A stretch of DNA of 64,000 nucleotides from Bacillus sp. F19 (GTDB taxonomy: Bacteria > Bacillota > Bacilli > Bacillales > Bacillaceae): positions 3,684,001-3,748,000 of the forward strand of contig CP085710.1 of assembly GCA_023823795.1 (NCBI GenBank). Direction: 5' to 3'. How positions within the stretch are numbered: the stretch's first letter is position 1; the number at the start of each line of letters is the position of its first letter. The translations under genes were made by a program, and so were the position numbers. Positions 1 through 64,000 of the stretch are shown piece by piece. The notes beneath the pieces were generated by a model. The model ran no database searches. It was not told where the DNA came from and saw only the letters and a program-made list of their open reading frames with translations.

Positions 1-1293
1 GGCTACAAATAATCCAGTCTGAAGAATTCTGAAACGGACATTTTGCTCATTCAGAAATAAGACTCCCGCTATACTTCCAAACAGGAAATACACGCCGATT
101 GTAAAATTGAATGTACCCGTAACGCCTTCATTAAAGATAATACTGCCGCAGACGGCAAAAATTATACTCGTTAAAATGGCAAGCCTCTCGTGAAGAAGAA
201 GCTTAATAAGCATGGCGCCCATTGCAACCGGAACCAGATATCCTACATTCGAATAATCAATTTCCTGGAAGAAACTGATAATTTTAATGAGCAGGATCGT
301 AATGCTGAAAATTAAAACGTAAAGAATAAGAGAGTGATTTTTTCTCTCTGAAGGCTTATCAGGTGCTTCAAAATAATAAATCAGTGTTGCAATAATTAAA
401 AGAATAATCAGCATTAGTCCTGCAAACGGCTTTAGTGCCAGCTGATTATCGAGAAGCCCGACAAGATCAAGCTTCCGGTAGATGTCTCTGCTGATGTAAC
501 CGCCTTCTTCAACGAGAATCTGGCCTTGTTTAATCTGCACTTCTTTCACATCATCATAAGCCTGCTGCTTTTTTTCTTCCGTTGCATCAAGATCAAATAC
601 ATAGTTTGCAATCACCGCGTATCTCCCAAGCTGAACAGCTGCATTTGATAAGTCAGCCCGCAGATTAGAAGACTTAAGATCTTCTTCGACAAGGTCCTTT
701 GCTTCATCCTGTTTCTGAAGGGGAATTTCATTGCTCATTACGCGATTAACGGCCGTAATGATTGCATCTTTTGCAATGGCCAATTCATTGTCTGAAGAGT
801 CCAGCAGCGCCCTGAAGGCATCATCAGGAATTTTTTCTCTAATATCCGAAGTAAGCTTGTCCTTTAAACGTTTAAGCTTTTCATCTTCTGAAATAGAATA
901 GGCTTCTTCACCTTCTGTGACATTTTCATTCTGCAGTTTTATTTCATCTGCTGCCTCTTTATTTGTTTCTTTTACAAAATCAAAAATGGATGTTATAACT
1001 TCTACTCTATTTACGACATAGTCTTTTCTTAAAACATATTCATCTTCAACTGCGTCATAGGCTTCCTGGCGCTTGTTGTCCGTTTCATAGGTATCATCTG
1101 CCTGTGTTGGGGCAATGATCGTTTGATCGGAATAAGTGAAAAGTTCAACATCAATCGTTTCCGGCTTTACATTGCTGTAAAGCGAGACAAAAATAACCGC
1201 GGCAAGCATGATATACATCGATATATGTATAAATTTATAATTCTTTATATTTTCGATTAGCTGACTAAATTTAGGCTTTAGCTTCGTTTTCAT
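1..1293 (-). CDS. pgpH: Cyclic-di-AMP phosphodiesterase PgpH (YqfF), N-terminal 431 codons; C-terminus outside window
   Basis: A membrane-bound 7TMR-HDED protein that, in Firmicutes, hydrolyses c-di-AMP through a cytoplasmic HD domain. The visible part shows a first membrane helix at about residues 24-42, a long hydrophilic extracytoplasmic region (about 45-275) and then several closely spaced hydrophobic helices. The catalytic HD domain would lie past the left edge and is not seen. The ATG at 1293 is preceded by GGGGGTGAG with good spacing. It lies 62 bp downstream of phoH on the same strand, as in B. subtilis. The reading frame is open to base 1. The family assignment is firm from the N-terminal layout and gene order; activity is inferred. 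Confidence 0.9.
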   Translation of the reverse strand, partial: MKTKLKPKFSQLIENIKNYKFIHISMYIMLAAVIFVSLYSNVKPETIDVELFTYSDQTIIAPTQADDTYETDNKRQEAYDAVEDEYVLRKDYVVNRVEVITSIFDFVKETNKEAADEIKLQNENVTEGEEAYSISEDEKLKRLKDKLTSDIREKIPDDAFRALLDSSDNELAIAKDAIITAVNRVMSNEIPLQKQDEAKDLVEEDLKSSNLRADLSNAAVQLGRYAVIANYVFDLDATEEKKQQAYDDVKEVQIKQGQILVEEGGYISRDIYRKLDLVGLLDNQLALKPFAGLMLIILLIIATLIYYFEAPDKPSERKNHSLILYVLIFSITILLIKIISFFQEIDYSNVGYLVPVAMGAMLIKLLLHERLAILTSIIFAVCGSIIFNEGVTGTFNFTIGVYFLFGSIAGVLFLNEQNVRFRILQTGLFVA

Positions 1294-1355
1294 AACCTCA
1301 CCCCCTGCTCCCCTTTGCAATCGTGAAAAAAGTGACCCGAAATCGGGCTGTCGGG

Positions 1356-2315
1356 TCACTTCGTCTGATCATATGCTTCGATGATTTTCGCAACCAGCGG
1401 GTGGCGAACAACATCTGATTGCTGCAGTTCGTTAAAAGCAATGCCGCTGACAGAACTTAAAGTTTCTTTTGCGGCAGCAAGTCCTGATTTAACGCCTTTT
1501 GGCAGGTCTACCTGAGTAATGTCTCCTGTAATGACCATTTTTGATCCAAACCCAAGCCTCGTCAAAAACATCTTCATTTGCGCTGGTGTCGTATTCTGGG
1601 CCTCATCCAAAATAACAAAAGCGTCATCAAGCGTTCTGCCTCTCATGTAGGCTAGAGGAGCAATTTCTATTGTTCCTCTTTCAATTAATCTTTGCGTGTG
1701 CTCCATTCCAAGTACATCATGCAAAGCATCGTATAGAGGCCGTAAATAAGGATCCACTTTTTCTTTAAGATCCCCTGGAAGGAATCCAAGGCTTTCTCCG
1801 GCTTCTACCGCAGGTCTGGTTAAAATAATTTTTTTAACGCTGTTATTCTTTAATGCACTCACTGCCATGACAACGGCTAAATATGTTTTTCCTGTTCCTG
1901 CAGGTCCAATACCAAAGACAAGATCTTTATTCCTGATAGAAGAGATATAATGTCTTTGTCCAAGAGTTTTAACCCTGATTGATTTCCCGCGGGCGTCTTT
2001 GCTGATCTCATCTACATATAATGCTTCAAATTCATCAAGTTTTAAGCGTTTTGCCATTTCAATTCCGTATAAAACGTCACGTTCACTGATGGTGATTCCT
2101 TTGCGGATCAGGACTAACAGTGACTTCAATACATCATTAACGATCTGAACACTGTCAGGGTCCCCGGATACGTAAACTGCTTCGCCTCTCGTTACAATGG
2201 AGACGTTCAGTTCATCTTCCATACGCTTTAAATGTGCATCATTATTTCCAAACAGGGCAATCGCTTCATTTGGGTTTTCTAATTGCTGATTTATCGTAAC
2301 TAGTTCTTCTGGCAT
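1356..2315 (-). CDS. phoH: PhoH-family ATPase / RNA-associated protein
   Basis: A 319-residue PhoH-family P-loop protein. Walker A GPAGTGKT is at residues 137-144 and Walker B with DEAQ is at 237-240; the region before residue 70 resembles a KH-type RNA-binding fold. PhoH proteins are thought to act in RNA metabolism; the substrate is unknown. The ATG is 3 bp downstream of the yqfD stop and is preceded by GGGAG, so translation is probably coupled to yqfD. The order yqfC-yqfD-phoH-pgpH is conserved in Bacillus. Nothing unusual in length or motifs. Confidence 0.95.
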   Translation of the reverse strand: MPEELVTINQQLENPNEAIALFGNNDAHLKRMEDELNVSIVTRGEAVYVSGDPDSVQIVNDVLKSLLVLIRKGITISERDVLYGIEMAKRLKLDEFEALYVDEISKDARGKSIRVKTLGQRHYISSIRNKDLVFGIGPAGTGKTYLAVVMAVSALKNNSVKKIILTRPAVEAGESLGFLPGDLKEKVDPYLRPLYDALHDVLGMEHTQRLIERGTIEIAPLAYMRGRTLDDAFVILDEAQNTTPAQMKMFLTRLGFGSKMVITGDITQVDLPKGVKSGLAAAKETLSSVSGIAFNELQQSDVVRHPLVAKIIEAYDQTK

Positions 2316-2318
2316 TAT

Positions 2319-3503
2319 TTAATCTCCCTGAACAATTGGTGTAGTTTTTACGATATTTTCTATAACTTGGTAGAGCACTGTTAGTTTTACTTTACCATTC
2401 TCGTTCGTCTGGTGCAAAACTTTTTGACCCTTTATTTCTGCTTCTTCTCCCAATTCATTCAATAATTCTTTTTTGCCTAGTTCAAGGGCAGCTGTCCGTG
2501 CTTCCTCGTTTGTGTAACTGCGTTTAACAACTTCTTTTTCGCGGTAGATTTTTTTACCGTATCCAATTGGCAGGTCCCAATTCAGAAATTTAACTGATCT
2601 TATATCTTCCTCCACTTCAAAGTCTTTAAACATGTCCTGCTTAAATCCCCACACCTGAAGCTGCCATGACCCAAGTTCTAAGTAATACTTGCGTTTGTCA
2701 TCTCCAGAAAAAACATTAAACGTTGTATGAATAGGCACTTCCACTTCAGAACGGTACCATGTCTCACCCAGTATCTCTGCTTTCGCTGCCACTTTTTGCT
2801 GATTATTCTCATTGCCTATTATTCCCGAAACAAGCAGCTGTCCTTTTTTTACATGCTCATTAATAGATACCGCAGGCTGTCCTTTTTCAACGTACATTTT
2901 AGTAATAATCGATTTTTTCCTTGCAACGATATGCTGCGGACTTGAATACGTGATTTTTTCCGGTTCATTTTTCTCAACAACCTCAAAATGATAATTTGTG
3001 CCCTTTAGCTCTACACCAACCCAAGTAAGCTCTTTGATATTGTTTGTCAGGTTTTTTTGAATGGAATCAGGATCAAGAGTAAAGAACTGCAATTTCCCAA
3101 CCTTCACACCCATTGCATCAAGCTCTTTTTTTATAAGGTGCTCCGTGCTAGGCTTTGCTCCCTTTATATCAATTCCCCAAATCATGTTGGATAAAAGAAG
3201 AATAACGGTAAAAAATAGTGCAAATCCAATGACAAAACCGCTGTTTTTCAAGGATTTCTGAATAAGAAAAGGCAAGCCGGACACTTTCTTCAATGAGCAT
3301 TTGCATTCATTTTTACGTGCCGCAGCCCGAATGGCATGTACATCTTTAAGACGAATAAAAAAAGAGACCGCCCCCTCTTCTCTTCTTACATTCCATACAG
3401 GTACGTCCTTCCTGATGCAGTCGTTAATAAACCTTTCAGTGCCTCTGCCTGTGATTGTCACTTTGATGACGCCGTAAAAGAAATGGGTCCATTGGTTTTT
3501 CAT
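2319..3503 (-). CDS. yqfD: Sporulation protein YqfD
   Basis: A 394-residue YqfD-family protein, known in B. subtilis as a mother-cell sporulation protein needed for efficient spore formation; its biochemical role is unknown. A short basic N-terminal domain is followed by one membrane helix at about residues 88-110 and a long extracytoplasmic domain, which would put most of the protein in the space between spore membranes. The start ATG has AGGAGG at ideal spacing. It follows yqfC by 16 bp and abuts phoH, forming one minus-strand unit. Confidence 0.92.
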   Translation of the reverse strand: MKNQWTHFFYGVIKVTITGRGTERFINDCIRKDVPVWNVRREEGAVSFFIRLKDVHAIRAAARKNECKCSLKKVSGLPFLIQKSLKNSGFVIGFALFFTVILLLSNMIWGIDIKGAKPSTEHLIKKELDAMGVKVGKLQFFTLDPDSIQKNLTNNIKELTWVGVELKGTNYHFEVVEKNEPEKITYSSPQHIVARKKSIITKMYVEKGQPAVSINEHVKKGQLLVSGIIGNENNQQKVAAKAEILGETWYRSEVEVPIHTTFNVFSGDDKRKYYLELGSWQLQVWGFKQDMFKDFEVEEDIRSVKFLNWDLPIGYGKKIYREKEVVKRSYTNEEARTAALELGKKELLNELGEEAEIKGQKVLHQTNENGKVKLTVLYQVIENIVKTTPIVQGD

Positions 3504-3519
3504 CGTTATCCTCCTATAC

Positions 3520-3807
3520 TCATGATTGTTCTAAGTAATTAACTTGATCGATTTTTCCCTGCAGAAGGATTTCTTCCGGCAAAATCGTTTTTATAACAAA
3601 GGCTTCACCCTTAATCTGAAGCTGTCCCTGTTTGAGTAAAAGCCGAAGTTCATTATCTGTAAAAGTGAGCAGCCCTCTATGATTTTCAATATAAATATGT
3701 ATTTGGCCGATCATCGTGATGCGGGGAAGATCCATCATGACATCCTGGGGTATTTCTACTGTTCGTGAGATCCATTTCGCTACATGCTGCCGCCATTTTT
3801 TCGCCAT
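3520..3807 (-). CDS. yqfC: Sporulation protein YqfC
   Basis: A 95-residue YqfC/YabP-family protein. Relatives are mother-cell sporulation proteins of unknown mechanism. The N-terminus is basic (KKWRQHVAKW) and the rest forms a small beta-rich domain with the family pattern MIGQIHIYIENHRGLLTF. The gene heads the yqfC-yqfD-phoH unit. Its start is unusual: the only plausible ribosome binding site, GAGGGGG nine bases before ATG, is the 3' arm of the terminator hairpin that ends the preceding nfeD-floA-yqfB operon, and the terminator T-run forms the spacer up to the ATG (see terminator and findings). Confidence 0.9.
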   Translation of the reverse strand: MAKKWRQHVAKWISRTVEIPQDVMMDLPRITMIGQIHIYIENHRGLLTFTDNELRLLLKQGQLQIKGEAFVIKTILPEEILLQGKIDQVNYLEQS

Positions 3808-3857
3808 AAAAAAGAACCCCCTCTCATCTCATATGTATGAGTTGAAAGGGGGTTCTA
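3808..3857 (-). terminator. Terminator of the nfeD-floA-yqfB operon, overlapping the yqfC ribosome binding site
   Basis: On the minus strand AGAACCCCCT pairs with AGGGGGTTCT around a 22-base loop, followed by a T-run that runs directly into the yqfC ATG at 3807. The 3' arm supplies the GAGGGGG that must serve as yqfC Shine-Dalgarno. The loop contains CATACATA, which resembles the -10 of a mother-cell sigma E promoter; I do not see a convincing -35. Confidence 0.85.
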
Positions 3858-3868
3858 ACACTTCTTTT

Positions 3869-4321
3869 TTAAACTCGGCGTTTGGCAGAGGCATGCGGCT
3901 TTTTAGATCTTGGTGAACCGAGAATTTCACTCCAGATAATCCCTTGCACAACGTTATCCTTATTTATCACAGGGTTTGCTTTCGTGCGCTTAAGCTGACT
4001 GTTTTTAGAGTCAGTCTGAATTTCCGCTTGAATTTCATCAGCCGCTGAGCCAATTTCATTTCCAAGTCCGCTCATTTCACTTTTTGCTGAGTGATATCTG
4101 GTTTCTATTGTATCAATCGCTTCTTTCAATCGTTCTTTAGCTGCCGGCTGATTTGCGGTCTGATTAATTGAAGGTACGGGAGCAGACGCAGCAGATGCTG
4201 GGTTTTCCTTTTGCCTTCGCTGCTGTTTTTCCTTCTTTTTTTTGCCGAATAAGGATGATAAAACAAAGATAAAGCCCGCAATAACTAATGGATTGCTAAG
4301 AATAAAATCAACTAAGTCCAT
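3869..4321 (-). CDS. yqfB: YqfB-like membrane-anchored protein of the FloA operon
   Basis: A 150-residue protein of unknown function. An N-terminal membrane segment (about 5-23) is followed by a very basic stretch (FGKKKKEKQQRRQKE) and a long low-complexity, probably disordered cytoplasmic tail. Position as third gene after nfeD and floA matches yqfB of B. subtilis, whose product is also uncharacterised; sequence similarity cannot be judged here, so the symbol rests mainly on position. The start has GGAGGG ten bases upstream. A role with flotillin in membrane organisation is inference only. Confidence 0.7.
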   Translation of the reverse strand: MDLVDFILSNPLVIAGFIFVLSSLFGKKKKEKQQRRQKENPASAASAPVPSINQTANQPAAKERLKEAIDTIETRYHSAKSEMSGLGNEIGSAADEIQAEIQTDSKNSQLKRTKANPVINKDNVVQGIIWSEILGSPRSKKPHASAKRRV

Positions 4322-4351
4322 TCGTCAGCACCCTCCTTTTTCGAGCTTTTC

Positions 4352-5344
4352 CTATTTATTATCATGATCCGGCTGATCTTTTGATAACTTTCCAATTGAA
4401 TCTCTCATATCTGTATCTGCATTGATGTTTTCAAAATTCATATAGTCCATGACGCCAATTTTCCCATTTCGCAAAGCTTCAGCCATTGCAAGCGGGACTG
4501 TCGCTTCCGCTTCTACTACTTTCGCTCTCATTTCCTGCGTTTTTGCATTCATTTCCTGCTCTAGGGCAACTGCCATAGCACGGCGTTCTTCTGCTTTTGC
4601 CTGGGCAATTTTCTTATCCGCCTCAGCTTGATCTGTTTGAAGGATAGCTCCGATATTTTTGCCGATATCAACATCTGCAATATCAATCGAAAGAATTTCA
4701 AAAGCAGTTCCGGAATCTAAGCCTTTATTTAACACTGTCTGAGAAATCATATCAGGATTTTCAAGGACTTTTTTATGATTGCTAGAAGAACCGATTGTAC
4801 TGACTATGCCTTCACCTACACGGGCAATAATCGTTTCTTCGCCGGCTCCCCCGACTAACCGTTCAATATTTGCACGGACCGTAATACGTGCTTTAGCCTT
4901 TACTTCAATTCCATCCATTGCAACACCGGCGATAAACGGCGTTTCAATAACCTTAGGATTTACACTCATCTGAACGGCTTCCAAAACATCACGCCCAGCA
5001 AGGTCAATCGCTGCGCAGCGCTCAAAAGAAAGCTCAATATTCGCACGCTCTGCAGCTATTAAGGCATTGACTACCCGGTCTACATTACCGCCCGCTAAAT
5101 AATGACTCTCAAGCTGATTAATCGTCACACCAAGCCCAGCTTTATGAGCTTTAATTAACGGATTGATAATTCGATTTGGGCTTACACGGCGAAGCCTCAT
5201 TCCAATAAGAGTAAAGATGCTGATTCGAACTCCCGCAGCAAGTGCTGAAATCCACAGCGTAATCGGTACAAAAGTAAACAAAACACCTATTAATATAACT
5301 CCAATAACAATTAACCCTAACGTTAAAAGCAATGACGGATCCAT
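4352..5344 (-). CDS. floA: Flotillin-like membrane scaffold protein FloA
   Basis: A 330-residue YqfA/FloA flotillin. A hydrophobic N-terminal hairpin (about 1-45) anchors it to the inner face of the membrane; a SPFH-type domain follows, and residues 235-290 form an Ala/Glu/Gln-rich coiled coil (repeats of the [18 protein letters not shown] type) used for oligomerisation. Flotillins organise functional membrane microdomains. Length matches the 331 residues of B. subtilis FloA. It follows nfeD by 16 bp and has GGGGGAG before its ATG. Its expression probably follows the sigma W-like promoter upstream of nfeD. Confidence 0.95.
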
Positions 5345-5360
5345 TGTACTCCCCCTTGTA

Positions 5361-6689
5361 TTAAAGGATTTCCCTCACGACAACACGTGAGCCTTCAACT
5401 TTAACAATCTTAATCTTTTGATCTTTTGCAATATACATTCCTTCTGTAACAACATCAATTCGTTCATCATCTATGAGGGCAGTTCCTGATGGTCTCATGG
5501 ATGTGAGGGCTATACCAGTTTTCCCGATCAGCTCCAAACGATTCCGATTTGAAACATACCCGCTTTCAGTATTTGTAGAATCACGCAAGATTAGTTTCTT
5601 AAATATATTCATACGTTTTCCAAACACCTTTACAAATATGATGGCTGCCGTTACGGCAACGAGTAATGCAACAACTAATGAAAATGCCATATATGCAATA
5701 TCATCAGTTGCTATAAAAAAGCTCAATATGATGGCTCCAAATCCAATAAAGCCGATAATGCCACCGGGAACAAAAAACTCCGCTGCCACAAGAATTAATC
5801 CAACGATAAACAAAATCACGGTTTCGAGTCCGGCAAGCCCTGCGATATAATGTCCGTAAAAGAATAGAAAGAGCGATGATAAGCCCATAAAGCCCGGCAG
5901 ACCAAAGCCAGGACTGTATAATTCAACGATAAGTCCAAGACTTCCAATTGAAAGCAGGATCGGTATCACAATTGGATTGGTCACAAATCTTGCTACTTTC
6001 TCAGCAAAGCTAACCTCCATTTCAATCACTTCAGCCGAACCTAAGTCCAGTGCATTTAACAAACTGTCCAGGTTTTCAGCAATTCCTTCTGCATAATTTA
6101 CCTCCACCGCCTGCTCTGCGTTCAGAGTCAATAGATCACCCTTGCCTGCTCCATACTCAGGAAGGTCCACATCGGGATCAGCCATAGCAAGTGCGTATTT
6201 TGAATCTCTGTTATTCCGTTCTGCTGATTCTTTCATTTCAGCCAGCCAGAGGGATTCAGCTTTTTTATCAGCCGTATTGCCTTCTAAATCAATAATAGCT
6301 GCAGAGCCCATCTTAGCTCCCGGAACCATGTAAATTTGATCAGCATTCAAAGCAATATAAGCTCCGGCAGATAAAGCCCTGCTATCTATAAAAGCGGTTA
6401 CAGGTATTTCTGATGCTCTTATTGTGTCCGCAATTTCAAGTGCAGCATCAACCGCTCCGCCCGGAGTATTTATATCGAGAATAATGTGGTTGACCTTTTC
6501 TTCTCTTGCTTCCTTAAAAGATCTTTTAATAAATTGTGATAAGCCTTTCTCAACGGTTTCTTCAATTGGGATGACCGCAACTTTTTCAGAAGCATTATCT
6601 GCGGCGGGCATATAAGCACTGCCAAACAGGGAAAGAAACATAACAATTCCAAATAATATATGAAACAAACGGTTATGATTGCTTATCAA
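5361..6689 (-). CDS. yqeZ: NfeD-family membrane serine protease-like protein YqeZ
   Basis: A 442-residue NfeD1b-type protein, the usual partner of flotillins. It has a signal peptide (about 1-30), a ClpP/crotonase-fold protease domain (about 35-230) with the conserved TPGGAV and [12 protein letters not shown] segments containing the putative nucleophile Ser, a group of membrane helices (about 235-370), and a C-terminal NfeD OB-fold domain. The frame begins at a TTG at 6689 with GGAGG 12 bases upstream, a rather long spacing, so a start one or two codons away cannot be excluded. First gene of the nfeD-floA-yqfB operon. The protease substrate is unknown. Confidence 0.9.
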
Positions 6690-6731
6690 GTGAATCGCAA
6701 GCCTCCTTTCAATCGTAAGGTTTAATTGTAA

Positions 6732-6758
6732 TACGTTTCATCTTAAGTATAGGTTTCG
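6732..6758 (-). promoter_or_regulatory. Sigma W-like promoter upstream of yqeZ-floA-yqfB
   Basis: Minus strand CGAAAC, 17 bases, then CGTA. This differs at one base from the sigma W -35 TGAAAC and has the diagnostic CGTA -10. The orthologous B. subtilis operon is in the sigma W cell-envelope-stress regulon, which supports the call. It sits about 45 bp before the yqeZ start. Confidence 0.55.
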
Positions 6759-6780
6759 GTTTCATGAAAAATTCTTAAAA

Positions 6781-6925
6781 GAAAAGCGGAAGTGCCCGTT
6801 TAGCTCCGACAGACAGAAAAGGCTCAGACTGGAAAGTCCGGGTTTGACTTTTCAGGCTGAGACGTTCTGGCCGAGGAGTTGGGTGCTGAAGCTGGACAAT
6901 GGGAAAAGCGAAGCACCCGTTAGCC
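6781..6925. repeat. Dispersed intergenic repeat, copy 1 plus start of a second copy
   Basis: A 120-bp element opening with GAAAAGCGGAAGTGCCCG, containing the inner palindrome GGAAAGTCC...GACTTTTC and ending with GGCCGAGGAGTTGGG and AGCTGGACAATGGG; a second copy begins at 6903 (GAAAAGCGAAGCACCCG) and breaks off. The same blocks recur at 14108, 21211, 21335, 26311, 44872, 58727 and 63355. It resembles the bcr1-type repeats of Bacillus genomes. No ORF of note. The rest of the 6690-7025 gap shows nothing else I can name. Confidence 0.8.
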
Positions 6926-7023
6926 GCTTTGCTTATTTATCCACTTTTTTTTGCATTTATCTTACAAGCTTAAATGATTTTTTCAGCTAAATTTGTTACA
7001 ATCTGCTTTTTTCATATAAAACA

Positions 7024-7058
7024 TAAAAACACCTTGTTCAAATGAACAAGGTGTTTTC
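7024..7058 (-). terminator. Terminator after yqeY
   Basis: Near-perfect hairpin AAAACACCTTGTTCA / TGAACAAGGTGTTTT with short loop immediately downstream of the yqeY stop on the minus strand, followed by TTTATG. Confidence 0.9.
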
Positions 7059-7066
7059 CGTCTTTT

Positions 7067-7513
7067 TTATGATAGCCGTCCAGCTACAGTTTTATTGACA
7101 AGCGCGCCATCAGCCTTACCTTTTACCTTAGGCATGATCGCAGCCATAACTTTACCCATGTCTGCTTTAGAAGTTGCATTTACTTCTGCAATTGTTTCTT
7201 TCACAATAGCTTGAAGCTCTTCTTCTGAAAGCTGTTCAGGCATGTATACAGTTAAAATATCAAGTTCAGCCTGTGTCTTTTCAACTAAATCTAAGCGATC
7301 AGCTTTACTGAATTCCTGGAGGGAGTCTTTACGTTGCTTTAATTCGCGAGAAAACACAGTCAGTTCCTCTTCAGCAGACAACTCCTGTTTACCCAGCTTG
7401 ATGCCTTCATTTTGTAATGAGGCTTTCACCATTCGGATAACAGCCAGTTTGTCCTTCTCTTTGTTCTTCATCGCTTGTTTCATATCTTGATTTAAACGCT
7501 CAAGAAGACTCAT
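7067..7513 (-). CDS. yqeY: GatB/YqeY-domain protein
   Basis: A 148-residue YqeY protein: an alpha-helical domain like the tail of the GatB subunit of Asp/Glu-tRNA amidotransferase. It starts [20 protein letters not shown], typical of the family; Bacillus YqeY is about this length. Function in tRNA metabolism is suspected from the domain only. It lies 13 bp after rpsU and shares its transcript, the conserved Bacillus pair. Confidence 0.92.
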
Positions 7514-7526
7514 AAATCCACCCTCT

Positions 7527-7700
7527 TTAGAATTTGCGTTTTCTAGCAGCTTCAGACTTTTTCTTACGTTTTACGCTAGGTTTTTCATAGAATTCGCGCT
7601 TTCTTGCTTCTTGTATAGTACCGCTTTTTGATACTGTACGTTTGAAGCGACGAAGAGCGTCCTCAAGCGACTCGTTTTTACGAACGACCGTTTTTGACAT
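7527..7700 (-). CDS. rpsU: 30S ribosomal protein bS21
   Basis: A 57-residue bS21, a small basic protein of the 30S platform near the anti-Shine-Dalgarno end of 16S rRNA. It starts [20 protein letters not shown] and ends in the Lys/Arg-rich tail [15 protein letters not shown] longer open frame exists upstream but the ATG at 7700 with GGAGGGAGGG is clearly the start. First gene of rpsU-yqeY, with its own promoter at 7780-7808. Confidence 0.97.
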
Positions 7701-7779
7701 TCTTATTCCCTCCCTCCGAATACAACCAATCGACATCATCTGTTTAATAAACATGTTTAAAGAAAACATGTACTTTGCA

Positions 7780-7808
7780 ATTATAATATAACGTTTCTCA
7801 GAGGTCAA
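7780..7808 (-). promoter_or_regulatory. Sigma A promoter of rpsU-yqeY
   Basis: Minus strand TTGACC, 17-base spacer, TATAAT, followed by an approximately 70-base leader to the rpsU ATG. Confidence 0.85.
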
Positions 7809-7908
7809 CTTATATAAAAAAAAGTTCTTAACTTCGTTCATTTGCCCCCTGAATTTCAGTCATGCAGCAGGGCGCTTGTCCATATATTTTTAAATAAGAG
7901 GTGATTTG

Positions 7909-8853
7909 ATGGGGGCTGCAGGCTTTTTCTTCCTTTACTTAATCGTTTTTTTAGCGGGTATGCATTTGCTGAAAAATGGCCTGTCTATTCTATCGGGACA
8001 GGCGATGAGAAGCTGGATCTACACTTGTATTAACCATCCCGTCAAAGCTTTTATTGCGGGAATCATATTCACGGGCATTCTGCAAAGCAGTTCAGCTGTG
8101 ATGGTAATTGTGATTGGTCTTGTTTCAGCTGGGGTCATCTCGTTTAAACAGACGATTGGAATTATTCTTGGAACAAATATTGGCTCTACTTTCACTACAC
8201 AACTAATCACTTTGGATATTGGATCTTTAATTCTTCCCCTTTTCATGATAGGATTCCTATGTCTTTTAATGGGAGCTGCCTTTAAAAAAGAAGCGCTGAT
8301 GCGAATGTGTGCTGTTTTTATGGGGCTAGGAGCACTTTTTTCAGCGATGGCAGGGTTTGGCCGGCTTGCTTATCCTCTATCCCAGCTGGAACTTGTTCAT
8401 GAATTATTGCTGTACACAAATGAACACTCTTTTGCAGGAGTCCTAAGCGGGACGGTTTTAACAGCAATTATTCATTCAAGTGCAGCCACTGCAGGCATCA
8501 TTATGAGTTTTTTAAATGCGGATATTCTTACGCTCAGTGCAGGCATTGCTTATGTTCTTGGAGCTAATATCGGCACTTGTATTACAGGCATGATGGCAGC
8601 AGCCGGAGCCAATCAAGAAGCAAAGCTGACCGCCTATGCGCATGTGTGGGTAAATGTAATCGGTGTAGCCGCATTTTATCCATTCATTTCATATTGCAGT
8701 GCAACTGTTCAAACTTTATCTTCACAGCCTGATCTGCAGCTGGCACATTTCAGTCTAATTTTTAATGTCATCAGTTCACTTGCATTGCTGCCTTTTGCCA
8801 ATGCTTTTGGAAAATTTGTAGTTTCATTTTCAACTTTTTTTAGAGGAAATTAA
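7909..8853 (+). CDS. yqeW: Na/Pi-cotransporter family protein YqeW
   Basis: A 314-residue integral membrane protein with the duplicated NptA/PNaS core: the QSSSA motif (GILQSSSAVMVI, about 57-65) and its second-half counterpart HSSAATAG (about 195), each followed by a GTNIGS/GANIGT segment. Family members couple phosphate uptake to sodium. I chose ATG 7909 over the adjacent in-frame TTG because GAGGTGATTTG gives proper spacing. The gene is single, plus strand, between divergently transcribed rpsU and convergent deoC; the same placement as B. subtilis yqeW. Lacks the C-terminal PhoU-like domain of larger NptA proteins. Confidence 0.9.
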   Translation: MGAAGFFFLYLIVFLAGMHLLKNGLSILSGQAMRSWIYTCINHPVKAFIAGIIFTGILQSSSAVMVIVIGLVSAGVISFKQTIGIILGTNIGSTFTTQLITLDIGSLILPLFMIGFLCLLMGAAFKKEALMRMCAVFMGLGALFSAMAGFGRLAYPLSQLELVHELLLYTNEHSFAGVLSGTVLTAIIHSSAATAGIIMSFLNADILTLSAGIAYVLGANIGTCITGMMAAAGANQEAKLTAYAHVWVNVIGVAAFYPFISYCSATVQTLSSQPDLQLAHFSLIFNVISSLALLPFANAFGKFVVSFSTFFRGN

Positions 8854-8859
8854 TACGGC

Positions 8860-8893
8860 AAAAAGACTGCCGAAAAATTTTCAGCAGTCTTTC
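8860..8893. terminator. Bidirectional terminator between yqeW and deoC
   Basis: AAAGACTGC / GCAGTCTTT with the central complementary bases GAAAAATTTTC extending the stem; T-rich on both strands. It serves the two convergent genes. Confidence 0.85.
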
Positions 8894-8904
8894 ATAGTCA
8901 GAAA

Positions 8905-9576
8905 TTAATAATCAGAATTTGAAACTTCGCCTTTAACAATAGAAATTCCAGCACTTGCACCGATGCGAGTTGCACCAGCTTCAACCATCGCAAGCGCTCC
9001 TGCACGGTCACGAACGCCGCCAGAAGCTTTTACGCCAAGATCTGGCCCTACTGTTTTGCGCATTAGTGCGATATCCTCAACAGTTGCACCGCCAGTTGAG
9101 AAACCAGTGGATGTTTTGACGAAATCTGCTCCAGCTTTCACTGATAATTCGCATGCTCTAACTTTTTCTTCTTCTGTTAAAAGACTTGATTCGATAATGA
9201 CTTTTGTAAGCGCTTTTCCTTTAGCTGCATCAACAACCGCACGGATGTCACGTTCAACAAGCTCATCATCTTTATCTTTTAATGCGCCGATATTGATTAC
9301 CATATCAACCTCTGTTGCGCCTTTTGCAATTGCATCTTTAGTTTCAAATGCTTTCGTTTCAACTGTAGTCGCTCCAAGCGGAAAACCGATTACTGTACAA
9401 ACCTTTACATCTGTTCCTTTTAATAAAGCGGCTGCTGTTTCAATCCAAGTTGGATTGACACAAACAGATGCGAATTTATATTCCTTTGCTTCTGCGCATA
9501 ATGTGTCGATTTGAGCCTTTGTTGTTTCTGGCTTTAACGCTGTATGGTCAATCATACTGCCAATATTTACTGACAT
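8905..9576 (-). CDS. deoC: Deoxyribose-phosphate aldolase
   Basis: A 223-residue class I aldolase cleaving 2-deoxyribose-5-phosphate to glyceraldehyde-3-phosphate and acetaldehyde in deoxynucleoside catabolism. Family landmarks are [11 protein letters not shown] at the N-terminus, the region around residue 150 (KVIIESSLL) and the Schiff-base lysine in [20 protein letters not shown] follows near the C-terminus. The start at [12 protein letters not shown] has GGGG upstream. It stands alone here, not next to nucleoside transporter or pdp genes, as a single-gene unit. The catalytic set is complete. Confidence 0.96.
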
Positions 9577-9732
9577 ATGTAGTACCCCTTTTCCATTTAA
9601 TTAGTCGTCTGACCTCTTACATCTTAACACTTTTTCAAAAAAAATACGAGTACAAACTTAATTTACACCAGTAAAATAATTCTAAACCTGTTTTAAAAGA
9701 AAAGTGCGTTTCCTGTGTTTATACATAAAAAT

Positions 9733-9766
9733 AAAAAACCCGGTCTAGTCGACCAGGTTAAGAGAT
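9733..9766 (-). terminator. Terminator at the end of mtaB
   Basis: Minus strand AACCTGGTC / GACCGGGTT with a five-base loop then TTTTTTATTTTT. The 5' arm overlaps the last codons of mtaB. It ends the long heat-shock/RNA-modification transcript. Confidence 0.85.
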
Positions 9767-11116
9767 ATTCCGCATACTTTCAGCTGCCGGTTCATCTTCC
9801 ATGACACGGACAAACTGTCCTTCCGAATACGGGTAGCCGGCTTTAGTAATTTTCACTTTAACAATTTTTCCGACCATTTCTTCTGTTGCAGGGAAAACAA
9901 CTTTCAAATAATTATCCGTATATCCGACATAAAGACCACTTTCAGGATCTTCTTTATACAGTTCCTCAGGGATAACTTCAAGAACTTCGTCTTCATATAC
10001 AGATGCGTATTCTTTGGCAAGCTGATCGGATAGGGCAATCAGCTGATGAACACGTTCATTTTTAATTTCTTCATCCACTTGATCATCCATTCTTGCAGCA
10101 GGTGTTCCTGTCCGTTTTGAATAAGGGAAAACATGAAGCTCTGAGAATTTATGTTCTTTAATAAAGTTATAAGTTTCCATGAATTCTTCATCCGTTTCAC
10201 CTGGGAAACCGACGATAACATCAGAAGTAACAGCCAGCCCGGGCAAAGCTTGTTTGAGTCGTGTCAAACGCTCCGCAAAGAATTCCATCGTGTATTTTCG
10301 GCGCATTCTTTTCAATACAGTATTTGAAGCTGATTGAATCGGGATATGCAAATGACGGACAATTTTATCTGACTGATCAAGAACTTCAATGACTTCGTCT
10401 GAAATTTGACTGGCCTCAATGGACGAGATTCTAATGCGCTTTAAGCCGTGAACCTTAGTGTCCAGATCACGAAGCAGCATGGCGAAGTTGTAATCTTTCA
10501 TGTCTTCGCCGTATCCGCCGGTATGAATTCCCGTCAATACAATTTCTTTGTAGCCTGCATCAACAAGCTGCTGGGCCTGTTTAATGACTTCTTTGGGATC
10601 GCGTGAGCGCATTAAGCCGCGCGCCCATGGAATAATACAGAACGTGCAGAAGTTGTTGCAGCCTTCCTGGATCTTCAATGATGCACGGGTGCGGTCTGTA
10701 AATGCCGGTACATCAAGTTCCTCATATACTCTCGCCTTCATAATATTGCTGACGCCGTTGATAGGCTGCCTTTCGTTCTTAAATTGCTCAATATAGTCAA
10801 GCATTTTAACCCGGTCAGACGTACCTACTACTATATCAACACCCGGAATCGCCATAATTTCAGCAGGAGACGTTTGAGCGTAACAGCCGGTTACACAAAT
10901 AACGCCGTCCGGATTTTTTCTTATTGCACGGCGAATGACCTGACGGCTTTTTTTATCGCCTGTATTCGTTACTGTACATGTATTTATGACATAAACATCA
11001 GCTTTGCTTTCATATTCAGAGCGATCATAGCCTGCGTCCTTGAATAACTGCCAGATAGCTTCTGTTTCATAATGGTTTACTTTACAGCCAAGTGTATGAA
11101 ATGCTACGGTTGGCAT
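9758..11116 (-). CDS. mtaB: tRNA (N6-L-threonylcarbamoyladenosine37-C2)-methylthiotransferase MtaB
   Basis: A 452-residue radical-SAM methylthiotransferase that converts t6A37 to ms2t6A in tRNAs reading ANN codons. Order: UPF0004 domain with three Cys ligands (TLGCKVN, VINTCTVT, VTGCYAQ), radical-SAM motif CNNFCTFC near residue 150, then TRAM domain. Two more in-frame codons lie upstream, but GAGGTGATTATC places the ATG at 11116. It begins six bases after rsmE. Formerly yqeV. Confidence 0.96.
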   Translation of the reverse strand: MPTVAFHTLGCKVNHYETEAIWQLFKDAGYDRSEYESKADVYVINTCTVTNTGDKKSRQVIRRAIRKNPDGVICVTGCYAQTSPAEIMAIPGVDIVVGTSDRVKMLDYIEQFKNERQPINGVSNIMKARVYEELDVPAFTDRTRASLKIQEGCNNFCTFCIIPWARGLMRSRDPKEVIKQAQQLVDAGYKEIVLTGIHTGGYGEDMKDYNFAMLLRDLDTKVHGLKRIRISSIEASQISDEVIEVLDQSDKIVRHLHIPIQSASNTVLKRMRRKYTMEFFAERLTRLKQALPGLAVTSDVIVGFPGETDEEFMETYNFIKEHKFSELHVFPYSKRTGTPAARMDDQVDEEIKNERVHQLIALSDQLAKEYASVYEDEVLEVIPEELYKEDPESGLYVGYTDNYLKVVFPATEEMVGKIVKVKITKAGYPYSEGQFVRVMEDEPAAESMRNIS

Positions 11117-11121
11117 GATAA

Positions 11122-11877
11122 TCACCTCGATAATTCAAAATAATAAGAAACAGCAGATAAAACATATAGCGGAGCCGTTTCCGTCCGTAAGATTCTCGGC
11201 CCGAGTCCGCAGGCTATAAAACCTGCATTTGTCAGCTGTTCTATTTCTTCTTCCGTTAATCCGCCTTCTGGTCCGAATACAACCAGAATGGATTGACCTG
11301 GATAACTTTCATTTAATGCTTTCGCAAGATTGGAGAGTTCCCCGCTTTTAGCCAATTCTTCATATGCGACGATTTTCAGGTCATATGAAGCGGAACGATT
11401 AATAAGTTCCTTCCAGCTGCATGGCTCAAAAACATCCGGGATTAAGTTGCGATAGGATTGTTCAGAAGCTTCTTTCACAATCTTTCTCCAGCGCTCCACT
11501 TTTTTGACTGCTTTCTTTGCATCAAGCTTTACAACGGAACGAGCAGCATTAAAAGGGATAAACGAAGCAGCACCAAGTTCTGTGCCCTTTTGAAGTATCC
11601 ATTCCAGCTTATCCCCTTTAGGCAGCCCGCTCGCAATCGTGACTGATACTGGAAGTTCATGATCAGCAGTTTGCCACTCAATAATCCTGCATACTGCTGC
11701 ATCATCATTTACTTCTTCTATTTCACAAAGCGCTGCCTGTCCATCTGAAGTACAGCAAATCAGTTTGCTGCCTGGTTTCATACGCATAACACGGGAGATG
11801 TGATGAACAACGTCTCCCGTGATTGTCATTCTGGATGTTAAATTTACTTTTTTCTCACTTATAAAATAACGCTGCAC
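11122..11877 (-). CDS. rsmE: 16S rRNA (uracil1498-N3)-methyltransferase RsmE
   Basis: A 251-residue SPOUT methyltransferase that modifies U1498 of 16S rRNA. An N-terminal PUA-like domain (MQRYFIS start) is followed by the knotted domain with SEQSYR near residue 165 and the SAM-site segments VFGPEGGLTEEE and GLGPRILRTETA. The start is GTG at 11877, preceded by AGAGGTG; the longer frame upstream overlaps prmA and lacks a ribosome binding site. Located between prmA and mtaB in one minus-strand run. Confidence 0.94.
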   Translation of the reverse strand: MQRYFISEKKVNLTSRMTITGDVVHHISRVMRMKPGSKLICCTSDGQAALCEIEEVNDDAAVCRIIEWQTADHELPVSVTIASGLPKGDKLEWILQKGTELGAASFIPFNAARSVVKLDAKKAVKKVERWRKIVKEASEQSYRNLIPDVFEPCSWKELINRSASYDLKIVAYEELAKSGELSNLAKALNESYPGQSILVVFGPEGGLTEEEIEQLTNAGFIACGLGPRILRTETAPLYVLSAVSYYFELSR

Positions 11878-11890
11878 AGATGAGCACCTC

Positions 11891-12829
11891 TTATTTCTTT
11901 CTTGCGATAAAGGCCACCCAGTCTTCCATAACAACTGTTTCTTCAATCTCAAACCCAGCCTCGATTAAACCGTTTTTAACCTCAGCCTTTTTATTAAGAA
12001 TGATTCCAGAGGTGATGAATAAACCGCCTTGCTTCAGAATCTGATTTGCTTCGTGGACAAATCGCAGAATGACTTCAGCTAAAATATTTGCAACGACTAC
12101 ATCTACAGGACCTTGGATTCCGTTCAGCAAATTGTTTTGAGATACTGTGACCGCCTTGTGCACTTTGTTTAATTTCGTATTTAAACGTGCGCTTTCAACA
12201 GCAACAGGATCTAAATCCAATGCTTGAACCTGTTTTGCTCCAAGCATTGCAGACGCAATACTTAAAACTCCTGAGCCTGTGCCCACATCCACTACTAAAT
12301 CCTGTTCTTTTACAGAGCGTTCAAGCGCCTGAATACAAAGAACGGTTGTCGGATGAGTCCCCGTTCCGAAAGCCATACCCGGATCAAGCTCGATGATCAG
12401 TTCATCGGAATGGACCGGTGTATAAGTTTCCCATGTCGGCACGATCGTAAATCGCTCCGAAATCTTTACGGGATGATAATACTTTTTCCATGCAGTCGCC
12501 CATTCTTCATCATTTACTTCACTGATTGAGATATCATTCTTCCCTAAATCAATATCATGAATAAGCAGATTATTTACAGCTTCTTTAATTTCATCAACCG
12601 TTTCACCAAGGAAACTGTTTACAGGAAGGTATGCTTTAATAATAACACCTTCATCGGGATAATCATCAGAATTGAGGTGGTAGATTTCTCCATACACACT
12701 TTCACGTTCTTTTAATAGATCCATTTGATCTTCAATGACGACACCGCTTGCTCCGGCCTCATGCAATATATTCGAAATTGGTTCTACCGCTTCTTGTGTT
12801 GTATGAATACTTAACTCGGACCATTTCAT
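11891..12829 (-). CDS. prmA: Ribosomal protein L11 methyltransferase
   Basis: A 312-residue class I methyltransferase that trimethylates ribosomal protein L11. It has the N-terminal substrate-recognition domain (1-120, [18 protein letters not shown]), FGTGTHPTT at about 165 and the SAM motif [14 protein letters not shown] near 180. It follows dnaJ by 20 bp, and precedes rsmE by 13 bp, the usual order downstream of dnaJ in Bacillus. Start ATG has GGAG ten bases upstream. Confidence 0.96.
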
Positions 12830-12849
12830 TCTACCAGCTCCACTTCTGT

Positions 12850-13962
12850 TTATTCACCCTTGAATGCACGCTTTACTTTATCAAAAAAACTTTCTTCGTG
12901 CTCATCTGGTCTTCCTCCGCTCATTTCAGCGAAATCGCGAAGAAGCTCTTTTTGTTTTTCCGTAATATTTGTAGGCGTTAAGACTCGAACGATAATGTGC
13001 TGATCGCCCTGTCCGTAGCCTCTCACATTTGCGACACCTTTTCCCTTCATGCGGAATTTAGTGCCCGTTTGTGTTCCGGCCGGAACCTTCAGCTTCACTT
13101 TGCCGTGCAGTGTAGGCACTTCAATTTCATCACCTAAAGCAGCTTGTGCAAATGTAAGCGGCATTTCACAGTAAATATCGTCCCCGTCTCTCTCGAAGAA
13201 CTCATGAGATCTTACTTGGAACACAACGTATAGATCACCGCTTGGTCCGCCGTTAATTCCTGGTTCCCCTTGTCCGGAAACTCTAAGCTGCTGTCCATCA
13301 TCGACCCCAGCAGGAATTTTAACAGAAATCTTTTTGCGTTTTTGAACTTTTCCAGCTCCTCCGCAAGTTGAACATTTATGTTTGATCATTTTGCCAGTTC
13401 CGCTGCAATGATGACACACGCGGCGGTTGACAATTCTGCCGAATGGCGTGTTTTGTTCAACATTCAGCTGTCCAGATCCGTTACAATGTTTACACGTTTC
13501 CGGCTTAGTTCCAGGTTTCGCTCCTGAGCCATCACATGTATCACATGTTTCCTCCCGAGGTATTTCGATTGTTGTTTCCTTGCCGAATACTGCATCTTCA
13601 AAAGACAAAGTCATCGTATATTGAAGGTCTGCACCTTGTCTTGGCGCATTTGGATCGCGTCTTCTGCCGCCTCCAAAGATCGAACTGAAAATATCGTCAA
13701 AACCGAATCCTCCGCCAAAATCAGATCCCCCAAATCCTTGATTTGGATCAGTATGTCCAAATTGATCATACTGTGCACGCTTCTGATCATCGGTCAGGAC
13801 CTCATATGCCTCTGAAATTTCTTTGAATTTATCGGTTGCATCCGCATCTTTGTTGATATCAGGATGATATTGTTTAGAAAGCTTGCGGTACGCTTTTTTC
13901 ATTTCATCCTTTGTCGCGCTCTTACTTACTCCAAGCACTTCATAGTAATCACGCTTGCTCAT
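12850..13962 (-). CDS. dnaJ: Chaperone protein DnaJ
   Basis: A 370-residue type I J-protein, co-chaperone that delivers clients to DnaK and stimulates its ATPase. J domain 1-70 with HPD at 33-35; Gly/Phe-rich linker 72-105; four CxxCxGxG-type zinc repeats ([32 protein letters not shown]) at about 145-200; then the substrate-binding C-terminal domains. Between dnaK and dnaJ there is a hairpin terminator and a repeat element, so dnaJ transcription relies on read-through or a promoter I could not identify. Confidence 0.97.
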
Positions 13963-14107
13963 AATTTCTCACTCCCGAATTCTCACATAAAGTAAATTGT
14001 ATCACTCGATTTAGCCTGATTGCAAGATATTGTTTAAGTATAGAAGGTGTTTTCATACCCATAATCTATTCAATCTTTCTGGAAAAGTCTTTTCTTTGCT
14101 CAAATTA

Positions 14108-14210
14108 GAAAAGCACAAGCGCCTTGATCAGCTCACCCATGGCAGATAAGGATCCTACAGAAAAGTCCGGATTTGATTTTTATGGCGGACCCGTTCTGAC
14201 CGAGGAGCTA
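14108..14210. repeat. Dispersed intergenic repeat, copy between dnaK and dnaJ
   Basis: About 100 bp opening AAAAGCACAAGCGCCTTGATCA, with GAAAAGTCCGGATTTGA in the middle and TTCTGACCGAGGAGCT at the end: the same block order as copy 1. It occupies much of the 357-bp dnaK-dnaJ gap; the remainder holds the dnaK terminator at 14245-14285 and the dnaJ ribosome binding site. Confidence 0.75.
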
Positions 14211-14244
14211 TCATCAATGCGAAAATTTTTTCTTTCAAAACACT

Positions 14245-14285
14245 AAAAAAGTCAAAGTCAAGACAAGCCTGACTTTGACTTTTCT
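14245..14285 (-). terminator. Terminator-like hairpin after dnaK
   Basis: Minus strand AAAAGTCAAAGTCA / TGACTTTGACTTTTTT, about 13 bp stem with nine-base loop and a T-run. It should limit read-through from dnaK into dnaJ. Confidence 0.85.
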
Positions 14286-14319
14286 TTTGCGGGATGAAGT
14301 CACTCATTTCCGCTCAGTA

Positions 14320-16158
<1,839 letters not shown>

Positions 16159-16170
16159 CTATTATGTAAG

Positions 16171-16764
16171 TTATTGATTGACTTTAACCATAGCTGGTCT
16201 GATAATGCGGTCTTTTAACTTGTAGCCTTTTTGGAATTCTTCAATGACAACATTGGATTCATATTGATCATCTTCTACCTGCATGACTGCCTGATGAAGA
16301 TGCGGGTCAAACGGCTGGCCTTCTGCTTGAATGGCTTCAATTCCTTCATTCTGCAGAGCCTGCACCAGCTGGCGATAAACCATTTCCATCCCCTGTAATA
16401 AGGATTGTGTTTTTTCGTCATCCGTATCTATTTTTAACGCTCTTTCAAAATTATCAAGAGCTGGCAGTATTTCGGTTATCAGATTTTGAGAACGATATTT
16501 TTGAGCAGCCTCAAGATCAAGCCGTGCTCTTCTTCTGAAGTTATCTAGATCTGCCTGTACGCGGTACATGCGATTTTCAGTTTCACTAAGCTTGGCTTCA
16601 AGCTCTTCAATCTTAGCTTTGGCTGCAGATAACTCATCAGATTCCTGCGCTTGTTCAGCTTGTGTTTCAGAATCCATTGATTCGCCCTCTTGGTTTACCA
16701 ATGTTTCTTCTTGTTCAGAAGCTGTTCCATTTTCTTTTAAGCTTTCTTTTGCGTCGTTAGTCAA
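16171..16764 (-). CDS. grpE: Nucleotide exchange factor GrpE
   Basis: A 197-residue GrpE, which releases ADP from DnaK. The first 45 residues are acidic and disordered; a long coiled coil (about 45-95) and the C-terminal beta domain ([16 protein letters not shown]) follow. The start is TTG, with GGAGGTGAAAGAAA directly upstream. It lies 24 bp before dnaK. Confidence 0.95.
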
Positions 16765-16801
16765 TTTCTTTCACCTCCCTTAAAGTGCAAAGCCATGGAA
16801 A

Positions 16802-16828
16802 GGGAGCGGAAAGCAATTTTCCGCTCTC
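16802..16828 (-). promoter_or_regulatory. Stable hairpin between hrcA and grpE
   Basis: GAGCGGAAA / TTTCCGCTC with a five-base loop, no clear T-run. In B. subtilis the heat-shock transcript is processed between hrcA and grpE; this hairpin is in the right place to protect the 5' end of a grpE-dnaK fragment or to attenuate. The role here is inferred. Confidence 0.5.
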
Positions 16829-16848
16829 TTACAATATGGACAATGTTT

Positions 16849-17877
16849 TTATGAGTGATACAGATTAGTTAAGGCTTTGGACATATCTTTTGTGACTCTC
16901 TGCAGCAGACTGATAACACGGGAGTACTCCATTCTTGTCGGACCAAGAACCGCAATCCGCCCTATTTGTTTATTATCAACAGAATAGGTTGCAGTGATCA
17001 GACTGCAATTTTCCATTGCAATGTTCTGATTTTCTTTGCCGATTTTAATTGTAATCCCTGAATCATAGGCCTGAAGAATATTATATAATTCCTGCTCTTC
17101 TTCAATCATTGTCAAAAGCGTTCTGACACGTGAGATATCATTGAATTCCGGCTGGCTTAACATATTTGTTTTCCCGCCGAAATATATTTTTTCATTTGCG
17201 TTCATCGTAAATGTTCTGGATAGGACTTTCATGATGGAATCATAGTTTTGTATATGATTCCTCAGTAAGTTTACTATTTCTTTGTATATTTTGTCATGCA
17301 ATTCGACAATCGGAACATTAAATAAGCGCTCATTTAATATGTTAACCATTTTTTCAATATCCTGCGGATCAATTGTTCCCGGAAAAGAAATGGTTCTATT
17401 TTCAACATGGCCCGTATTTGTCACAATAATTGCAACAGCAGTATCTTCACTGATTGGAACAATCTGAATTCGTTTCAGCCGATTTTCGTTCACTTTAGGA
17501 CCAAGAATAATTGACGTATAATTCGTTAAATCCGAAAGAATCTGAGCAGACTTCTGCACTACTTTTTCAAGTTCAAATATACGTTCTGTAAAGACAGATT
17601 TAATTGTAACAACATCCATATTCGTCAGTTTCTGCGGAGCAAGCAAGTGATCCACATAATAGCGGTATCCTTTCTCCGAAGGAACTCTGCCTGATGAACT
17701 GTGAGTTTTTTCAATGAAACCCATTTCTTCAAGATCTGCCATTTCATTTCGGATTGTTGCAGAACTGAATGTGATCGATTCCTTCTTAGACAATGTTCTT
17801 GAGCCTACCGGCTGAGCAGATTGAATAAAATCATCAACAATGACCTGAAGGATTAAAAGCTGACGATCTGTTAACAT
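16849..17877 (-). CDS. hrcA: Heat-inducible transcription repressor HrcA
   Basis: A 342-residue HrcA: winged-helix DNA-binding domain (1-100, including [20 protein letters not shown]) followed by a GAF-like dimerisation domain. It binds CIRCE and represses its own operon when folded by GroEL. The start is MLTDRQLL at 17877 with GAGGTGATGATA upstream, matching the family; a seven-codon longer frame would overlap the ribosome binding site. First gene of the heat-shock unit. Confidence 0.97.
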
Positions 17878-17891
17878 TATCATCACCTCTG

Positions 17892-17918
17892 TTAGCACTC
17901 TGTAAGCGCGAGTGCTAA
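17892..17918 (-). promoter_or_regulatory. CIRCE operator
   Basis: Perfect inverted repeat TTAGCACTC-N9-GAGTGCTAA, the HrcA binding site, located in the leader between the promoter and the hrcA ribosome binding site. Confidence 0.98.
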
Positions 17919-17929
17919 ATCTATAATAA

Positions 17930-17958
17930 AAAGTATCAAATCAAACGATAATTGTCAA
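17930..17958 (-). promoter_or_regulatory. Sigma A promoter of the hrcA operon
   Basis: Minus strand TTGACA, 17-base spacer, TACTTT with an extended TG at the -15 position. Transcription would start just before CIRCE, the arrangement expected for HrcA control. Confidence 0.7.
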
Positions 17959-18013
17959 TTATTTAGATTAAATTCCCCTATAGTTTATGTTTAATTAACT
18001 AAAGAATGTAAAA

Positions 18014-18050
18014 CAAAAAGACACACGCAAAAAACGCCGTCTTTTCTGTT
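18014..18050 (-). terminator. Probable terminator after hemW
   Basis: Minus strand AAAAGAC...GTCTTTTTG with an inner GCG/CGT region, directly downstream of the hemW stop. Confidence 0.6.
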
Positions 18051-18054
18051 TACC

Positions 18055-19206
18055 CTATTCGGAAGGGATAACACCTAAAAATGCCTGAAAAACTTCATTT
18101 CCCAGCAATTTCCCTTTATGTGTAAGTGAAATGGAATCTTGATGATCATTTAACAGACCTTTTTCTGATTGTTCCTGGATCTGCAATCCAAACACTTTTG
18201 TTAAAGGCATGCCAAACTTATCGGCAAATCTCTTTTTGCTCACTCCAGCAGATTTACGCAAGCCAAGAAAAAGTTCTTCCTCCATCTTTTCAGCTTCAGT
18301 TACTTGATGCTCATTCAGATAGGGAAAACCTGTTTCCTCAATCAGCTGCATATATTTTTTTAAAGGACCTGCATTTGCACGCCGGATATTGCCTGTGTAA
18401 CTGTGCGCTCCCGCTCCGATTCCGTAGTACTCATCATTATTCCAATAAGTAAGATTATGTCTGCTTTCATAACCGGGAAGGGCAAAATTGCTGATTTCAT
18501 ATTGATGAAAACCGTGCTGCTCCATTTCTTCCATGAGATATTCATACATGAGAGCTTCTTCTTCCTGAGGCGGAAGAGTCAGTCTGCCTTTTGACATTAA
18601 GTTATAAAAGACAGTTTTAGGCTCAACAATGAGAGAATACGAAGAATAATGCTGGACATCCAGGCCAAATGCGATCCTAAGCGAATCTCTGAAATCGCTG
18701 ATTGTCTGCCCCGGCAGTCCGTACATCAGATCAATGCTTATATTGTCAAAGCCTGCTTTTTTGGCAAGCTCAATACTTTTCATGACATCAGCCGAACGGT
18801 GTGTGCGGCCAATTTTTTCAAGCAGCCCATCGTTAAATGTCTGCACACCGAAGCTCAGGCGGTTTACTCCAAGGTCTCTCATCACTTTAAGCTTTTCATA
18901 TGAAAGGTCGCCAGGATTAGCTTCTACTGCAAATTCATGTAAAGAAGGGAGTGGCTTAAATTCTTCATTTATAGCTTTCAGCAGCTTTTCCATTTGTTCT
19001 TCGTTTAAAGCAGTAGGCGTTCCTCCGCCAATAAAAATCGTTTCAAGGGAAGCCGCCGGGTATTTTAAAAGAGTGTTTCTCATTTCCATTTGCATGCTGT
19101 CAAGGTACTCATCAACAGGCTGATTTTTTAAAAAAACCTTGTTAAAGTCGCAATAATGGCAGATTTGTTCACAAAAAGGAATGTGAAGATATGCAGCTTT
19201 GACCAT
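18055..19206 (-). CDS. hemW: Radical SAM heme chaperone HemW
   Basis: A 383-residue HemN-like protein. Radical-SAM motif with CEQICHYCDF (CxxxCxxC) near residue 15 and GGGTPT near 60. The cysteine that follows the third ligand in true coproporphyrinogen dehydrogenase is replaced by Asp-Phe, which points to HemW, a heme-binding chaperone, rather than an oxygen-independent HemN. Start ATG at 19206 has AGAAGG eight bases upstream; a GTG three codons earlier lacks one. Located between lepA and hrcA as in B. subtilis. Confidence 0.9.
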   Translation of the reverse strand: MVKAAYLHIPFCEQICHYCDFNKVFLKNQPVDEYLDSMQMEMRNTLLKYPAASLETIFIGGGTPTALNEEQMEKLLKAINEEFKPLPSLHEFAVEANPGDLSYEKLKVMRDLGVNRLSFGVQTFNDGLLEKIGRTHRSADVMKSIELAKKAGFDNISIDLMYGLPGQTISDFRDSLRIAFGLDVQHYSSYSLIVEPKTVFYNLMSKGRLTLPPQEEEALMYEYLMEEMEQHGFHQYEISNFALPGYESRHNLTYWNNDEYYGIGAGAHSYTGNIRRANAGPLKKYMQLIEETGFPYLNEHQVTEAEKMEEELFLGLRKSAGVSKKRFADKFGMPLTKVFGLQIQEQSEKGLLNDHQDSISLTHKGKLLGNEVFQAFLGVIPSE

Positions 19207-19221
19207 TTTTCTCACCTTCTA

Positions 19222-19255
19222 ATAAAGAAGCCGCAGTGCGTTGACTGCGGCAAAT
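19222..19255 (-). terminator. Terminator between lepA and hemW
   Basis: GCCGCAGT / ACTGCGGC perfect 8-bp stem with six-base loop; minus-strand tail TTCTTTATT. Its minus-strand tail runs into the hemW ribosome binding site. Confidence 0.75.
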
Positions 19256-19305
19256 GTTTTTTCTTACGTTATCATAGTTTAAGTTTGAATGTAAATAATC
19301 CTGAA

Positions 19306-21132
19306 TTAATTGTCATCCATTTTCAGAACAGCCATGAAGGCTTCCTGAGGAACTTCTACAGAACCAACCGTTTTCATTCGTTTCTTACCTTCTTTTTGTT
19401 TTTCAAGAAGTTTGCGTTTACGGGAAATATCTCCTCCGTAGCATTTGGCAAGAACGTTTTTGCGCATCGCTTTGATCGTTGAACGTGCAACCACTTTTTG
19501 GCCGATTGCAGCCTGAATCGGCACCTCGAATTGCTGGCGCGGAATCAATTCTTTTAACTTCTCTACAATGATTTTACCGCGGTCATAGGCTGAATCTCTA
19601 TGAACAATAAATGACAAAGCATCAATTTTCTCATTATTGAGCAGGATATCCATTTTCACAAGCTGAGATGTTTTATATCCAATCAGCTCATAATCAAATG
19701 ATGCATATCCTTTTGTGTTTGATTTTAATTGGTCAAAGAAATCATATACAATTTCAGATAATGGAAGTTCATAAACGATGCTCACTCTGTTTTCATCCAA
19801 ATATTGCATGTCGATAAAGTTGCCCCGTTTATTTTGGCAAAGCTCCATCACCGCACCTACATAATCGTTTGGAACCATAACGGTGGCTTTCACGTATGGC
19901 TCTTCGATCCGGTCAATCTTTTGCGGATCAGGAAGATTTGATGGATTATCAATCCGGACTTCGCTGCCATCTGTCAAAAAGACATTGTAAATAACACTTG
20001 GTGCGGTTGTAATTAAATCGATTTTAAATTCACGTTCAATCCGTTCCTGGATAATTTCCATATGCAGCAGTCCAAGGAATCCGCAGCGGAAGCCGAAACC
20101 AAGAGCCTGAGACGTTTCCGGTTCATATTGAAGCGCAGAATCGTTCAGCTCCAATCTTTCTAATGCCTCGCGAAGATCGTTGTATCTAGCAGTATCAATT
20201 GGATACAGACCGCAATACACCATTGGATTTAATTTACGGTAGCCCGGAAGCGCCTCTGTTGCGCCATTTTTCGCATCCGTAATCGTGTCCCCGACTCTTG
20301 TATCGCCGACATTTTTAATGGCAGCTGTTAAAAATCCAACATCACCAACATTTAATTCATCAAGCAAAAGAGCTTTAGGTGTAAAGACACCGACCTCTGT
20401 TACTTCAAATTCCTTGCCGGTTGCCATCATCTTGATTTTCTGTCCGACTTTAACTGTTCCCTCAACCACTCGAATGTATGCCACTACACCGCGGTATGCG
20501 TCATATAAGGAGTCGAAGATAAGCGCTTTAAGCGGCGCATCAGGATCACCTTGAGGAGCAGGCACCTTTTCAACAACCTGTTCCAATATTTCTTCAATTC
20601 CGATGCCAGCTTTAGCTGAAGCGAGAACAGCTTCTGAAGCATCAAGACCGATTACATCTTCAATTTCCTGGCGAACACGTTCAGGATCAGCGCTTGGAAG
20701 GTCAATCTTGTTGATAATTGGAAGGATTTCCAGATCATTATCAAGCGCCAAATAAACGTTCGCAAGTGTTTGAGCCTCAATTCCCTGAGCAGCATCAACA
20801 ACCAATACAGCTCCTTCACATGCAGCCAGACTGCGGGAAACCTCGTATGTAAAATCGACATGTCCCGGTGTATCAATCAAATGGAAAATATATTCTTCTC
20901 CATCTTTTGCTTTATATCTTAATTGAACGGCATTTAATTTAATTGTTATTCCGCGTTCTCTCTCAAGATCCATTGAGTCAAGAAGCTGATTTTTCATTTC
21001 CCTTTGTGTCAACGCTGACGTTTTTTCAAGGATCCGGTCCGCAAGCGTTGATTTGCCGTGGTCAATATGGGCAATAATCGAGAAATTGCGTATTTTGGAT
21101 TGTCTATTTAATTTATCTTCTTTATTCTTCAT
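19306..21132 (-). CDS. lepA: Elongation factor 4 (LepA)
   Basis: A 608-residue translational GTPase that binds ribosomes and can back-translocate or assist initiation and 30S assembly. G motifs: [10 protein letters not shown] (G1), DTPGHVDF (G3) and NKIDLP (G4); EF-G-like domains II, III and V follow, with the LepA-specific C-terminal domain ending [16 protein letters not shown]. Length agrees with Bacillus LepA (about 610). Single-gene unit upstream of hemW. Confidence 0.97.
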
Positions 21133-21210
21133 AATCGTTCTATCACTCCTACTAAACTAGCCAATGCACTAAATTTAATTATATCAATAGGGGAAGTAAC
21201 ATTCAACAAG

Positions 21211-21443
21211 GAAAAGCGGAACCGACTGTTTAGACTCGGGCAGACAGATAAGAATTCACCCGAAAAGTCCGGGTTTGACTTTCCTGAGGGAATTTGTTCT
21301 GGCCGAGGGGCTAGGAGGTGGAGCTGGACAATGGGAAAAGCGGAACCGACTGTTCAGACTCGGGCAGACATATAAGAATTCACCCGAAAAGTCCGGGTTT
21401 GACTTTCCTGAGGGAATTTGTTTCGGCAGAGGGCTAGGAGTTT
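21211..21443. repeat. Dispersed intergenic repeat, two tandem copies
   Basis: Two head-to-tail copies, 21211-21334 (124 bp) and 21335-21443, nearly identical over their first 100 bp. Each has GAAAAGCGGAACCGACTGTT, GCAGACA-ATAAGAATTCACC, CGAAAAGTCCGGGTTTGACTT, the complement CCTGAGGGAATT and a GGCNGAGGGGCTAGGAG end. The gap 21133-21549 contains these copies and a yqxA terminator at about 21504-21527, nothing else recognisable. Confidence 0.85.
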
Positions 21444-21499
21444 AGCCAACAGCTTAGATTGACTTTTTTTAGCCAAAGCAGGTTTATCCGCTAAACAAA

Positions 21500-21528
21500 A
21501 TATGGGAAGCCCTAAAAAGGACTTCCCT
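21500..21528 (-). terminator. Probable terminator after yqxA
   Basis: GGGAAGCCCT / GGACTTCCC hairpin downstream of the yqxA stop on the minus strand; the following TATTTTG is a moderate T-run. Confidence 0.65.
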
Positions 21529-21549
21529 TCATCATATTCCATTGATCCA

Positions 21550-21894
21550 TTATTGAAACAGGCTTTCAACCAGTCCTGCTAAAAATGTGATTAAGCCAGT
21601 TATGACTGCATTTGCAAGAGCAGCAAATTTTTTGCCCAGCTGGGAAAAGAAATTGAATGCTTCCATTTCCTCAAGTTTTTCCTGTTTTTCTTCGAGATTA
21701 TGGTTGACGCCTAATACGGAAGCTTCCAGTTCTCCTGATGAATCATTTTTCACTTCAAAAGCGCTGCTCAAATTCGGGTCTTCATATCCTTTCATTTTTA
21801 CAAGACCCTGATTGGCCTGCTGCATGCCAAACAGAACACCAAGCAGCAATATTGAGCTTAGGACAAAGCACTTTAGCATGAATTTTATCATCAT
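21550..21894 (-). CDS. yqxA: YqxA-family protein (DUF3679)
   Basis: A 114-residue protein of unknown function with an N-terminal membrane anchor (about 5-24, MLKCFVLSSILLLGVLFGMQ), a polar middle that is partly coiled (EEKQEKLEEMEAF) and a second hydrophobic stretch at the C-terminus (AVITGLITFLAGLVESLF). In Bacillus it follows spoIIP, as here, 24 bp downstream. Co-expression in sporulation is inferred from context. Confidence 0.85.
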   Translation of the reverse strand: MMIKFMLKCFVLSSILLLGVLFGMQQANQGLVKMKGYEDPNLSSAFEVKNDSSGELEASVLGVNHNLEEKQEKLEEMEAFNFFSQLGKKFAALANAVITGLITFLAGLVESLFQ

Positions 21895-21918
21895 ACTTCC
21901 CTCTAATCTGAATTTACC

Positions 21919-23118
21919 TTATTTTTTTTCAGCAGCTGAATCCGCATCCGCTTTTTCAGCCTGCCAGTAATATTCGCTGAAAATATCCGCTACTGCGTCT
22001 GCTGTTCGATTCAATTCATCAAGATTATTATCAATCCCGCCGAATTCAATTAACATGGCGTTTTGAGTCAGGTCCTGATTATACAGGCTGTTTGATCCTG
22101 GTGAATCCTTAAGAAAAACTCCTCTGCTGAGACCCGGGTATTTAGTTTCTATTCTATTATGAAGCTCTGATGCCAATTGTTTGTTTTTGTCACGAAGCGG
22201 ATTCTTTCCTCCGATGACAAATGCCACCTTGGCATATTTTTTGCCGTTGATATCTGCTGTTGTAATTTTATACCGCTGAGAATCACGGTGAATATCGATT
22301 ACATACTCCAGCTCTTTATTCCCTGCCATCGCTGTTTCGACTGTCGGCCTGGACATAGAGTAGGCTTTTGTAAAAGACCAGCCTTTTTCATTCAGCTTCT
22401 TCATGAAATTGGTTTTATCAACGTTTGTTCCTATTCCCTGATCTTCAAGCGATTTTCCGAGCCTGTCTCCAACGAGAGTTACGTTTGCTTCAGAATGATA
22501 AGCACTGTTTGCATTTTTCACGTTTTTTAACATAGGCAAATAGGATTCTGTTGTATGTGTATGGTAAATGTAAACAACTTTGCGCTCGCCTGTCGTCGCT
22601 ATAGGCGGTGTTTTGGACTGATCGGGCTGATCGTCCGCCCCTTTTAAGTCAGCAATTGATGCTTCCCTCTCCTCTAACAGCACCTCTGTCGGCGGCGGTG
22701 ATTCAATAGGCATCGTTGTATAATCTGTGCCTTCTCCAGCCACTACGATTTCGCTGTCAAACAGGGTGAATCCAGGGAGTTCCCTTCCAAGGAGACTCCG
22801 CGGATCCTCCGGATTAATGCTTGTAGCCGCTTTAAAAAATAAAGAAGAAACACTTGGAGGTTTAGCCTCTTTAGGCAAATCCTGAACAAAATAGCGATTT
22901 TCGAAACCAAGCAGATGAATAAAGGAATCACCTGTAATATTATTTGTTAATTCATTAATTGATTTGGATGTGATCCTATATTCAGGTTTTAGGGAAGTAA
23001 GCGCGCCTGAGAGCAAAAATACGAGCATAAACCCGATAAAGCTGAGTGCAAATCCTTTTTTCAAGCTTGTCCCATTCAGAGTCACTATTATTCCGCGATT
23101 ATTTCGAGAATGCTTCAT
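21919..23118 (-). CDS. spoIIP: Stage II sporulation protein P
   Basis: A 399-residue N-acetylmuramoyl-L-alanine amidase/endopeptidase that works with SpoIID and SpoIIM in septal thinning and engulfment. A short cytoplasmic end and one membrane helix (about 20-40) are followed by a linker rich in Pro/Glu and the catalytic domain, where YIYHTHTTESYLP, DIHRDSQR and LIEFGGIDN hold the zinc and active-site residues. Located between gpr and yqxA as in B. subtilis. Complete. Confidence 0.96.
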   Translation of the reverse strand: MKHSRNNRGIIVTLNGTSLKKGFALSFIGFMLVFLLSGALTSLKPEYRITSKSINELTNNITGDSFIHLLGFENRYFVQDLPKEAKPPSVSSLFFKAATSINPEDPRSLLGRELPGFTLFDSEIVVAGEGTDYTTMPIESPPPTEVLLEEREASIADLKGADDQPDQSKTPPIATTGERKVVYIYHTHTTESYLPMLKNVKNANSAYHSEANVTLVGDRLGKSLEDQGIGTNVDKTNFMKKLNEKGWSFTKAYSMSRPTVETAMAGNKELEYVIDIHRDSQRYKITTADINGKKYAKVAFVIGGKNPLRDKNKQLASELHNRIETKYPGLSRGVFLKDSPGSNSLYNQDLTQNAMLIEFGGIDNNLDELNRTADAVADIFSEYYWQAEKADADSAAEKK

Positions 23119-23183
23119 CTTCTTCCTCCTTCAAAGATTGCCTGCTTAACTATATGCAGGAACCGGAGAAAGTAGACTATTTT

Positions 23184-24302
23184 TTAATGGGTATATGACC
23201 TCGCGTTGCTGCTGTCCACCTGCTGATGAAGTGCCTCATTCAGCCCATTTGCCACTACAGCTGCCATGTCTTCAATAAATGTATCCACTTCTTTTGGGGT
23301 CACCATTAAATTATGCCCAAGCGGAGATAGAACTTCATGAATCAGTCTTCTTTTTTCTTCATCTTCAAGGGTTCCAATAATCCCAAGGAACTGCTGTCTA
23401 TGTTCATCAGAAGGAAGATCTTCATCAGACAGCACCCTCTTTTCTCCAAATGACATCCCAGCGGGAGTGAGCGACTTAGAAGGGCGGTCTCCTTCCTTCA
23501 TCTCTCTTCCGAAGTGCTTTAAGATAAAGTCAATCGTATCACTTGTTATGGATACCGCATCTACAACCGTTGGAATTCCAAGAGCAATAACAGGAATGCC
23601 CAGAGTATCCATGCTCAACTCTTTTCGTTTGTTTCCTACACCAGATCCGGGATGAATGCCGGTGTCTGAAATTTGAATGGTTGTATTTACACGCTCTATC
23701 GATCTTGCAGCCAGCGCATCAATGGCAATGACAAAATCCGGTTTGCTTTTTTCAATAATGCCGGTAATAATATCACTTGTTTCAATCCCGGTAATTCCCA
23801 TTACTCCAGGTGAAATAGCGCTTACCGGCCTGAAGCCTTCCTGTACATTTTCAGGCTGCAGCTGAAATAAATGACGTGTCACAAGAAGGTTTTCAACAAC
23901 ACGGGGACCAAGCGAATCTGGTGTTACATTCCAGTTGCCAAGTCCCACAACTAGACAGCTTGCATCCTTTGGAATCTTCAGACCATCCATAAAACTGCTG
24001 AATTCTTTTGCAAAAACGTCGACAACCTGATTTTGCAATGCTGTATCTTTTTGGCGAATTCCCTGTACTTCAAGTGTCAAGTAATTTCCCGGTTTCTTTC
24101 CCGTAAGCTCTGCACCCTTCTCAGTAATTTGGAGAGATGTTATTTTAACTCCATTTTCGTCTTGCTCTTTGACAATAACGCCTTCCATATCGGGTGATTT
24201 CTTTTCGGGCTCAGGTGTTTTAGATTCAGCTGCCATATCGCGTGCTTCAATGGCCAAATCTGTTCGGACTGAATACATACTCAAATCTAAAGGTTCTTTC
24301 AA
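23184..24302 (-). CDS. gpr: Germination protease GPR
   Basis: A 372-residue aspartyl-type protease, made in the forespore as an inactive zymogen, that degrades small acid-soluble spore proteins at germination. I place the start at TTG 24302: AGGAGGT lies seven bases upstream of it, while the two ATG codons further up sit on or next to that site. This start also puts the autoprocessing site SVRTD/LAIE exactly after residue 15, the propeptide length known for GPR. Conserved [26 protein letters not shown] and [18 protein letters not shown] are present. Confidence 0.93.
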
Positions 24303-24449
24303 TATCATAACCTCCTGGCTCATAGTCTTTCTTATTCTGTATTTTTGCCTTAATTTACAGGTTTCATTCTTGACAGGTATAAGCCGTGATAATTTCCTTT
24401 ACAATTATATTGCAATCTATATGTCCGTTTGATAAAATATCACTTGTTC

Positions 24450-24478
24450 TTATTATTGATGAAAATGTCGAGTATAAT
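24450..24478 (+). promoter_or_regulatory. Probable sigma A promoter of rpsT
   Basis: TTATTA, 17-base spacer, TATAAT, then a leader of about 25 bases to the ribosome binding site AGGAGGTG. Confidence 0.6.
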
Positions 24479-24510
24479 AGATCTCGAATGCTTTTTAGGA
24501 GGTGAAACGA

Positions 24511-24777
24511 ATGCCAAACATCAAATCTGCAATTAAACGCACAAAAACTAACGCTGAGCGCAATGCACACAATGTAACAATCAAATCTGCGATGCGTACT
24601 GCTATTAAAAGAGTAGAAGCTCTAGTTGTTAACAATGATGCTGACAATGCAAAAGCTGCACTAGCTGTAGCTTCTAAAAGAATTGACAAAGCGGCTCAAA
24701 GTGGTCTAATCCACAAAAACGCTGCTGCTCGTTACAAATCTCGTTTAACGAAATCTGTAAACGGTCTTTCAGCATAA
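24511..24777 (+). CDS. rpsT: 30S ribosomal protein bS20
   Basis: An 88-residue bS20, a three-helix protein that binds 16S rRNA near its 5' domain. Starts [19 protein letters not shown] and ends [15 protein letters not shown], typical of the family. ATG at 24511 follows AGGAGGTGAAACG; the in-frame GTG inside the Shine-Dalgarno is not the start. Divergent from gpr and convergent with holA. Confidence 0.98.
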
Positions 24778-24780
24778 AAA

Positions 24781-24814
24781 AAAAATCCTCTTCTCGAGAA
24801 GAGGATTTTTTTTA
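24781..24814. terminator. Bidirectional terminator between rpsT and holA
   Basis: AAATCCTCTTCTCGAGAAGAGGATTT perfect palindrome with A-run before and T-run after. Confidence 0.95.
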
Positions 24815-24820
24815 TGGACT

Positions 24821-25837
24821 TTATTTGAATAAGCGGAGTAGAAATAATTCAACAGCAAGTCTTTTGTCCATTTTTCCGGTTTTCATTTCATAGTCTGCGT
24901 CACCAAGCTGATTCATGATCGATGTCAGTTCAGAGGATTGAAAAAGCTGTGCCTGCTGCATAGCCAGTTTCACACGGAATGGGTGCACCTTGAGGTTTCC
25001 CGCAATTTGCTGCTGTCCATATCCCTGAATAGACAGCTCTTTCACTTGAAGAATCAGTCTGAATTGATTAATCAGCAAGGATAAAATTTTTATCGGTTCC
25101 TCGTTTGCTTTCAGCAGATCATAAAAAATCTGCATGGCACGAGTTCTGTCTTTGCGGATAACCTTCTCAATCAATTCAAAAATATTCTGCTCAAGTGTTC
25201 TTGAAACAAGGGAAGAAACAATGTCTTCCGTTATTATTCCACCTTCTCCCGCATATGTACCCAACTTTTTCATTTCTTGTGAGATGGCCATTAAATTGCC
25301 GGCTGACAGCATATAAAGCTGATCTCTTGCTGAATTTTCAAGCGCAATGGCATTTGCATCTGCCAATTCATTCATCCACTTCTTTGTTTCATGCTCAGAA
25401 AATCCATTCATCTCTACAGCTTCTGTCATTTTTTTGACAGCTTTTGTTATTTTTTTTCTCTCATCAAGTTTTTCGTAGGGGGCCACAATAACCAAAATGG
25501 TGTATGGAGCAGGACTTTTTAAATATTCCTCTAATTTTTCGATGTGGTGTTCTATTTTTTCTTTCTTTTTTTCACTCGTTAAAAATTGAGGATTCTTAAG
25601 AATAACCACTCTTTTTTCACCTAAAAAAGGAAGTGTTTCTGCATCTTCAATGGCGGACTCTAATGGGGTCTCTGACAGGTCATACTGTGCAAGATTAAAG
25701 TCCATCTCAGAAGGATCCAACGCAGCTTCAATAATAAGCTGAACGGTTTCCTGAATAAGGTAAGATTCCTTTCCAAGAAGCAGGTATGCCGGCTTCAGCT
25801 GTTTATTTTTTAAATCTTTCCAGACGTTTGATATCAT
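24821..25837 (-). CDS. holA: DNA polymerase III subunit delta
   Basis: A 338-residue HolA (YqeN): an AAA+-like subunit that opens the sliding clamp in the clamp loader. It lacks functional Walker residues as expected for delta; conserved AYLLLGKESYLIQET at the N-terminus and the alpha-helical collar at the C-terminus (YDLLKANEEPIKILSLL) are present. Start MISNVWKDLK at 25837 has GGGTGAT. Single-gene unit. Confidence 0.93.
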   Translation of the reverse strand: MISNVWKDLKNKQLKPAYLLLGKESYLIQETVQLIIEAALDPSEMDFNLAQYDLSETPLESAIEDAETLPFLGEKRVVILKNPQFLTSEKKKEKIEHHIEKLEEYLKSPAPYTILVIVAPYEKLDERKKITKAVKKMTEAVEMNGFSEHETKKWMNELADANAIALENSARDQLYMLSAGNLMAISQEMKKLGTYAGEGGIITEDIVSSLVSRTLEQNIFELIEKVIRKDRTRAMQIFYDLLKANEEPIKILSLLINQFRLILQVKELSIQGYGQQQIAGNLKVHPFRVKLAMQQAQLFQSSELTSIMNQLGDADYEMKTGKMDKRLAVELFLLRLFK

Positions 25838-25926
25838 TTTATCACCCAGTTTCAATCATTCTTTTCTAATCCTATCGGTACCCTGCCTGTTTAGCAAGTG
25901 CGGATTATCTAAATGGGCAAAATGAA

Positions 25927-25953
25927 TAGGGAACAGGCTAAGCCGGTTCCCAT
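25927..25953. terminator. Hairpin in the holA-yqzM gap
   Basis: GGGAAC-A-GGC-TAA-GCC-G-GTTCCC. It could end transcripts arriving from the comE operon on the minus strand; no strong T-run. The rest of 25856-26130 shows no gene. Confidence 0.4.
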
Positions 25954-26137
25954 ATATATAAACGCCACCGCATATGCCCCAGGATACATGTGCAGGTAAG
26001 CGATCAATATGTTGTATATATTTTTCTCACTCTGATGAGTTTCTATTTGTGTAAAGTGTTGTCAAAACCTGATTGGAAAATGATAGATTTTTTAAATGAT
26101 TTGGCTTATACTATAAGGCATATAGGAGGGGTAAATT

Positions 26138-26272
26138 GTGAATGAATTTGAAAAGAATGTTCAAAGCAAACGCAACGATGCAGTAGACTCAGGAGTTGGA
26201 TTTGTCGTTTCTTTTGGCTTTTTTGCCACTATTTTTGTATTAGCGACAGTTATTAAGTTAATCGGTTCATGA
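26138..26272 (+). CDS. yqzM: YqzM-family small membrane protein
   Basis: A 44-residue peptide: polar N-terminus (NEFEKNVQSKRNDAV) and one membrane helix (about 19-41, GVGFVVSFGFFATIFVLATVI). YqzM occupies the same position between holA and comEC in B. subtilis; function unknown. GTG start with AGGAGGGG seven bases upstream. An own terminator follows at 26285. Confidence 0.9.
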   Translation: MNEFEKNVQSKRNDAVDSGVGFVVSFGFFATIFVLATVIKLIGS

Positions 26273-26284
26273 CAACCCTTACAT

Positions 26285-26310
26285 AGAGACTGCAGAGCAG
26301 TCTCTTTTTC
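26285..26310 (+). terminator. Terminator after yqzM
   Basis: AGAGACTGC AGA GCAGTCTCT followed by TTTTC, 12 bp after the yqzM stop. Confidence 0.9.
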
Positions 26311-26388
26311 ATTGTCCAGCACAAGCGCCTGACTTCTCGGTCAGAACGGATTTGCCTGACAGAGCTGCCTAAGGCGATCCGCTTTTCT
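26311..26388. repeat. Dispersed intergenic repeat, short inverted copy
   Basis: Reverse-orientation, internally deleted copy: reading the minus strand, GAAAAGCGGATCGCC opens it, TCTGACCGAGAAGTCAGG and GCGCTTGTGCTGGACAAT close it. It lies between the yqzM terminator and the comEC stop. Confidence 0.65.
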
Positions 26389-26399
26389 AATTGCAAAAA

Positions 26400-28733
26400 T
26401 CATTTATCTGATACGTTATCGTATGGAGGCTGAACGGAAAACGTTCCACTGTCTCCACTAAATTTAAAAGTAATCGAACCATGATCCTTCGTTTGAAGAA
26501 TTTCTATCCCATATTTCTGAAGCAGCCCGATCACTTCATTATGAGGATGATGATACCGGTTGTTTTCCCCTGCTGAAATTAAAGCAATCTTTGGCTGAAG
26601 CTGCTTTAAAAACGAATCTGAAGTAGACCCCTTGCTTCCATGATGTCCAACCTTTAATACATCGGTTTTTAATCCTTTATATTTTTCTAGAATACGCTTT
26701 TCTCCTTCGTGCTCAAGATCACCCGTAAACAGCCAGTTTAAGCCCCCAATCTTAGCAAATATAACGAGTGAATCGTCATTTTCACTCTCTGACAGCGCGA
26801 TTGGAGATAAGATGTTCAATTTGAAAAATGAGTCAAGTACAGCGTCCCCGCTTTTCAATACGGTCAACCTGGTTCCTTTACTTTTCGCTTTATCAATGAT
26901 TTCCTGCTCAAATTCTCCTCTTAAAAAACCATATGGCACAATCAGCTCTATGACACGAATTTCATCAAGAAGTTTGGTAACCTCACCCGCATGATCTGCA
27001 TCTCCATGAGTCAAAATCAACTTATCAAGTGTTCTTTTGCCTTTTGATTTTAGAAAAGGAATAAGAGTATCTTCAGCGATCGAATAAGGATTGCTTTTTT
27101 CTTTCCATTTTTGCTGATTAAACGAGAGTATGCCTCCCGTATCAATTAAGTATGTTCCCTGATTATGCGGTGCTGAGAGATAAATGGAATCACCTTGACC
27201 GACATCAAGCATCACGATCTCGCCTGTCTGTACGAAATACTCCGATTCGTACTGATAAAAAAGGAGAAGGACAATGAATAAAACGAATAGCTGCATTTCT
27301 TCCAATCGATTGGACTTCTCGTAAACGATAAAAGCCAGGCATAGGAATACGGTGAATAGAAAAAGAAACAGAAAAGATGGTTTGCCAAACAGAAGCATGA
27401 AGGAAGGCAAGCTGTTGATAAACAGAACAATGTTATTGCTTATTTTCAGCAAAAGATCCGTTACGGCGATGAGGACTGAACCTAATGGAGAAAAAATAAT
27501 CATCCCAAACACCGAGGCCAGTGATAAAGGGAGAATGACCACAGAGTAAAAAGGCACAAATAGAATATTCATTGGCAGGCTTAAAAGGGAAATAGAATAA
27601 AAGCTGTACAAAATAATCGGAAGGGATGCGAGCTGGGCTACTGACGAAACTGCCAGCAGCTGATAAAAGCGTTTGGGGATTTTTGAAAAAGCCCGGGCTG
27701 ACAGAATGAGCGCAATACTTACAGAAAAGGACAATTGAAATCCAACATTAAATAAATAATATGGATCAGCAAATAGCAGAACAAGAAATATAACAGAAAT
27801 AACATCAATCGTGGAAAGCTGCAGCTTCATTTGTTTTGATGCAAGATAAAGCACGCTCATCCCTGCAGCCCTGAGAACGGAAGGAGCCCCTCCAGCAATT
27901 ATGCAGTAGACCGGCAGGGACAGGATTAAAAGAAGTTTCGTTTTTTCATGTGTCATTCCCGTTCTGATCAAGATATAGTATAGTCCAGAAACTAAAATAC
28001 CGACATGGAGACCAGAGATTGCAAGCAAATGAACGATGCCCAGCTCCTGATATGCCTTGTTTATATCCTCTGAAATATGAGAACGTTCCCCGTACAAAAG
28101 AGCTTGTACAATCCCTTTGGATTCCTTTGGAAACACATCAGAAATAAATTGAATTCCATTTTGTCTGTATTCTTTCAATTTTTCTAATAATGTTTGTTCT
28201 GAATTCCTGCATTGATCAATAGAATCGGCAGTAAGCACCCAATGGATTCGATTGTATTTTAGATAATCTGAATAATCAAAAGCATTCGGGTTCGTTGCAT
28301 GTTTAGGGAGCTTTAATTCCCCTTTAAATGTACAAGATGTACTTATTTCCAATAGCTTGAACCTGTTTTTCTCTTCCTCTGAACTGAAATAGTATACGGC
28401 AGTTATCTTTTCTTTGTTAACATTTATAACACTTTTCAATTGATTTCCGTCTATTTCAGGAAAGTCAGCAAATTTGCCTTGAACGGTAATTCCGCCTTCA
28501 ACGAATCCCGTAACATTGCCTTTTTCTACTGCGTAAAAGTGAAGAATGAAGAGGGTGAAAATGGCCATACAGCCAATCAGCAAAGTCATTTTTTTGCGTA
28601 AAAGAAGATGTGCACAAAAGAGAAGAAGAATGAAGAGGGAAATCGGATGGAATGGAAATTTTGCAGCAGCAACGGCTAAACCGGCTGCTGCTGCAAAATA
28701 GATGAGCTTTCCTTGATAGCTTATTTTAGACAT
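26400..28733 (-). CDS. comEC: DNA internalization channel protein ComEC
   Basis: A 777-residue ComEC/Rec2 protein, the membrane pore that carries transforming DNA into the cell. N-terminal helices and a soluble OB-like DUF4131 region (about 1-200) precede the Competence-domain helices (about 215-480; LGIVHLLAISGLHVGIL is the signature), then a metallo-beta-lactamase-type domain (about 510-760) with LTHGDADHAGE and GHHGSKGSTS, the putative nuclease that degrades the non-transported strand. Starts seven bp after comEB. Confidence 0.96.
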   Translation of the reverse strand: MSKISYQGKLIYFAAAAGLAVAAAKFPFHPISLFILLLFCAHLLLRKKMTLLIGCMAIFTLFILHFYAVEKGNVTGFVEGGITVQGKFADFPEIDGNQLKSVINVNKEKITAVYYFSSEEEKNRFKLLEISTSCTFKGELKLPKHATNPNAFDYSDYLKYNRIHWVLTADSIDQCRNSEQTLLEKLKEYRQNGIQFISDVFPKESKGIVQALLYGERSHISEDINKAYQELGIVHLLAISGLHVGILVSGLYYILIRTGMTHEKTKLLLILSLPVYCIIAGGAPSVLRAAGMSVLYLASKQMKLQLSTIDVISVIFLVLLFADPYYLFNVGFQLSFSVSIALILSARAFSKIPKRFYQLLAVSSVAQLASLPIILYSFYSISLLSLPMNILFVPFYSVVILPLSLASVFGMIIFSPLGSVLIAVTDLLLKISNNIVLFINSLPSFMLLFGKPSFLFLFLFTVFLCLAFIVYEKSNRLEEMQLFVLFIVLLLFYQYESEYFVQTGEIVMLDVGQGDSIYLSAPHNQGTYLIDTGGILSFNQQKWKEKSNPYSIAEDTLIPFLKSKGKRTLDKLILTHGDADHAGEVTKLLDEIRVIELIVPYGFLRGEFEQEIIDKAKSKGTRLTVLKSGDAVLDSFFKLNILSPIALSESENDDSLVIFAKIGGLNWLFTGDLEHEGEKRILEKYKGLKTDVLKVGHHGSKGSTSDSFLKQLQPKIALISAGENNRYHHPHNEVIGLLQKYGIEILQTKDHGSITFKFSGDSGTFSVQPPYDNVSDK

Positions 28734-28740
28734 GCCGAAA

Positions 28741-29289
28741 TTATACGTTGCTTTTGAACAGCTTTTTTGCTCTTTCTAAAAGCGTATTCCGCTCAGCGTC
28801 ATCATTTAATTTTTCAAGCAATTCATCAATAAATTTTCTCTGTTCGGAAGCTAAAGGGTCCTCATTCGTCTCAACCTGCTCTACATGAACCCCTGCTTGT
28901 TCAAATAGCTCGGTTGCATACGGGTGATTTTTGTAGCTTTCAGCAAAATAGACCTTTTTGATGCCGCTTTGAATAAGGGCTTTGCAGCATTGCAGACAAG
29001 GAAAATGTGTCACATATATTTCTGCTCCTGCGGTTGGCACGCCAAATTTAGCACATTGCAGCAAAGCATTCATTTCTGCATGAATGGTTCTCACACAGTG
29101 ATTATCGATTACATAGCATCCCTCATCAATGCAATGGACACCTCCTGCAATCGAACCGTTATATCCTCCGGCAATAATGCGCTTGTCCCTGACGATTGTT
29201 GCTCCTACTGCAAGGCGAGTACATGTGCTTCTTAATGCAAGCAGATGACTTTGTGCCATAAAATACTGATTCCAGGAAATTCTATTCAT
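28741..29289 (-). CDS. comEB: ComE operon protein 2, deoxycytidylate deaminase-like
   Basis: A 182-residue zinc deaminase of the dCMP deaminase family. The zinc site HAEMNALLQ and PCLQC is complete. In B. subtilis ComEB is co-transcribed with comEA and comEC and affects localisation of competence proteins; dCMP deamination is a predicted activity. The ATG at 29289 (MNRISWNQYF) has GGGGGAT and matches the B. subtilis start; an ATG four codons earlier is unlikely. Confidence 0.93.
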   Translation of the reverse strand: MNRISWNQYFMAQSHLLALRSTCTRLAVGATIVRDKRIIAGGYNGSIAGGVHCIDEGCYVIDNHCVRTIHAEMNALLQCAKFGVPTAGAEIYVTHFPCLQCCKALIQSGIKKVYFAESYKNHPYATELFEQAGVHVEQVETNEDPLASEQRKFIDELLEKLNDDAERNTLLERAKKLFKSNV

Positions 29290-29360
29290 GTTATCCCCCA
29301 TTTGTAGAAGTAGCTGCAGCTCTTCCTTTAGTGTATCGATAGAAGGAAAAGCCCGTCAAT

Positions 29361-29990
29361 TCATTTTACAGAAATACTGTCTTTTAATTTTTCGAATGAT
29401 TTTTCCCCTATCCCTGGAACGTTCATAAGATCCTCAATCGTTTTGAATCCTCCCGCTTCTTCCCGGTAAGAAAGAATGGCTTCCGCCTTTGCAGGGCCAA
29501 TTCCTGTAAGCGTCTGGAGCTCTTCTGCTGTTGCTTTATTAAGATTGACCTGCTGTTCTCCCACGTCAACTTCAGCTGATGCTGGCTGCTGAACATTATC
29601 TTCTGCTGTCTCTCCGAGTTTTGGAATATAGACAACCATACCGTCTTCAAGCATCTCTGCAAGGTTGATTTGGACGGCATCAGCTGCTTTCGTTAAGCCG
29701 CCAGCTTTTTCAATAACATGATGAAACCTTTCTCCATGCTTCATTTCATATACACCAGGCTTTTGAACTTCGCCTTTCACATCAACAATGACTGTCTGCT
29801 CTTCATTGGCATCATCTGAATCGGGCTCCTCTTCTAAAACCGGTTCTCCGGTTAATAAAGAAGCTTCATCTTCGTCCAATTGAGAGGTTTGTTCAGCGGG
29901 AATTGAGTTTTGCTGCGTTTGATATAGAAACATCGCTGCAGCAATTCCTATTAAACCAAGTAAGTATTTATATTTTTTTAGAATTTCCAT
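29361..29990 (-). CDS. comEA: Competence DNA receptor ComEA
   Basis: A 209-residue membrane-anchored DNA-binding protein that receives transforming DNA at the cell surface. An N-terminal anchor (about 9-24) is followed by an acidic linker, an SLBB-type domain (about 67-125, VDVKGEVQKPGVYEM) and a C-terminal pair of helix-hairpin-helix motifs (about 145-209, LTGIGPAKAEAIL and VPGIGEKSFEKLK) that bind DNA. First gene of comEA-comEB-comEC. I looked for a ComK AT-box upstream and did not find a convincing one. Confidence 0.95.
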   Translation of the reverse strand: MEILKKYKYLLGLIGIAAAMFLYQTQQNSIPAEQTSQLDEDEASLLTGEPVLEEEPDSDDANEEQTVIVDVKGEVQKPGVYEMKHGERFHHVIEKAGGLTKAADAVQINLAEMLEDGMVVYIPKLGETAEDNVQQPASAEVDVGEQQVNLNKATAEELQTLTGIGPAKAEAILSYREEAGGFKTIEDLMNVPGIGEKSFEKLKDSISVK

Positions 29991-30074
29991 TCATTACTCC
30001 TTCATGTGATTCATATTTTTTCAACTTTTTTCATAAAGTGTAGGAGAAAGTATGTTAAAGGAGGGGATGAAACA

Positions 30075-30905
30075 TTGAACGCAGGTTTTATTGGAACAGG
30101 GAATATGGGAAAAATATTAATTGAAGCGTTTATTGAATCGAATGCACTTAAGCCCTCAGCCATTCATATTACAAATCGTACGTTTGAGAAAGCTGCCAAC
30201 CTGAAAAAACAGTATCCAAAAATAAACTTATATTTAACGCCCGAAGAAATTGCTCGGCAATCTGAGCTTATTTTTATATGCGTAAAACCGCTTGACATTC
30301 ACCCCCTATTAATTAAATTATCACCCTATTTACGAAAAGATCAGTGCATCATCTCTATAACTAGTCCCATTAATGTTGAGCAGCTTCAGTCTATTGTTGA
30401 TTGTCAGGTCGCCCGTGCCATACCAAGCATTACAAATCGGGCTCTATCAGGTGTTTCTTTACTTACTTATGGAAACTGCAGTCCATCTATGCGGAAGTCA
30501 ATCGAAGAATTATTTCAGGCCATTTCAAACCCTTTTACAATTGAAGATCACATAACAAGAGTTTCATCCGATATTGTCAGCTGCGGCCCGGCTTTTTTCA
30601 GCTATCTTCTCCAAAGATTTATTGATGCGGCAGTCAGAGAAACGGAAATTACAAAACATCAGGCTGTCCAATTAACGAGTGAAATGGTCATAGGGCTTGG
30701 AAAGCTTTTAGAGAGCGAGCTGTATACACTTCCAACATTACAGGAGAAGGTGTGTGTAAAAGGCGGAGTAACAGGTGAAGGCATCAGTGTAATGGAGGCA
30801 GAAATTGGTGAGGTGTTTGAGCACTTATTTCAGAGAACCCACAGGAAATACAATGAGGACTTAAGAGAGGTAAAAGAACAATTCGAAAGTATGAGTGATA
30901 CCTAA
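30075..30905 (+). CDS. comER: ComER, pyrroline-5-carboxylate reductase-like protein
   Basis: A 276-residue NAD(P)-binding protein of the ProC family, divergent from comEA as in B. subtilis. The Rossmann motif GFIGTGNMG is at the N-terminus and the ProC signature region (GPAFFSYLLQRFIDAAV) at about 170. B. subtilis ComER is dispensable for transformation and has been linked to sporulation and biofilm. The start is TTG at 30075 after GGAGGGGATGAAACA; the ATG in that stretch is out of frame and closes immediately. Confidence 0.88.
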   Translation: MNAGFIGTGNMGKILIEAFIESNALKPSAIHITNRTFEKAANLKKQYPKINLYLTPEEIARQSELIFICVKPLDIHPLLIKLSPYLRKDQCIISITSPINVEQLQSIVDCQVARAIPSITNRALSGVSLLTYGNCSPSMRKSIEELFQAISNPFTIEDHITRVSSDIVSCGPAFFSYLLQRFIDAAVRETEITKHQAVQLTSEMVIGLGKLLESELYTLPTLQEKVCVKGGVTGEGISVMEAEIGEVFEHLFQRTHRKYNEDLREVKEQFESMSDT

Positions 30906-30943
30906 GGAATTCTCCATCAAATTATATTTTCCTTCTTGCCCAT

Positions 30944-30978
30944 AAAAAAACCATCGAAAAAAATCCGATGGTTTTTTA
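30944..30978. terminator. Bidirectional terminator between comER and yqeM
   Basis: AAAACCATCG / CGATGGTTTT with nine-base A-rich loop; A-run before, TTTTTT after. Overlaps the last codon of yqeM. Confidence 0.9.
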
Positions 30979-31719
30979 TTTCTTTGCAGCAACAAAAAAG
31001 ATTCTCTCAGAATGTTGTTCAGGAGGCTGATTTTTAAAATCTGCACTGACCTCAAGCAAAGTAAATCCAGTTTGACCAAGCATCTCTTCATATTGATTAA
31101 CAGAATAAGTTCTTTGAATATGATATTCGTCGAATCGCTCATACATTGAGCCCCGTCTTACAAAAAAGGACAAATCGTGTTCAATGCTATCCGGTGCTTC
31201 TCCAATAAAGCTGTTCCATATATAGCTGACTTCATCGTTATTATCAGCAAATGTAGCTTCATTAAATATTTCATGTATTTTGTATAATGAATGCACATCA
31301 AAAACAAGAATCCCGCCAGGAGCAAGCTGCTCAAATGCAGCATGCAATGCCGCATGAACATCTTCTTCCGACTGAAGGTAATTAAGAGAATCACAGCATA
31401 TGAATATGCCGTCAAATAATTGTCCAAGTTCACCGGGCAATCTCATATCATGCTGAAAATAAGGAATGCTTAATCCCATTTCAGCCGTTTTCTGAAAGGC
31501 AATCGACAGCATTTCTTCGCTGATATCCATACCTGTAACTTGGTAACCTTTTTGTTTCAGCCTGATGGAAATTTCTCCAGTTCCGCAGCCTAAATCAAGC
31601 ACATTGGTCCCGCCATTTCCGAACATGGACATCCTTTCATGAAGAAATTCTGCCCAAAGCGTATAAGGAGCCTCTTTCATCAGTTCATCATAAATCTCGG
31701 CAAACCCTTTATAAATCAT
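30976..31719 (-). CDS. yqeM: SAM-dependent methyltransferase YqeM
   Basis: A 247-residue class I methyltransferase with SAM motif VLDLGCGTGEIS near residue 40 and a post-motif IFICCDSLNYL; a C-terminal domain follows. The substrate is unknown. Its ATG overlaps the rsfS stop by four bases, so the two are translationally coupled. The conserved run nadD-yqeK-rsfS-yqeM suggests a link with ribosome or RNA metabolism, which is inference. Confidence 0.9.
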   Translation of the reverse strand: MIYKGFAEIYDELMKEAPYTLWAEFLHERMSMFGNGGTNVLDLGCGTGEISIRLKQKGYQVTGMDISEEMLSIAFQKTAEMGLSIPYFQHDMRLPGELGQLFDGIFICCDSLNYLQSEEDVHAALHAAFEQLAPGGILVFDVHSLYKIHEIFNEATFADNNDEVSYIWNSFIGEAPDSIEHDLSFFVRRGSMYERFDEYHIQRTYSVNQYEEMLGQTGFTLLEVSADFKNQPPEQHSERIFFVAAKK

Positions 31720-32072
31720 TGTGAAAGGACACTCTCCAGATTTTCAGAAGGTGCATCTCCCCAAAGTTTTTCAAGCTTGTAATAGTTGCGCTCGTCTTTA
31801 TGGAAGACGTGTGCAACTACATCACCCATATCAATCAGCACCCATCGTGCCTCATCAAACCCTTCCAGACGCTTCACTTCAATGCCGTTTTGCCCCGCTT
31901 GATCCTTCATCTCTCGTGCAATTGCCTGCACTTGTTTGTCTGAATTTCCGTGACAAATTAAGAAGTAATCAGCAATTAATGAGATTCCTTCCATTTTCAG
32001 AGCTACGATATCTTCTCCTCTTTTGTCATCTGCTGCTTTTGCTACAATTTCCAGCGTTTCTTTACCAGTCAA
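31716..32072 (-). CDS. rsfS: Ribosomal silencing factor RsfS
   Basis: A 118-residue RsfS (YqeL/Iojap): binds uL14 and blocks joining of ribosomal subunits in stationary phase. Conserved DYFLICHGNSDKQVQAIA and the ARWVLIDMGDVVAHVF segment are present. Start is TTG with GGAGGAACATTATA upstream; its first codons overlap the end of yqeK by four bases. Confidence 0.95.
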   Translation of the reverse strand: MTGKETLEIVAKAADDKRGEDIVALKMEGISLIADYFLICHGNSDKQVQAIAREMKDQAGQNGIEVKRLEGFDEARWVLIDMGDVVAHVFHKDERNYYKLEKLWGDAPSENLESVLSQ

Positions 32073-32647
32073 TATAATGTTCCTCCTTTTTCTTCAAAAA
32101 CCAAAAAATTATAAGATTGCAGAGTCTGCGGATAAATTGGCTGATTTTTTTTCAGCAAAAATAAAATCGTATTTTTCATCGACACTATCAGCGCTTTGTT
32201 TAAATCGTTCTTTGCAATTTCTCTTACTTCATCTGCACCGGGAAAGATTCTGCCCGGTTCAATATAATCTGCTACATATATAACTTTATCAAGCAGTGTC
32301 ATATTTTCTCTTCCTGATGTATGATACCTGATTGCATCCAGAATTTCTTTATCCTTAATTCCTGCTTCTTTTTCTGCAAGATAAGCACCGACAGGAGCAT
32401 GCCATAGTTCCGGACTGTGAATCAACAATTCCTTAGTCATATTCTGCTCGATAATGATTTGTTTCATCTCATCTTTTCTGCGAAACTTTGCATAATCATG
32501 AAAAATGGCAGCTGTCTCGGCTTTTTTCACATCTGCTCCATATAGTCTTGCGAGTACAATTGCCGTTTCCATTACCCCGATTGTATGCTCATATCTGTGA
32601 TCTGTTAAATGTTCCTTCACTAGTGCTAATGCTTTTTCACGGTCCAT
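32069..32647 (-). CDS. yqeK: HD-domain Ap4A hydrolase YqeK
   Basis: A 192-residue HD-superfamily hydrolase; YqeK proteins symmetrically cleave diadenosine tetraphosphate to ADP. Metal-binding residues are in [16 protein letters not shown] (HD) and the later IRYHTSG. ATG at 32647 has GAGGAG ten bases upstream; a TTG further up is inside the ribosome binding site. It overlaps the 3' end of nadD by 11 bp. Confidence 0.93.
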
Positions 32648-33206
32648 ATAAGTGATTCTCCTCAATATAGCCTCTCACTTCATCCGGCAGTAAATAATCT
32701 GTGACATGCCCAAGTCTTATCCGCTCTCTAAGCATAGTAGAAGATACTTCAAAGATTGGAGCATCGACTTCAATGATTGGATATTCTGTATCTGATTCAA
32801 AGCCTGCACGTTTAACGCCAACAAATTGAACAAGTTCAATCAGCTGATCAATTTTATGCCATTTGGGCAGAAACTCTACCATGTCTGCTCCAATAATAAA
32901 ATAAAACGAGCAGTCTGGATATTGGTTTTTCAGCAATATAATTGTATCGTATGTGTACGACGGGCCATTTCTCTCAAATTCAATGCTCTGTACCTTAAAC
33001 CCTGGCCGCTTTTCTGTACACAACTGAAGCATGTGCAGCCTATGTAAGCTGTCAGTTGTGACGTCACTGTCCTTGTGGGGCGGAATTTGGTTTGGCATAA
33101 ACCAAATTTCATGAAGATGAAGAGAATGCAATACTTCACTTGCCATTAATAAGTGTCCAAAATGGGGAGGGTCAAATGTACCTCCAAATATTCCGATTTT
33201 CCTCAT
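32637..33206 (-). CDS. nadD: Nicotinate-nucleotide adenylyltransferase
   Basis: A 189-residue NadD forming deamido-NAD from nicotinate mononucleotide and [21 protein letters not shown] holds the (T/H)xGH adenylyltransferase site and ISSTMLRER-like [13 protein letters not shown] the C-terminal nucleotide site. I chose the ATG at 33206 (MRKIGIFGG): GAGGTG lies six bases before it and the length is then the 189 residues of B. subtilis NadD. Two closer upstream codons are also possible. Confidence 0.95.
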
Positions 33207-33223
33207 CATCTCCACCTCTCTAT

Positions 33224-33517
33224 TTATCTAGGCAGCTTAAGTTGTTTATTTTCTTTTGATTCTTTATATAAAACAATTGTGTTGCCGATCACTTGAACAA
33301 GCTCAGCTTTTGCCCCTTTTGACAGCGCTTCTGCTACTGAATCGCGATCCTCTTCACAGTTCTGAAGAACACTGACCTTGATCAATTCTCTGACTTCAAG
33401 CACATCAGCGATCTGCTGGATCATATTTTCATTAACCCCGCCTTTCCCCACTTGGAAAATCGGGTTTAAATGATGTGCTTCTGCACGTAAAAAACGTTTC
33501 TGTTTACCAGTTAACAT
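33224..33517 (-). CDS. yhbY: YhbY-family RNA-binding protein (YqeI)
   Basis: A 97-residue CRM-domain protein binding pre-50S ribosomal subunits. The family signature [20 protein letters not shown] begins at residue 2, with the GxxG loop in QVGKGGVNE. Overlaps the end of aroE by seven bases. Neighbour to the ribosome-assembly GTPase YqeH two genes upstream. Confidence 0.95.
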
Positions 33518-34353
33518 GTAAATCCTCCTAATTGTTCGTAAACTAATTCACTCATTCTTGCTGTATCGGGCTTTTCGCCGGTCCATATTTCAAATGAAAG
33601 AGCTGCCTGATGAACAAACATTCCGACTCCATTCAATGTTTTTGCTCCTGCCTCTTCTGCTTCCTTTAAAAGGGCTGTCTTCACAGGATTATAGACGATA
33701 TCACTCACAATAGAACCTTTTTTAAGGTTTGTCACCTCAAACGGTTTCTGCGAAGTATTCGGGTGCATCCCGATCGAAGTTGTCTGAATGATGACATCAA
33801 AGTTTGAAAGTCTCTGCTCTGACTCGCTGAGCGAAAAAACACTTCCGGCACTTCCGGCAGGACACTCCTCCATAAGCTGCTCTGCTTTTGAAAGGGTTCT
33901 GTTGGTAAGATCAATGTTCTCGCAGCCTTCAGCAGCCAGAGTAAAGTAAATCGCTCTAGCCGCTCCGCCTGCGCCAATAATTAAATACCTCTGCTCGTGC
34001 AGAGGTTTGTTCAGAAGATGTTTTAAAGACTGTAAATATCCCTGACCATCTGTATTATACCCAACTAAACAGCCATCTTTATTCAGAACGGTATTAACCG
34101 CTCCGAGGAGTTCAGCACTCTTATCTAGCTTGTCTAAAAATGGGATAATGGAAACCTTATGCGGAATTGTCACATTAAAACCTGCTATTCCTAAAGCCTT
34201 CATTCCTGCTATCGCAGCCTGTAAATCATCTTTCTCAACATGAAAAGAATGATAGGAAGCATCTATCTCTTTTTGCAAAAAAGCATCATTGTGTATAAGC
34301 GGTGACATGGAATGCCCGACAGGACATCCAATCAGTCCATATACTCTATTCAT
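33511..34353 (-). CDS. aroE: Shikimate dehydrogenase (NADP+)
   Basis: A 280-residue AroE: reduces 3-dehydroshikimate in aromatic amino-acid synthesis. The substrate-binding motif GCPVGHSMSPLIHN is at residues 9-22, catalytic Lys in NVTIPHK, and the NADP motif GAGGAARAI at about 128. GGGGGAG precedes the ATG. It sits between yqeH and yhbY in the conserved overlapping run. Confidence 0.97.
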   Translation of the reverse strand: MNRVYGLIGCPVGHSMSPLIHNDAFLQKEIDASYHSFHVEKDDLQAAIAGMKALGIAGFNVTIPHKVSIIPFLDKLDKSAELLGAVNTVLNKDGCLVGYNTDGQGYLQSLKHLLNKPLHEQRYLIIGAGGAARAIYFTLAAEGCENIDLTNRTLSKAEQLMEECPAGSAGSVFSLSESEQRLSNFDVIIQTTSIGMHPNTSQKPFEVTNLKKGSIVSDIVYNPVKTALLKEAEEAGAKTLNGVGMFVHQAALSFEIWTGEKPDTARMSELVYEQLGGFTC

Positions 34354-34367
34354 AAAGTCTCCCCCAA

Positions 34368-35474
34368 TCAGATTAATGATGGTCTTAATGTAACATTTAC
34401 ACCTTTAGGGGCATACGCCGTTACTTTCTTATTCCCTTCGTTTACCGTCACCCAGCCAAGTCCGGAGAAAACAATATCTGTTTTATCTTCCTTGATTGTA
34501 AATTCATGTGCAGTAAGTTCAGGGAATTCTTCCAGCTGCTCCATTCTTGGAGGCGTAAGCATATCGCCTGCGTGCCTTTTGTACAGATCATCTGCATTTT
34601 CCTGTTTCGTCCGATGAATATTCAGTTCGGAAGGGACATAGCATGTCAAAGAAGTTCTTCCGCCGCTTAAATAATCCAGGCGTGCAAGTCCGCCGAAGAA
34701 TAAAGTCTGCATTTCATTTAATTGAAAAACCTTTGGCTTGACTTCCTTCTTAGGAGACAAAAGCTTGAGGTCGTTTTTATCCACGAAATGGGCCATTTGA
34801 TGATGATTAATGATCCCAGGTGTATCATATAATGAGGACCCGTCATCAAGCGGAATCTCTATTAAATCGAGAGTAGTACCTGGGAAGTGAGAAGTCGTAA
34901 TAACGTCTTTTTCTCCCGATACCTCTTTAATAATCCGGTTAATAAAAGTAGATTTTCCAACATTCGTACAGCCAACTACATATACATCCTGACCTTCGCG
35001 GTATTGCTCAATCGCATCGGTTACCTCCGGAATGCCCTGTCCTCTAGCAGAACTGATCAGAAAAACATCAACAGGATTTAATCCAAATTCCTTCGCTTCA
35101 CGCTTCATCCAGCTGATTAGTTTTTGCTTCTTAACGGATTTCGGCAAGATATCCGCTTTATTTCCAACAAGCAAAATTGGATTTCCTCCAACGAAACGCT
35201 GAAGACCATTCAGCCAGCTACCGTTGAAATCAAAAATATCCACGATTTTCACGACAAGAGCATTTGTATCTCCTATACCGTGCAGGATCTTCAGAAAATC
35301 TTCATCAGTTAATGAAACATCTTGTATTTCATTGTAATTTTTCAGACGAAAGCATCTTTGGCAAATAATAACTTCCTTTTGCAGTGCACTCTCAGGCGCA
35401 TATCCAAGCTCGTCCTGATTTCCCGTTTGAATCTTTACACCGCAGCCAATGCAAACAAATTGTTCTTCTATCAC
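34368..35474 (-). CDS. yqeH: Ribosome biogenesis GTPase YqeH
   Basis: A 368-residue circularly permuted GTPase required for 30S assembly. N-terminal zinc finger (CIGCG...CQRCF), then G motifs in permuted order: NKADILP (G4), SSARGQG (G5), GCTNVGKSTFINR (G1), DTPG (G3), and a C-terminal RNA-binding domain. GTG start with GGAGG nine bases upstream. It begins four bases after yqeG. Confidence 0.96.
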   Translation of the reverse strand: MIEEQFVCIGCGVKIQTGNQDELGYAPESALQKEVIICQRCFRLKNYNEIQDVSLTDEDFLKILHGIGDTNALVVKIVDIFDFNGSWLNGLQRFVGGNPILLVGNKADILPKSVKKQKLISWMKREAKEFGLNPVDVFLISSARGQGIPEVTDAIEQYREGQDVYVVGCTNVGKSTFINRIIKEVSGEKDVITTSHFPGTTLDLIEIPLDDGSSLYDTPGIINHHQMAHFVDKNDLKLLSPKKEVKPKVFQLNEMQTLFFGGLARLDYLSGGRTSLTCYVPSELNIHRTKQENADDLYKRHAGDMLTPPRMEQLEEFPELTAHEFTIKEDKTDIVFSGLGWVTVNEGNKKVTAYAPKGVNVTLRPSLI

Positions 35475-35478
35475 TAGT

Positions 35479-35994
35479 TTAATCCTCCCATTGAATTAAG
35501 CCTTTTCTTTTAAGAGCAGCTAAAATTCTGCGTTCAATTTTACGGTTAAACCTTGTCACAAGCCCATCAGTAGAAGCTACCGGCACAACTAAAATGGTAT
35601 GAAAACCATTGCGGTTTCCTCCGAGAACGTCTGTTAAAAGCTGGTCACCAATGACAACCACATCTTTTTTATCCAGATTCATATTCTTCACAGCTCGTCT
35701 GAACGCTTTGCCCATAGGCTTTCTCGCTTTATATATAAATGGAATGTTTAGCGGGTCTGAAAATGATTTCACCCGTTTTTCTACATTATTAGAGACAATG
35801 GTTACAGCGATTCCATGATCTTTCACATCTTTAAACCATTCAATCAGCTTTGGTGTAGCGCTTGGACGGTCCCACTCCACAAGGGTATTATCCAAGTCTG
35901 TAATAATCCCTTTCACTCCGCGCTCTTTTAGAGCCGTTGGAGATATTTCAAAGATATTTTTTACATATTCACCGGGCAGGAATAGATTTAACAT
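35479..35994 (-). CDS. yqeG: HAD-family phosphatase YqeG
   Basis: A 171-residue HAD superfamily IIIA hydrolase. The nucleophile motif TDLDNTLVEWD is at about 30-40, VSNN (motif II) near 78 and GDQLLTDVLGGNR (motif III/IV) near 117. Physiological substrate not established; relatives act on phosphatidylglycerophosphate. First gene of the run leading to yqeM. Confidence 0.92.
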   Translation of the reverse strand: MLNLFLPGEYVKNIFEISPTALKERGVKGIITDLDNTLVEWDRPSATPKLIEWFKDVKDHGIAVTIVSNNVEKRVKSFSDPLNIPFIYKARKPMGKAFRRAVKNMNLDKKDVVVIGDQLLTDVLGGNRNGFHTILVVPVASTDGLVTRFNRKIERRILAALKRKGLIQWED

Positions 35995-36139
35995 TATATA
36001 AACACCTCATCGAACATTTTTTGGCCAAATTACATCATATCTGATTTTGCACGTTCTTTCAAAAGAAACTTGACATCCGAGAAAATCAACTGAAAGTATT
36101 CAATAAATTTTTCGACAAAATTTATAAAAAATCAACACC

Positions 36140-36348
36140 TGTGGATAAGATTATGCACATTATACACTCATATAAATTCCTCTACTTAAGAAATTATAAA
36201 CAAGATATTAACAGCTTATCCACCATCTTCTGTGGATAAGAGAACGATTGTTCTATTTTTTAATTCGTGTTAAATTAAATTTACTAGCAGAAAATAACAT
36301 ATTAGTATATGCATGGTTTTGATATATAGAACCCTTACCTTATCCATA
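36140..36348. promoter_or_regulatory. DnaA-box cluster upstream of sda
   Basis: Three perfect boxes (consensus TTATNCACA): 36140-36148 (reverse, TGTGGATAA), 36151-36159 (TTATGCACA) and 36231-36239 (reverse, TGTGGATAA). Three with one mismatch: 36160-36168 (TTATACACT), 36216-36224 (TTATCCACC), 36340-36348 (TTATCCATA). In B. subtilis DnaA binds and activates the sda promoter, coupling replication initiation to a sporulation block. This cluster fits that role; it fills the yqeG-sda gap. Confidence 0.88.
36280..36308 (+). promoter_or_regulatory. Candidate sigma A promoter of sda
   Basis: TTTACT, 17 bases, TAGTAT, downstream of DnaA boxes 1-5 and upstream of box 6. Confidence 0.5.
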
Positions 36349-36383
36349 ATTGGAGGTGCAAGCCGGAAATTCGGCGAAAAGTA

Positions 36384-36524
36384 ATGCGTAAACTATCTGA
36401 TGAACTATTGATTGAATCGTATTTTAAAGCTACAGAGATGAATTTAAGCGAAGATTTTATTGAATTGATAAAAATTGAAATTAAACGCCGCTCTCTGACT
36501 CACGTTTTAAAAGCGTCCAGCTAG
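36384..36524 (+). CDS. sda: Sporulation histidine kinase inhibitor Sda
   Basis: A 46-residue helical-hairpin peptide that binds the dimerisation domain of sporulation kinase KinA and stops phosphorelay signalling when replication is perturbed. It starts [20 protein letters not shown] and continues [15 protein letters not shown], nearly identical to B. subtilis Sda. Too short for most ORF calls. The best ribosome binding site, GGAGGTG, lies 25 bases before the ATG and is separated from it by a small hairpin (GCCGGAAATTCGGC), so initiation may be weak or structured. Transcription is probably DnaA-controlled. Confidence 0.95.
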
Positions 36525-36550
36525 CTTTTAAAGCGTGAAGTCCCCTCTTT

Positions 36551-37333
36551 TCATTTTTTCACAGCCAATACCTCTCCTGCTTTCACTTCCTTCTTCAGTG
36601 CAACTGAATCTGCAAAATCAGTTTTGTGTTTTTCAAACAGCAGAACAACTGTAGATCCAAAAGAAAAATAACCCAGCTCTTCTCCTTTTTGCACCTTTTC
36701 ATTAGCATGAGTTAATTGAATCGTATTTATAAACATTGCCCCTACTTTAACAACTGCAAGATGATTATGATCTTCTTCTTTAATTTCTGTAATAGTCCGG
36801 AAATTCTTTGACAGTGGTGATTTTCCGTACATTAAGCCCCACCTGTTAACTGGATAAGATTTATTCCCAAGCTCATACTGTTTAATAACCGTTCCTGAAG
36901 CCGGACTATGTATGCGGTGATAATGACTCGGACTCAAATACAGAACAATAAACGAACCATTTATATATTTCTCAGCTAAAGCAGGATCTTCAAGCATATC
37001 GTGTATAGAATAAGGCTGATTTTTGACAATGATGGCATCATGTGAAGAAATAGTGCCGAATTGTTCTATGACGGCATCAACAGGACTTATGATATGATTT
37101 TGGTTATCATCAAATGTTCTTGCATCTTTTTTTAATTCCCGAATAAAAAAATCATGCAGAGACGGATAGGCATCTAACTGCTTTTTAGCTTCATTTACAT
37201 TGACTTGATAAATCTTCGCATATGACGGAATAATAAAACGGCTGCGGGATGATTCAGCAAATTTCATGATAAACTTTGAAACAGGCAGAGAGTTTGTTAA
37301 TTCAATTAGATTTTGGTACAGTTTTTTTTTCAA
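36551..37333 (-). CDS. psd: Phosphatidylserine decarboxylase proenzyme
   Basis: A 260-residue pyruvoyl-dependent decarboxylase making phosphatidylethanolamine. It self-cleaves at Gly-Ser of the FGST motif (in YFSFGSTVVLLF, about residue 228), which is present; catalytic His is in SPSHYHRIHSPASG. Divergent from pssA, which supplies its substrate, with a 100-bp shared upstream region. In B. subtilis pssA and psd are together but at a different chromosomal position and in one direction. Confidence 0.94.
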   Translation of the reverse strand: MKKKLYQNLIELTNSLPVSKFIMKFAESSRSRFIIPSYAKIYQVNVNEAKKQLDAYPSLHDFFIRELKKDARTFDDNQNHIISPVDAVIEQFGTISSHDAIIVKNQPYSIHDMLEDPALAEKYINGSFIVLYLSPSHYHRIHSPASGTVIKQYELGNKSYPVNRWGLMYGKSPLSKNFRTITEIKEEDHNHLAVVKVGAMFINTIQLTHANEKVQKGEELGYFSFGSTVVLLFEKHKTDFADSVALKKEVKAGEVLAVKK

Positions 37334-37356
37334 TTTAGTCCTCCAAAAAAAATTAC

Positions 37357-37385
37357 TTTACTACATTGATTTTGATGCATAGAAT
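37357..37385 (+). promoter_or_regulatory. Sigma A promoter of pssA
   Basis: TTTACT, 17-base spacer, TAGAAT; about 40 bases of leader to the pssA ribosome binding site. Confidence 0.6.
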
Positions 37386-37433
37386 AAAAGTAGGCTTAAA
37401 TGGTCATTTATGCAATTATAAGGAAGTGCGATT

Positions 37434-37973
37434 ATGTTTTTAATAAGTTATGTAGACGCAACAGTAAAAAAAATAAAAGCAAATACTGCCAATCTTCTTA
37501 CGCTCGTCAATCTCGGCCTTGGCGGTTTTGCGATTCTGTATACAATAAATGATGTCTTAAAACTAAGTCTATTGCTTATTTTTCTCGCAGCACTTGCAGA
37601 CCGGTTTGATGGGATGGTTGCCAGAAAGTTTAATATTGAGTCCGAACTCGGTAAGCAATTGGATTCAATGAGTGATATTATATCATTTGGTGTTGCCCCC
37701 GCACTACTTCTTTATAAAGGAATTCTTTTTGAGTTAGGTGCACCGGGCGCATTTTTTATCGTCTTATACATTGGATGCGGCGCTTTCAGACTGGCAAGGT
37801 TTAACATATCTGACAACTACGGCTTCTTCAATGGGCTTCCAATTACAGCAGCAGGGTGTATTCTGACGTTAAGCTATCTTTGGAAGGATTTCATGCCGGC
37901 TTACAATTACATCTTTTTGCTTATGATTTTATCATTTTGTATGATTGCTTCATTCAAAATCAAAAAAATGTAG
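37434..37973 (+). CDS. pssA: CDP-diacylglycerol-serine O-phosphatidyltransferase
   Basis: A 179-residue integral membrane enzyme joining serine to CDP-diacylglycerol to make phosphatidylserine. The CDP-alcohol phosphotransferase signature D-x2-DG-x2-AR-x8-G-x3-D-x3-D is perfect, starting at ADRFDGMVAR (about residue 57). Several hydrophobic helices cover the rest. Start ATG has AGGAAG nine bases upstream. Followed by its own terminator. Confidence 0.95.
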   Translation: MFLISYVDATVKKIKANTANLLTLVNLGLGGFAILYTINDVLKLSLLLIFLAALADRFDGMVARKFNIESELGKQLDSMSDIISFGVAPALLLYKGILFELGAPGAFFIVLYIGCGAFRLARFNISDNYGFFNGLPITAAGCILTLSYLWKDFMPAYNYIFLLMILSFCMIASFKIKKM

Positions 37974-37975
37974 AA

Positions 37976-38003
37976 ACACCTCATTCGATGAGGCGTTTTT
38001 TTG
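37976..38003 (+). terminator. Terminator after pssA
   Basis: ACACCTCA TTCG TGAGG-type hairpin (CACCTCATTCGATGAGGCG) followed by TTTTTTT, directly after the pssA stop; also just downstream of the YjcZ-like gene on the other strand. Confidence 0.85.
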
Positions 38004-38004
38004 G

Positions 38005-38169
38005 CTATTTGCAGTAGTTATTGTAGTAATAGCCTCCTCCAAGAACAAGGAGAAGAATCAGAAGAACCACAATAAAGGCATACCAGCAGCCAAAACCGGT
38101 GTATGGTGCATAAGGATATGGGTACGGATATAATGCAGGCGGTCCATAAAAAGGTGAACACGAGCGCAT
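38005..38169 (-). CDS. YjcZ-like small sporulation peptide
   Basis: A 54-residue peptide: a Pro/Tyr-rich N-terminal half (ALYPYPYPYAPY) and one membrane helix (FIVVLLILLLVLGGG) ending YYYNNYC. The helix resembles the YjcZ family of small, Tyr/Gly-rich spore-associated proteins; the Pro-Tyr extension is unlike the short B. subtilis members. Start ATG at 38169 has AAAGGAGG. A sigma K-type promoter lies upstream, consistent with late mother-cell expression. Function unknown. Confidence 0.75.
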   Translation of the reverse strand: MRSCSPFYGPPALYPYPYPYAPYTGFGCWYAFIVVLLILLLVLGGGYYYNNYCK

Positions 38170-38200
38170 TAGAGAGACCTCCTTTATCTGACTGTACTGA

Positions 38201-38228
38201 TAAAATATGTGACATGCATCTACTTTGT
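38201..38228 (-). promoter_or_regulatory. Candidate sigma K promoter of the YjcZ-like gene
   Basis: Minus strand AC, 17 bases, CATATTTTA, matching the sigma K pattern AC-N16/17-CATANNNTA, about 30 bp before the start codon. Confidence 0.55.
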
Positions 38229-38313
38229 ATAGGCAGCTGCCTCCCATAACAGCGATTTATCAGCACTTTCACCTGGTTTTCAAAAAAATTGTGCCTAATT
38301 TGTGAAAAAAGGG

Positions 38314-38342
38314 TTTACAATATCTTCTATCGTGGATATAAT
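38314..38342 (+). promoter_or_regulatory. Sigma A promoter of the yrzI small-ORF cluster
   Basis: TTTACA, 17-base spacer, TATAAT: one mismatch from consensus with ideal spacing, 41 bp before the leader ORF. Confidence 0.9.
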
Positions 38343-38383
38343 TACCAATGTAATCAAATTTATGAAAAGGGAGGTCGAATCAA

Positions 38384-38455
38384 ATGTTGATCAGTCAATT
38401 AGAAATGAATCATTTAAATATCTCTCTATTCGACCGAACTGGTGCACAATCCTAA
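38384..38455 (+). CDS. Leader ORF of the yrzI cluster (23 residues)
   Basis: A 23-codon ORF (MLISQLEMNHLN...TGAQS) with GGGAGG eight bases upstream, the first ORF behind a strong promoter. It ends 17 bases before the first of two matching hairpins. I recognise no family. It could be a regulatory leader peptide whose translation affects hairpin formation, or a small functional peptide of the yrzI cluster (several unnamed short ORFs precede yrzI in B. subtilis). An alternative 32-codon ORF from ATG 38362 lacks a ribosome binding site. Confidence 0.6.
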   Translation: MLISQLEMNHLNISLFDRTGAQS

Positions 38456-38472
38456 TTTAGTATTGTCCTTAC

Positions 38473-38509
38473 CGCCACAGGTTGAGTAGTATCTGCCTGT
38501 GGCGTTTTT
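38473..38509 (+). terminator. Leader terminator T1 of the yrzI cluster
   Basis: CGCCACAGG / CCTGTGGCG perfect 9-bp stem, 14-base loop, then TTTTT. The stem is identical to that of T2 at 38536. Confidence 0.85.
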
Positions 38510-38535
38510 ATGCTCATTTTCATATGAACGTTTCA

Positions 38536-38562
38536 CGCCACAGGTATGTCCTGTGGCGTTTT
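38536..38562 (+). terminator. Leader terminator T2 of the yrzI cluster
   Basis: CGCCACAGG / CCTGTGGCG with a five-base loop, then TTTTAC. Located 37 bp before the yrzI start. Because both stems are identical, the 3' arm of T1 can pair with the 5' arm of T2. Confidence 0.8.
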
Positions 38563-38598
38563 ACATTTTAAGGAAAATATTTAAAGGAGGTGATAGGT

Positions 38599-38739
38599 AT
38601 GACCATCCACTTATTATTTGTTACTTTAACAATTAAACGAAAGCAAAAATCAATTGATCAAGTGCAGCATGAAGAACAAGTTTACAAGTCATATGAAGCA
38701 ATGATGAACAAATGCTTTCAAATGTACAACGGCAACTAA
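38599..38739 (+). CDS. yrzI: YrzI-family small protein
   Basis: A 46-residue peptide: hydrophobic N-terminus (MTIHLLFVTLTI), basic segment KRKQK, and a helical polar tail (HEEQVYKSYEAMMN). This is the YrzI pattern. In B. subtilis yrzI is in a multi-ORF transcript whose decay is started by the ribosome-associated nuclease Rae1, and, as I recall, over-expressed YrzI is toxic. A consensus ribosome binding site, AAAGGAGGTGAT, precedes the ATG. It is followed 45 bp later by the S1025-like ORF. Confidence 0.85.
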   Translation: MTIHLLFVTLTIKRKQKSIDQVQHEEQVYKSYEAMMNKCFQMYNGN

Positions 38740-38783
38740 TCTATATTTTCACTACAACCATAAATAGAAAGGAGAGAGTTAAA

Positions 38784-38840
38784 ATGATGATTCAAATGGT
38801 TTTAAGAATGCACCTCAATGTGGAGAAGGATACTGCATAG
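38784..38840 (+). CDS. S1025-like Rae1-target ORF (17/18 residues)
   Basis: A tiny ORF with GGAGAG upstream and two adjacent ATG codons (38784, 38787). From the second, the peptide is MIQMVLRMHLNVEKDTA, 17 residues with Glu13-Lys14. In B. subtilis the S1025 ORF next to yrzI encodes a 17-residue peptide and Rae1 cuts its mRNA in frame between the Glu13 and Lys14 codons; length, position and the Glu-Lys pair agree here. I recall the published facts from memory and cannot align the peptide. Followed by a strong terminator. Confidence 0.75.
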   Translation: MMIQMVLRMHLNVEKDTA

Positions 38841-38881
38841 GCGCATCATCCATACATCCCAGCATCTATCATTTCATTTAT

Positions 38882-38928
38882 TATCAAAAAAAAGCGAAGA
38901 AACCTCACAGGTTCTTCGCTTTTTTATC
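38882..38928. terminator. Bidirectional terminator between the yrzI cluster and sigK
   Basis: AAAAAGCGAAGA-A-ACC / GGT-TCTTCGCTTTTTT, long stem with five-base loop, A-run on one side, T-run on the other. Overlaps the last codons of sigK. Confidence 0.92.
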
Positions 38929-39652
38929 TTTTGCTTTTTTGCTGGTTTTTCTTTTCTTTTTCTGCCCGGTAAAATTCATGGAACATCTTCATTAAGGCCC
39001 TTTTCTCGATTCTTGAAACATAACTCCTTGAAATCCCAAGCTCCTTCGCAATTTCCCGCTGTGTTTTCTCCTTTTGAAGATCAAGCCCGAACCTTCCGAC
39101 AATTACTTCTTTCTCCCGTTCATCAAGAATATCAATGAATTCTTTCACTTTTTCAAGCTCCATATTCAGCTGAATGGTATCAATGACATCTTCTGATTCT
39201 GACTTTAAGACATCTATCAGGCTTATCTCGTTTCCTTCCTTATCCTGTCCGATCGGATCATGCAGGGAAACATCTTTCTTTGTTTTCTTTAGTGCTCTCA
39301 GGTGCATGAGAATCTCATTTTCAATACACCTTGCAGCATAGGTGGCAAGCTTTGTTCCTTTTCCTTCCGAGTAGCTTTCAATGGCTTTTATCAGGCCGAT
39401 TGTCCCGATAGAAATAAGATCCTCTGAGTCCTCGCCGGTGTTTTCAAATTTTTTGACAATATGTGCTACAAGCCGCAGATTATGTTCAATCAGCATGTTG
39501 CGGGCATGTTCATCCCCAGTCGCCATAAGCCTGAGATACTTCTTTTCATCATTTGCTGACAAAGGCTGAGGGAAGGCATTGTTTTTGACATATGATACTA
39601 GAAAGACTAATTCCTTTAATAAGTATCCTAAAGCTGCTAAAACCCCTGACAT
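38924..39652 (-). CDS. sigK: RNA polymerase sporulation sigma factor sigma K, uninterrupted
   Basis: A 242-residue pro-sigma K, the late mother-cell sigma factor. The first 20 residues ([20 protein letters not shown]) are the hydrophobic pro-sequence removed by SpoIVFB. Region 2 contains [17 protein letters not shown] and region 4 the helix-turn-helix [23 protein letters not shown]. In some B. subtilis strains the gene is split by the skin prophage-like element; here one continuous frame is present and no skin or recombinase is nearby. GGAGGTG precedes the ATG. Confidence 0.97.
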
Positions 39653-39866
39653 TGACCCACCTCCACGTACAGAATGTAGGCTTTAGCCTATAAAACATTT
39701 GTATGTAAAACGGGGCATGTTTGTGTCTGTACTAAGAAAGATTGTACGGAATAATCCTGTATTTATTTAGTTTTAAAACGCATACATTGTGACACTTTTG
39801 AAAACCCTATTGATTCTTCCATTTATTTGATCAATAATGGATTTTAGTGATTTGGAGGTGCTTTTT

Positions 39867-40613
39867 TTGAAAAAGTATTTGTCTCTTGCCGCTTTTCTTG
39901 TGATTTTACTATTAATGAGCTGCGGAAATCGATCTGAAAGATATACGATTGTGGCCTTTGGCGACAGCAATACGCGCGGCGCCAACTGGACCATCCGCAA
40001 TTATCAGGATACAGATAAATGGGTAAATTTAATAAAATCCACTTTGCCTGTGAATAACGGGCAGGCTTTGATCCATAATGCCGGGGTTGGCGGTGAAACC
40101 ACTGAGGATGCAAGGAAACGCTTTAAGCGTGATGTGCTGAAAATGGATCCGGATTTGGTTTTCATCATGTTTGGAACAAATGATGCAGTCATTTTGCCGA
40201 ATGGGAAACCTAAAGTAGACCGTGCACGTTTTAAAGAAAATCTTCTCTATTACGTGCGAGAAGTAAGGCATGCCGGCGGCACCCCCGTCCTTATGACCTG
40301 TTTGCCGATTGTAGAAGGAAACGGCAATGACAAACTATACTACACCCGATATCCGAAGATGCTTTATGCTCATACTGATGGAGCCAGGAACTGGCATAAC
40401 TCATATAACGATATTACCCGCGAAGTCGCATATAAAAATGATGTCACTCTAATAGATAATTGGACAAATATGGTGAAATTTGCCGGCGGAGATTCGGATG
40501 AAGCTTTATTAAAATCAGGAATCATCGATCCATCAGGCAATCATATGACGCCACAGGGAGCAGAACTAATTTATTTATCCATCCTTGAAAGCAAAGTGCT
40601 CAATTCTAAGTAA
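39867..40613 (+). CDS. yqeF: GDSL-family lipoprotein esterase (YqeF-like)
   Basis: A 248-residue secreted SGNH hydrolase. Signal peptide with lipobox LLMSC (Cys about residue 19) predicts a membrane-anchored lipoprotein. Block I AFGDSNTRG with the nucleophile Ser, GGETTED (block II), FGTNDA (block III) and DPSGNHMTPQG (block V, catalytic Asp and His) are all present. Start is TTG at 39867 after GGAGGTG; an ATG ten codons upstream has no ribosome binding site. B. subtilis YqeF is the likely counterpart; substrate unknown. Confidence 0.85.
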   Translation: MKKYLSLAAFLVILLLMSCGNRSERYTIVAFGDSNTRGANWTIRNYQDTDKWVNLIKSTLPVNNGQALIHNAGVGGETTEDARKRFKRDVLKMDPDLVFIMFGTNDAVILPNGKPKVDRARFKENLLYYVREVRHAGGTPVLMTCLPIVEGNGNDKLYYTRYPKMLYAHTDGARNWHNSYNDITREVAYKNDVTLIDNWTNMVKFAGGDSDEALLKSGIIDPSGNHMTPQGAELIYLSILESKVLNSK

Positions 40614-40652
40614 AAGAACCCATCCTAAGGCTGGAATGGGTTCTTCTTTTTA
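40613..40652 (+). terminator. Terminator after the GDSL gene
   Basis: AGAACCCAT / ATGGGTTCT hairpin followed by TCTTTTT. Confidence 0.85.
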
Positions 40653-40689
40653 TATAAAATTACAGACAGAAAGCCTGCATGTTCCTTCT

Positions 40690-40929
40690 TTAAGCATCTT
40701 CCTGCTCATCTAATCGCTTCTTATATGTGATGGATCGTTTAAAACAGAAAAAGGCTGTTGCCAAGAAGACTGAAGTCGTCCCCATCATCACATATTCTTT
40801 TATAGCGCTGGGTTCTTGGCCCTGTGCGGGAATCAGCATGCCTATATATAAAAAGACACTGACTGCAAGCAGCACAAATGCGTATCTCTTGTAATCTGTC
40901 ATTAGGTGCCGGACATGTTTTTTATTCAC
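40690..40929 (-). CDS. yrhC: YrhC-family membrane protein
   Basis: A 79-residue protein with two hydrophobic helices (about 18-36 and 46-66) and charged ends. YrhC is the last gene of the mtnN-mccA-mccB operon in B. subtilis, function unknown. I place the start at GTG 40929 because GGCAGGTGAT is seven bases upstream and the resulting length matches the 76 residues of B. subtilis YrhC; a longer ATG-started frame of 95 codons exists. Confidence 0.8.
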   Translation of the reverse strand: MNKKHVRHLMTDYKRYAFVLLAVSVFLYIGMLIPAQGQEPSAIKEYVMMGTTSVFLATAFFCFKRSITYKKRLDEQEDA

Positions 40930-41019
40930 TTTATTATCACCTGCCATAAATGTGTCTCTAATAAAACGATAACACATAACAGCGGTGATTTATGCATGTA
41001 AATTCCGGCAAAAGAGGAA

Positions 41020-43078
<2,059 letters not shown>

Positions 43079-43120
43079 TTTATTCACTCCCAAGAATTAA
43101 AAAGAGGCTCACCCCGTCTA

Positions 43121-43819
43121 TTAGCTTTTTAAAGCACTCACAATACTTAAAACAAACTGTGCAGAGTTCTTCGCAGCTGTATCTAAATACTGCTCAAATG
43201 AAACATCTGATTCTTTGCCGGCAATATCAGATAATGATCTGATAATGACAAATGGTACACCAAATTGATGCGATACTTGAGCAATAGCTGCTGCTTCCAT
43301 TTCTACTGCATAAAGGCTGTCAAATTTAGTGCGGATATATGCCACTTTTTCCGGATCATTCATAAATGAGTCACCCGTTGCAATCAGTCCTTTTACAACT
43401 TGAATGCCAGTTTGCCCTTCTGCTTGTTGGGCTGCAATTTCAACAAGCTTTGGATCCGGCAAAAAGGCTGGCGGCATTCCCGGCACCTGCCCGTATTCAT
43501 AATTGAATGCTGTAACATCAACATCATGGTGTCTCACTTCAGATGAAATGACTACATCCCCTACATTCAATGATTGATGAAAACCGCCTGCTGATCCTGT
43601 ATTGATTACATAATCCGGCTTATATCGGTCAAGTAAAAGGGCTGTGCTCACTGCGGCGTTTACCTTCCCAATCCCTGATTTTAATAAAATCACATCAATT
43701 CCTTTGTATGTTCCTGTTGTAAATTCACTGCCTGCAATTGTTTCTGAAGAAGGATTTTCAAGCTGTTCTCTTAATATAGATACTTCCTCTTCCATTGCTC
43801 CGATAATTGCTGCTTTCAT
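43121..43819 (-). CDS. mtnN: 5'-methylthioadenosine/S-adenosylhomocysteine nucleosidase
   Basis: A 232-residue nucleoside phosphorylase-fold enzyme releasing adenine from MTA and SAH. Conserved IGAMEEEV at the N-terminus, [19 protein letters not shown] (catalytic Glu) and RSLSDIAG (catalytic Asp) are present. Located between yrrT and mccA. The start at 43819 is ATG, with GGAAAGGAT upstream. Confidence 0.97.
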
Positions 43820-43849
43820 TATTTAGTCAAATCCTTTCCAAAAGGCGAA

Positions 43850-44491
43850 TTATTGTTTCACTGCTTCCATTAACCAGACAAATTCATTCATTTGTGTAAA
43901 GGTAACTTCAAAAGAGTTGCTTTCAAAAATACGGCGCATGACAGAATGTGTTGTGTAATATTCTGTTTCAAGATCATTTGCCAGGTTTAAGAAATGCTGC
44001 TTTTTCGATTTTTCGATCATGGCTTGATACGCCTTCTGATCGGTAAAAACAGTATCAGCAAAAACTATTTTACCACCTTTTCCAAGAAGACTGCTATAAA
44101 TTCGGACAGCTTTCTCCTTTTCTTCATCTGTTAGATGATGAAAAGCATATGTGCTCACAATCGTTTCAATCTGTTCCTCAGGAACTGGAAATGCCAAAAA
44201 ATCTCCGTCGCTGATGTGCACCGCGCTGCCAAGCTTTTCTGCCGCCTTTTCACGCATTGTTTTCGATGGTTCAATTCCATATACTTTTTTCCCTGTATTC
44301 AAAAGCTCATTCGTTAAATTCCCGGTACCTACACCAAATTCAAGAACCGTTTTCCCAGATAGCTGTGTGACAGCTTTAAGAATTTGATCATAGCCTGCAA
44401 AAACTTCTTTGTATTCTTCATCATGTCCACCGACAGTTGAATCATACGAATGTGCCCAATCCTCAAATAACTCTACAAATTCTCTGCCCAT
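43850..44491 (-). CDS. yrrT: Putative SAM-dependent methyltransferase YrrT
   Basis: A 213-residue class I methyltransferase; SAM motif [16 protein letters not shown] at about 48 and IYGIEPS-type acidic loop ([10 protein letters not shown]). First gene of the operon yrrT-mtnN-mccA-mccB-yrhC. Its reaction is unknown; a role in generating or recycling SAH is inferred from context. GGAG lies 10 bases before the ATG. Confidence 0.9.
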
Positions 44492-44527
44492 TTATGCCAC
44501 GCTCCATTATATGCTGTAAATTTAATA

Positions 44528-44550
44528 ATTCATATCTGTATACTATGAAT
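44528..44550. promoter_or_regulatory. Inverted repeat upstream of yrrT, possible operator
   Basis: ATTCATA-N9-TATGAAT, centred about 48 bp before the yrrT start. The B. subtilis operon is repressed by the cysteine regulator CymR; I cannot confirm that this is a CymR site. Confidence 0.35.
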
Positions 44551-44662
44551 TAAAAATTGAACTGTTCTTAATTTACCATAATTCCTTTCATTTAGGCAAT
44601 GAAAAGACTTTCCATCGGTTATTTTGGTAAAATAATAGGGCATGAGAATGGAGGATTGCTTA

Positions 44663-44863
44663 ATGTTTAAATTAGAGTTTATAAAAGATAAAGTGGAATT
44701 TTTTGAGGCAGAGAAAATCACAGATTTGGAAAGAAAGATCAATGAGCAAATCGAGGTAAATAAAGCCATTTTGCTTGAGCTTCATTCTGTTGCTCATCAA
44801 ATGCATGTGACAGAGGAAGGCAGAAGGTTTTATAGTGCTGCTGTGCATTTTAAAGCTAAATAA
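44663..44863 (+). CDS. yrzA: YrzA-family protein (DUF2536)
   Basis: A 66-residue small protein, MFKLEFIKDKVEFFEAEKIT at the N-terminus, of the YrzA family, divergent from yrrT as in B. subtilis. No known function; predicted soluble and helical. ATG 44663 has GGAGG with eight-base spacing; the longer frame starting seven codons upstream has no ribosome binding site. Confidence 0.88.
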   Translation: MFKLEFIKDKVEFFEAEKITDLERKINEQIEVNKAILLELHSVAHQMHVTEEGRRFYSAAVHFKAK

Positions 44864-44871
44864 ATGAGAAT

Positions 44872-44990
44872 AATGCAAGCGCCCGTTTAGCTCAAGGCAG
44901 GGAAGATAAAAATCCGGCAGGAAAGTCCGGTTTTGACTTTATTGCCGGATTTGTTTTGGCTGAGGAGCTGGATGACGGAACTAGACATTT
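44872..44990. repeat. Dispersed intergenic repeat, copy after yrzA
   Basis: Full-length copy: AATGCAAGCGCCCGTTTAGC, then AATCCGGCA-GGAAAGTCCGG, TTTTGACTTTATTGCCGGATT, GGCTGAGGAGCTGG and GGAACTAGACAT. ATCCGGCA and TGCCGGAT can pair around the inner element. Confidence 0.8.
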
Positions 44991-44995
44991 AAGCA

Positions 44996-45038
44996 CAAAA
45001 AAAGGTGAGACCCGGATAAACCGGGTCTCACCTTTTTA
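44996..45038. terminator. Terminator between yrrS and yrzA
   Basis: AAAAAGGTGAGACCCGG ATAAA CCGGGTCTCACCTTTTT, a 17-bp perfect stem, bidirectional; ends the pbpI-yrrS unit. Confidence 0.95.
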
Positions 45039-45040
45039 CA

Positions 45041-45730
45041 TTACCTTGTTTCTGTTTGCTTTAATTTTTCCACCTTAACAGGCTTCCAGCCCTCATTTTC
45101 CACCCAGGTAATTTCTACTTTGAAGTTCTGCGTTTTGTCCTTGGATGAAATGGTTCCTTTGGCATCATTAGGACTTCCGTTATTGCCGATAAACCAGATT
45201 GTCATATCTGATTCGCTTAAGCCGGTTGCATAGCTCATCGCTTTAATCATTTCCGCCCAGTCCTGTGAATTCTTGTCATACTGAGCTGCATGAGGTCCAG
45301 TTTGTGAAGTGCCTACTGGTTTCCAGCCCGGATTTTCTATAATCTGGTCAACATTGGAATTCGGATCTCCTTCTGTGATCACTTCTTCCCCTGCTTCTGA
45401 TTCTTCTGGCTGTTCTTTTGCATTCTCTTCTTCTTCAGCAGCATCCTCTTCTTCGCTGCTGTCTTGATCTGATTCAGCGTCTTCTTTCGCTGTTTGTTCT
45501 TTATCTTTTTCTTCTTTATTTTTTTCGTTTTCGATTTGATTTGAACCCGTTTCTTCTTCCGTATTTTTTGACGCCTGTTCACTGTCATCTCCGCCAAACA
45601 TCAGCTGCGATCCAATAACAAGAATAAGGATGACGACAATGCCAATTAAAACGTTCAGGACAACATTTGCTTTTCGGCGCTTATCACGATTTTCAAAACG
45701 TGATCCTTTACTTAGTTTGCTCAAGTGCAT
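45041..45730 (-). CDS. yrrS: YrrS-family membrane-anchored protein (DUF1510)
   Basis: A 229-residue protein with a basic cytoplasmic N-terminus (FENRDKRRKANV), one membrane helix (about 24-46), a very acidic, low-complexity linker (about 48-125) rich in Glu/Asp/Lys, and a globular extracytoplasmic DUF1510 domain (about 130-229). In B. subtilis yrrS follows pbpI and is co-transcribed with it during sporulation. AAGGAGTG precedes the ATG. Function unknown; a link to spore wall synthesis is inferred. Confidence 0.9.
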   Translation of the reverse strand: MHLSKLSKGSRFENRDKRRKANVVLNVLIGIVVILILVIGSQLMFGGDDSEQASKNTEEETGSNQIENEKNKEEKDKEQTAKEDAESDQDSSEEEDAAEEEENAKEQPEESEAGEEVITEGDPNSNVDQIIENPGWKPVGTSQTGPHAAQYDKNSQDWAEMIKAMSYATGLSESDMTIWFIGNNGSPNDAKGTISSKDKTQNFKVEITWVENEGWKPVKVEKLKQTETR

Positions 45731-45784
45731 TACACTCCTTTATCCCTCTAACATTCTGTTTTATTCTATCATTAGAATGAATTT

Positions 45785-47527
45785 CTATCTAGTAAAAGCA
45801 TTTTCTAGCCGGGCCAATTCATTTGCCATGTCATAAAAAATACTATTTGCCGAAGATTGCGCACTATGTGTATCAAGCTCTACTACAACCATGGCATATT
45901 TAGGCTGATGTGAAGGAAAAAATCCTGCAAACCATTTATGTACTGTACCTTTTCCTGTTTCTGCAGTCCCTGATTTTCCTGATACCTCAAATGGCAAACT
46001 TTGAAATCTTCTGCCGGTCCCTTCTTGATCCGTTACGACTAATCGAAGCAGGTGCTGAAGCTTTGCAGCTGTAAAAGGTGAAATATTGTCGCTTTCCGGT
46101 TCTTCATCCGGAAACTTAAACATGGTAGTGCCATTTTTATATAAGATACTATCTGCAATTTTCACCTGTTTTTTTTCGCCGCCCCGAGCGATTGCAGTCA
46201 TCATGTTTGCCACTGACAGCGGTGTGACCCGGACATTTTTTTGTCCGATTGCTGTTTGAGCAATTGCCCGTTCTGCAGTTTTGTCCGTCTTATCTCCCCA
46301 TAAATGCGGATTTTTCTCTTCAGGAAATTGCTTAAAATCTTCATAATGATACACCGGGCCGCTCCAGCCGGCTTTTTCGGTTAATCCCAGCTTTTTGGCA
46401 TATTCATCTATTGTGTCTGGGTCTTTTTCCATTAACTCGTTAGCAATTGATGTAAATGTATAGTTGCAGCTTTCCGCAAAACTTCTTTCTAAGTTTAAGC
46501 TGCCTTTATCGTTTTCTTCATCAGGTTCACCGTACATATTCAGACTGCAGTCATATATTCTGTTCTTATCAATTCCATTTTCAATCCCAGCTGCAGCAAT
46601 GACTGTTTTAAACACTGAACCGGGTGCAATTGGAGTGAGCATCAGATTCGCATAGGTTTCATGCTCAGATCGGTTCATTTCGGGTTTGCTGACCATGGCA
46701 AGTACTTCGCTTGTCTCTACATCAAGCAGCACGATGCCCCCTTTTTTCACGTTATACCGGTTCATAACATCATTCGCCATATCCTGCATAGAGCTGTCTA
46801 TCGTTGTTTTAACGCTTACAGGATAAAAGGGATTGGCATCAGCAATATATTTAACATTAATGCCGAACAGCGGATTTCCGTCCCCGTCAACGTGGTACAA
46901 TAGTTTCGTTTCGGCATCCGGAAGCAGAAATTCATCAAATGCCTTTTCGAGTCCTGTAATCCCAATCTGAGTTTTCGAAGATAAATTTTTCTTGTCTGGA
47001 TATTTTTCTCTAAGTACTTCAGCATTTTCCCCTGTTATACCGATAAAATGATCAGCTGCCTGTCCTCTCTTTTTTGTTTGCTGGTAAATGGCAAATACAC
47101 CTGGGATCTCCAAATCATTGATTTCTTTTATGGCGGATTCATTCAGCTCGAACCCTTCTTTTGATCCTAAGAGCAGCGGTTTATCGGCTTCTTCTAATAA
47201 TCTCTCCAATTTGAAACCTGGCACATTGACAATTGCTGATAGTTGACTGATTGGCCAGTCAATCTTATTCAGAAACGGAAACAATACAAGCTTGGCCTCC
47301 TGATCGTGTCCAAGAGGGCTTCCATTTCTGTCTACAAAACGACCTCGTCCATCATCAATCATGACTTCCTGTGTCCGCTGACTGACGCTTTCCTCAATCA
47401 AATTTATGTTTCTGTCTGTAAAAGATTCTGTGTGAATCATCTGGATATCTGCAAGTCTCAAAATTAACGCAAGCATGGATAAAAAAATGCCAATCGCAAT
47501 GAATTTCATTCTTTTTCTTGTTTTCAT
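45785..47527 (-). CDS. pbpI: Class B penicillin-binding protein PbpI (PBP4b)
   Basis: A 580-residue transpeptidase. One N-terminal membrane helix (about 8-26), a PBP dimerisation domain (about 55-225) and a transpeptidase domain with SxxK in APGSVFKTVIAA, SxN in SCNYTF and KTG-type KSGTAETG. PBP4b in B. subtilis is described as mother-cell specific in sporulation. The ribosome binding site GAGGTG, seven bases before the ATG, is part of the terminator hairpin that ends the preceding greA transcript (see findings). Confidence 0.94.
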   Translation of the reverse strand: MKTRKRMKFIAIGIFLSMLALILRLADIQMIHTESFTDRNINLIEESVSQRTQEVMIDDGRGRFVDRNGSPLGHDQEAKLVLFPFLNKIDWPISQLSAIVNVPGFKLERLLEEADKPLLLGSKEGFELNESAIKEINDLEIPGVFAIYQQTKKRGQAADHFIGITGENAEVLREKYPDKKNLSSKTQIGITGLEKAFDEFLLPDAETKLLYHVDGDGNPLFGINVKYIADANPFYPVSVKTTIDSSMQDMANDVMNRYNVKKGGIVLLDVETSEVLAMVSKPEMNRSEHETYANLMLTPIAPGSVFKTVIAAAGIENGIDKNRIYDCSLNMYGEPDEENDKGSLNLERSFAESCNYTFTSIANELMEKDPDTIDEYAKKLGLTEKAGWSGPVYHYEDFKQFPEEKNPHLWGDKTDKTAERAIAQTAIGQKNVRVTPLSVANMMTAIARGGEKKQVKIADSILYKNGTTMFKFPDEEPESDNISPFTAAKLQHLLRLVVTDQEGTGRRFQSLPFEVSGKSGTAETGKGTVHKWFAGFFPSHQPKYAMVVVELDTHSAQSSANSIFYDMANELARLENAFTR

Positions 47528-47574
47528 AGAAAAACACCTCGTCAGTAATTAGTGTCGACGAGGTGTTTTTTTAT
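47528..47574 (-). terminator. Terminator after greA, overlapping the pbpI ribosome binding site
   Basis: Minus strand AACACCTCGTC / GACGAGGTGTT, 11-bp stem, 13-base loop, followed by TTTCT and the pbpI ATG. The 3' arm contains the GAGGTG Shine-Dalgarno of pbpI. Confidence 0.9.
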
Positions 47575-47579
47575 TAAAC
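47550..47579 (-). promoter_or_regulatory. Candidate forespore-type (sigma F/G-like) promoter nested in the greA terminator
   Basis: Minus strand GTTTA, 15 bases, GTCGACACTA. This fits the sigma F pattern GYWTA / GGNRANAHTR at all but one position. Transcription from it would exclude the 5' arm of the terminator and free the pbpI ribosome binding site. It conflicts with mother-cell expression of B. subtilis pbpI, so it is tentative. Confidence 0.35.
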
Positions 47580-47584
47580 CTATA

Positions 47585-48058
47585 TTATTTCACGTTTGTA
47601 ATTTTTACATGCATTTCTCCGCCAGGAGTCTGCACATTGACTTCATCTCCAACTTGACGGCCCATCAGGCTCTTTGCAATCGGAGAATCATTTGAGATTT
47701 TGCCTTCAAATGGATCTGCTTCAGCGCTTCCTACGATTGTATATGTTTCTTCATCGCCATTTGGAAGTTCAACAAATGAAATTGTTTTGCCAAGTGTGAC
47801 AACATTTGTATCGGCATCTTCCACGATGATCTTCGCATTGCGGATCATGTTCTCAAGCGTAGTCACTCGTCCTTCAACAAAAGCCTGCTCTTCTTTCGCT
47901 GAATCATACTCAGAGTTTTCTGAAAGATCCCCGAAGCTGCGGGCAATCTTGATTCTTTCGACTACTTCTTTACGCTTAACGGATTTTAAATATTCCAATT
48001 CCTGCTCAAGCTTTTCTTTACCTTCAGTTGTCATAGGAAATACTTTTTCTTGTGCCAT
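47585..48058 (-). CDS. greA: Transcription elongation factor GreA
   Basis: A 157-residue GreA: rescues backtracked RNA polymerase by stimulating transcript cleavage. N-terminal antiparallel coiled coil (about 1-78) carries the tip acidic residues in [16 protein letters not shown]; the C-terminal globular domain binds polymerase. ATG 48058 ([10 protein letters not shown]) has AAGGAGTGAG and gives the same length as B. subtilis GreA. Confidence 0.97.
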
Positions 48059-48109
48059 GATCTCACTCCTTCTAGTATAACTGTCCCCCAAAAAAATTTG
48101 GTATGTAAA

Positions 48110-48310
48110 AATGCACTGTGATTATGGGGAGGGCCAAAACTTTCAGCCCTCACACTGCAATATGCATATGCTGAACTTTTCAGGTGATCTTGTGAGGAAT
48201 AGCCTTAAATGTAGCTTAAAAGCAAGCCTGCGGCTTGCTTTCCTCATAGAGCATACAATGCTCAAGTTTACTTTAAATGAGAATTTTTACTCAGTCAATG
48301 ATGAACCCTG
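48110..48310. other. Structured greA-udk intergenic region
   Basis: This 310-bp gap has no convincing gene. It holds four inverted repeats: GAGGGC/GCCCTC (48129-48151), AAGCAAGCC-TGC-GGCTTGCTT (48220-48240, probably the udk terminator on the minus strand), GAGCAT-ACA-ATGCTC (48249-48263), and TGAGGAA/TTCCTCA flanking the 48220 hairpin (48194-48200 with 48240-48246). Confidence 0.5.
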
Positions 48311-48369
48311 AGAAACTTTAACAGCCTATACATAATATGGTCACAGTAATCTTTATCTATGCTATGTTA

Positions 48370-49005
48370 TTACAAAATTGCATTTAGTTCAAGAATTGTT
48401 TGAATTTTTGTAACCATAAGGTCAATCGCTACGTGATTTTGACCGCCTTCTGGTATGATGATATCCGCATAACGCTTAGTAGGCTCAATGAATTGATTGT
48501 GCATCGGCCTTACAACCGAAACATACTGCTCAATCACGGAATCAATTGTTCTTCCGCGTTCTTTAATATCACGGAGCATTCTTCTGATAATACGGATGTC
48601 TGCATCTGTATCCACATAAAGCTTCATATCCATCAAGTTGCGTAGTCTCTCGTCTTCTAGGACCAAGATCCCTTCAAGAATAATCACATCTTTAGGTTCT
48701 ACTAAGAGAACATCCTCTGAACGAGTATGAAGCTTATAATCATATACAGGCTTCTCAATAGCTTCGTAATTCAGAAGCTGTTTAATGTGCTCAATTAAAA
48801 GCGTGTTATCAAAAGCAAGCGGATGATCATAATTTGTATTCAGTCTCTCCTCGTATGGAAGGTGACTTTGATCCTTATAATAGAAATCCTGTTCAAGCAT
48901 CAAAATGGAATGTCCTTTGAAATGCTCATAAATGGATTTTGTAACGCTTGTTTTGCCTGAGCCGGAGCCGCCGGCAACGCCGATTACAATGGGCTTTTCC
49001 CCCAT
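48370..49005 (-). CDS. udk: Uridine kinase
   Basis: A 211-residue kinase phosphorylating uridine and cytidine in pyrimidine salvage. P-loop GGSGSGKTS at residues 12-20; conserved [12 protein letters not shown] and NYDHPLAFD. It begins three bases after yrrO, is followed by the structured greA gap and is in the same order as in B. subtilis. Confidence 0.97.
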
Positions 49006-49008
49006 TTG

Positions 49009-50277
49009 TCACTTCCCCTTTCGCATCATGTTATTTGGGAAGATTTTTTGATCCGCTTTAAACTTCACAATTTGCAGTGGATGACGGGCAGCATCGAGCT
49101 CATTGCCTTCTTCGTCCCATAGTTTATCAATGGTTTGCGTAAAGTTCGAAATTTCAGGACCAAAGAATTCGACTTCATCCCCTGGTTTGAAGTAGTTGCG
49201 CTGCTGAAGGGTAACCATACCTGTTTCCTCATTGTAATCAAGGACAAGTCCTGCAAAGTCAAAAGTCGTTTTCTTTCCATGAATTCCAAACATTTGCTCC
49301 TCTGTACCTGGAACACCTTCAAAGAATGCTGGCGCTGTGTCACGATTAGCACATTTATCAAGCTCATCAAGCCACTCTTTTTGAATGACGAAGTTCTCAG
49401 GATCCGCACAATATGCATCAATGACCTTGCGATACACACTTACGACTGTTGCTACGTAGTGAATGGATTTCATGCGTCCTTCAATTTTCAGGCTGTCGAT
49501 TCCAAGCTCAATCATTTTTGGAATGGATTGAATTAAATTTAAATCTTTTGGGCTCATCGCAAATGCTGCATCATCCGCACTAAACAGTGCTTCTTCACCG
49601 TTATCAGCAAGTTTATAGAGATCATAATCCCAGCGACATGACTGACAGCAGCCACCGCGGTTTGAATCCCTTGCAGTCATATGGTTGCTTAGTACACAGC
49701 GTCCGGAATAGGCTATGCACATTGCACCATGGATAAACGTTTCAATTTCGATATCCACTTTTTCTTTCATTTCTTTAATTTCTTCAGCGCTCGTTTCGCG
49801 GGCAAGCACCACGCGCTCGAGACCTTCCTCTTTCCAGAACTGAACAGCTTTCCAGTTTGAAAGAGATTGCTGGGTGCTTAGGTGAACCTCAAGCTTTGGC
49901 GCTACTTTGCGGCATGTCTCAATAATCAGCGGATCGGCTACTATGATGCCCGCCACACCTGCATCCTGCAGACCCATTAAATAATCTTCAAGGCCGTCCA
50001 TGTTTTCATTATGTGCAAAAATGTTTGTCGTTACATAAATTCTTGCACCATACTTGTTTGCAAATTGAACACCTTCAGCCATTTCTTCTTGTGAAAAGTT
50101 GTCTGCATTTGAACGCAGGCCAAATTCTTTTCCACCGATAAAAACAGCGTCAGCACCGTAATGCACGGCAATTTTAAGCTTTTCTAAATTTCCGGCAGGA
50201 GCCAGCAATTCAGGTTTTTTTGTAATAACGCGTTTGCCGTCAATAATTTGTGAGATGTTATCTTTAACAGTAACCAT
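49009..50277 (-). CDS. yrrO: U32-family tRNA hydroxylation protein YrrO (TrhP2-type)
   Basis: A 422-residue U32 peptidase-family protein. The family is now linked to prephenate-dependent formation of 5-hydroxyuridine at tRNA position 34. The core motif IETFIHGAMCIAYSGRCVLS and GGCCQSCRW supply four or more cysteines that can hold an iron-sulfur cluster, and a C-terminal beta-barrel (about 340-422) follows. It pairs with the smaller yrrN. GGAGG precedes the ATG. Third gene of trmR-yrrN-yrrO. Confidence 0.92.
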   Translation of the reverse strand: MVTVKDNISQIIDGKRVITKKPELLAPAGNLEKLKIAVHYGADAVFIGGKEFGLRSNADNFSQEEMAEGVQFANKYGARIYVTTNIFAHNENMDGLEDYLMGLQDAGVAGIIVADPLIIETCRKVAPKLEVHLSTQQSLSNWKAVQFWKEEGLERVVLARETSAEEIKEMKEKVDIEIETFIHGAMCIAYSGRCVLSNHMTARDSNRGGCCQSCRWDYDLYKLADNGEEALFSADDAAFAMSPKDLNLIQSIPKMIELGIDSLKIEGRMKSIHYVATVVSVYRKVIDAYCADPENFVIQKEWLDELDKCANRDTAPAFFEGVPGTEEQMFGIHGKKTTFDFAGLVLDYNEETGMVTLQQRNYFKPGDEVEFFGPEISNFTQTIDKLWDEEGNELDAARHPLQIVKFKADQKIFPNNMMRKGK

Positions 50278-50304
50278 CCTATTTCCTCCTTCATTTCTTA
50301 TTTT

Positions 50305-51234
50305 TTAGTACACTGTTTCCTTAAAGAAAAATCCTGTATCTAAAGGCCGGTTCTCAGGCTGAATTTCTTCTATGTCCGAAAGCAGCTGATCTTTTACATC
50401 TTCATACTGATCCCGGTCCTCAATGCATATATCAATAGCTTGGCGGTATTTTTTTGTAACCTCGATTAAATACTCAGATGTCTGCAGGACACCATCGATT
50501 TTAAACGAGTCAATTCCAGCATCAATCATATCTGAAAGTTCATCAATAATGCACATATCGTTGGGACTCATGATGTGGGTGCCGTTTGCATCTTCATAAA
50601 TCGGGTACTTATTGCTGCGCTCTTTATCATGGAGGAACATCGTTTTTTCATCTTGGATGCTCTCAATTTTCATAGCTTTGCCCTGATATTCATAGTAGTT
50701 TCCGATCAGGGAGCGTTTTGATTGGAACATGCATGTCATGCCATGTACCTGCACTTCAATCTCCACTTTTGCATTTTCTTTTATTTCAATGATTGATTCC
50801 ATGCTTAATTCCCGTGCTAAAACAGCGCGTTTTGCGCCTTTTCTGCCCCAGTAATTGCACGTATACCAGTTGGTTGCTGTCGTTTCTGTATTCCAATGAA
50901 GCAACATATCTGGTGCTGCTTCCCGTGCAGCCATTAAGACAGCCGGATCTCCAAACACGACCGCATCTACTTTTATCTCATTTAAGAATCGAAGGTAATC
51001 ATACAATTCTTCAATTTTCTCATTATGAAAAATGGCATTCATTGCAGCATATACTTTTACGTTTTTTGAATGAGCAAGAGATGTTGCTTCTTTCATTTGA
51101 TCGCGGTTAAATTCACCTGCAAGACGGAGACCATAACGCTGTTCTCCGATAACGACTGCTGTAGCGCCTGCTTCTGCAAGCGGAAGAATATCTTCAACTG
51201 TTGTCGGTGTTACAATTAATTCTGGTTTATTCAT
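50305..51234 (-). CDS. yrrN: U32-family tRNA hydroxylation protein YrrN (TrhP1-type)
   Basis: A 309-residue U32 protein, same length as B. subtilis YrrN, partner of YrrO in tRNA U34 hydroxylation. The core motif reads VEIEVQVHGMTCMFQSKRSLI, so of the cluster-binding cysteines seen in YrrO only one remains, and the CQSC segment is absent; YrrN probably works as a structural or substrate-binding partner. Start ATG 51234 has GAGGTG and overlaps trmR by eight bases; the in-frame GTG is the ribosome binding site. Confidence 0.92.
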   Translation of the reverse strand: MNKPELIVTPTTVEDILPLAEAGATAVVIGEQRYGLRLAGEFNRDQMKEATSLAHSKNVKVYAAMNAIFHNEKIEELYDYLRFLNEIKVDAVVFGDPAVLMAAREAAPDMLLHWNTETTATNWYTCNYWGRKGAKRAVLARELSMESIIEIKENAKVEIEVQVHGMTCMFQSKRSLIGNYYEYQGKAMKIESIQDEKTMFLHDKERSNKYPIYEDANGTHIMSPNDMCIIDELSDMIDAGIDSFKIDGVLQTSEYLIEVTKKYRQAIDICIEDRDQYEDVKDQLLSDIEEIQPENRPLDTGFFFKETVY

Positions 51235-51889
51235 CTTTTTCACCTCGTTTTATACTTACAGCCATTCCATCACCCACAGGAAAAATTGCTGTGTGATAGG
51301 CTTTGTTTGACATCAGCCATTCATTGTATGTCCGTATTTTTCTTAAAAGCGCGCGCCGTCTCCGATGAAAGGACATATCTTCTTCTTCAGATGCAACTAA
51401 GCCTTTGAATAAGACGTTGTCTGTAATTATGCAGCCGTTATCTGAAAGCATTGGTTCGTACATTTCAAAGAAGCGCATATACTGTCCCTTTGCTGCATCA
51501 ATAAAAATCACGTCATAAGGACCTTTTTCTTCTATCTGTTCTTTAAGCTCCAATGCATCTCCATGCAGAACCGTAATACGGTCTGCTAACGCATTTGCTT
51601 CAATATTTATGGCTGCTTGCTTAAATCGTTCTGCATTTCTTTCAGCCGTTATGATTTCTGTTTCAGGGAGCGCTTTGCACATGCGAATCGCAGAATAGCC
51701 GATTGCAGTGCCGATTTCTAAAATCTTTTTTGGCTGTTTCAGCAAAAGCAGACTAATGAGAACTTCTATCCCTGTCTTTTCCATAATTGGAACGGCGTGA
51801 TCAAGCGCGTATTGCTCCATTTGCCTGACTGCTTCGTCTTGATCAGGAAGAAGGCTCTCTATATATGATAAAATCGTGTCGTTTTCCAT
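51227..51889 (-). CDS. trmR: tRNA 5-hydroxyuridine methyltransferase TrmR (YrrM)
   Basis: A 220-residue O-methyltransferase of the COMT/CCoAMT type; methylates ho5U34 to mo5U34 in tRNA. SAM motif ILEIGTAIGYSAIRM at about 60, acidic AERNAERF and metal-binding DVIFIDAAKGQY. ATG 51889 has AAGGAGAAGACA. Together with yrrN and yrrO it encodes a complete mo5U pathway that widens wobble reading of U34. Confidence 0.93.
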   Translation of the reverse strand: MENDTILSYIESLLPDQDEAVRQMEQYALDHAVPIMEKTGIEVLISLLLLKQPKKILEIGTAIGYSAIRMCKALPETEIITAERNAERFKQAAINIEANALADRITVLHGDALELKEQIEEKGPYDVIFIDAAKGQYMRFFEMYEPMLSDNGCIITDNVLFKGLVASEEEDMSFHRRRRALLRKIRTYNEWLMSNKAYHTAIFPVGDGMAVSIKRGEKDE

Positions 51890-51947
51890 TGTCTTCTCCT
51901 TCAAACGGTGCGTTGATCACCGTTAAAGTGTGTCTTAAGTCATGAAA

Positions 51948-51974
51948 ATAAGAGTTCTTTCAGAGAACTCTTGT
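51948..51974 (-). terminator. Hairpin between mltG and trmR
   Basis: AAGAGTTCT TTCAG AGAACTCTT; minus-strand tail ATTTTC. Second of two hairpins behind mltG. Confidence 0.65.
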
Positions 51975-52028
51975 AATTATTTGTCATTTTGTTTTTCTTT
52001 CTCTACACAACTCGATATATTTTACCAC

Positions 52029-52074
52029 AACAGAAAAGGGAATGCGAATATTTTCACGTTCCCTTCTGTTCTTT
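52029..52074 (-). terminator. Terminator after mltG
   Basis: Minus strand AACAGAAGGGAA / TTCCCTTTTCTGTT with 17-base loop and a following TGGTAAAAT, 10 bp after the mltG stop. Confidence 0.6.
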
Positions 52075-52083
52075 ATTTATTCT

Positions 52084-53211
52084 TTATTTATTGGAAATAT
52101 GCTCTGCTTTAGCTTTGTTGTGCTCTTCAAGTGTTTTTGTGAAAATGACTTCACCTTTTTTTGTTGCCAAGAAATAAAGAAAATCTGTTTTTTCAGGCTC
52201 CAATGCCGCTTTCATGGATTGATCTCCGGAATTTGCAATTGGTCCGGGGGGAAGTCCTTTCACCTTATACGTATTATAGGGTGATTGCACTTCAAGATCT
52301 TTATAATAAACTCTGTCCTTATGCTCCCCGAGTGCATACAGCACGGTAGGATCTGTCTGAAGGGGCATGTTCTTTTCAATCCGGTTGTAGAATACACTTG
52401 ATATTTTATTCCGGTCAACTGATTTTGTAGCTTCTTCTTCAATCAGAGATGCCATTGTAAGAAATTGATGGACCGATATTTTCTTCTCTTCAAGCTGAGG
52501 AAGATAATGGATTACAACAGTATGCGTCTTTTTAATCATCTCTTCTAAAATAAAATCAAGGGAAGGCTTTTTCTCATAAAAAGGATAGGTTGCAGGATAA
52601 AAATAGCCTTCAAGAGGATATTTAATATTCTGTCCATAGATATCTTTCGTGATGGTTTCCGGATATTTCTTTTGCATCGCAGCTATGAACTCTTTATTAT
52701 TCATCCTGCTTAGGACTTCTTTTTCGGTAAACCCTGAATGTTTGGCTATCGATTTAGCAATGTCAGTTATTTGGATTCCCTCGGGAACTCGAATTTGGAA
52801 CACAACATCCGTAATCACTTTACCGGATTTAAGACTTGCAATGATATCTTCGATTTCCATTGAGGGTGTTAATTTGTAGTCTCCCGCCTGAAATCCTGAC
52901 TCATTTTTAAATTTCACATAGTATTTAAATACTCTTTTATCCTTAATGATTTTCTTTTCTTCTAAAATGGCTGCAATTGTGGAAACGGAAGATCCTATTG
53001 GAATGTTTACATTTATTGCATTTTTGTCCTTTTCATCTACAGGCTGCAGCGCAGACTTTATATATAAATAGCCGCCACCGATTAATCCTGTCATTAAAAT
53101 GACTAAAACAACAAAAATCACAAGGACGATTTTTCGGATGACTTTAGCTTCCTGCTGTTTTTCAAGGAGTTTATTTTGGATTGAATGTTTGTTCGAATCA
53201 GCTTCTGACAT
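52084..53211 (-). CDS. mltG: Endolytic murein transglycosylase MltG
   Basis: A 375-residue YceG-like enzyme that cuts nascent glycan strands. Short cytoplasmic N-terminus, one membrane helix (about 25-50), LysM-like domain (about 65-130) and catalytic domain with ASLIEEEATK, whose first Glu of the EEE run is the expected catalytic residue. ATG has GGGGGA 10 bases upstream. Stands between yrzB and trmR. Confidence 0.94.
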   Translation of the reverse strand: MSEADSNKHSIQNKLLEKQQEAKVIRKIVLVIFVVLVILMTGLIGGGYLYIKSALQPVDEKDKNAINVNIPIGSSVSTIAAILEEKKIIKDKRVFKYYVKFKNESGFQAGDYKLTPSMEIEDIIASLKSGKVITDVVFQIRVPEGIQITDIAKSIAKHSGFTEKEVLSRMNNKEFIAAMQKKYPETITKDIYGQNIKYPLEGYFYPATYPFYEKKPSLDFILEEMIKKTHTVVIHYLPQLEEKKISVHQFLTMASLIEEEATKSVDRNKISSVFYNRIEKNMPLQTDPTVLYALGEHKDRVYYKDLEVQSPYNTYKVKGLPPGPIANSGDQSMKAALEPEKTDFLYFLATKKGEVIFTKTLEEHNKAKAEHISNK

Positions 53212-53400
53212 TATAAGATGTGTCCCCCTTTCATCAAAATGATTATACTACATAATCACTGTTTTTTCGCCAAATTCCAGCATATTTTTAAGGAAAGGTC
53301 ACATTAAGAGTGAAAATTCTTCATTATCGTTCCAGGTTTGGCAATCCTACCATAGAACTATTATCTCCTGTGATTGACATTTTTCTTTTTCGGGCACAAA

Positions 53401-53423
53401 AAAAACCGTCCTAAGACGGTTTC
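53401..53423 (-). terminator. Terminator after yrzB
   Basis: AAACCGTC CTAA GACGGTTT with TTTTTTTT on the minus strand. The rest of 53212-53400 shows no gene or clear signal. Confidence 0.92.
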
Positions 53424-53711
53424 TTACTTTTCTTCCTCTTCGTTATCAAGGAATGTATTCAGCATCTCTTCTACAAGATCCCACTCTTCTTCAGTTTCAA
53501 TCGGTGCTAATTCTCCGTCTACCCCGTCCGCTGTCGGTTCGAAGCTTGATGCATGAATTTCGATTTCCTCTTCATCATCCTGCTCGCCAAGAGGGTAGTA
53601 AAGCACATATGATTTTCCAAATTCTTCAGATGCAAATGTGAAAAGAATTTCACAAAGCTGTTCATTTCCATTTTCGTCTACTACTGTAATTTGTTTTTCT
53701 CCGTGTTCCAT
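53424..53711 (-). CDS. yrzB: YrzB-family DUF1292 protein
   Basis: A 95-residue acidic protein, [20 protein letters not shown] at the start, conserved across Firmicutes; function unknown. Acidic stretch [13 protein letters not shown] and acidic C-terminus EEE. ATG 53711 preceded by GAGGTGACTGCA. Always next to ruvX and yrzL, as here (spacing 32 bp). Confidence 0.93.
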
Positions 53712-53743
53712 TGCAGTCACCTCATCTATAGTTTGCTGTCAGT

Positions 53744-54160
53744 TTAATTCAGGCTATCTAAGTATCCCTGCAAAATCATCACCGCAGCCATTTTATCAAT
53801 TACTTTTTTTCTTTTCTTTCTGCTGACATCTGCTGAAATCAAAACTCGTTCAGCCGCCATGGTGGACAATCTTTCATCCCATAGTATAACCGGGATCCCA
53901 AATTTTTTCTCAAGCTTTAAAGCAAATGTCTGGCTGGCTTCACCTCTTGGTCCAACCGTTCCATTCATGTTCTTTGGGAATCCGAGAACGATTTTTTCTG
54001 CTTGATGCTCGTTCACAATCTGCGTGAGACGCTCCAGCCCGAAGTTGCCGCCGGCTTCATCAATTTTAATCGTCTCAAGCCCCTGTGCTGTCCAGCCAAA
54101 TTCATCGCTGACAGCAACTCCAAGGGTTTTGGAGCCAAAATCCAAACCAATAATTCGCAT
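53744..54160 (-). CDS. ruvX: YqgF/RuvX Holliday junction resolvase-like nuclease
   Basis: A 138-residue RNase H-fold protein, same length as B. subtilis Yrr[17 protein letters not shown] (first catalytic Asp), GFPKNMNGT and [14 protein letters not shown] carry the active-site residues. In E. coli YqgF processes the 16S rRNA 5' end and resolvase activity is predicted. Start ATG 54160 directly follows the yrzL stop; GAGAGGAT precedes it. A longer frame overlapping yrzL is rejected. Confidence 0.93.
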
Positions 54161-54161
54161 A

Positions 54162-54428
54162 TTAATCCTCTCTATGATGGTGTAAGTACGATTTAACCAA
54201 TTCCTCAATGAGTTCATCCCGTTCAAGCTTGCGGATTAAATTTCTTGCATCGCGATGACGGGGGATATATGCAGGATCTCCAGAGAGCAGGTACCCAACG
54301 ATTTGGTTAATCGGATTATAGCCTTTTTCTTTCAAAGCATCGTATACCGTGAACAGGACTTCATTCACATTCGTTTCCACTGCTTCCTCAGAAAAGTTAA
54401 ACTTCATCGTTTTATCAAAGGAACTCAT
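54162..54428 (-). CDS. yrzL: IreB-family regulatory protein YrzL
   Basis: An 88-residue UPF0297/IreB protein, same length as B. subtilis Yrz[13 protein letters not shown] at the start contains the Thr that PASTA kinases phosphorylate in enterococcal IreB; conserved [19 protein letters not shown] follows. Start ATG 54428 after GAGGTGCGAGTG; an upstream 17-codon extension is unlikely. Conserved trio yrzL-ruvX-yrzB. Confidence 0.95.
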
Positions 54429-54514
54429 CACTCGCACCTCTTTCCCAGATTCACCTGTGGAATCTGCTTGTCCATTCATACTACCATTCTACACTAACTA
54501 TTGAAATTATAAAA

Positions 54515-54542
54515 CGGATTTCACTTTCTGGTGAAATCTTTA
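54515..54542 (-). terminator. Probable terminator after alaS
   Basis: GATTTCAC / GTGAAATC with six-base loop, minus-strand tail CGTTTTAT. Located 45 bp after the alaS stop. Confidence 0.55.
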
Positions 54543-54584
54543 GAGAAATTCCGTCAGAAAGCAACAGGTTCATTGATCCTTGTA

Positions 54585-57218
54585 TTAGATAGTTTTAACC
54601 CATTCTAATGCATACTTCAAAGCTTCTTCAAGTTTTTCAGGATCCTTGCCGCCAGCCTGTGCCATATCAGGACGGCCGCCTCCGCTTCCTCCGCATCTTA
54701 CAGCTACCTCTTTAATTAATTTCCCTGAGTGGTAACCCTTTTCGACTAAATCACTTGTAACTCCTGCTGCAAGACTTACTTTTCCGTCATGAGCTGCTCC
54801 AAGAATGACAATGGCTGATCCTAATTTTTGCTTTAATTCATCGACCATTGTTCTAAGACTGTTCATGTCTTTTGCATTTACTTTGCTTGAAAGAAGGGTT
54901 ACACCATCAATTTGTACAGCGCTGCCCAATAAGCTTCCAGCTTCTACATTACCCAATTTAGCTGTTAATGATTCATTTTCCCTTTGGAGAGAGCGAACTT
55001 CACTGAGCAGCGCATCTACACGGCTTGCTGCATCTTTAGGATTTGATTTCAGTTTTGATGATACCTCAGAAAGAATGGATAGCTGGTCTTTTATCAGCTG
55101 ATAAGCGCCTTGTCCGGTAACTGCTTCTATTCTTCGTGTGCCTGCACCTATTCCTGTTTCGGCTACAATTTTAAACAGGCCGATGGAAGCGGTATTGTCA
55201 ACATGGCAGCCTCCGCACAGTTCAAGGCTGTAATCTCCTACTTGAACAACTCTGACAATATCTCCGTATTTTTCGCCAAAAAGAGCCATAGCACCCATTT
55301 CCTTCGCTTCAGCAATTGGTTTAAGTTCGATATTGACTCCAATGCTTTTCCAGATTTGTTCGTTTACAATTTGCTCAATCTGTTCAAGCTCTTCAGGCTG
55401 AACTTGACCAAAATGTGAAAAGTCAAATCGAAGTCTTTCAGCTGTTACAAGTGATCCTGCCTGATTGACATGTCCCCCAAGAACATCTTTAAGAGCCTGA
55501 TGCAAGAGATGTGTCGCAGTATGGTTTTTAATGACCGCACTTCTAGTTGTTTCATTAACAGCTGCAGTTACTTCATCATTTGTTCTCACTGTGCCGCTGA
55601 TCACAACTGCAGTATGCAGGTTTTGTCCATTTGGAGCCTTTTGTACATGCTTTACTTGCAATTTGACTGCATCATTTTCAATTGTGCCTTCATCCGCAAT
55701 TTGACCGCCGCTCTCAGCATAAAAAGGCGTTTCATTTAAAATAAGCTGCACTTCATCTCCAGCATTTGCATTGTCTGTCAGCTTCCCGTCTTTCAGTAGA
55801 ACAGACACTGAAGCTTTCGCCGTAAGCTGAGTGTATCCGACGAAAGTGCTGTCGGCTTTAATTTCGCCAAGTACTCCGCCCTGCACCTGCATTGAATCAA
55901 CATCCTGCCTTGCAGCACGTGCACGCTCGCGCTGGCCTTCCATCTCTTTTTTGAAGCCTTCATGGTCGATTTCCATTTGCTCTTCTTGTGCGTACTCTTC
56001 TGTAAGTTCAACAGGGAATCCGTATGTATCATAAAGACGGAAAACGTCCGTTCCAGGAATGATGCGGCTTCCTTTAGCTTTTTGCATTTTTACAACTTCA
56101 GCCAAAATGGACAATCCGTCATTTAACGTTTCATGGAAGCGTTCTTCTTCATTTTTTATGACTTTTTGAATAAACTCTGTTTTTGCTTTCACTTCAGGGT
56201 AGAAGTCAACCATAATTTCCCCGACAACCGGTACAAGCTCATACATAAACGGGCGGTTGATATTGAGTTTTTTTGCATATCTTACTGCTCTGCGCAATAG
56301 GCGGCGTAGAACGTATCCGCGTCCTTCGTTTGATGGAAGGGCACCATCTCCAACAGCAAATGTAACCGTGCGAATATGATCAGCTACAACCTTGAAAGCT
56401 TCATCTTTTTCATGATCAGTGCCGTATTTCTCTCCTGAAATCGTTTCAGTTGATTCGATGATCGGCATAAACAAATCTGTATCGAAGTTGGTCGGAACGT
56501 CCTGAATAACAGAGACCATCCGCTCAAGTCCCATACCTGTATCAATGTTTTTCTTTGGCAGCGGAGTATATGTACCGTCTGAATTATGATTGAACTCTGA
56601 GAATACGAGGTTCCATACTTCCAGGTATCGCTCATTTTCTCCGCCTGGGTATAACTCTGGGTCTTTAGGGTCGTTTCCATAAACTTCGCCGCGGTCATAG
56701 AAAATTTCTGTATTCGGTCCGCTTGGCCCCTCGCCGATATCCCAGAAGTTTCCTTCCAGACGGATAATCCGCTCTTCAGGCACACCAATTTTATCTTTCC
56801 AGATTAAGAAAGCTTCATCATCTTCCGGATGAATGGTAACGGACAGTTTTTCTGGATCAAAGCCAATCCACTCTTCACTCGTTAAGAATTCCCATGCCCA
56901 TTCGATGGCTTCTACTTTAAAATAATCACCGATTGAAAAGTTTCCAAGCATCTCAAAAAATGTATGATGACGGGCAGTCTTGCCGACATTTTCAATATCA
57001 TTTGTCCGGATTGATTTTTGTGCATTGCAAATTCTTGGATTTGCCGGGATGACTCGGCCATCGAAATATTTTTTCAATGTCGCAACTCCGCTGTTGATCC
57101 AAAGCAGGGACGGATCTTCATGAGGAACCAGAGAAGCACTTGGTTCCACTGCATGGCCTTTTTCCTTGAAGAAATCTAAAAACATTTGACGTACTTGTGC
57201 TGAAGTTAGTGTTTTCAT
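54585..57218 (-). CDS. alaS: Alanine-tRNA ligase
   Basis: An 877-residue class II synthetase. Catalytic core 1-360 (motif 1 near [13 protein letters not shown], motif 2 [20 protein letters not shown]), helical tRNA-binding region, editing domain with the zinc-binding HTATHLLH and CGGCHVD at about 565-670, and C-terminal oligomerisation domain ending [21 protein letters not shown] precedes the ATG. Controlled by the T-box leader upstream. Confidence 0.98.
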
Positions 57219-57301
57219 CTTTTTTCCTCCTTTATTGCGGCTGTTTACATAAAGAAAGCTGTGTCTTTCATAAACCTTCTCTTAAAAAGCCTTTAACAAA
57301 A

Positions 57302-57560
57302 TAAAAAACTCCCGTCCCTGTGAAAATCATAGAGATTTTCACAGGGACGAGAGATTGCTCGCGGTACCACCCTGATTATGGACTTAATGTCCATCAGCTT
57401 CATTTAACCGTAACGGGGTTAAGACGGCAGGGTTTGCCTGCACTCTGGAATAGCCTTCTGTTTCCCTTCATCCTGGAATTCCTCTCAGCCTGGGAAATTC
57501 CTCTCTTGTCAGATGGTCTGAAACGTACTCGTTCCTTCATCGTTTTTATAAAATATATGC
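57302..57560 (-). ncRNA. T-box riboswitch leader of alaS
   Basis: On the minus strand: a stem I region with AGAGAGGAA, a candidate specifier GCT followed by A at 57454-57452 (alanine codon), the T-box GGGTGGTACCGCG at 57372-57360, and the terminator GTCCCTGTGAAAATC / GATTTTCACAGGGAC (57314-57348) with a following T-run. Uncharged tRNA-Ala would pair with the specifier and T-box and let transcription continue into alaS. The terminator lies about 85 bp before the alaS start. Confidence 0.95.
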
Positions 57561-57574
57561 TGTGTATACGCAGA

Positions 57575-57604
57575 ATTATAGTTCATAGGATGTGGCAATG
57601 TCAA
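57575..57604 (-). promoter_or_regulatory. Sigma A promoter of alaS
   Basis: Minus strand TTGACA, 18-base spacer, TATAAT. Its -35 overlaps the last codon of yrrI. Confidence 0.9.
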
Positions 57605-58662
57605 TGCTGTCTTCTCAATTGTACGAGATGCATCAAAGTCACTTTTAAAACAGCTAATACAGGAACCGCTAAAATCATCCCGATAATCCCTGCAATTTCT
57701 CCTCCTGCCAGAAGGGCCAGCATAATGACAATGGGATGCATGTGAAGACTTCTTCCAACGATTAAAGGACCAAGGATATTCCCCTCGATAAATTGCAGGG
57801 AAAAGATAATGATGATCACAATCAGGACAGTATCAAGAGACATGGATGCTGCAATAATGACTGCCGGAACGGCTCCAATAATCGGTCCGAAGTATGGAAT
57901 GACATTCGTTACTCCAATTAAAATGCCAATGACTAAAGGATATTTAATATCGAAAAACCAAAGTGATATAAATGCCAGAAAACCAATTATGAAACAAACA
58001 AGAAGCTGCCCTCTTATGTAATTTCCCAATGACTGATCAACATCCCGGACAAAAATGACTGCCTCAGGTCTCCATCGCTTGGGAGTTAAATACCAGGCTG
58101 CTTTTTTAATTTGCTCATGATCTTTCAGCATATAGAATACCAGAAAAGGAATGAGAGCGATAATTAATACATAATCGAAAACCCTTCCTATGCTATTTAA
58201 GATTCTGTCAATCCAATAGGAAAACCAGGCTTCTATATTTTGAAAAGCAGATTCAATTCTAGCGTGAACCTCTTCAGGAAACCGGTCAGTCTGATTATGG
58301 ATCGTGGACAGCCATCCCTGATATTTTTTCTCAAATACCGGAAAGCTTTCAGAAAGATCCTTAAGCTGTTCAATCATAACTGGTATCCCCTTGTAAAAGC
58401 CATAACCGATCCCGCCAAAGAAAAGAGTGTAGATAATTAAGATCGAGAGTGTGCGCGGAACTCCAGTGGAATGCAGTTTCTCAATAACCGGATGCAGCAA
58501 ATAGGTAATAAACCCGGCGATCAAAAATGGAAGAAGGATAGCTTTGATGATAATAAAAAAAGGATCCCAAAGGACACGGAGCTTCAAAAATAGATAAACA
58601 GAAAGCAAACATAAAAGAAAAATACCGATTCTCATCAGCCATTTAATATAGCGTTCCTTCAA
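57601..58662 (-). CDS. yrrI: AI-2E family transporter-like membrane protein YrrI
   Basis: A 353-residue integral membrane protein with seven to eight hydrophobic helices: three near the N-terminus (about 9-90), a cytoplasmic or periplasmic stretch (95-150), then a C-terminal group including the family motif LGNYIRGQLLVC and PYFGPIIGAVPAV. Members have been assigned varied export roles; the substrate here is unknown. The frame starts at TTG 58662 with GGAGTG nine bases upstream. Same place next to alaS in B. subtilis. Confidence 0.9.
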   Translation of the reverse strand: MKERYIKWLMRIGIFLLCLLSVYLFLKLRVLWDPFFIIIKAILLPFLIAGFITYLLHPVIEKLHSTGVPRTLSILIIYTLFFGGIGYGFYKGIPVMIEQLKDLSESFPVFEKKYQGWLSTIHNQTDRFPEEVHARIESAFQNIEAWFSYWIDRILNSIGRVFDYVLIIALIPFLVFYMLKDHEQIKKAAWYLTPKRWRPEAVIFVRDVDQSLGNYIRGQLLVCFIIGFLAFISLWFFDIKYPLVIGILIGVTNVIPYFGPIIGAVPAVIIAASMSLDTVLIVIIIIFSLQFIEGNILGPLIVGRSLHMHPIVIMLALLAGGEIAGIIGMILAVPVLAVLKVTLMHLVQLRRQH

Positions 58663-58726
58663 AATGCATCACTCCTCATCTTTAGTTTGGGGAGGAGAGG
58701 ACGAAATATGCATTGAAATTTGAATA

Positions 58727-58776
58727 GCGAAAACGCCTTGTTCAGCTCCTGAAGGAAGATAAGAATCCGGCGGACC
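58727..58776. repeat. Dispersed intergenic repeat, truncated copy adjoining the minisatellite
   Basis: Only the left part of the element is present: GCGAAAACGCCTTGTTCAGC, then AGATAAGAATCCGGCGGA, which elsewhere leads into the inner GAAAAGTCCGG block. Here it passes directly into the tandem array. Confidence 0.55.
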
Positions 58777-59335
58777 GCTTTGATGCACTTTTTCCGTTCC
58801 ATTCACCGCTTTGATGCACTTTTTCCGTTCCATTCACCGCTTTGACACACTTTTTTTCTACTGTGCGGCGCTTTTTCTGCTTCATTCACCGCTTTGACGC
58901 ACTTTTTTCTACAGTGCGGCGCTTTTTCTGCTTCATTCACCGCTTTGATGCACTTTTTTCTACCATGAGGCGCTTTTTCTGCTTCATTCACCGCTTTGAT
59001 GCACTTTTTTCTACCATGAGGCGCTTTTTCTGCTTCATTCACAGCTTTGATGCACTTTTTTCTACCATGAGGCACTTTTTCTGCTTCATTCACCGCTTTG
59101 ATGCACTTTTTTCTACCATGAGGCACTTTTTCTGCTTCATTCACCGCTTTGATGCACTTTTTTCTCCCATGAGGCGCTTTTTCTGCTTCATGCTTTGATG
59201 CACTTTTTTCTACAGTAAGGCGCTTTTTCTGCTCTATTCACCGCTTTGCGCACTTTTTTTCTACAATGCGGCGCTTTTTCTGCTTCATTCACAGCTTTGA
59301 TGAACTTTTTTTCTACAGTGAGGCGCTTTAATTCC
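58772..59335. repeat. 51-bp intergenic minisatellite
   Basis: Twelve copies of the anchor GCTTTG(A/C) start at 58777, 58808, 58839, 58891, 58942, 58993, 59044, 59095, 59146, 59192, 59243 and 59294. Spacing is 31, 31, 52, then mostly 51 (one 46). The long unit has two parts, GCTTTGATGCACTTTTTTCT-ACCATGAG and GCGCTTTTTCTGCTTCATTC-ACC; the short units have CCGTTCCATTC instead of the second part. Because 51 is a multiple of three, both strands stay open over most of the array, but codon content is plainly repeat-driven and there is no ribosome binding site. It fills the yrrI-yrzQ gap. Confidence 0.9.
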
Positions 59336-59382
59336 AGGGCTTAGCGAAGGATCAGGGCCGCTAAACGATTATTTTATTTCTA

Positions 59383-59412
59383 AACAATGAAAAATCCCCT
59401 GCTATACACAGC
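59383..59412 (-). terminator. Terminator after yrzQ
   Basis: CCCCTGCT-N6-AGCAGGGG with minus-strand tail ATTTTTC. Confidence 0.9.
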
Positions 59413-59425
59413 AGGGGACAACGCA

Positions 59426-59530
59426 TTAAAACCTTTTCATCATCCGTTTTCGCATTTTTTTCATGGAACGTTTGGACATCGGAATGCGTCCAATCAGATC
59501 TGAAAGCATTGAGGACATTCTGCGGTTCAT
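59426..59530 (-). CDS. yrzQ: YrzQ-like small basic peptide (DUF3918)
   Basis: A 34-residue, Met/Arg/Lys-rich peptide: MNRRMSSMLSDLIGR followed by a strongly basic end (KKMRKRMMKRF). The MNR start and basic C-terminus, and the place between yrrI and yrzR, fit YrzQ of B. subtilis. AAGGGGG lies 10 bases before the ATG. Function unknown. Shorter than the usual family length, so the assignment is mainly positional. Confidence 0.7.
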   Translation of the reverse strand: MNRRMSSMLSDLIGRIPMSKRSMKKMRKRMMKRF

Positions 59531-59553
59531 TGCTGGTTCCCCCTTCATTACGT

Positions 59554-59745
59554 CTACATGCTGATTGTCCGATCATCATCTGTAAAAAGATCATCAAGAG
59601 AACTTAAAGAACCGTCCTCTTCCACTTGATGGGTAAAGATTTGGCCCTTGGATATGGACAGCTCAATAAAGCAGCCCCAGCAATAATACTGATTCACGCC
59701 AATCTTCCCAATATCCTTACTTTTACAATTCGGGCATTTTAACAA
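59554..59745 (-). CDS. yrzR: YrzR-like zinc-ribbon protein
   Basis: A 63-residue protein with a zinc ribbon: CPNC at residues 4-7 and CWGC at about 22-25, then an acidic tail (SSLDDLFTDDDRT). The start MLKCPNCKSKDIGKIG is a TTG at 59745, with GAGGTG seven bases upstream. Position before yrrD matches yrzR of B. subtilis; function unknown. Confidence 0.8.
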   Translation of the reverse strand: MLKCPNCKSKDIGKIGVNQYYCWGCFIELSISKGQIFTHQVEEDGSLSSLDDLFTDDDRTISM

Positions 59746-59759
59746 TGTGGTGCACCTCG

Positions 59760-60260
59760 CTAATGAATAAAATCCATGACGATTGCATCTTTGCTAATGG
59801 TTAAAGACCCAGGAGGGTCAAGCTTTCGTTTTCCCTCCGTCATATCTGCAAAGAATCCGTCCGTCAGTTCATATGCTACAATGGTGCCCACTTGTTCAGA
59901 AAAGTATACATCAGCTAGAAGCCCAAGCTTCTCTCCTTCCGTAGAATAGACCGCTTTGTACTGGATCCTCCGGTGTGATTGCAGGAAATAAGCCTCTCTA
60001 AATTCAGACATCGATTTCAGACTGCTTCTGCCGTTAACCATAATCCCGTCCTTGCCTATCGTACAAATCGTCTCTGCCGGAACGATGCGCCCTTTTCTGA
60101 ATAACCCTTTTTCATTTAATAACAGCCCTATAAAAGAGCCATTTGCATCAAAACAAACATCAGATACAAAACCAGCGATTGATCCATCTTCAACATCAAC
60201 TGCCGGCATTCCTCTGAGCTCTGTAAATGTCCGCAGGAGAAACTCCCCCTTTCCGAACAT
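59760..60260 (-). CDS. yrrD: PRC-barrel domain protein YrrD
   Basis: A protein of up to 166 residues with two PRC-barrel-type beta domains (about 12-80 and 90-160), conserved downstream of recD2 in Bacillus; function unknown. The start is uncertain. The ATG at 60260 lies three bases after the recD2 stop and has no ribosome binding site. GGGGGAG sits inside the frame, six bases before a CTG at 60236; starting there gives (M)RTFTELRGMP, the N-terminus I would expect for the family. If CTG is used the protein has 158 residues. Confidence 0.82.
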   Translation of the reverse strand: MFGKGEFLLRTFTELRGMPAVDVEDGSIAGFVSDVCFDANGSFIGLLLNEKGLFRKGRIVPAETICTIGKDGIMVNGRSSLKSMSEFREAYFLQSHRRIQYKAVYSTEGEKLGLLADVYFSEQVGTIVAYELTDGFFADMTEGKRKLDPPGSLTISKDAIVMDFIH

Positions 60261-60262
60261 TC

Positions 60263-62638
60263 TTAGATTTTGTTGTCTTCCATAAAGTCATACGGGGTAA
60301 TGCCTTCCATTCCGATCATGGCATCAGCAAGGTCAAAAGGAAGCTCCTCTTTAAGCTCTTCAATAATAGGCTGTTTTTCTGAAAGCTTCATTTTTAAAGA
60401 GGTCTGACGGCTTAAATGATCTCTGTTTTCAATTCCCCGCAAAAGGGCATCTTGTTCTCCGCAAAGGATTAAAAACTGCTTGCTTCTTGTAATGGCCGTA
60501 TAAATTAAGTTCCTTCTAAGCATTCTGTAATAGCTTTTGACAACAGGCACAACAACAATCGGGAATTCGCTGCCCTGGGATTTGTGGATCGAACAGCAAA
60601 AGGCATGCGTAAATTGATTGAAATCTGATTTTGTATATGTGACCTCATTGCCATCAAAAGAGATGACAATCATATCTTCTTTTTCAGTGTTTTCCTTTGC
60701 ATAAAAAATGGACACAATCTCGCCGATGTCGCCGTTATAAACATTGCTCTCAGGCTGATTAACGAGCTGAAGGACTTTATCCCCAGATCTGTATACAGTC
60801 TCGCCGAATTTCATTTCCCTTTTGTTTTCAGCTTTAGGATTAAACAGCTGCTGCAGCAAAATATTAAGCTGATCTATGCCCGCAGGCCCGCGGTACATCG
60901 GAGCAAGCACTTGAACATCTCGGGCTGTATACCCTTTTTTGATGGCGTTTGATATCACTTTCTCGACCACTTCCTTTACCTGTGCACCGCTGCAACGAAT
61001 AAAGGATCTGTCTTTAGTAGGTGCAGTCAGATTATCCGGCAGCCTTCCTTTTTTAATATCATGTGCAAGCTCTATTATGGATGAACCCTCTGCCTGTCTA
61101 TAAATATCCGTCAGTCTTACGACGGGAACTGCCTGAGATTCAAGCAAATCACGCAGCACTTGACCGGGTCCTACAGAGGGCAGCTGATCTTCATCTCCAA
61201 CCATTATGACCTGAATATGTTCAGGCAGAGCTTTAAACAGCTGATTTGCAATCCAAGTGTCCACCATCGACATTTCATCAACAATCAGCAGTTTTGCACC
61301 GATCGGGTTATCTTCCCCGTGGTCAAATCCTTCTGCACCATTCCACTTTAACAGCCGATGAATCGTTACAGCCGGAAGGCCAGTTGCTTCTGTCATTCTT
61401 TTTGCTGCCCGTCCTGTCGGAGCAACTAATGAGATTGGAAAAGGCTCTTCTTTTTTATAGTCTTTTTGCTCAAGCGAACAGCCATGCAAATCTGCGTAAA
61501 GCTCTACGATCCCTTTAATAACGGTTGTCTTGCCTGTACCAGGTCCTCCCGTCAGCAGAAGCATAGGGGACATCAGAGCCGTTTGTATGGCTTCTTTTTG
61601 AGTCGGCGCGTACTGCACTTTCATTCTCTCTTCCAGTTTTCCGAGTGAAAGCAAAAACTCTGATTCAGGAAAAATGCTGTCATATTCTGTCTGCAAAAGG
61701 ACACGCTGGATACTTTTCACAAGCCCCTGTTCAGCAAAAAAGAGGGACGGCAGATAAGCTCTGTCTTCTTCAATAATAATCCCTTTATCTTCTGCAAGTT
61801 TGATTACTTGCTCCGAAATATCCGTTTCAATGATTCCTGAACTCTTCGAAGAATTCAGCAATTCCATTGATTTTATAATTAACTGCTCCAGTGAAACATA
61901 TGTATGGCCCTCTTGAAGGCAAAGATGTTCAATTGTATAAAAGCAAGCCGCTTTAATCCTCTCAGGATGATTTCCGCCGAGGCCCATTTGTCCTCCAAGC
62001 TCATCAGCGCGCACGAAGCCAATTCCCTCGATATCTTTAACTAGCTGAAAAGGATTTTCCTGAATCACTTGGATCGTTCTTTCCTGATAGGACTGGTAAA
62101 TTTTCATGGAAAGCTGAGGGCCAAACCCAAGCTGATTTAAAATAATCATTGCCTGCTCTAGACCCTGATGCTCCTTCAGCTGATCAAGCAGCTGTTTTGC
62201 TTTGTCTTTGCCGAGTTTCGGCACTTTGTCAAGCACGGAAGGATCTTCCATCATTTTAGAAATCGCGCCTTCACCTAGAACATCCACTATGGCTTCAGCT
62301 GTTTTTCTGCCAATCCCTTTAAACAGATCGCTTGAAAGGTATTGAATGACACCGTCGCGCGTTTTTGGAATTTCTTTCCGGTAATGTTCAGCCTGAAATT
62401 GCTGGCCAAATTTCGGATGGTGTGTCAGCATCCCAAAAAAGGTATATGTCTCATCTTCATGCAGAAGAGGAAAATAGCCTGTCACGGTTATTTCTTTTTG
62501 ATCATAATTTTCGCTCGTTTCAAGAACCTCCGTCTTTAAAACGGTATAATGGTTTTGGTCATTCTGATAAATAACCGTGATGATCTTTCCTTTTAAAAAC
62601 CGTTCCTGCTCTTGAAACAGGTCCGCCTTTTGCTGCAC
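60263..62638 (-). CDS. recD2: ATP-dependent RecD-like DNA helicase RecD2
   Basis: A 791-residue SF1B helicase. The N-terminal OB-like region and tandem helix-hairpin-helix part (about 80-200, including GIGRKTAEAIVDVLG and IEGIGFVRADELG) is specific to RecD2; helicase motifs follow: Walker A LTGGPGTGKTTVIKG at about 365, VDEMSMVD (motif II), GDEDQLPSVGPG (III) and CSIHKSQGSEF (V/VI). Unlike RecD it is not part of RecBCD and acts in replication fork restart and repair. GTG start after GGAGGAGATCTT. Confidence 0.96.
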   Translation of the reverse strand: MQQKADLFQEQERFLKGKIITVIYQNDQNHYTVLKTEVLETSENYDQKEITVTGYFPLLHEDETYTFFGMLTHHPKFGQQFQAEHYRKEIPKTRDGVIQYLSSDLFKGIGRKTAEAIVDVLGEGAISKMMEDPSVLDKVPKLGKDKAKQLLDQLKEHQGLEQAMIILNQLGFGPQLSMKIYQSYQERTIQVIQENPFQLVKDIEGIGFVRADELGGQMGLGGNHPERIKAACFYTIEHLCLQEGHTYVSLEQLIIKSMELLNSSKSSGIIETDISEQVIKLAEDKGIIIEEDRAYLPSLFFAEQGLVKSIQRVLLQTEYDSIFPESEFLLSLGKLEERMKVQYAPTQKEAIQTALMSPMLLLTGGPGTGKTTVIKGIVELYADLHGCSLEQKDYKKEEPFPISLVAPTGRAAKRMTEATGLPAVTIHRLLKWNGAEGFDHGEDNPIGAKLLIVDEMSMVDTWIANQLFKALPEHIQVIMVGDEDQLPSVGPGQVLRDLLESQAVPVVRLTDIYRQAEGSSIIELAHDIKKGRLPDNLTAPTKDRSFIRCSGAQVKEVVEKVISNAIKKGYTARDVQVLAPMYRGPAGIDQLNILLQQLFNPKAENKREMKFGETVYRSGDKVLQLVNQPESNVYNGDIGEIVSIFYAKENTEKEDMIVISFDGNEVTYTKSDFNQFTHAFCCSIHKSQGSEFPIVVVPVVKSYYRMLRRNLIYTAITRSKQFLILCGEQDALLRGIENRDHLSRQTSLKMKLSEKQPIIEELKEELPFDLADAMIGMEGITPYDFMEDNKI

Positions 62639-62667
62639 AAGATCTCCTCCCCCTGATTGCCTTCTTC

Positions 62668-63321
62668 TTACAGTGTTTGCATAAGCTGCTTCAAATTAGC
62701 AGCCATATCATGATCCGGCTGTATGCTCAAAGCTTGATCCAGCATGTCCATGGCTTTTTTTGCATCCTCTTTAAATGCGTAGCCTACACCTAAATTATAG
62801 TATGCGTCCGCATGATTAGGGTCCTGCTCCACTACAATCTGAAATTGACGAATGGCTTCATTCAGTGATTCCTGCTGGGCTAAACATAATCCGTATTGAA
62901 AGCGCGCTTCCGTGTCCTCTTCATTTAATTCCACTGCTCTTTGCAGATATGGAAGGGCAGGCAGCGGCTGTTCCATTTGCACATAGCTCATTCCGAGCAT
63001 GAAAAAGACATCCGATTGACCCATCCCTTTTTGAATCGCTTTTAAAAACATTTTTTGCGACGCTTGAAACTGCTCGCTGTTGTAATAAACATTGCCTGCA
63101 CCATAGTAGGCAGTTGTCGTGTTTGCATTTAATTCAATAGCCTTCTCAAAAAAAGAAATCGCTTTTTCAAGTTCTCCCACTGCTGCCAACAAATTTCCGA
63201 AATTCACATAACAAACAGCATCCTTGGGGTTTTCTTCAATAGCCTCTGAAAAATATCCTGCTGCTTTTTCAAAATCGCCTTTTTGCATCGCTTCTATTCC
63301 TAATGTACTTTTATCACTCAT
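62668..63321 (-). CDS. yrrB: Tetratricopeptide repeat protein YrrB
   Basis: A 217-residue protein made of about six TPR units (for example DAVCYVNFGNLLAAVGELEK and DAYYNLGVGYAFKEDAKKAM), expected to form a superhelical protein-binding scaffold. The binding partner is unknown. Start ATG 63321 (MSDKSTLGIEAMQ) has GGGAG 11 bases upstream; a TTG two codons earlier is possible. A 31-codon upstream extension runs into a repeat element and is not credible. Confidence 0.9.
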   Translation of the reverse strand: MSDKSTLGIEAMQKGDFEKAAGYFSEAIEENPKDAVCYVNFGNLLAAVGELEKAISFFEKAIELNANTTTAYYGAGNVYYNSEQFQASQKMFLKAIQKGMGQSDVFFMLGMSYVQMEQPLPALPYLQRAVELNEEDTEARFQYGLCLAQQESLNEAIRQFQIVVEQDPNHADAYYNLGVGYAFKEDAKKAMDMLDQALSIQPDHDMAANLKQLMQTL

Positions 63322-63354
63322 TATCAACAGCACTCCCGGCAACAAATTTTTAAA

Positions 63355-63416
63355 AGAAAAGCGCAAGCGCCTTGATCCGTTCTGACCGAGGAGCCAGACG
63401 CTTGCGCTAGACATAA
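63355..63416. repeat. Dispersed intergenic repeat, minimal copy between mnmA and yrrB
   Basis: A 60-bp form, AGCGCAAGCGCCTTGATC then TTCTGACCGAGGAGCC and GCTTGCGCTAGACAT: only the two ends of the element, joined without the inner hairpin. AGCGCAAGCG and CGCTTGCGCT pair perfectly. Confidence 0.75.
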
Positions 63417-63450
63417 ATGTGCAAATTTTTATTCATTCCTATGACTTAAA

Positions 63451-63480
63451 GAAAAAACCTCAACCGACGTTGAGGTTTTA
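63451..63480 (-). terminator. Terminator after mnmA
   Basis: AAAACCTCAAC CGAC GTTGAGGTTTT, followed by TTCTTTAAG on the minus strand. Confidence 0.9.
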
Positions 63481-63495
63481 ACAAAGGTTGCATCT

Positions 63496-64000
<505 letters not shown>

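Follow-up and report, generated by a model that had tools for sequence, protein, structure and literature searches.

We studied the yrzI operon in a window of 64,000 bp, the whole stretch of Bacillus sp. F19 DNA that was analysed; the host tentatively belongs to a Metabacillus-type genus. The initial annotation had described at 38314-38840 a sigma A promoter, a short leader ORF, yrzI and a 17/18-codon ORF with its own ribosome binding site and terminator, and each of these was recovered from the sequence. The promoter is of the consensus type, read as TTTACA (38314-38319) and TATAAT (38337-38342) with a 17-nt spacer; the leader ORF starts with ATG and encodes 23 aa; and the 17-codon ORF has the ribosome site AAAGGAGAG upstream of its start. 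Two elements absent from that annotation were also found: two tandem terminator-like hairpins (T1 and T2) in the interval between the leader ORF and yrzI, and a complementarity between the leader ribosome site (Shine-Dalgarno, SD) and part of the leader's own ORF (the anti-SD), which together make up the helix P1. The operon is convergent with sigK (38924-39652, minus strand). The features, with the evidence for each, are the following.

38314..38342, plus strand: sigma-A type promoter, TTTACA-17-TATAAT; from sequence, with similar boxes before the leaders of relatives
38373..38380, plus strand: leader SD arm of P1, GGTCGAAT inside GGGAGGTCGAATC; complementary to 38428-38435, covariation
38384..38455, plus strand: leader ORF, 23 codons, MLISQLEMNHLNISLFDRTGAQS; open frame conserved, peptide not conserved between genera
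38426..38434, plus strand: anti-SD region as putative partner of the T1 5' arm/loop, CTATTCGAC with GTTGAGTAG at 38481-38489; complementarity, permutation
38428..38435, plus strand: anti-SD ATTCGACC, 3' arm of P1, in the 3' part of the leader ORF; complementarity, covariation
38473..38504, plus strand: terminator-like hairpin T1, T-run 38505-38509; -20.5 kcal/mol
38536..38558, plus strand: terminator-like hairpin T2, T-run 38559-38562; -16.8 kcal/mol, 5' arm complementary to the T1 3' arm
38599..38739, plus strand: yrzI (SpyT-like) small protein gene, 46 aa; PF09501, E 6.9e-10
38787..38840, plus strand: S1025/SpyA orthologue, 17 codons (18 from the first ATG, 38784), MIQMVLRMHLNVEKDTA; position, peptide comparison, shuffling
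38823..38828, plus strand: GAG-AAG, predicted Rae1 junction between 38825 and 38826; wobble conservation, the cut site itself being presumed from B. subtilis
about 38886..38927, no strand given: terminator-like hairpin and T-run after S1025, common to the convergent sigK; read by eye

The YrzI protein of the window resembles the YrzI family PF09501 in scoring over the Pfam cut-off (39.3 bits, cut-off 23) and differs from it in falling under the curated cut-off of NCBIfam TIGR02413 (31.4 bits, cut-off 47.05). PF09501 was present in 80 of the 81 genomes of the host's own GTDB family and in 193 of the 397 genomes sampled from the order. Divergent from the leader promoter lies a small proline/tyrosine-rich ORF with one membrane-like stretch (38005-38172, minus strand), whose match to the YjcZ family was weak (E 0.32).

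Helix P1 was evaluated on 53 leaders, in which 90.4% of the cells were paired, a value inflated by the choice of the 3' arm register by pairing, against 22-53% in slid registers. In the same leaders there were 30 double-change cells versus 9.3 after shuffling, and six of the nine pairs had changed on both sides; in the genus Bacillus, for instance, the arms read AGGCTGAA/TTCAGCCT or AGGTTGA/TCAACCT. We relied on this covariation because the significance of P1 in single leaders was mostly weak (P 0.005-0.51 in 24 leaders, many of them not significant). In minimum-energy folds of the stretch from SD to anti-SD, P1 appeared in 41 of 42 representatives outside the genus Bacillus and in 13 of 14 within it, both sets being picked by hand and not at random. 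The sole exception among the 42 was the window itself, where the highest pair probability of P1 was 0.12 and forcing the helix cost 2.3 kcal/mol. A paired state is predicted for its SD too, with the adjacent AUCUCUCU as partner in place of the anti-SD, and P1 for the window rests on its relatives. The window leader as a whole folded better than its shuffles (z -4.78). No good P1 was found in four loci (L017-L019 and L170).

The leader type is widespread. The promoter/SD pattern was present in 176 of 202 loci and absent in 26, and P1-type leaders were found in about 19 GTDB families. A search for GGAGGTCGA-N50-80-ATTCGACC gave matches in 88 of the 397 genomes, with two matches for the reversed control; the window escapes this search, as it has a spacer of 49 bases. 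Among the 88 genomes, 86 have yrzI, versus 193 of 397 overall (Fisher p 6e-30, lists compared by eye), and the matches in the two others (G223 and G305), as well as one extra match in G219, look like chance occurrences inside genes. No leader match was obtained in Rfam with window positions 38200-38950, with eight loci at the gathering threshold or with twelve loci by E-value; the single strong hit, Bacillaceae-1 in L195, falls outside the leader.

Of 122 distinct leaders, 120 keep the leader ORF open across the anti-SD, as compared with a mean of 41 and a maximum of 54 after base shuffling. The frame in which the anti-SD is read differs among leaders, all three being used (66, 37 and 17 leaders), and in 72 of the 120 the stop codon follows the anti-SD by 14-30 nt (shuffled mean 9.8, maximum 17); most of the longer distances come from the genus Bacillus, where the stop mostly lies 50-60 nt past it. 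Since the frame is kept open and the peptide is not conserved, it appears from these comparisons that translation of the leader, and not its peptide product, is what has been maintained; on evolutionary grounds the leader ORF is thus kept translatable, as in an attenuator. In three loci of the genus Bacillus (L061, L062 and L065) the frame of the leader ORF differs from that of close relatives and the RNA around the anti-SD is kept.

Between leader ORF and yrzI, at least two terminator-like hairpins were present in 121 of 130 leaders, and exactly two in 64 of 78 within the host's own family. The 3' arm of T1 matched the 5' arm of T2 better than it matched permuted partners (z 5.4), a similarity of stems that could come from duplication. 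The anti-SD has a second putative partner in T1. Across the 42 representatives outside the genus Bacillus, which belong to 16 GTDB families, pairing between anti-SD and T1 gave 13.5 for matched versus 11.1 for permuted partners (permutation with the T1 loop: z 7.3, p 0.0002); the control of SD with the T1 loop gave z -0.5, and the T2 loop was rejected as a partner of the anti-SD at z -1.5. With one representative for each of 19 groups, the own family being split by genus, the median p was 0.005, the lowest value that 200 permutations can give. Among the compensatory cases are CATCCG/CGGATG (L193), CAATTC/GAATTG (L155), AAATTC/GAATTT (L181) and TTATTCG/CGAATAA (L038). At least five contiguous pairs were also present in 24 of thirty further loci, the other six having a weak pairing or no T1 called, and in f28, a family of 15 loci new to the test, CATTC/GAATG occurred in 13 and GAATG, with a different hairpin called, in the other two. 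Fewer than five contiguous pairs were seen in eight of the 42 representatives, and the pairing was weak in f14, f30, parts of f42 and g4 (L035, L055 and L059). Of 14 representatives within the genus Bacillus, 13 show complementarity of the anti-SD, over 6-10 pairs, with the 5' arm of a terminator. Matched partners did not outscore permuted ones in this set (z 0.0, p 0.50), and the genus was dropped as support for antitermination through a terminator arm. When the two pairings were compared as isolated duplexes in 41 leaders, P1 was the stronger one in 38 (mean -12.7 vs -7.7 kcal/mol; L186 was left out of this list). Two mutually exclusive leader structures, one of them touching a terminator, are thus found across species outside the genus Bacillus; within that genus covariation does not support the pairing with a terminator.

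The best explanation for this arrangement, to which we give slightly better than even chances, would be a ribosome-gated transcription attenuator in front of the yrzI-S1025 (spyTA) pair, combined with a second layer at S1025 (see below). The structure rests on covariation, and we infer the regulation from sequence. By this reading, expression of the Metabacillus-type operon would be tied to ribosomes by two layers. In the 5' layer the leader SD would be held by the anti-SD in the 3' part of the leader ORF (P1), and in a ribosome-free leader T1 and T2 would fold and transcription would stop before yrzI. A ribosome on the SD, or stalled in the first codons, would free the anti-SD to pair with the T1 loop or 5' arm; the T1 3' arm would then be available to the T2 5' arm, both terminators would fail and yrzI-S1025 would be transcribed. 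A ribosome moving on towards the leader stop would cover the anti-SD and restore termination. The switch would presumably run in this direction, and it may be induced when initiation is slow or ribosomes stall early, for instance under ribosome-targeting antibiotics.

Partial texts of several studies bear on a leader of this kind. The mRNAs of the yrzI operon and of bmrCD rise on depletion of a tRNA maturase, discussed there as an effect on stability (PMC10100781, partial text) and compatible with the attenuator model. A transcribed segment, S1026, lies upstream of yrzI and B. licheniformis yrzI has a 301-nt 5' UTR (each from one of PMC3498285, PMC3574147 and PMC3871023, cited jointly, partial texts); the interval between yrzI and yrhG of B. 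subtilis contains ncr2184/ncr60, an Hfq-associated RNA (PMC3574147, partial text). All three are consistent with a transcribed leader. The known system most like it is the ribosome-mediated transcriptional attenuator bmrB-bmrCD of B. subtilis, with which it shares a translated small upstream ORF, alternative stem-loops and control by termination (PMC4191407, partial text), and which likewise stands ahead of a Rae1-linked operon, bmrC and bmrD being listed as Rae1 candidates (PMC10632193, partial text). Unlike bmrB-bmrCD, the yrzI leader would use its SD itself as one arm of the switch and has two tandem terminators sharing stem sequences, with yrzI as the downstream gene. It would be, if working as proposed, a new variant of ribosome-mediated attenuation; no description of it was found in the passages and abstracts searched, and a prior one is possible. 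The S1025 system is already known in kind, and this copy adds a member to it along with a new nucleotide rule; the leader ORF and its RNA are the more novel part. A leader RNA with no Rfam match may in this way link ribosome occupancy to the expression of a small toxin-like gene. Together with bmrCD, yrzI would be a second Rae1-linked operon with a translated attenuator leader, which suggests that both controls belong together.

The same leader could be read more simply, with only the 3' end of the operon being regulatory: an ordinary S1025/SpyA orthologue would be preceded by constitutive leader terminators that keep a toxic gene low, and P1 would just limit translation of a meaningless ORF. 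The regular presence of two or more terminator-like hairpins, the strong S1025 orthology (see below) and the missing covariation support for the second pairing within the genus Bacillus all agree with it. It leaves unexplained, however, why anti-SD and T1 covary outside that genus over the same bases as P1, and why the leader frame is open in nearly every leader, and we regard it as unlikely. The switch could also act in reverse. Many of the pairings between anti-SD and T1 fall mainly in the T1 loop, so that T1 might still fold; a folded T1 loop could then capture the anti-SD, free the leader SD and keep terminated leader RNAs translated, or the pairing could stabilise T1, and the terminated leader may even be a functional small RNA, for which the Hfq-associated ncr2184/ncr60 would be a fitting counterpart. 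A leader peptide that is not conserved and an anti-SD read in three frames speak against the peptide as a product, and the pairing of the window reaches into the T1 5' arm; this reverse action we consider distinctly improbable.

The 3' layer, which the preferred reading adds to the leader attenuator, is centred on the 17-codon ORF. In B. subtilis the S1025 peptide is reported to counter YrzI toxicity, and the two genes of the window would likewise form a toxin-antidote pair. The likeness to B. subtilis S1025 (SpyA) of the yrzI (spyTA) operon comprises 17 codons directly after yrzI, an own SD, Glu13-Lys14, an EKD tail two residues before the stop and a Rae1 gene in the genome. Counted from the second ATG, as in the initial annotation, we also obtained Glu-Lys at 13-14. 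The similarity goes beyond this pair: MIQMVLRMHLNVEKDTA and the B. subtilis-group peptide MLRMELLMHYTMEKDQV, which B. spizizenii and B. inaquosorum (L120 and L121) carry at the corresponding position, are identical at 8 of 17 residues, ungapped and counted by eye. They differ at the nine others, the host is of a Metabacillus-type genus, and Rae1 cleavage here is a prediction. The peptide of the window is carried by four relatives as well, with an identical 17-mer in the same-genus genome G046; other peptides after yrzI end in ...WLSVEKDST or ...LWVEKDTT. On its position after yrzI, its length, the 8/17 identity and Glu13-Lys14, the 17-codon ORF is by sequence comparison a real S1025 orthologue. 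Among Rae1 substrates S1025 was the first to be characterised, and its cut positions are apparently adjacent (PMC11780869, partial text), and the operon name yrzI (spyTA) is used in the title of a 2025 FEBS Letters paper cited in PMC12320835 (partial text).

The junction itself is formed by Glu13, GAG (38823-38825), and Lys14, AAG (38826-38828). Rae1 is an endonuclease of the ribosomal A site, and its cut in B. subtilis S1025 we take to lie between codons 13 and 14, which places the predicted junction here. The codons were compared in 136 S1025-like ORFs, picked by their amino-acid tail (our own tail score of at least 2.5), a choice that cannot favour GAG over GAA; the counts come from related sequences that are not independent and represent many GTDB families. 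Wherever Glu precedes the reported cut its codon is GAG (107 of 107 ORFs), against a background of 26% (1207 of the 4614 Glu codons counted in flanking ORFs, and 340 of 1266 for the window). The adjoining codons drift: Lys is AAG in 91 and AAA in 28, and Asp is GAT in 67 and GAC in 64. Of the 29 ORFs with another residue in place of Glu, 22 still have G as the third base, by way of GTG, CAG, TTG, ACG, AAG, GCG, AGG and ATG. Among all 136 ORFs, 129 have G and 7 have T just before the cut (-1), 129 have A and 7 have G just after it (+1), and 91 of 97 distinct 27-mers have G at -1. With GAG fixed while the Lys and Asp codons drift, selection is read as acting on the scissile junction; the nucleotide itself looks to be under selection, with G before the cut largely whatever the residue. 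Conservation of the peptide, with the tail kept as the C-terminus of an antidote and not as a nuclease site, would account for the recurrence of EKD(S/T)(A/T) or EKDQV tails; it does not fit the invariant GAG beside variable Lys and Asp codons, nor the third-base G that outlasts the loss of Glu, and we hold it to be very improbable. Two other causes of the constraint were set aside by inspection: a small hairpin, as the wobble base lies outside the GTGGA/TCCAC stem of some families, and an internal SD-like GGAG, as GTT precedes GAG in several peptides. In family f13 three loci (L159, L183 and L204) carry TGDST instead of EKDST, with the different junction ACG-GGG or ACG-GGA.

Rae1 would be the probable cause of the wobble constraint, another cause being possible. 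The genome encodes rae1/yacP (PF05991, E 7.3e-58), as do others of the order (Rae1 in 396 of 397 genomes); because it is nearly universal, co-occurrence of Rae1 was useless as a test of the S1025 motif. In the 3' layer, a ribosome translating S1025 would arrive at GAG^AAG, four codons ahead of the stop; cleavage by Rae1 is expected there and would initiate decay of the yrzI mRNA. Joined with the leader, this would give an operon under ribosome control from both sides. In its 5' leader, an old RNA, SD and terminator would compete for one anti-SD, and a ribosome parked on the SD would disable both of the coupled terminators; towards its 3' end the fixed NNG^A junction would expose the mRNA to destruction by Rae1. 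For this complete two-ended arrangement we would put the chances a little short of even. At the junction, what was an observation from a single species, S1025 of B. subtilis, becomes a site of wide conservation whose nucleotide rule can be tested.

An S1025-like ORF lies downstream of yrzI in 136 of 153 loci, versus a mean of 3.95 of 153 after shuffling, and the exact EKD tail in 101 of 153 versus 0.05 (20 rounds of dinucleotide shuffling of the sequence downstream of yrzI). A chance small ORF near yrzI, which the shortness of all three ORFs might suggest, is refuted by these counts and has practically no probability left. The S1025-like ORF is conserved behind yrzI across many families; this conservation and the peptide similarity beyond Glu-Lys go against two of the three outcomes that the initial annotation named as refuting its reading. 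Its S1025 interpretation stood as regards orthology, this conservation, an encoded Rae1 and the junction signature. One correction concerns the length: the constant feature is the distance from site to stop (EKDxx-stop), and the ORF extends over 17-25 codons from the first possible start, a spread due in part to an upstream start having been taken. The 17 loci without an S1025-like ORF include the extra yrzI copies L067, L071, L074, L079 and L088. Counts of hairpins, S1025 ORFs, codon background and leader ORFs were made outside the named loci L092-L139, of which some (L092, L093 and L094, for example) duplicate loci with G handles and others (Fredinandcohnia and Geobacillus, for example) are simply uncounted. 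The S1025 tallies also leave out L031/L032, from the same genomes as L091/L090, and L089 has no detectable yrzI.

Several loci depart from the usual layout. Tandem yrzI copies (two to five) are followed by one S1025-like ORF, after the last copy only, in L196, L197, L198, L190, L090 and L091; exceptions are L184, with two yrzI copies and an S1025-like ORF after each, and L186, L201 and L202, with a variant S1025-like ORF behind the first copy. The extra yrzI copies L041, L057 and L071 have no detected leader, and their S1025 sites are altered (RVKDQV, REMDQV or a run-on past EKD); in these cases, just three in number, it looks as though leader and junction had been lost together. A further small ORF with a ribosome site, e.g., MSLHILLLTLVFRKKKFHR or MLSVHVLIFTILFSKKNN, follows S1025 in L173, L176, L150, L158 and L160. 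Outside the order (L238, L239, L252 and L243) the S1025-like ORF is located upstream of the yrzI-like gene and not downstream; that of L238 ends in LLAWLLQEKGHT with the junction GAG-AAG, and in L238, L239 and L252 the reversed-order ORF stands behind two terminator-like hairpins read by eye. Downstream of yrzI in L195, positions 745-811 matched the Rfam Bacillaceae-1 RNA (RF01690) with 65.6 bits.
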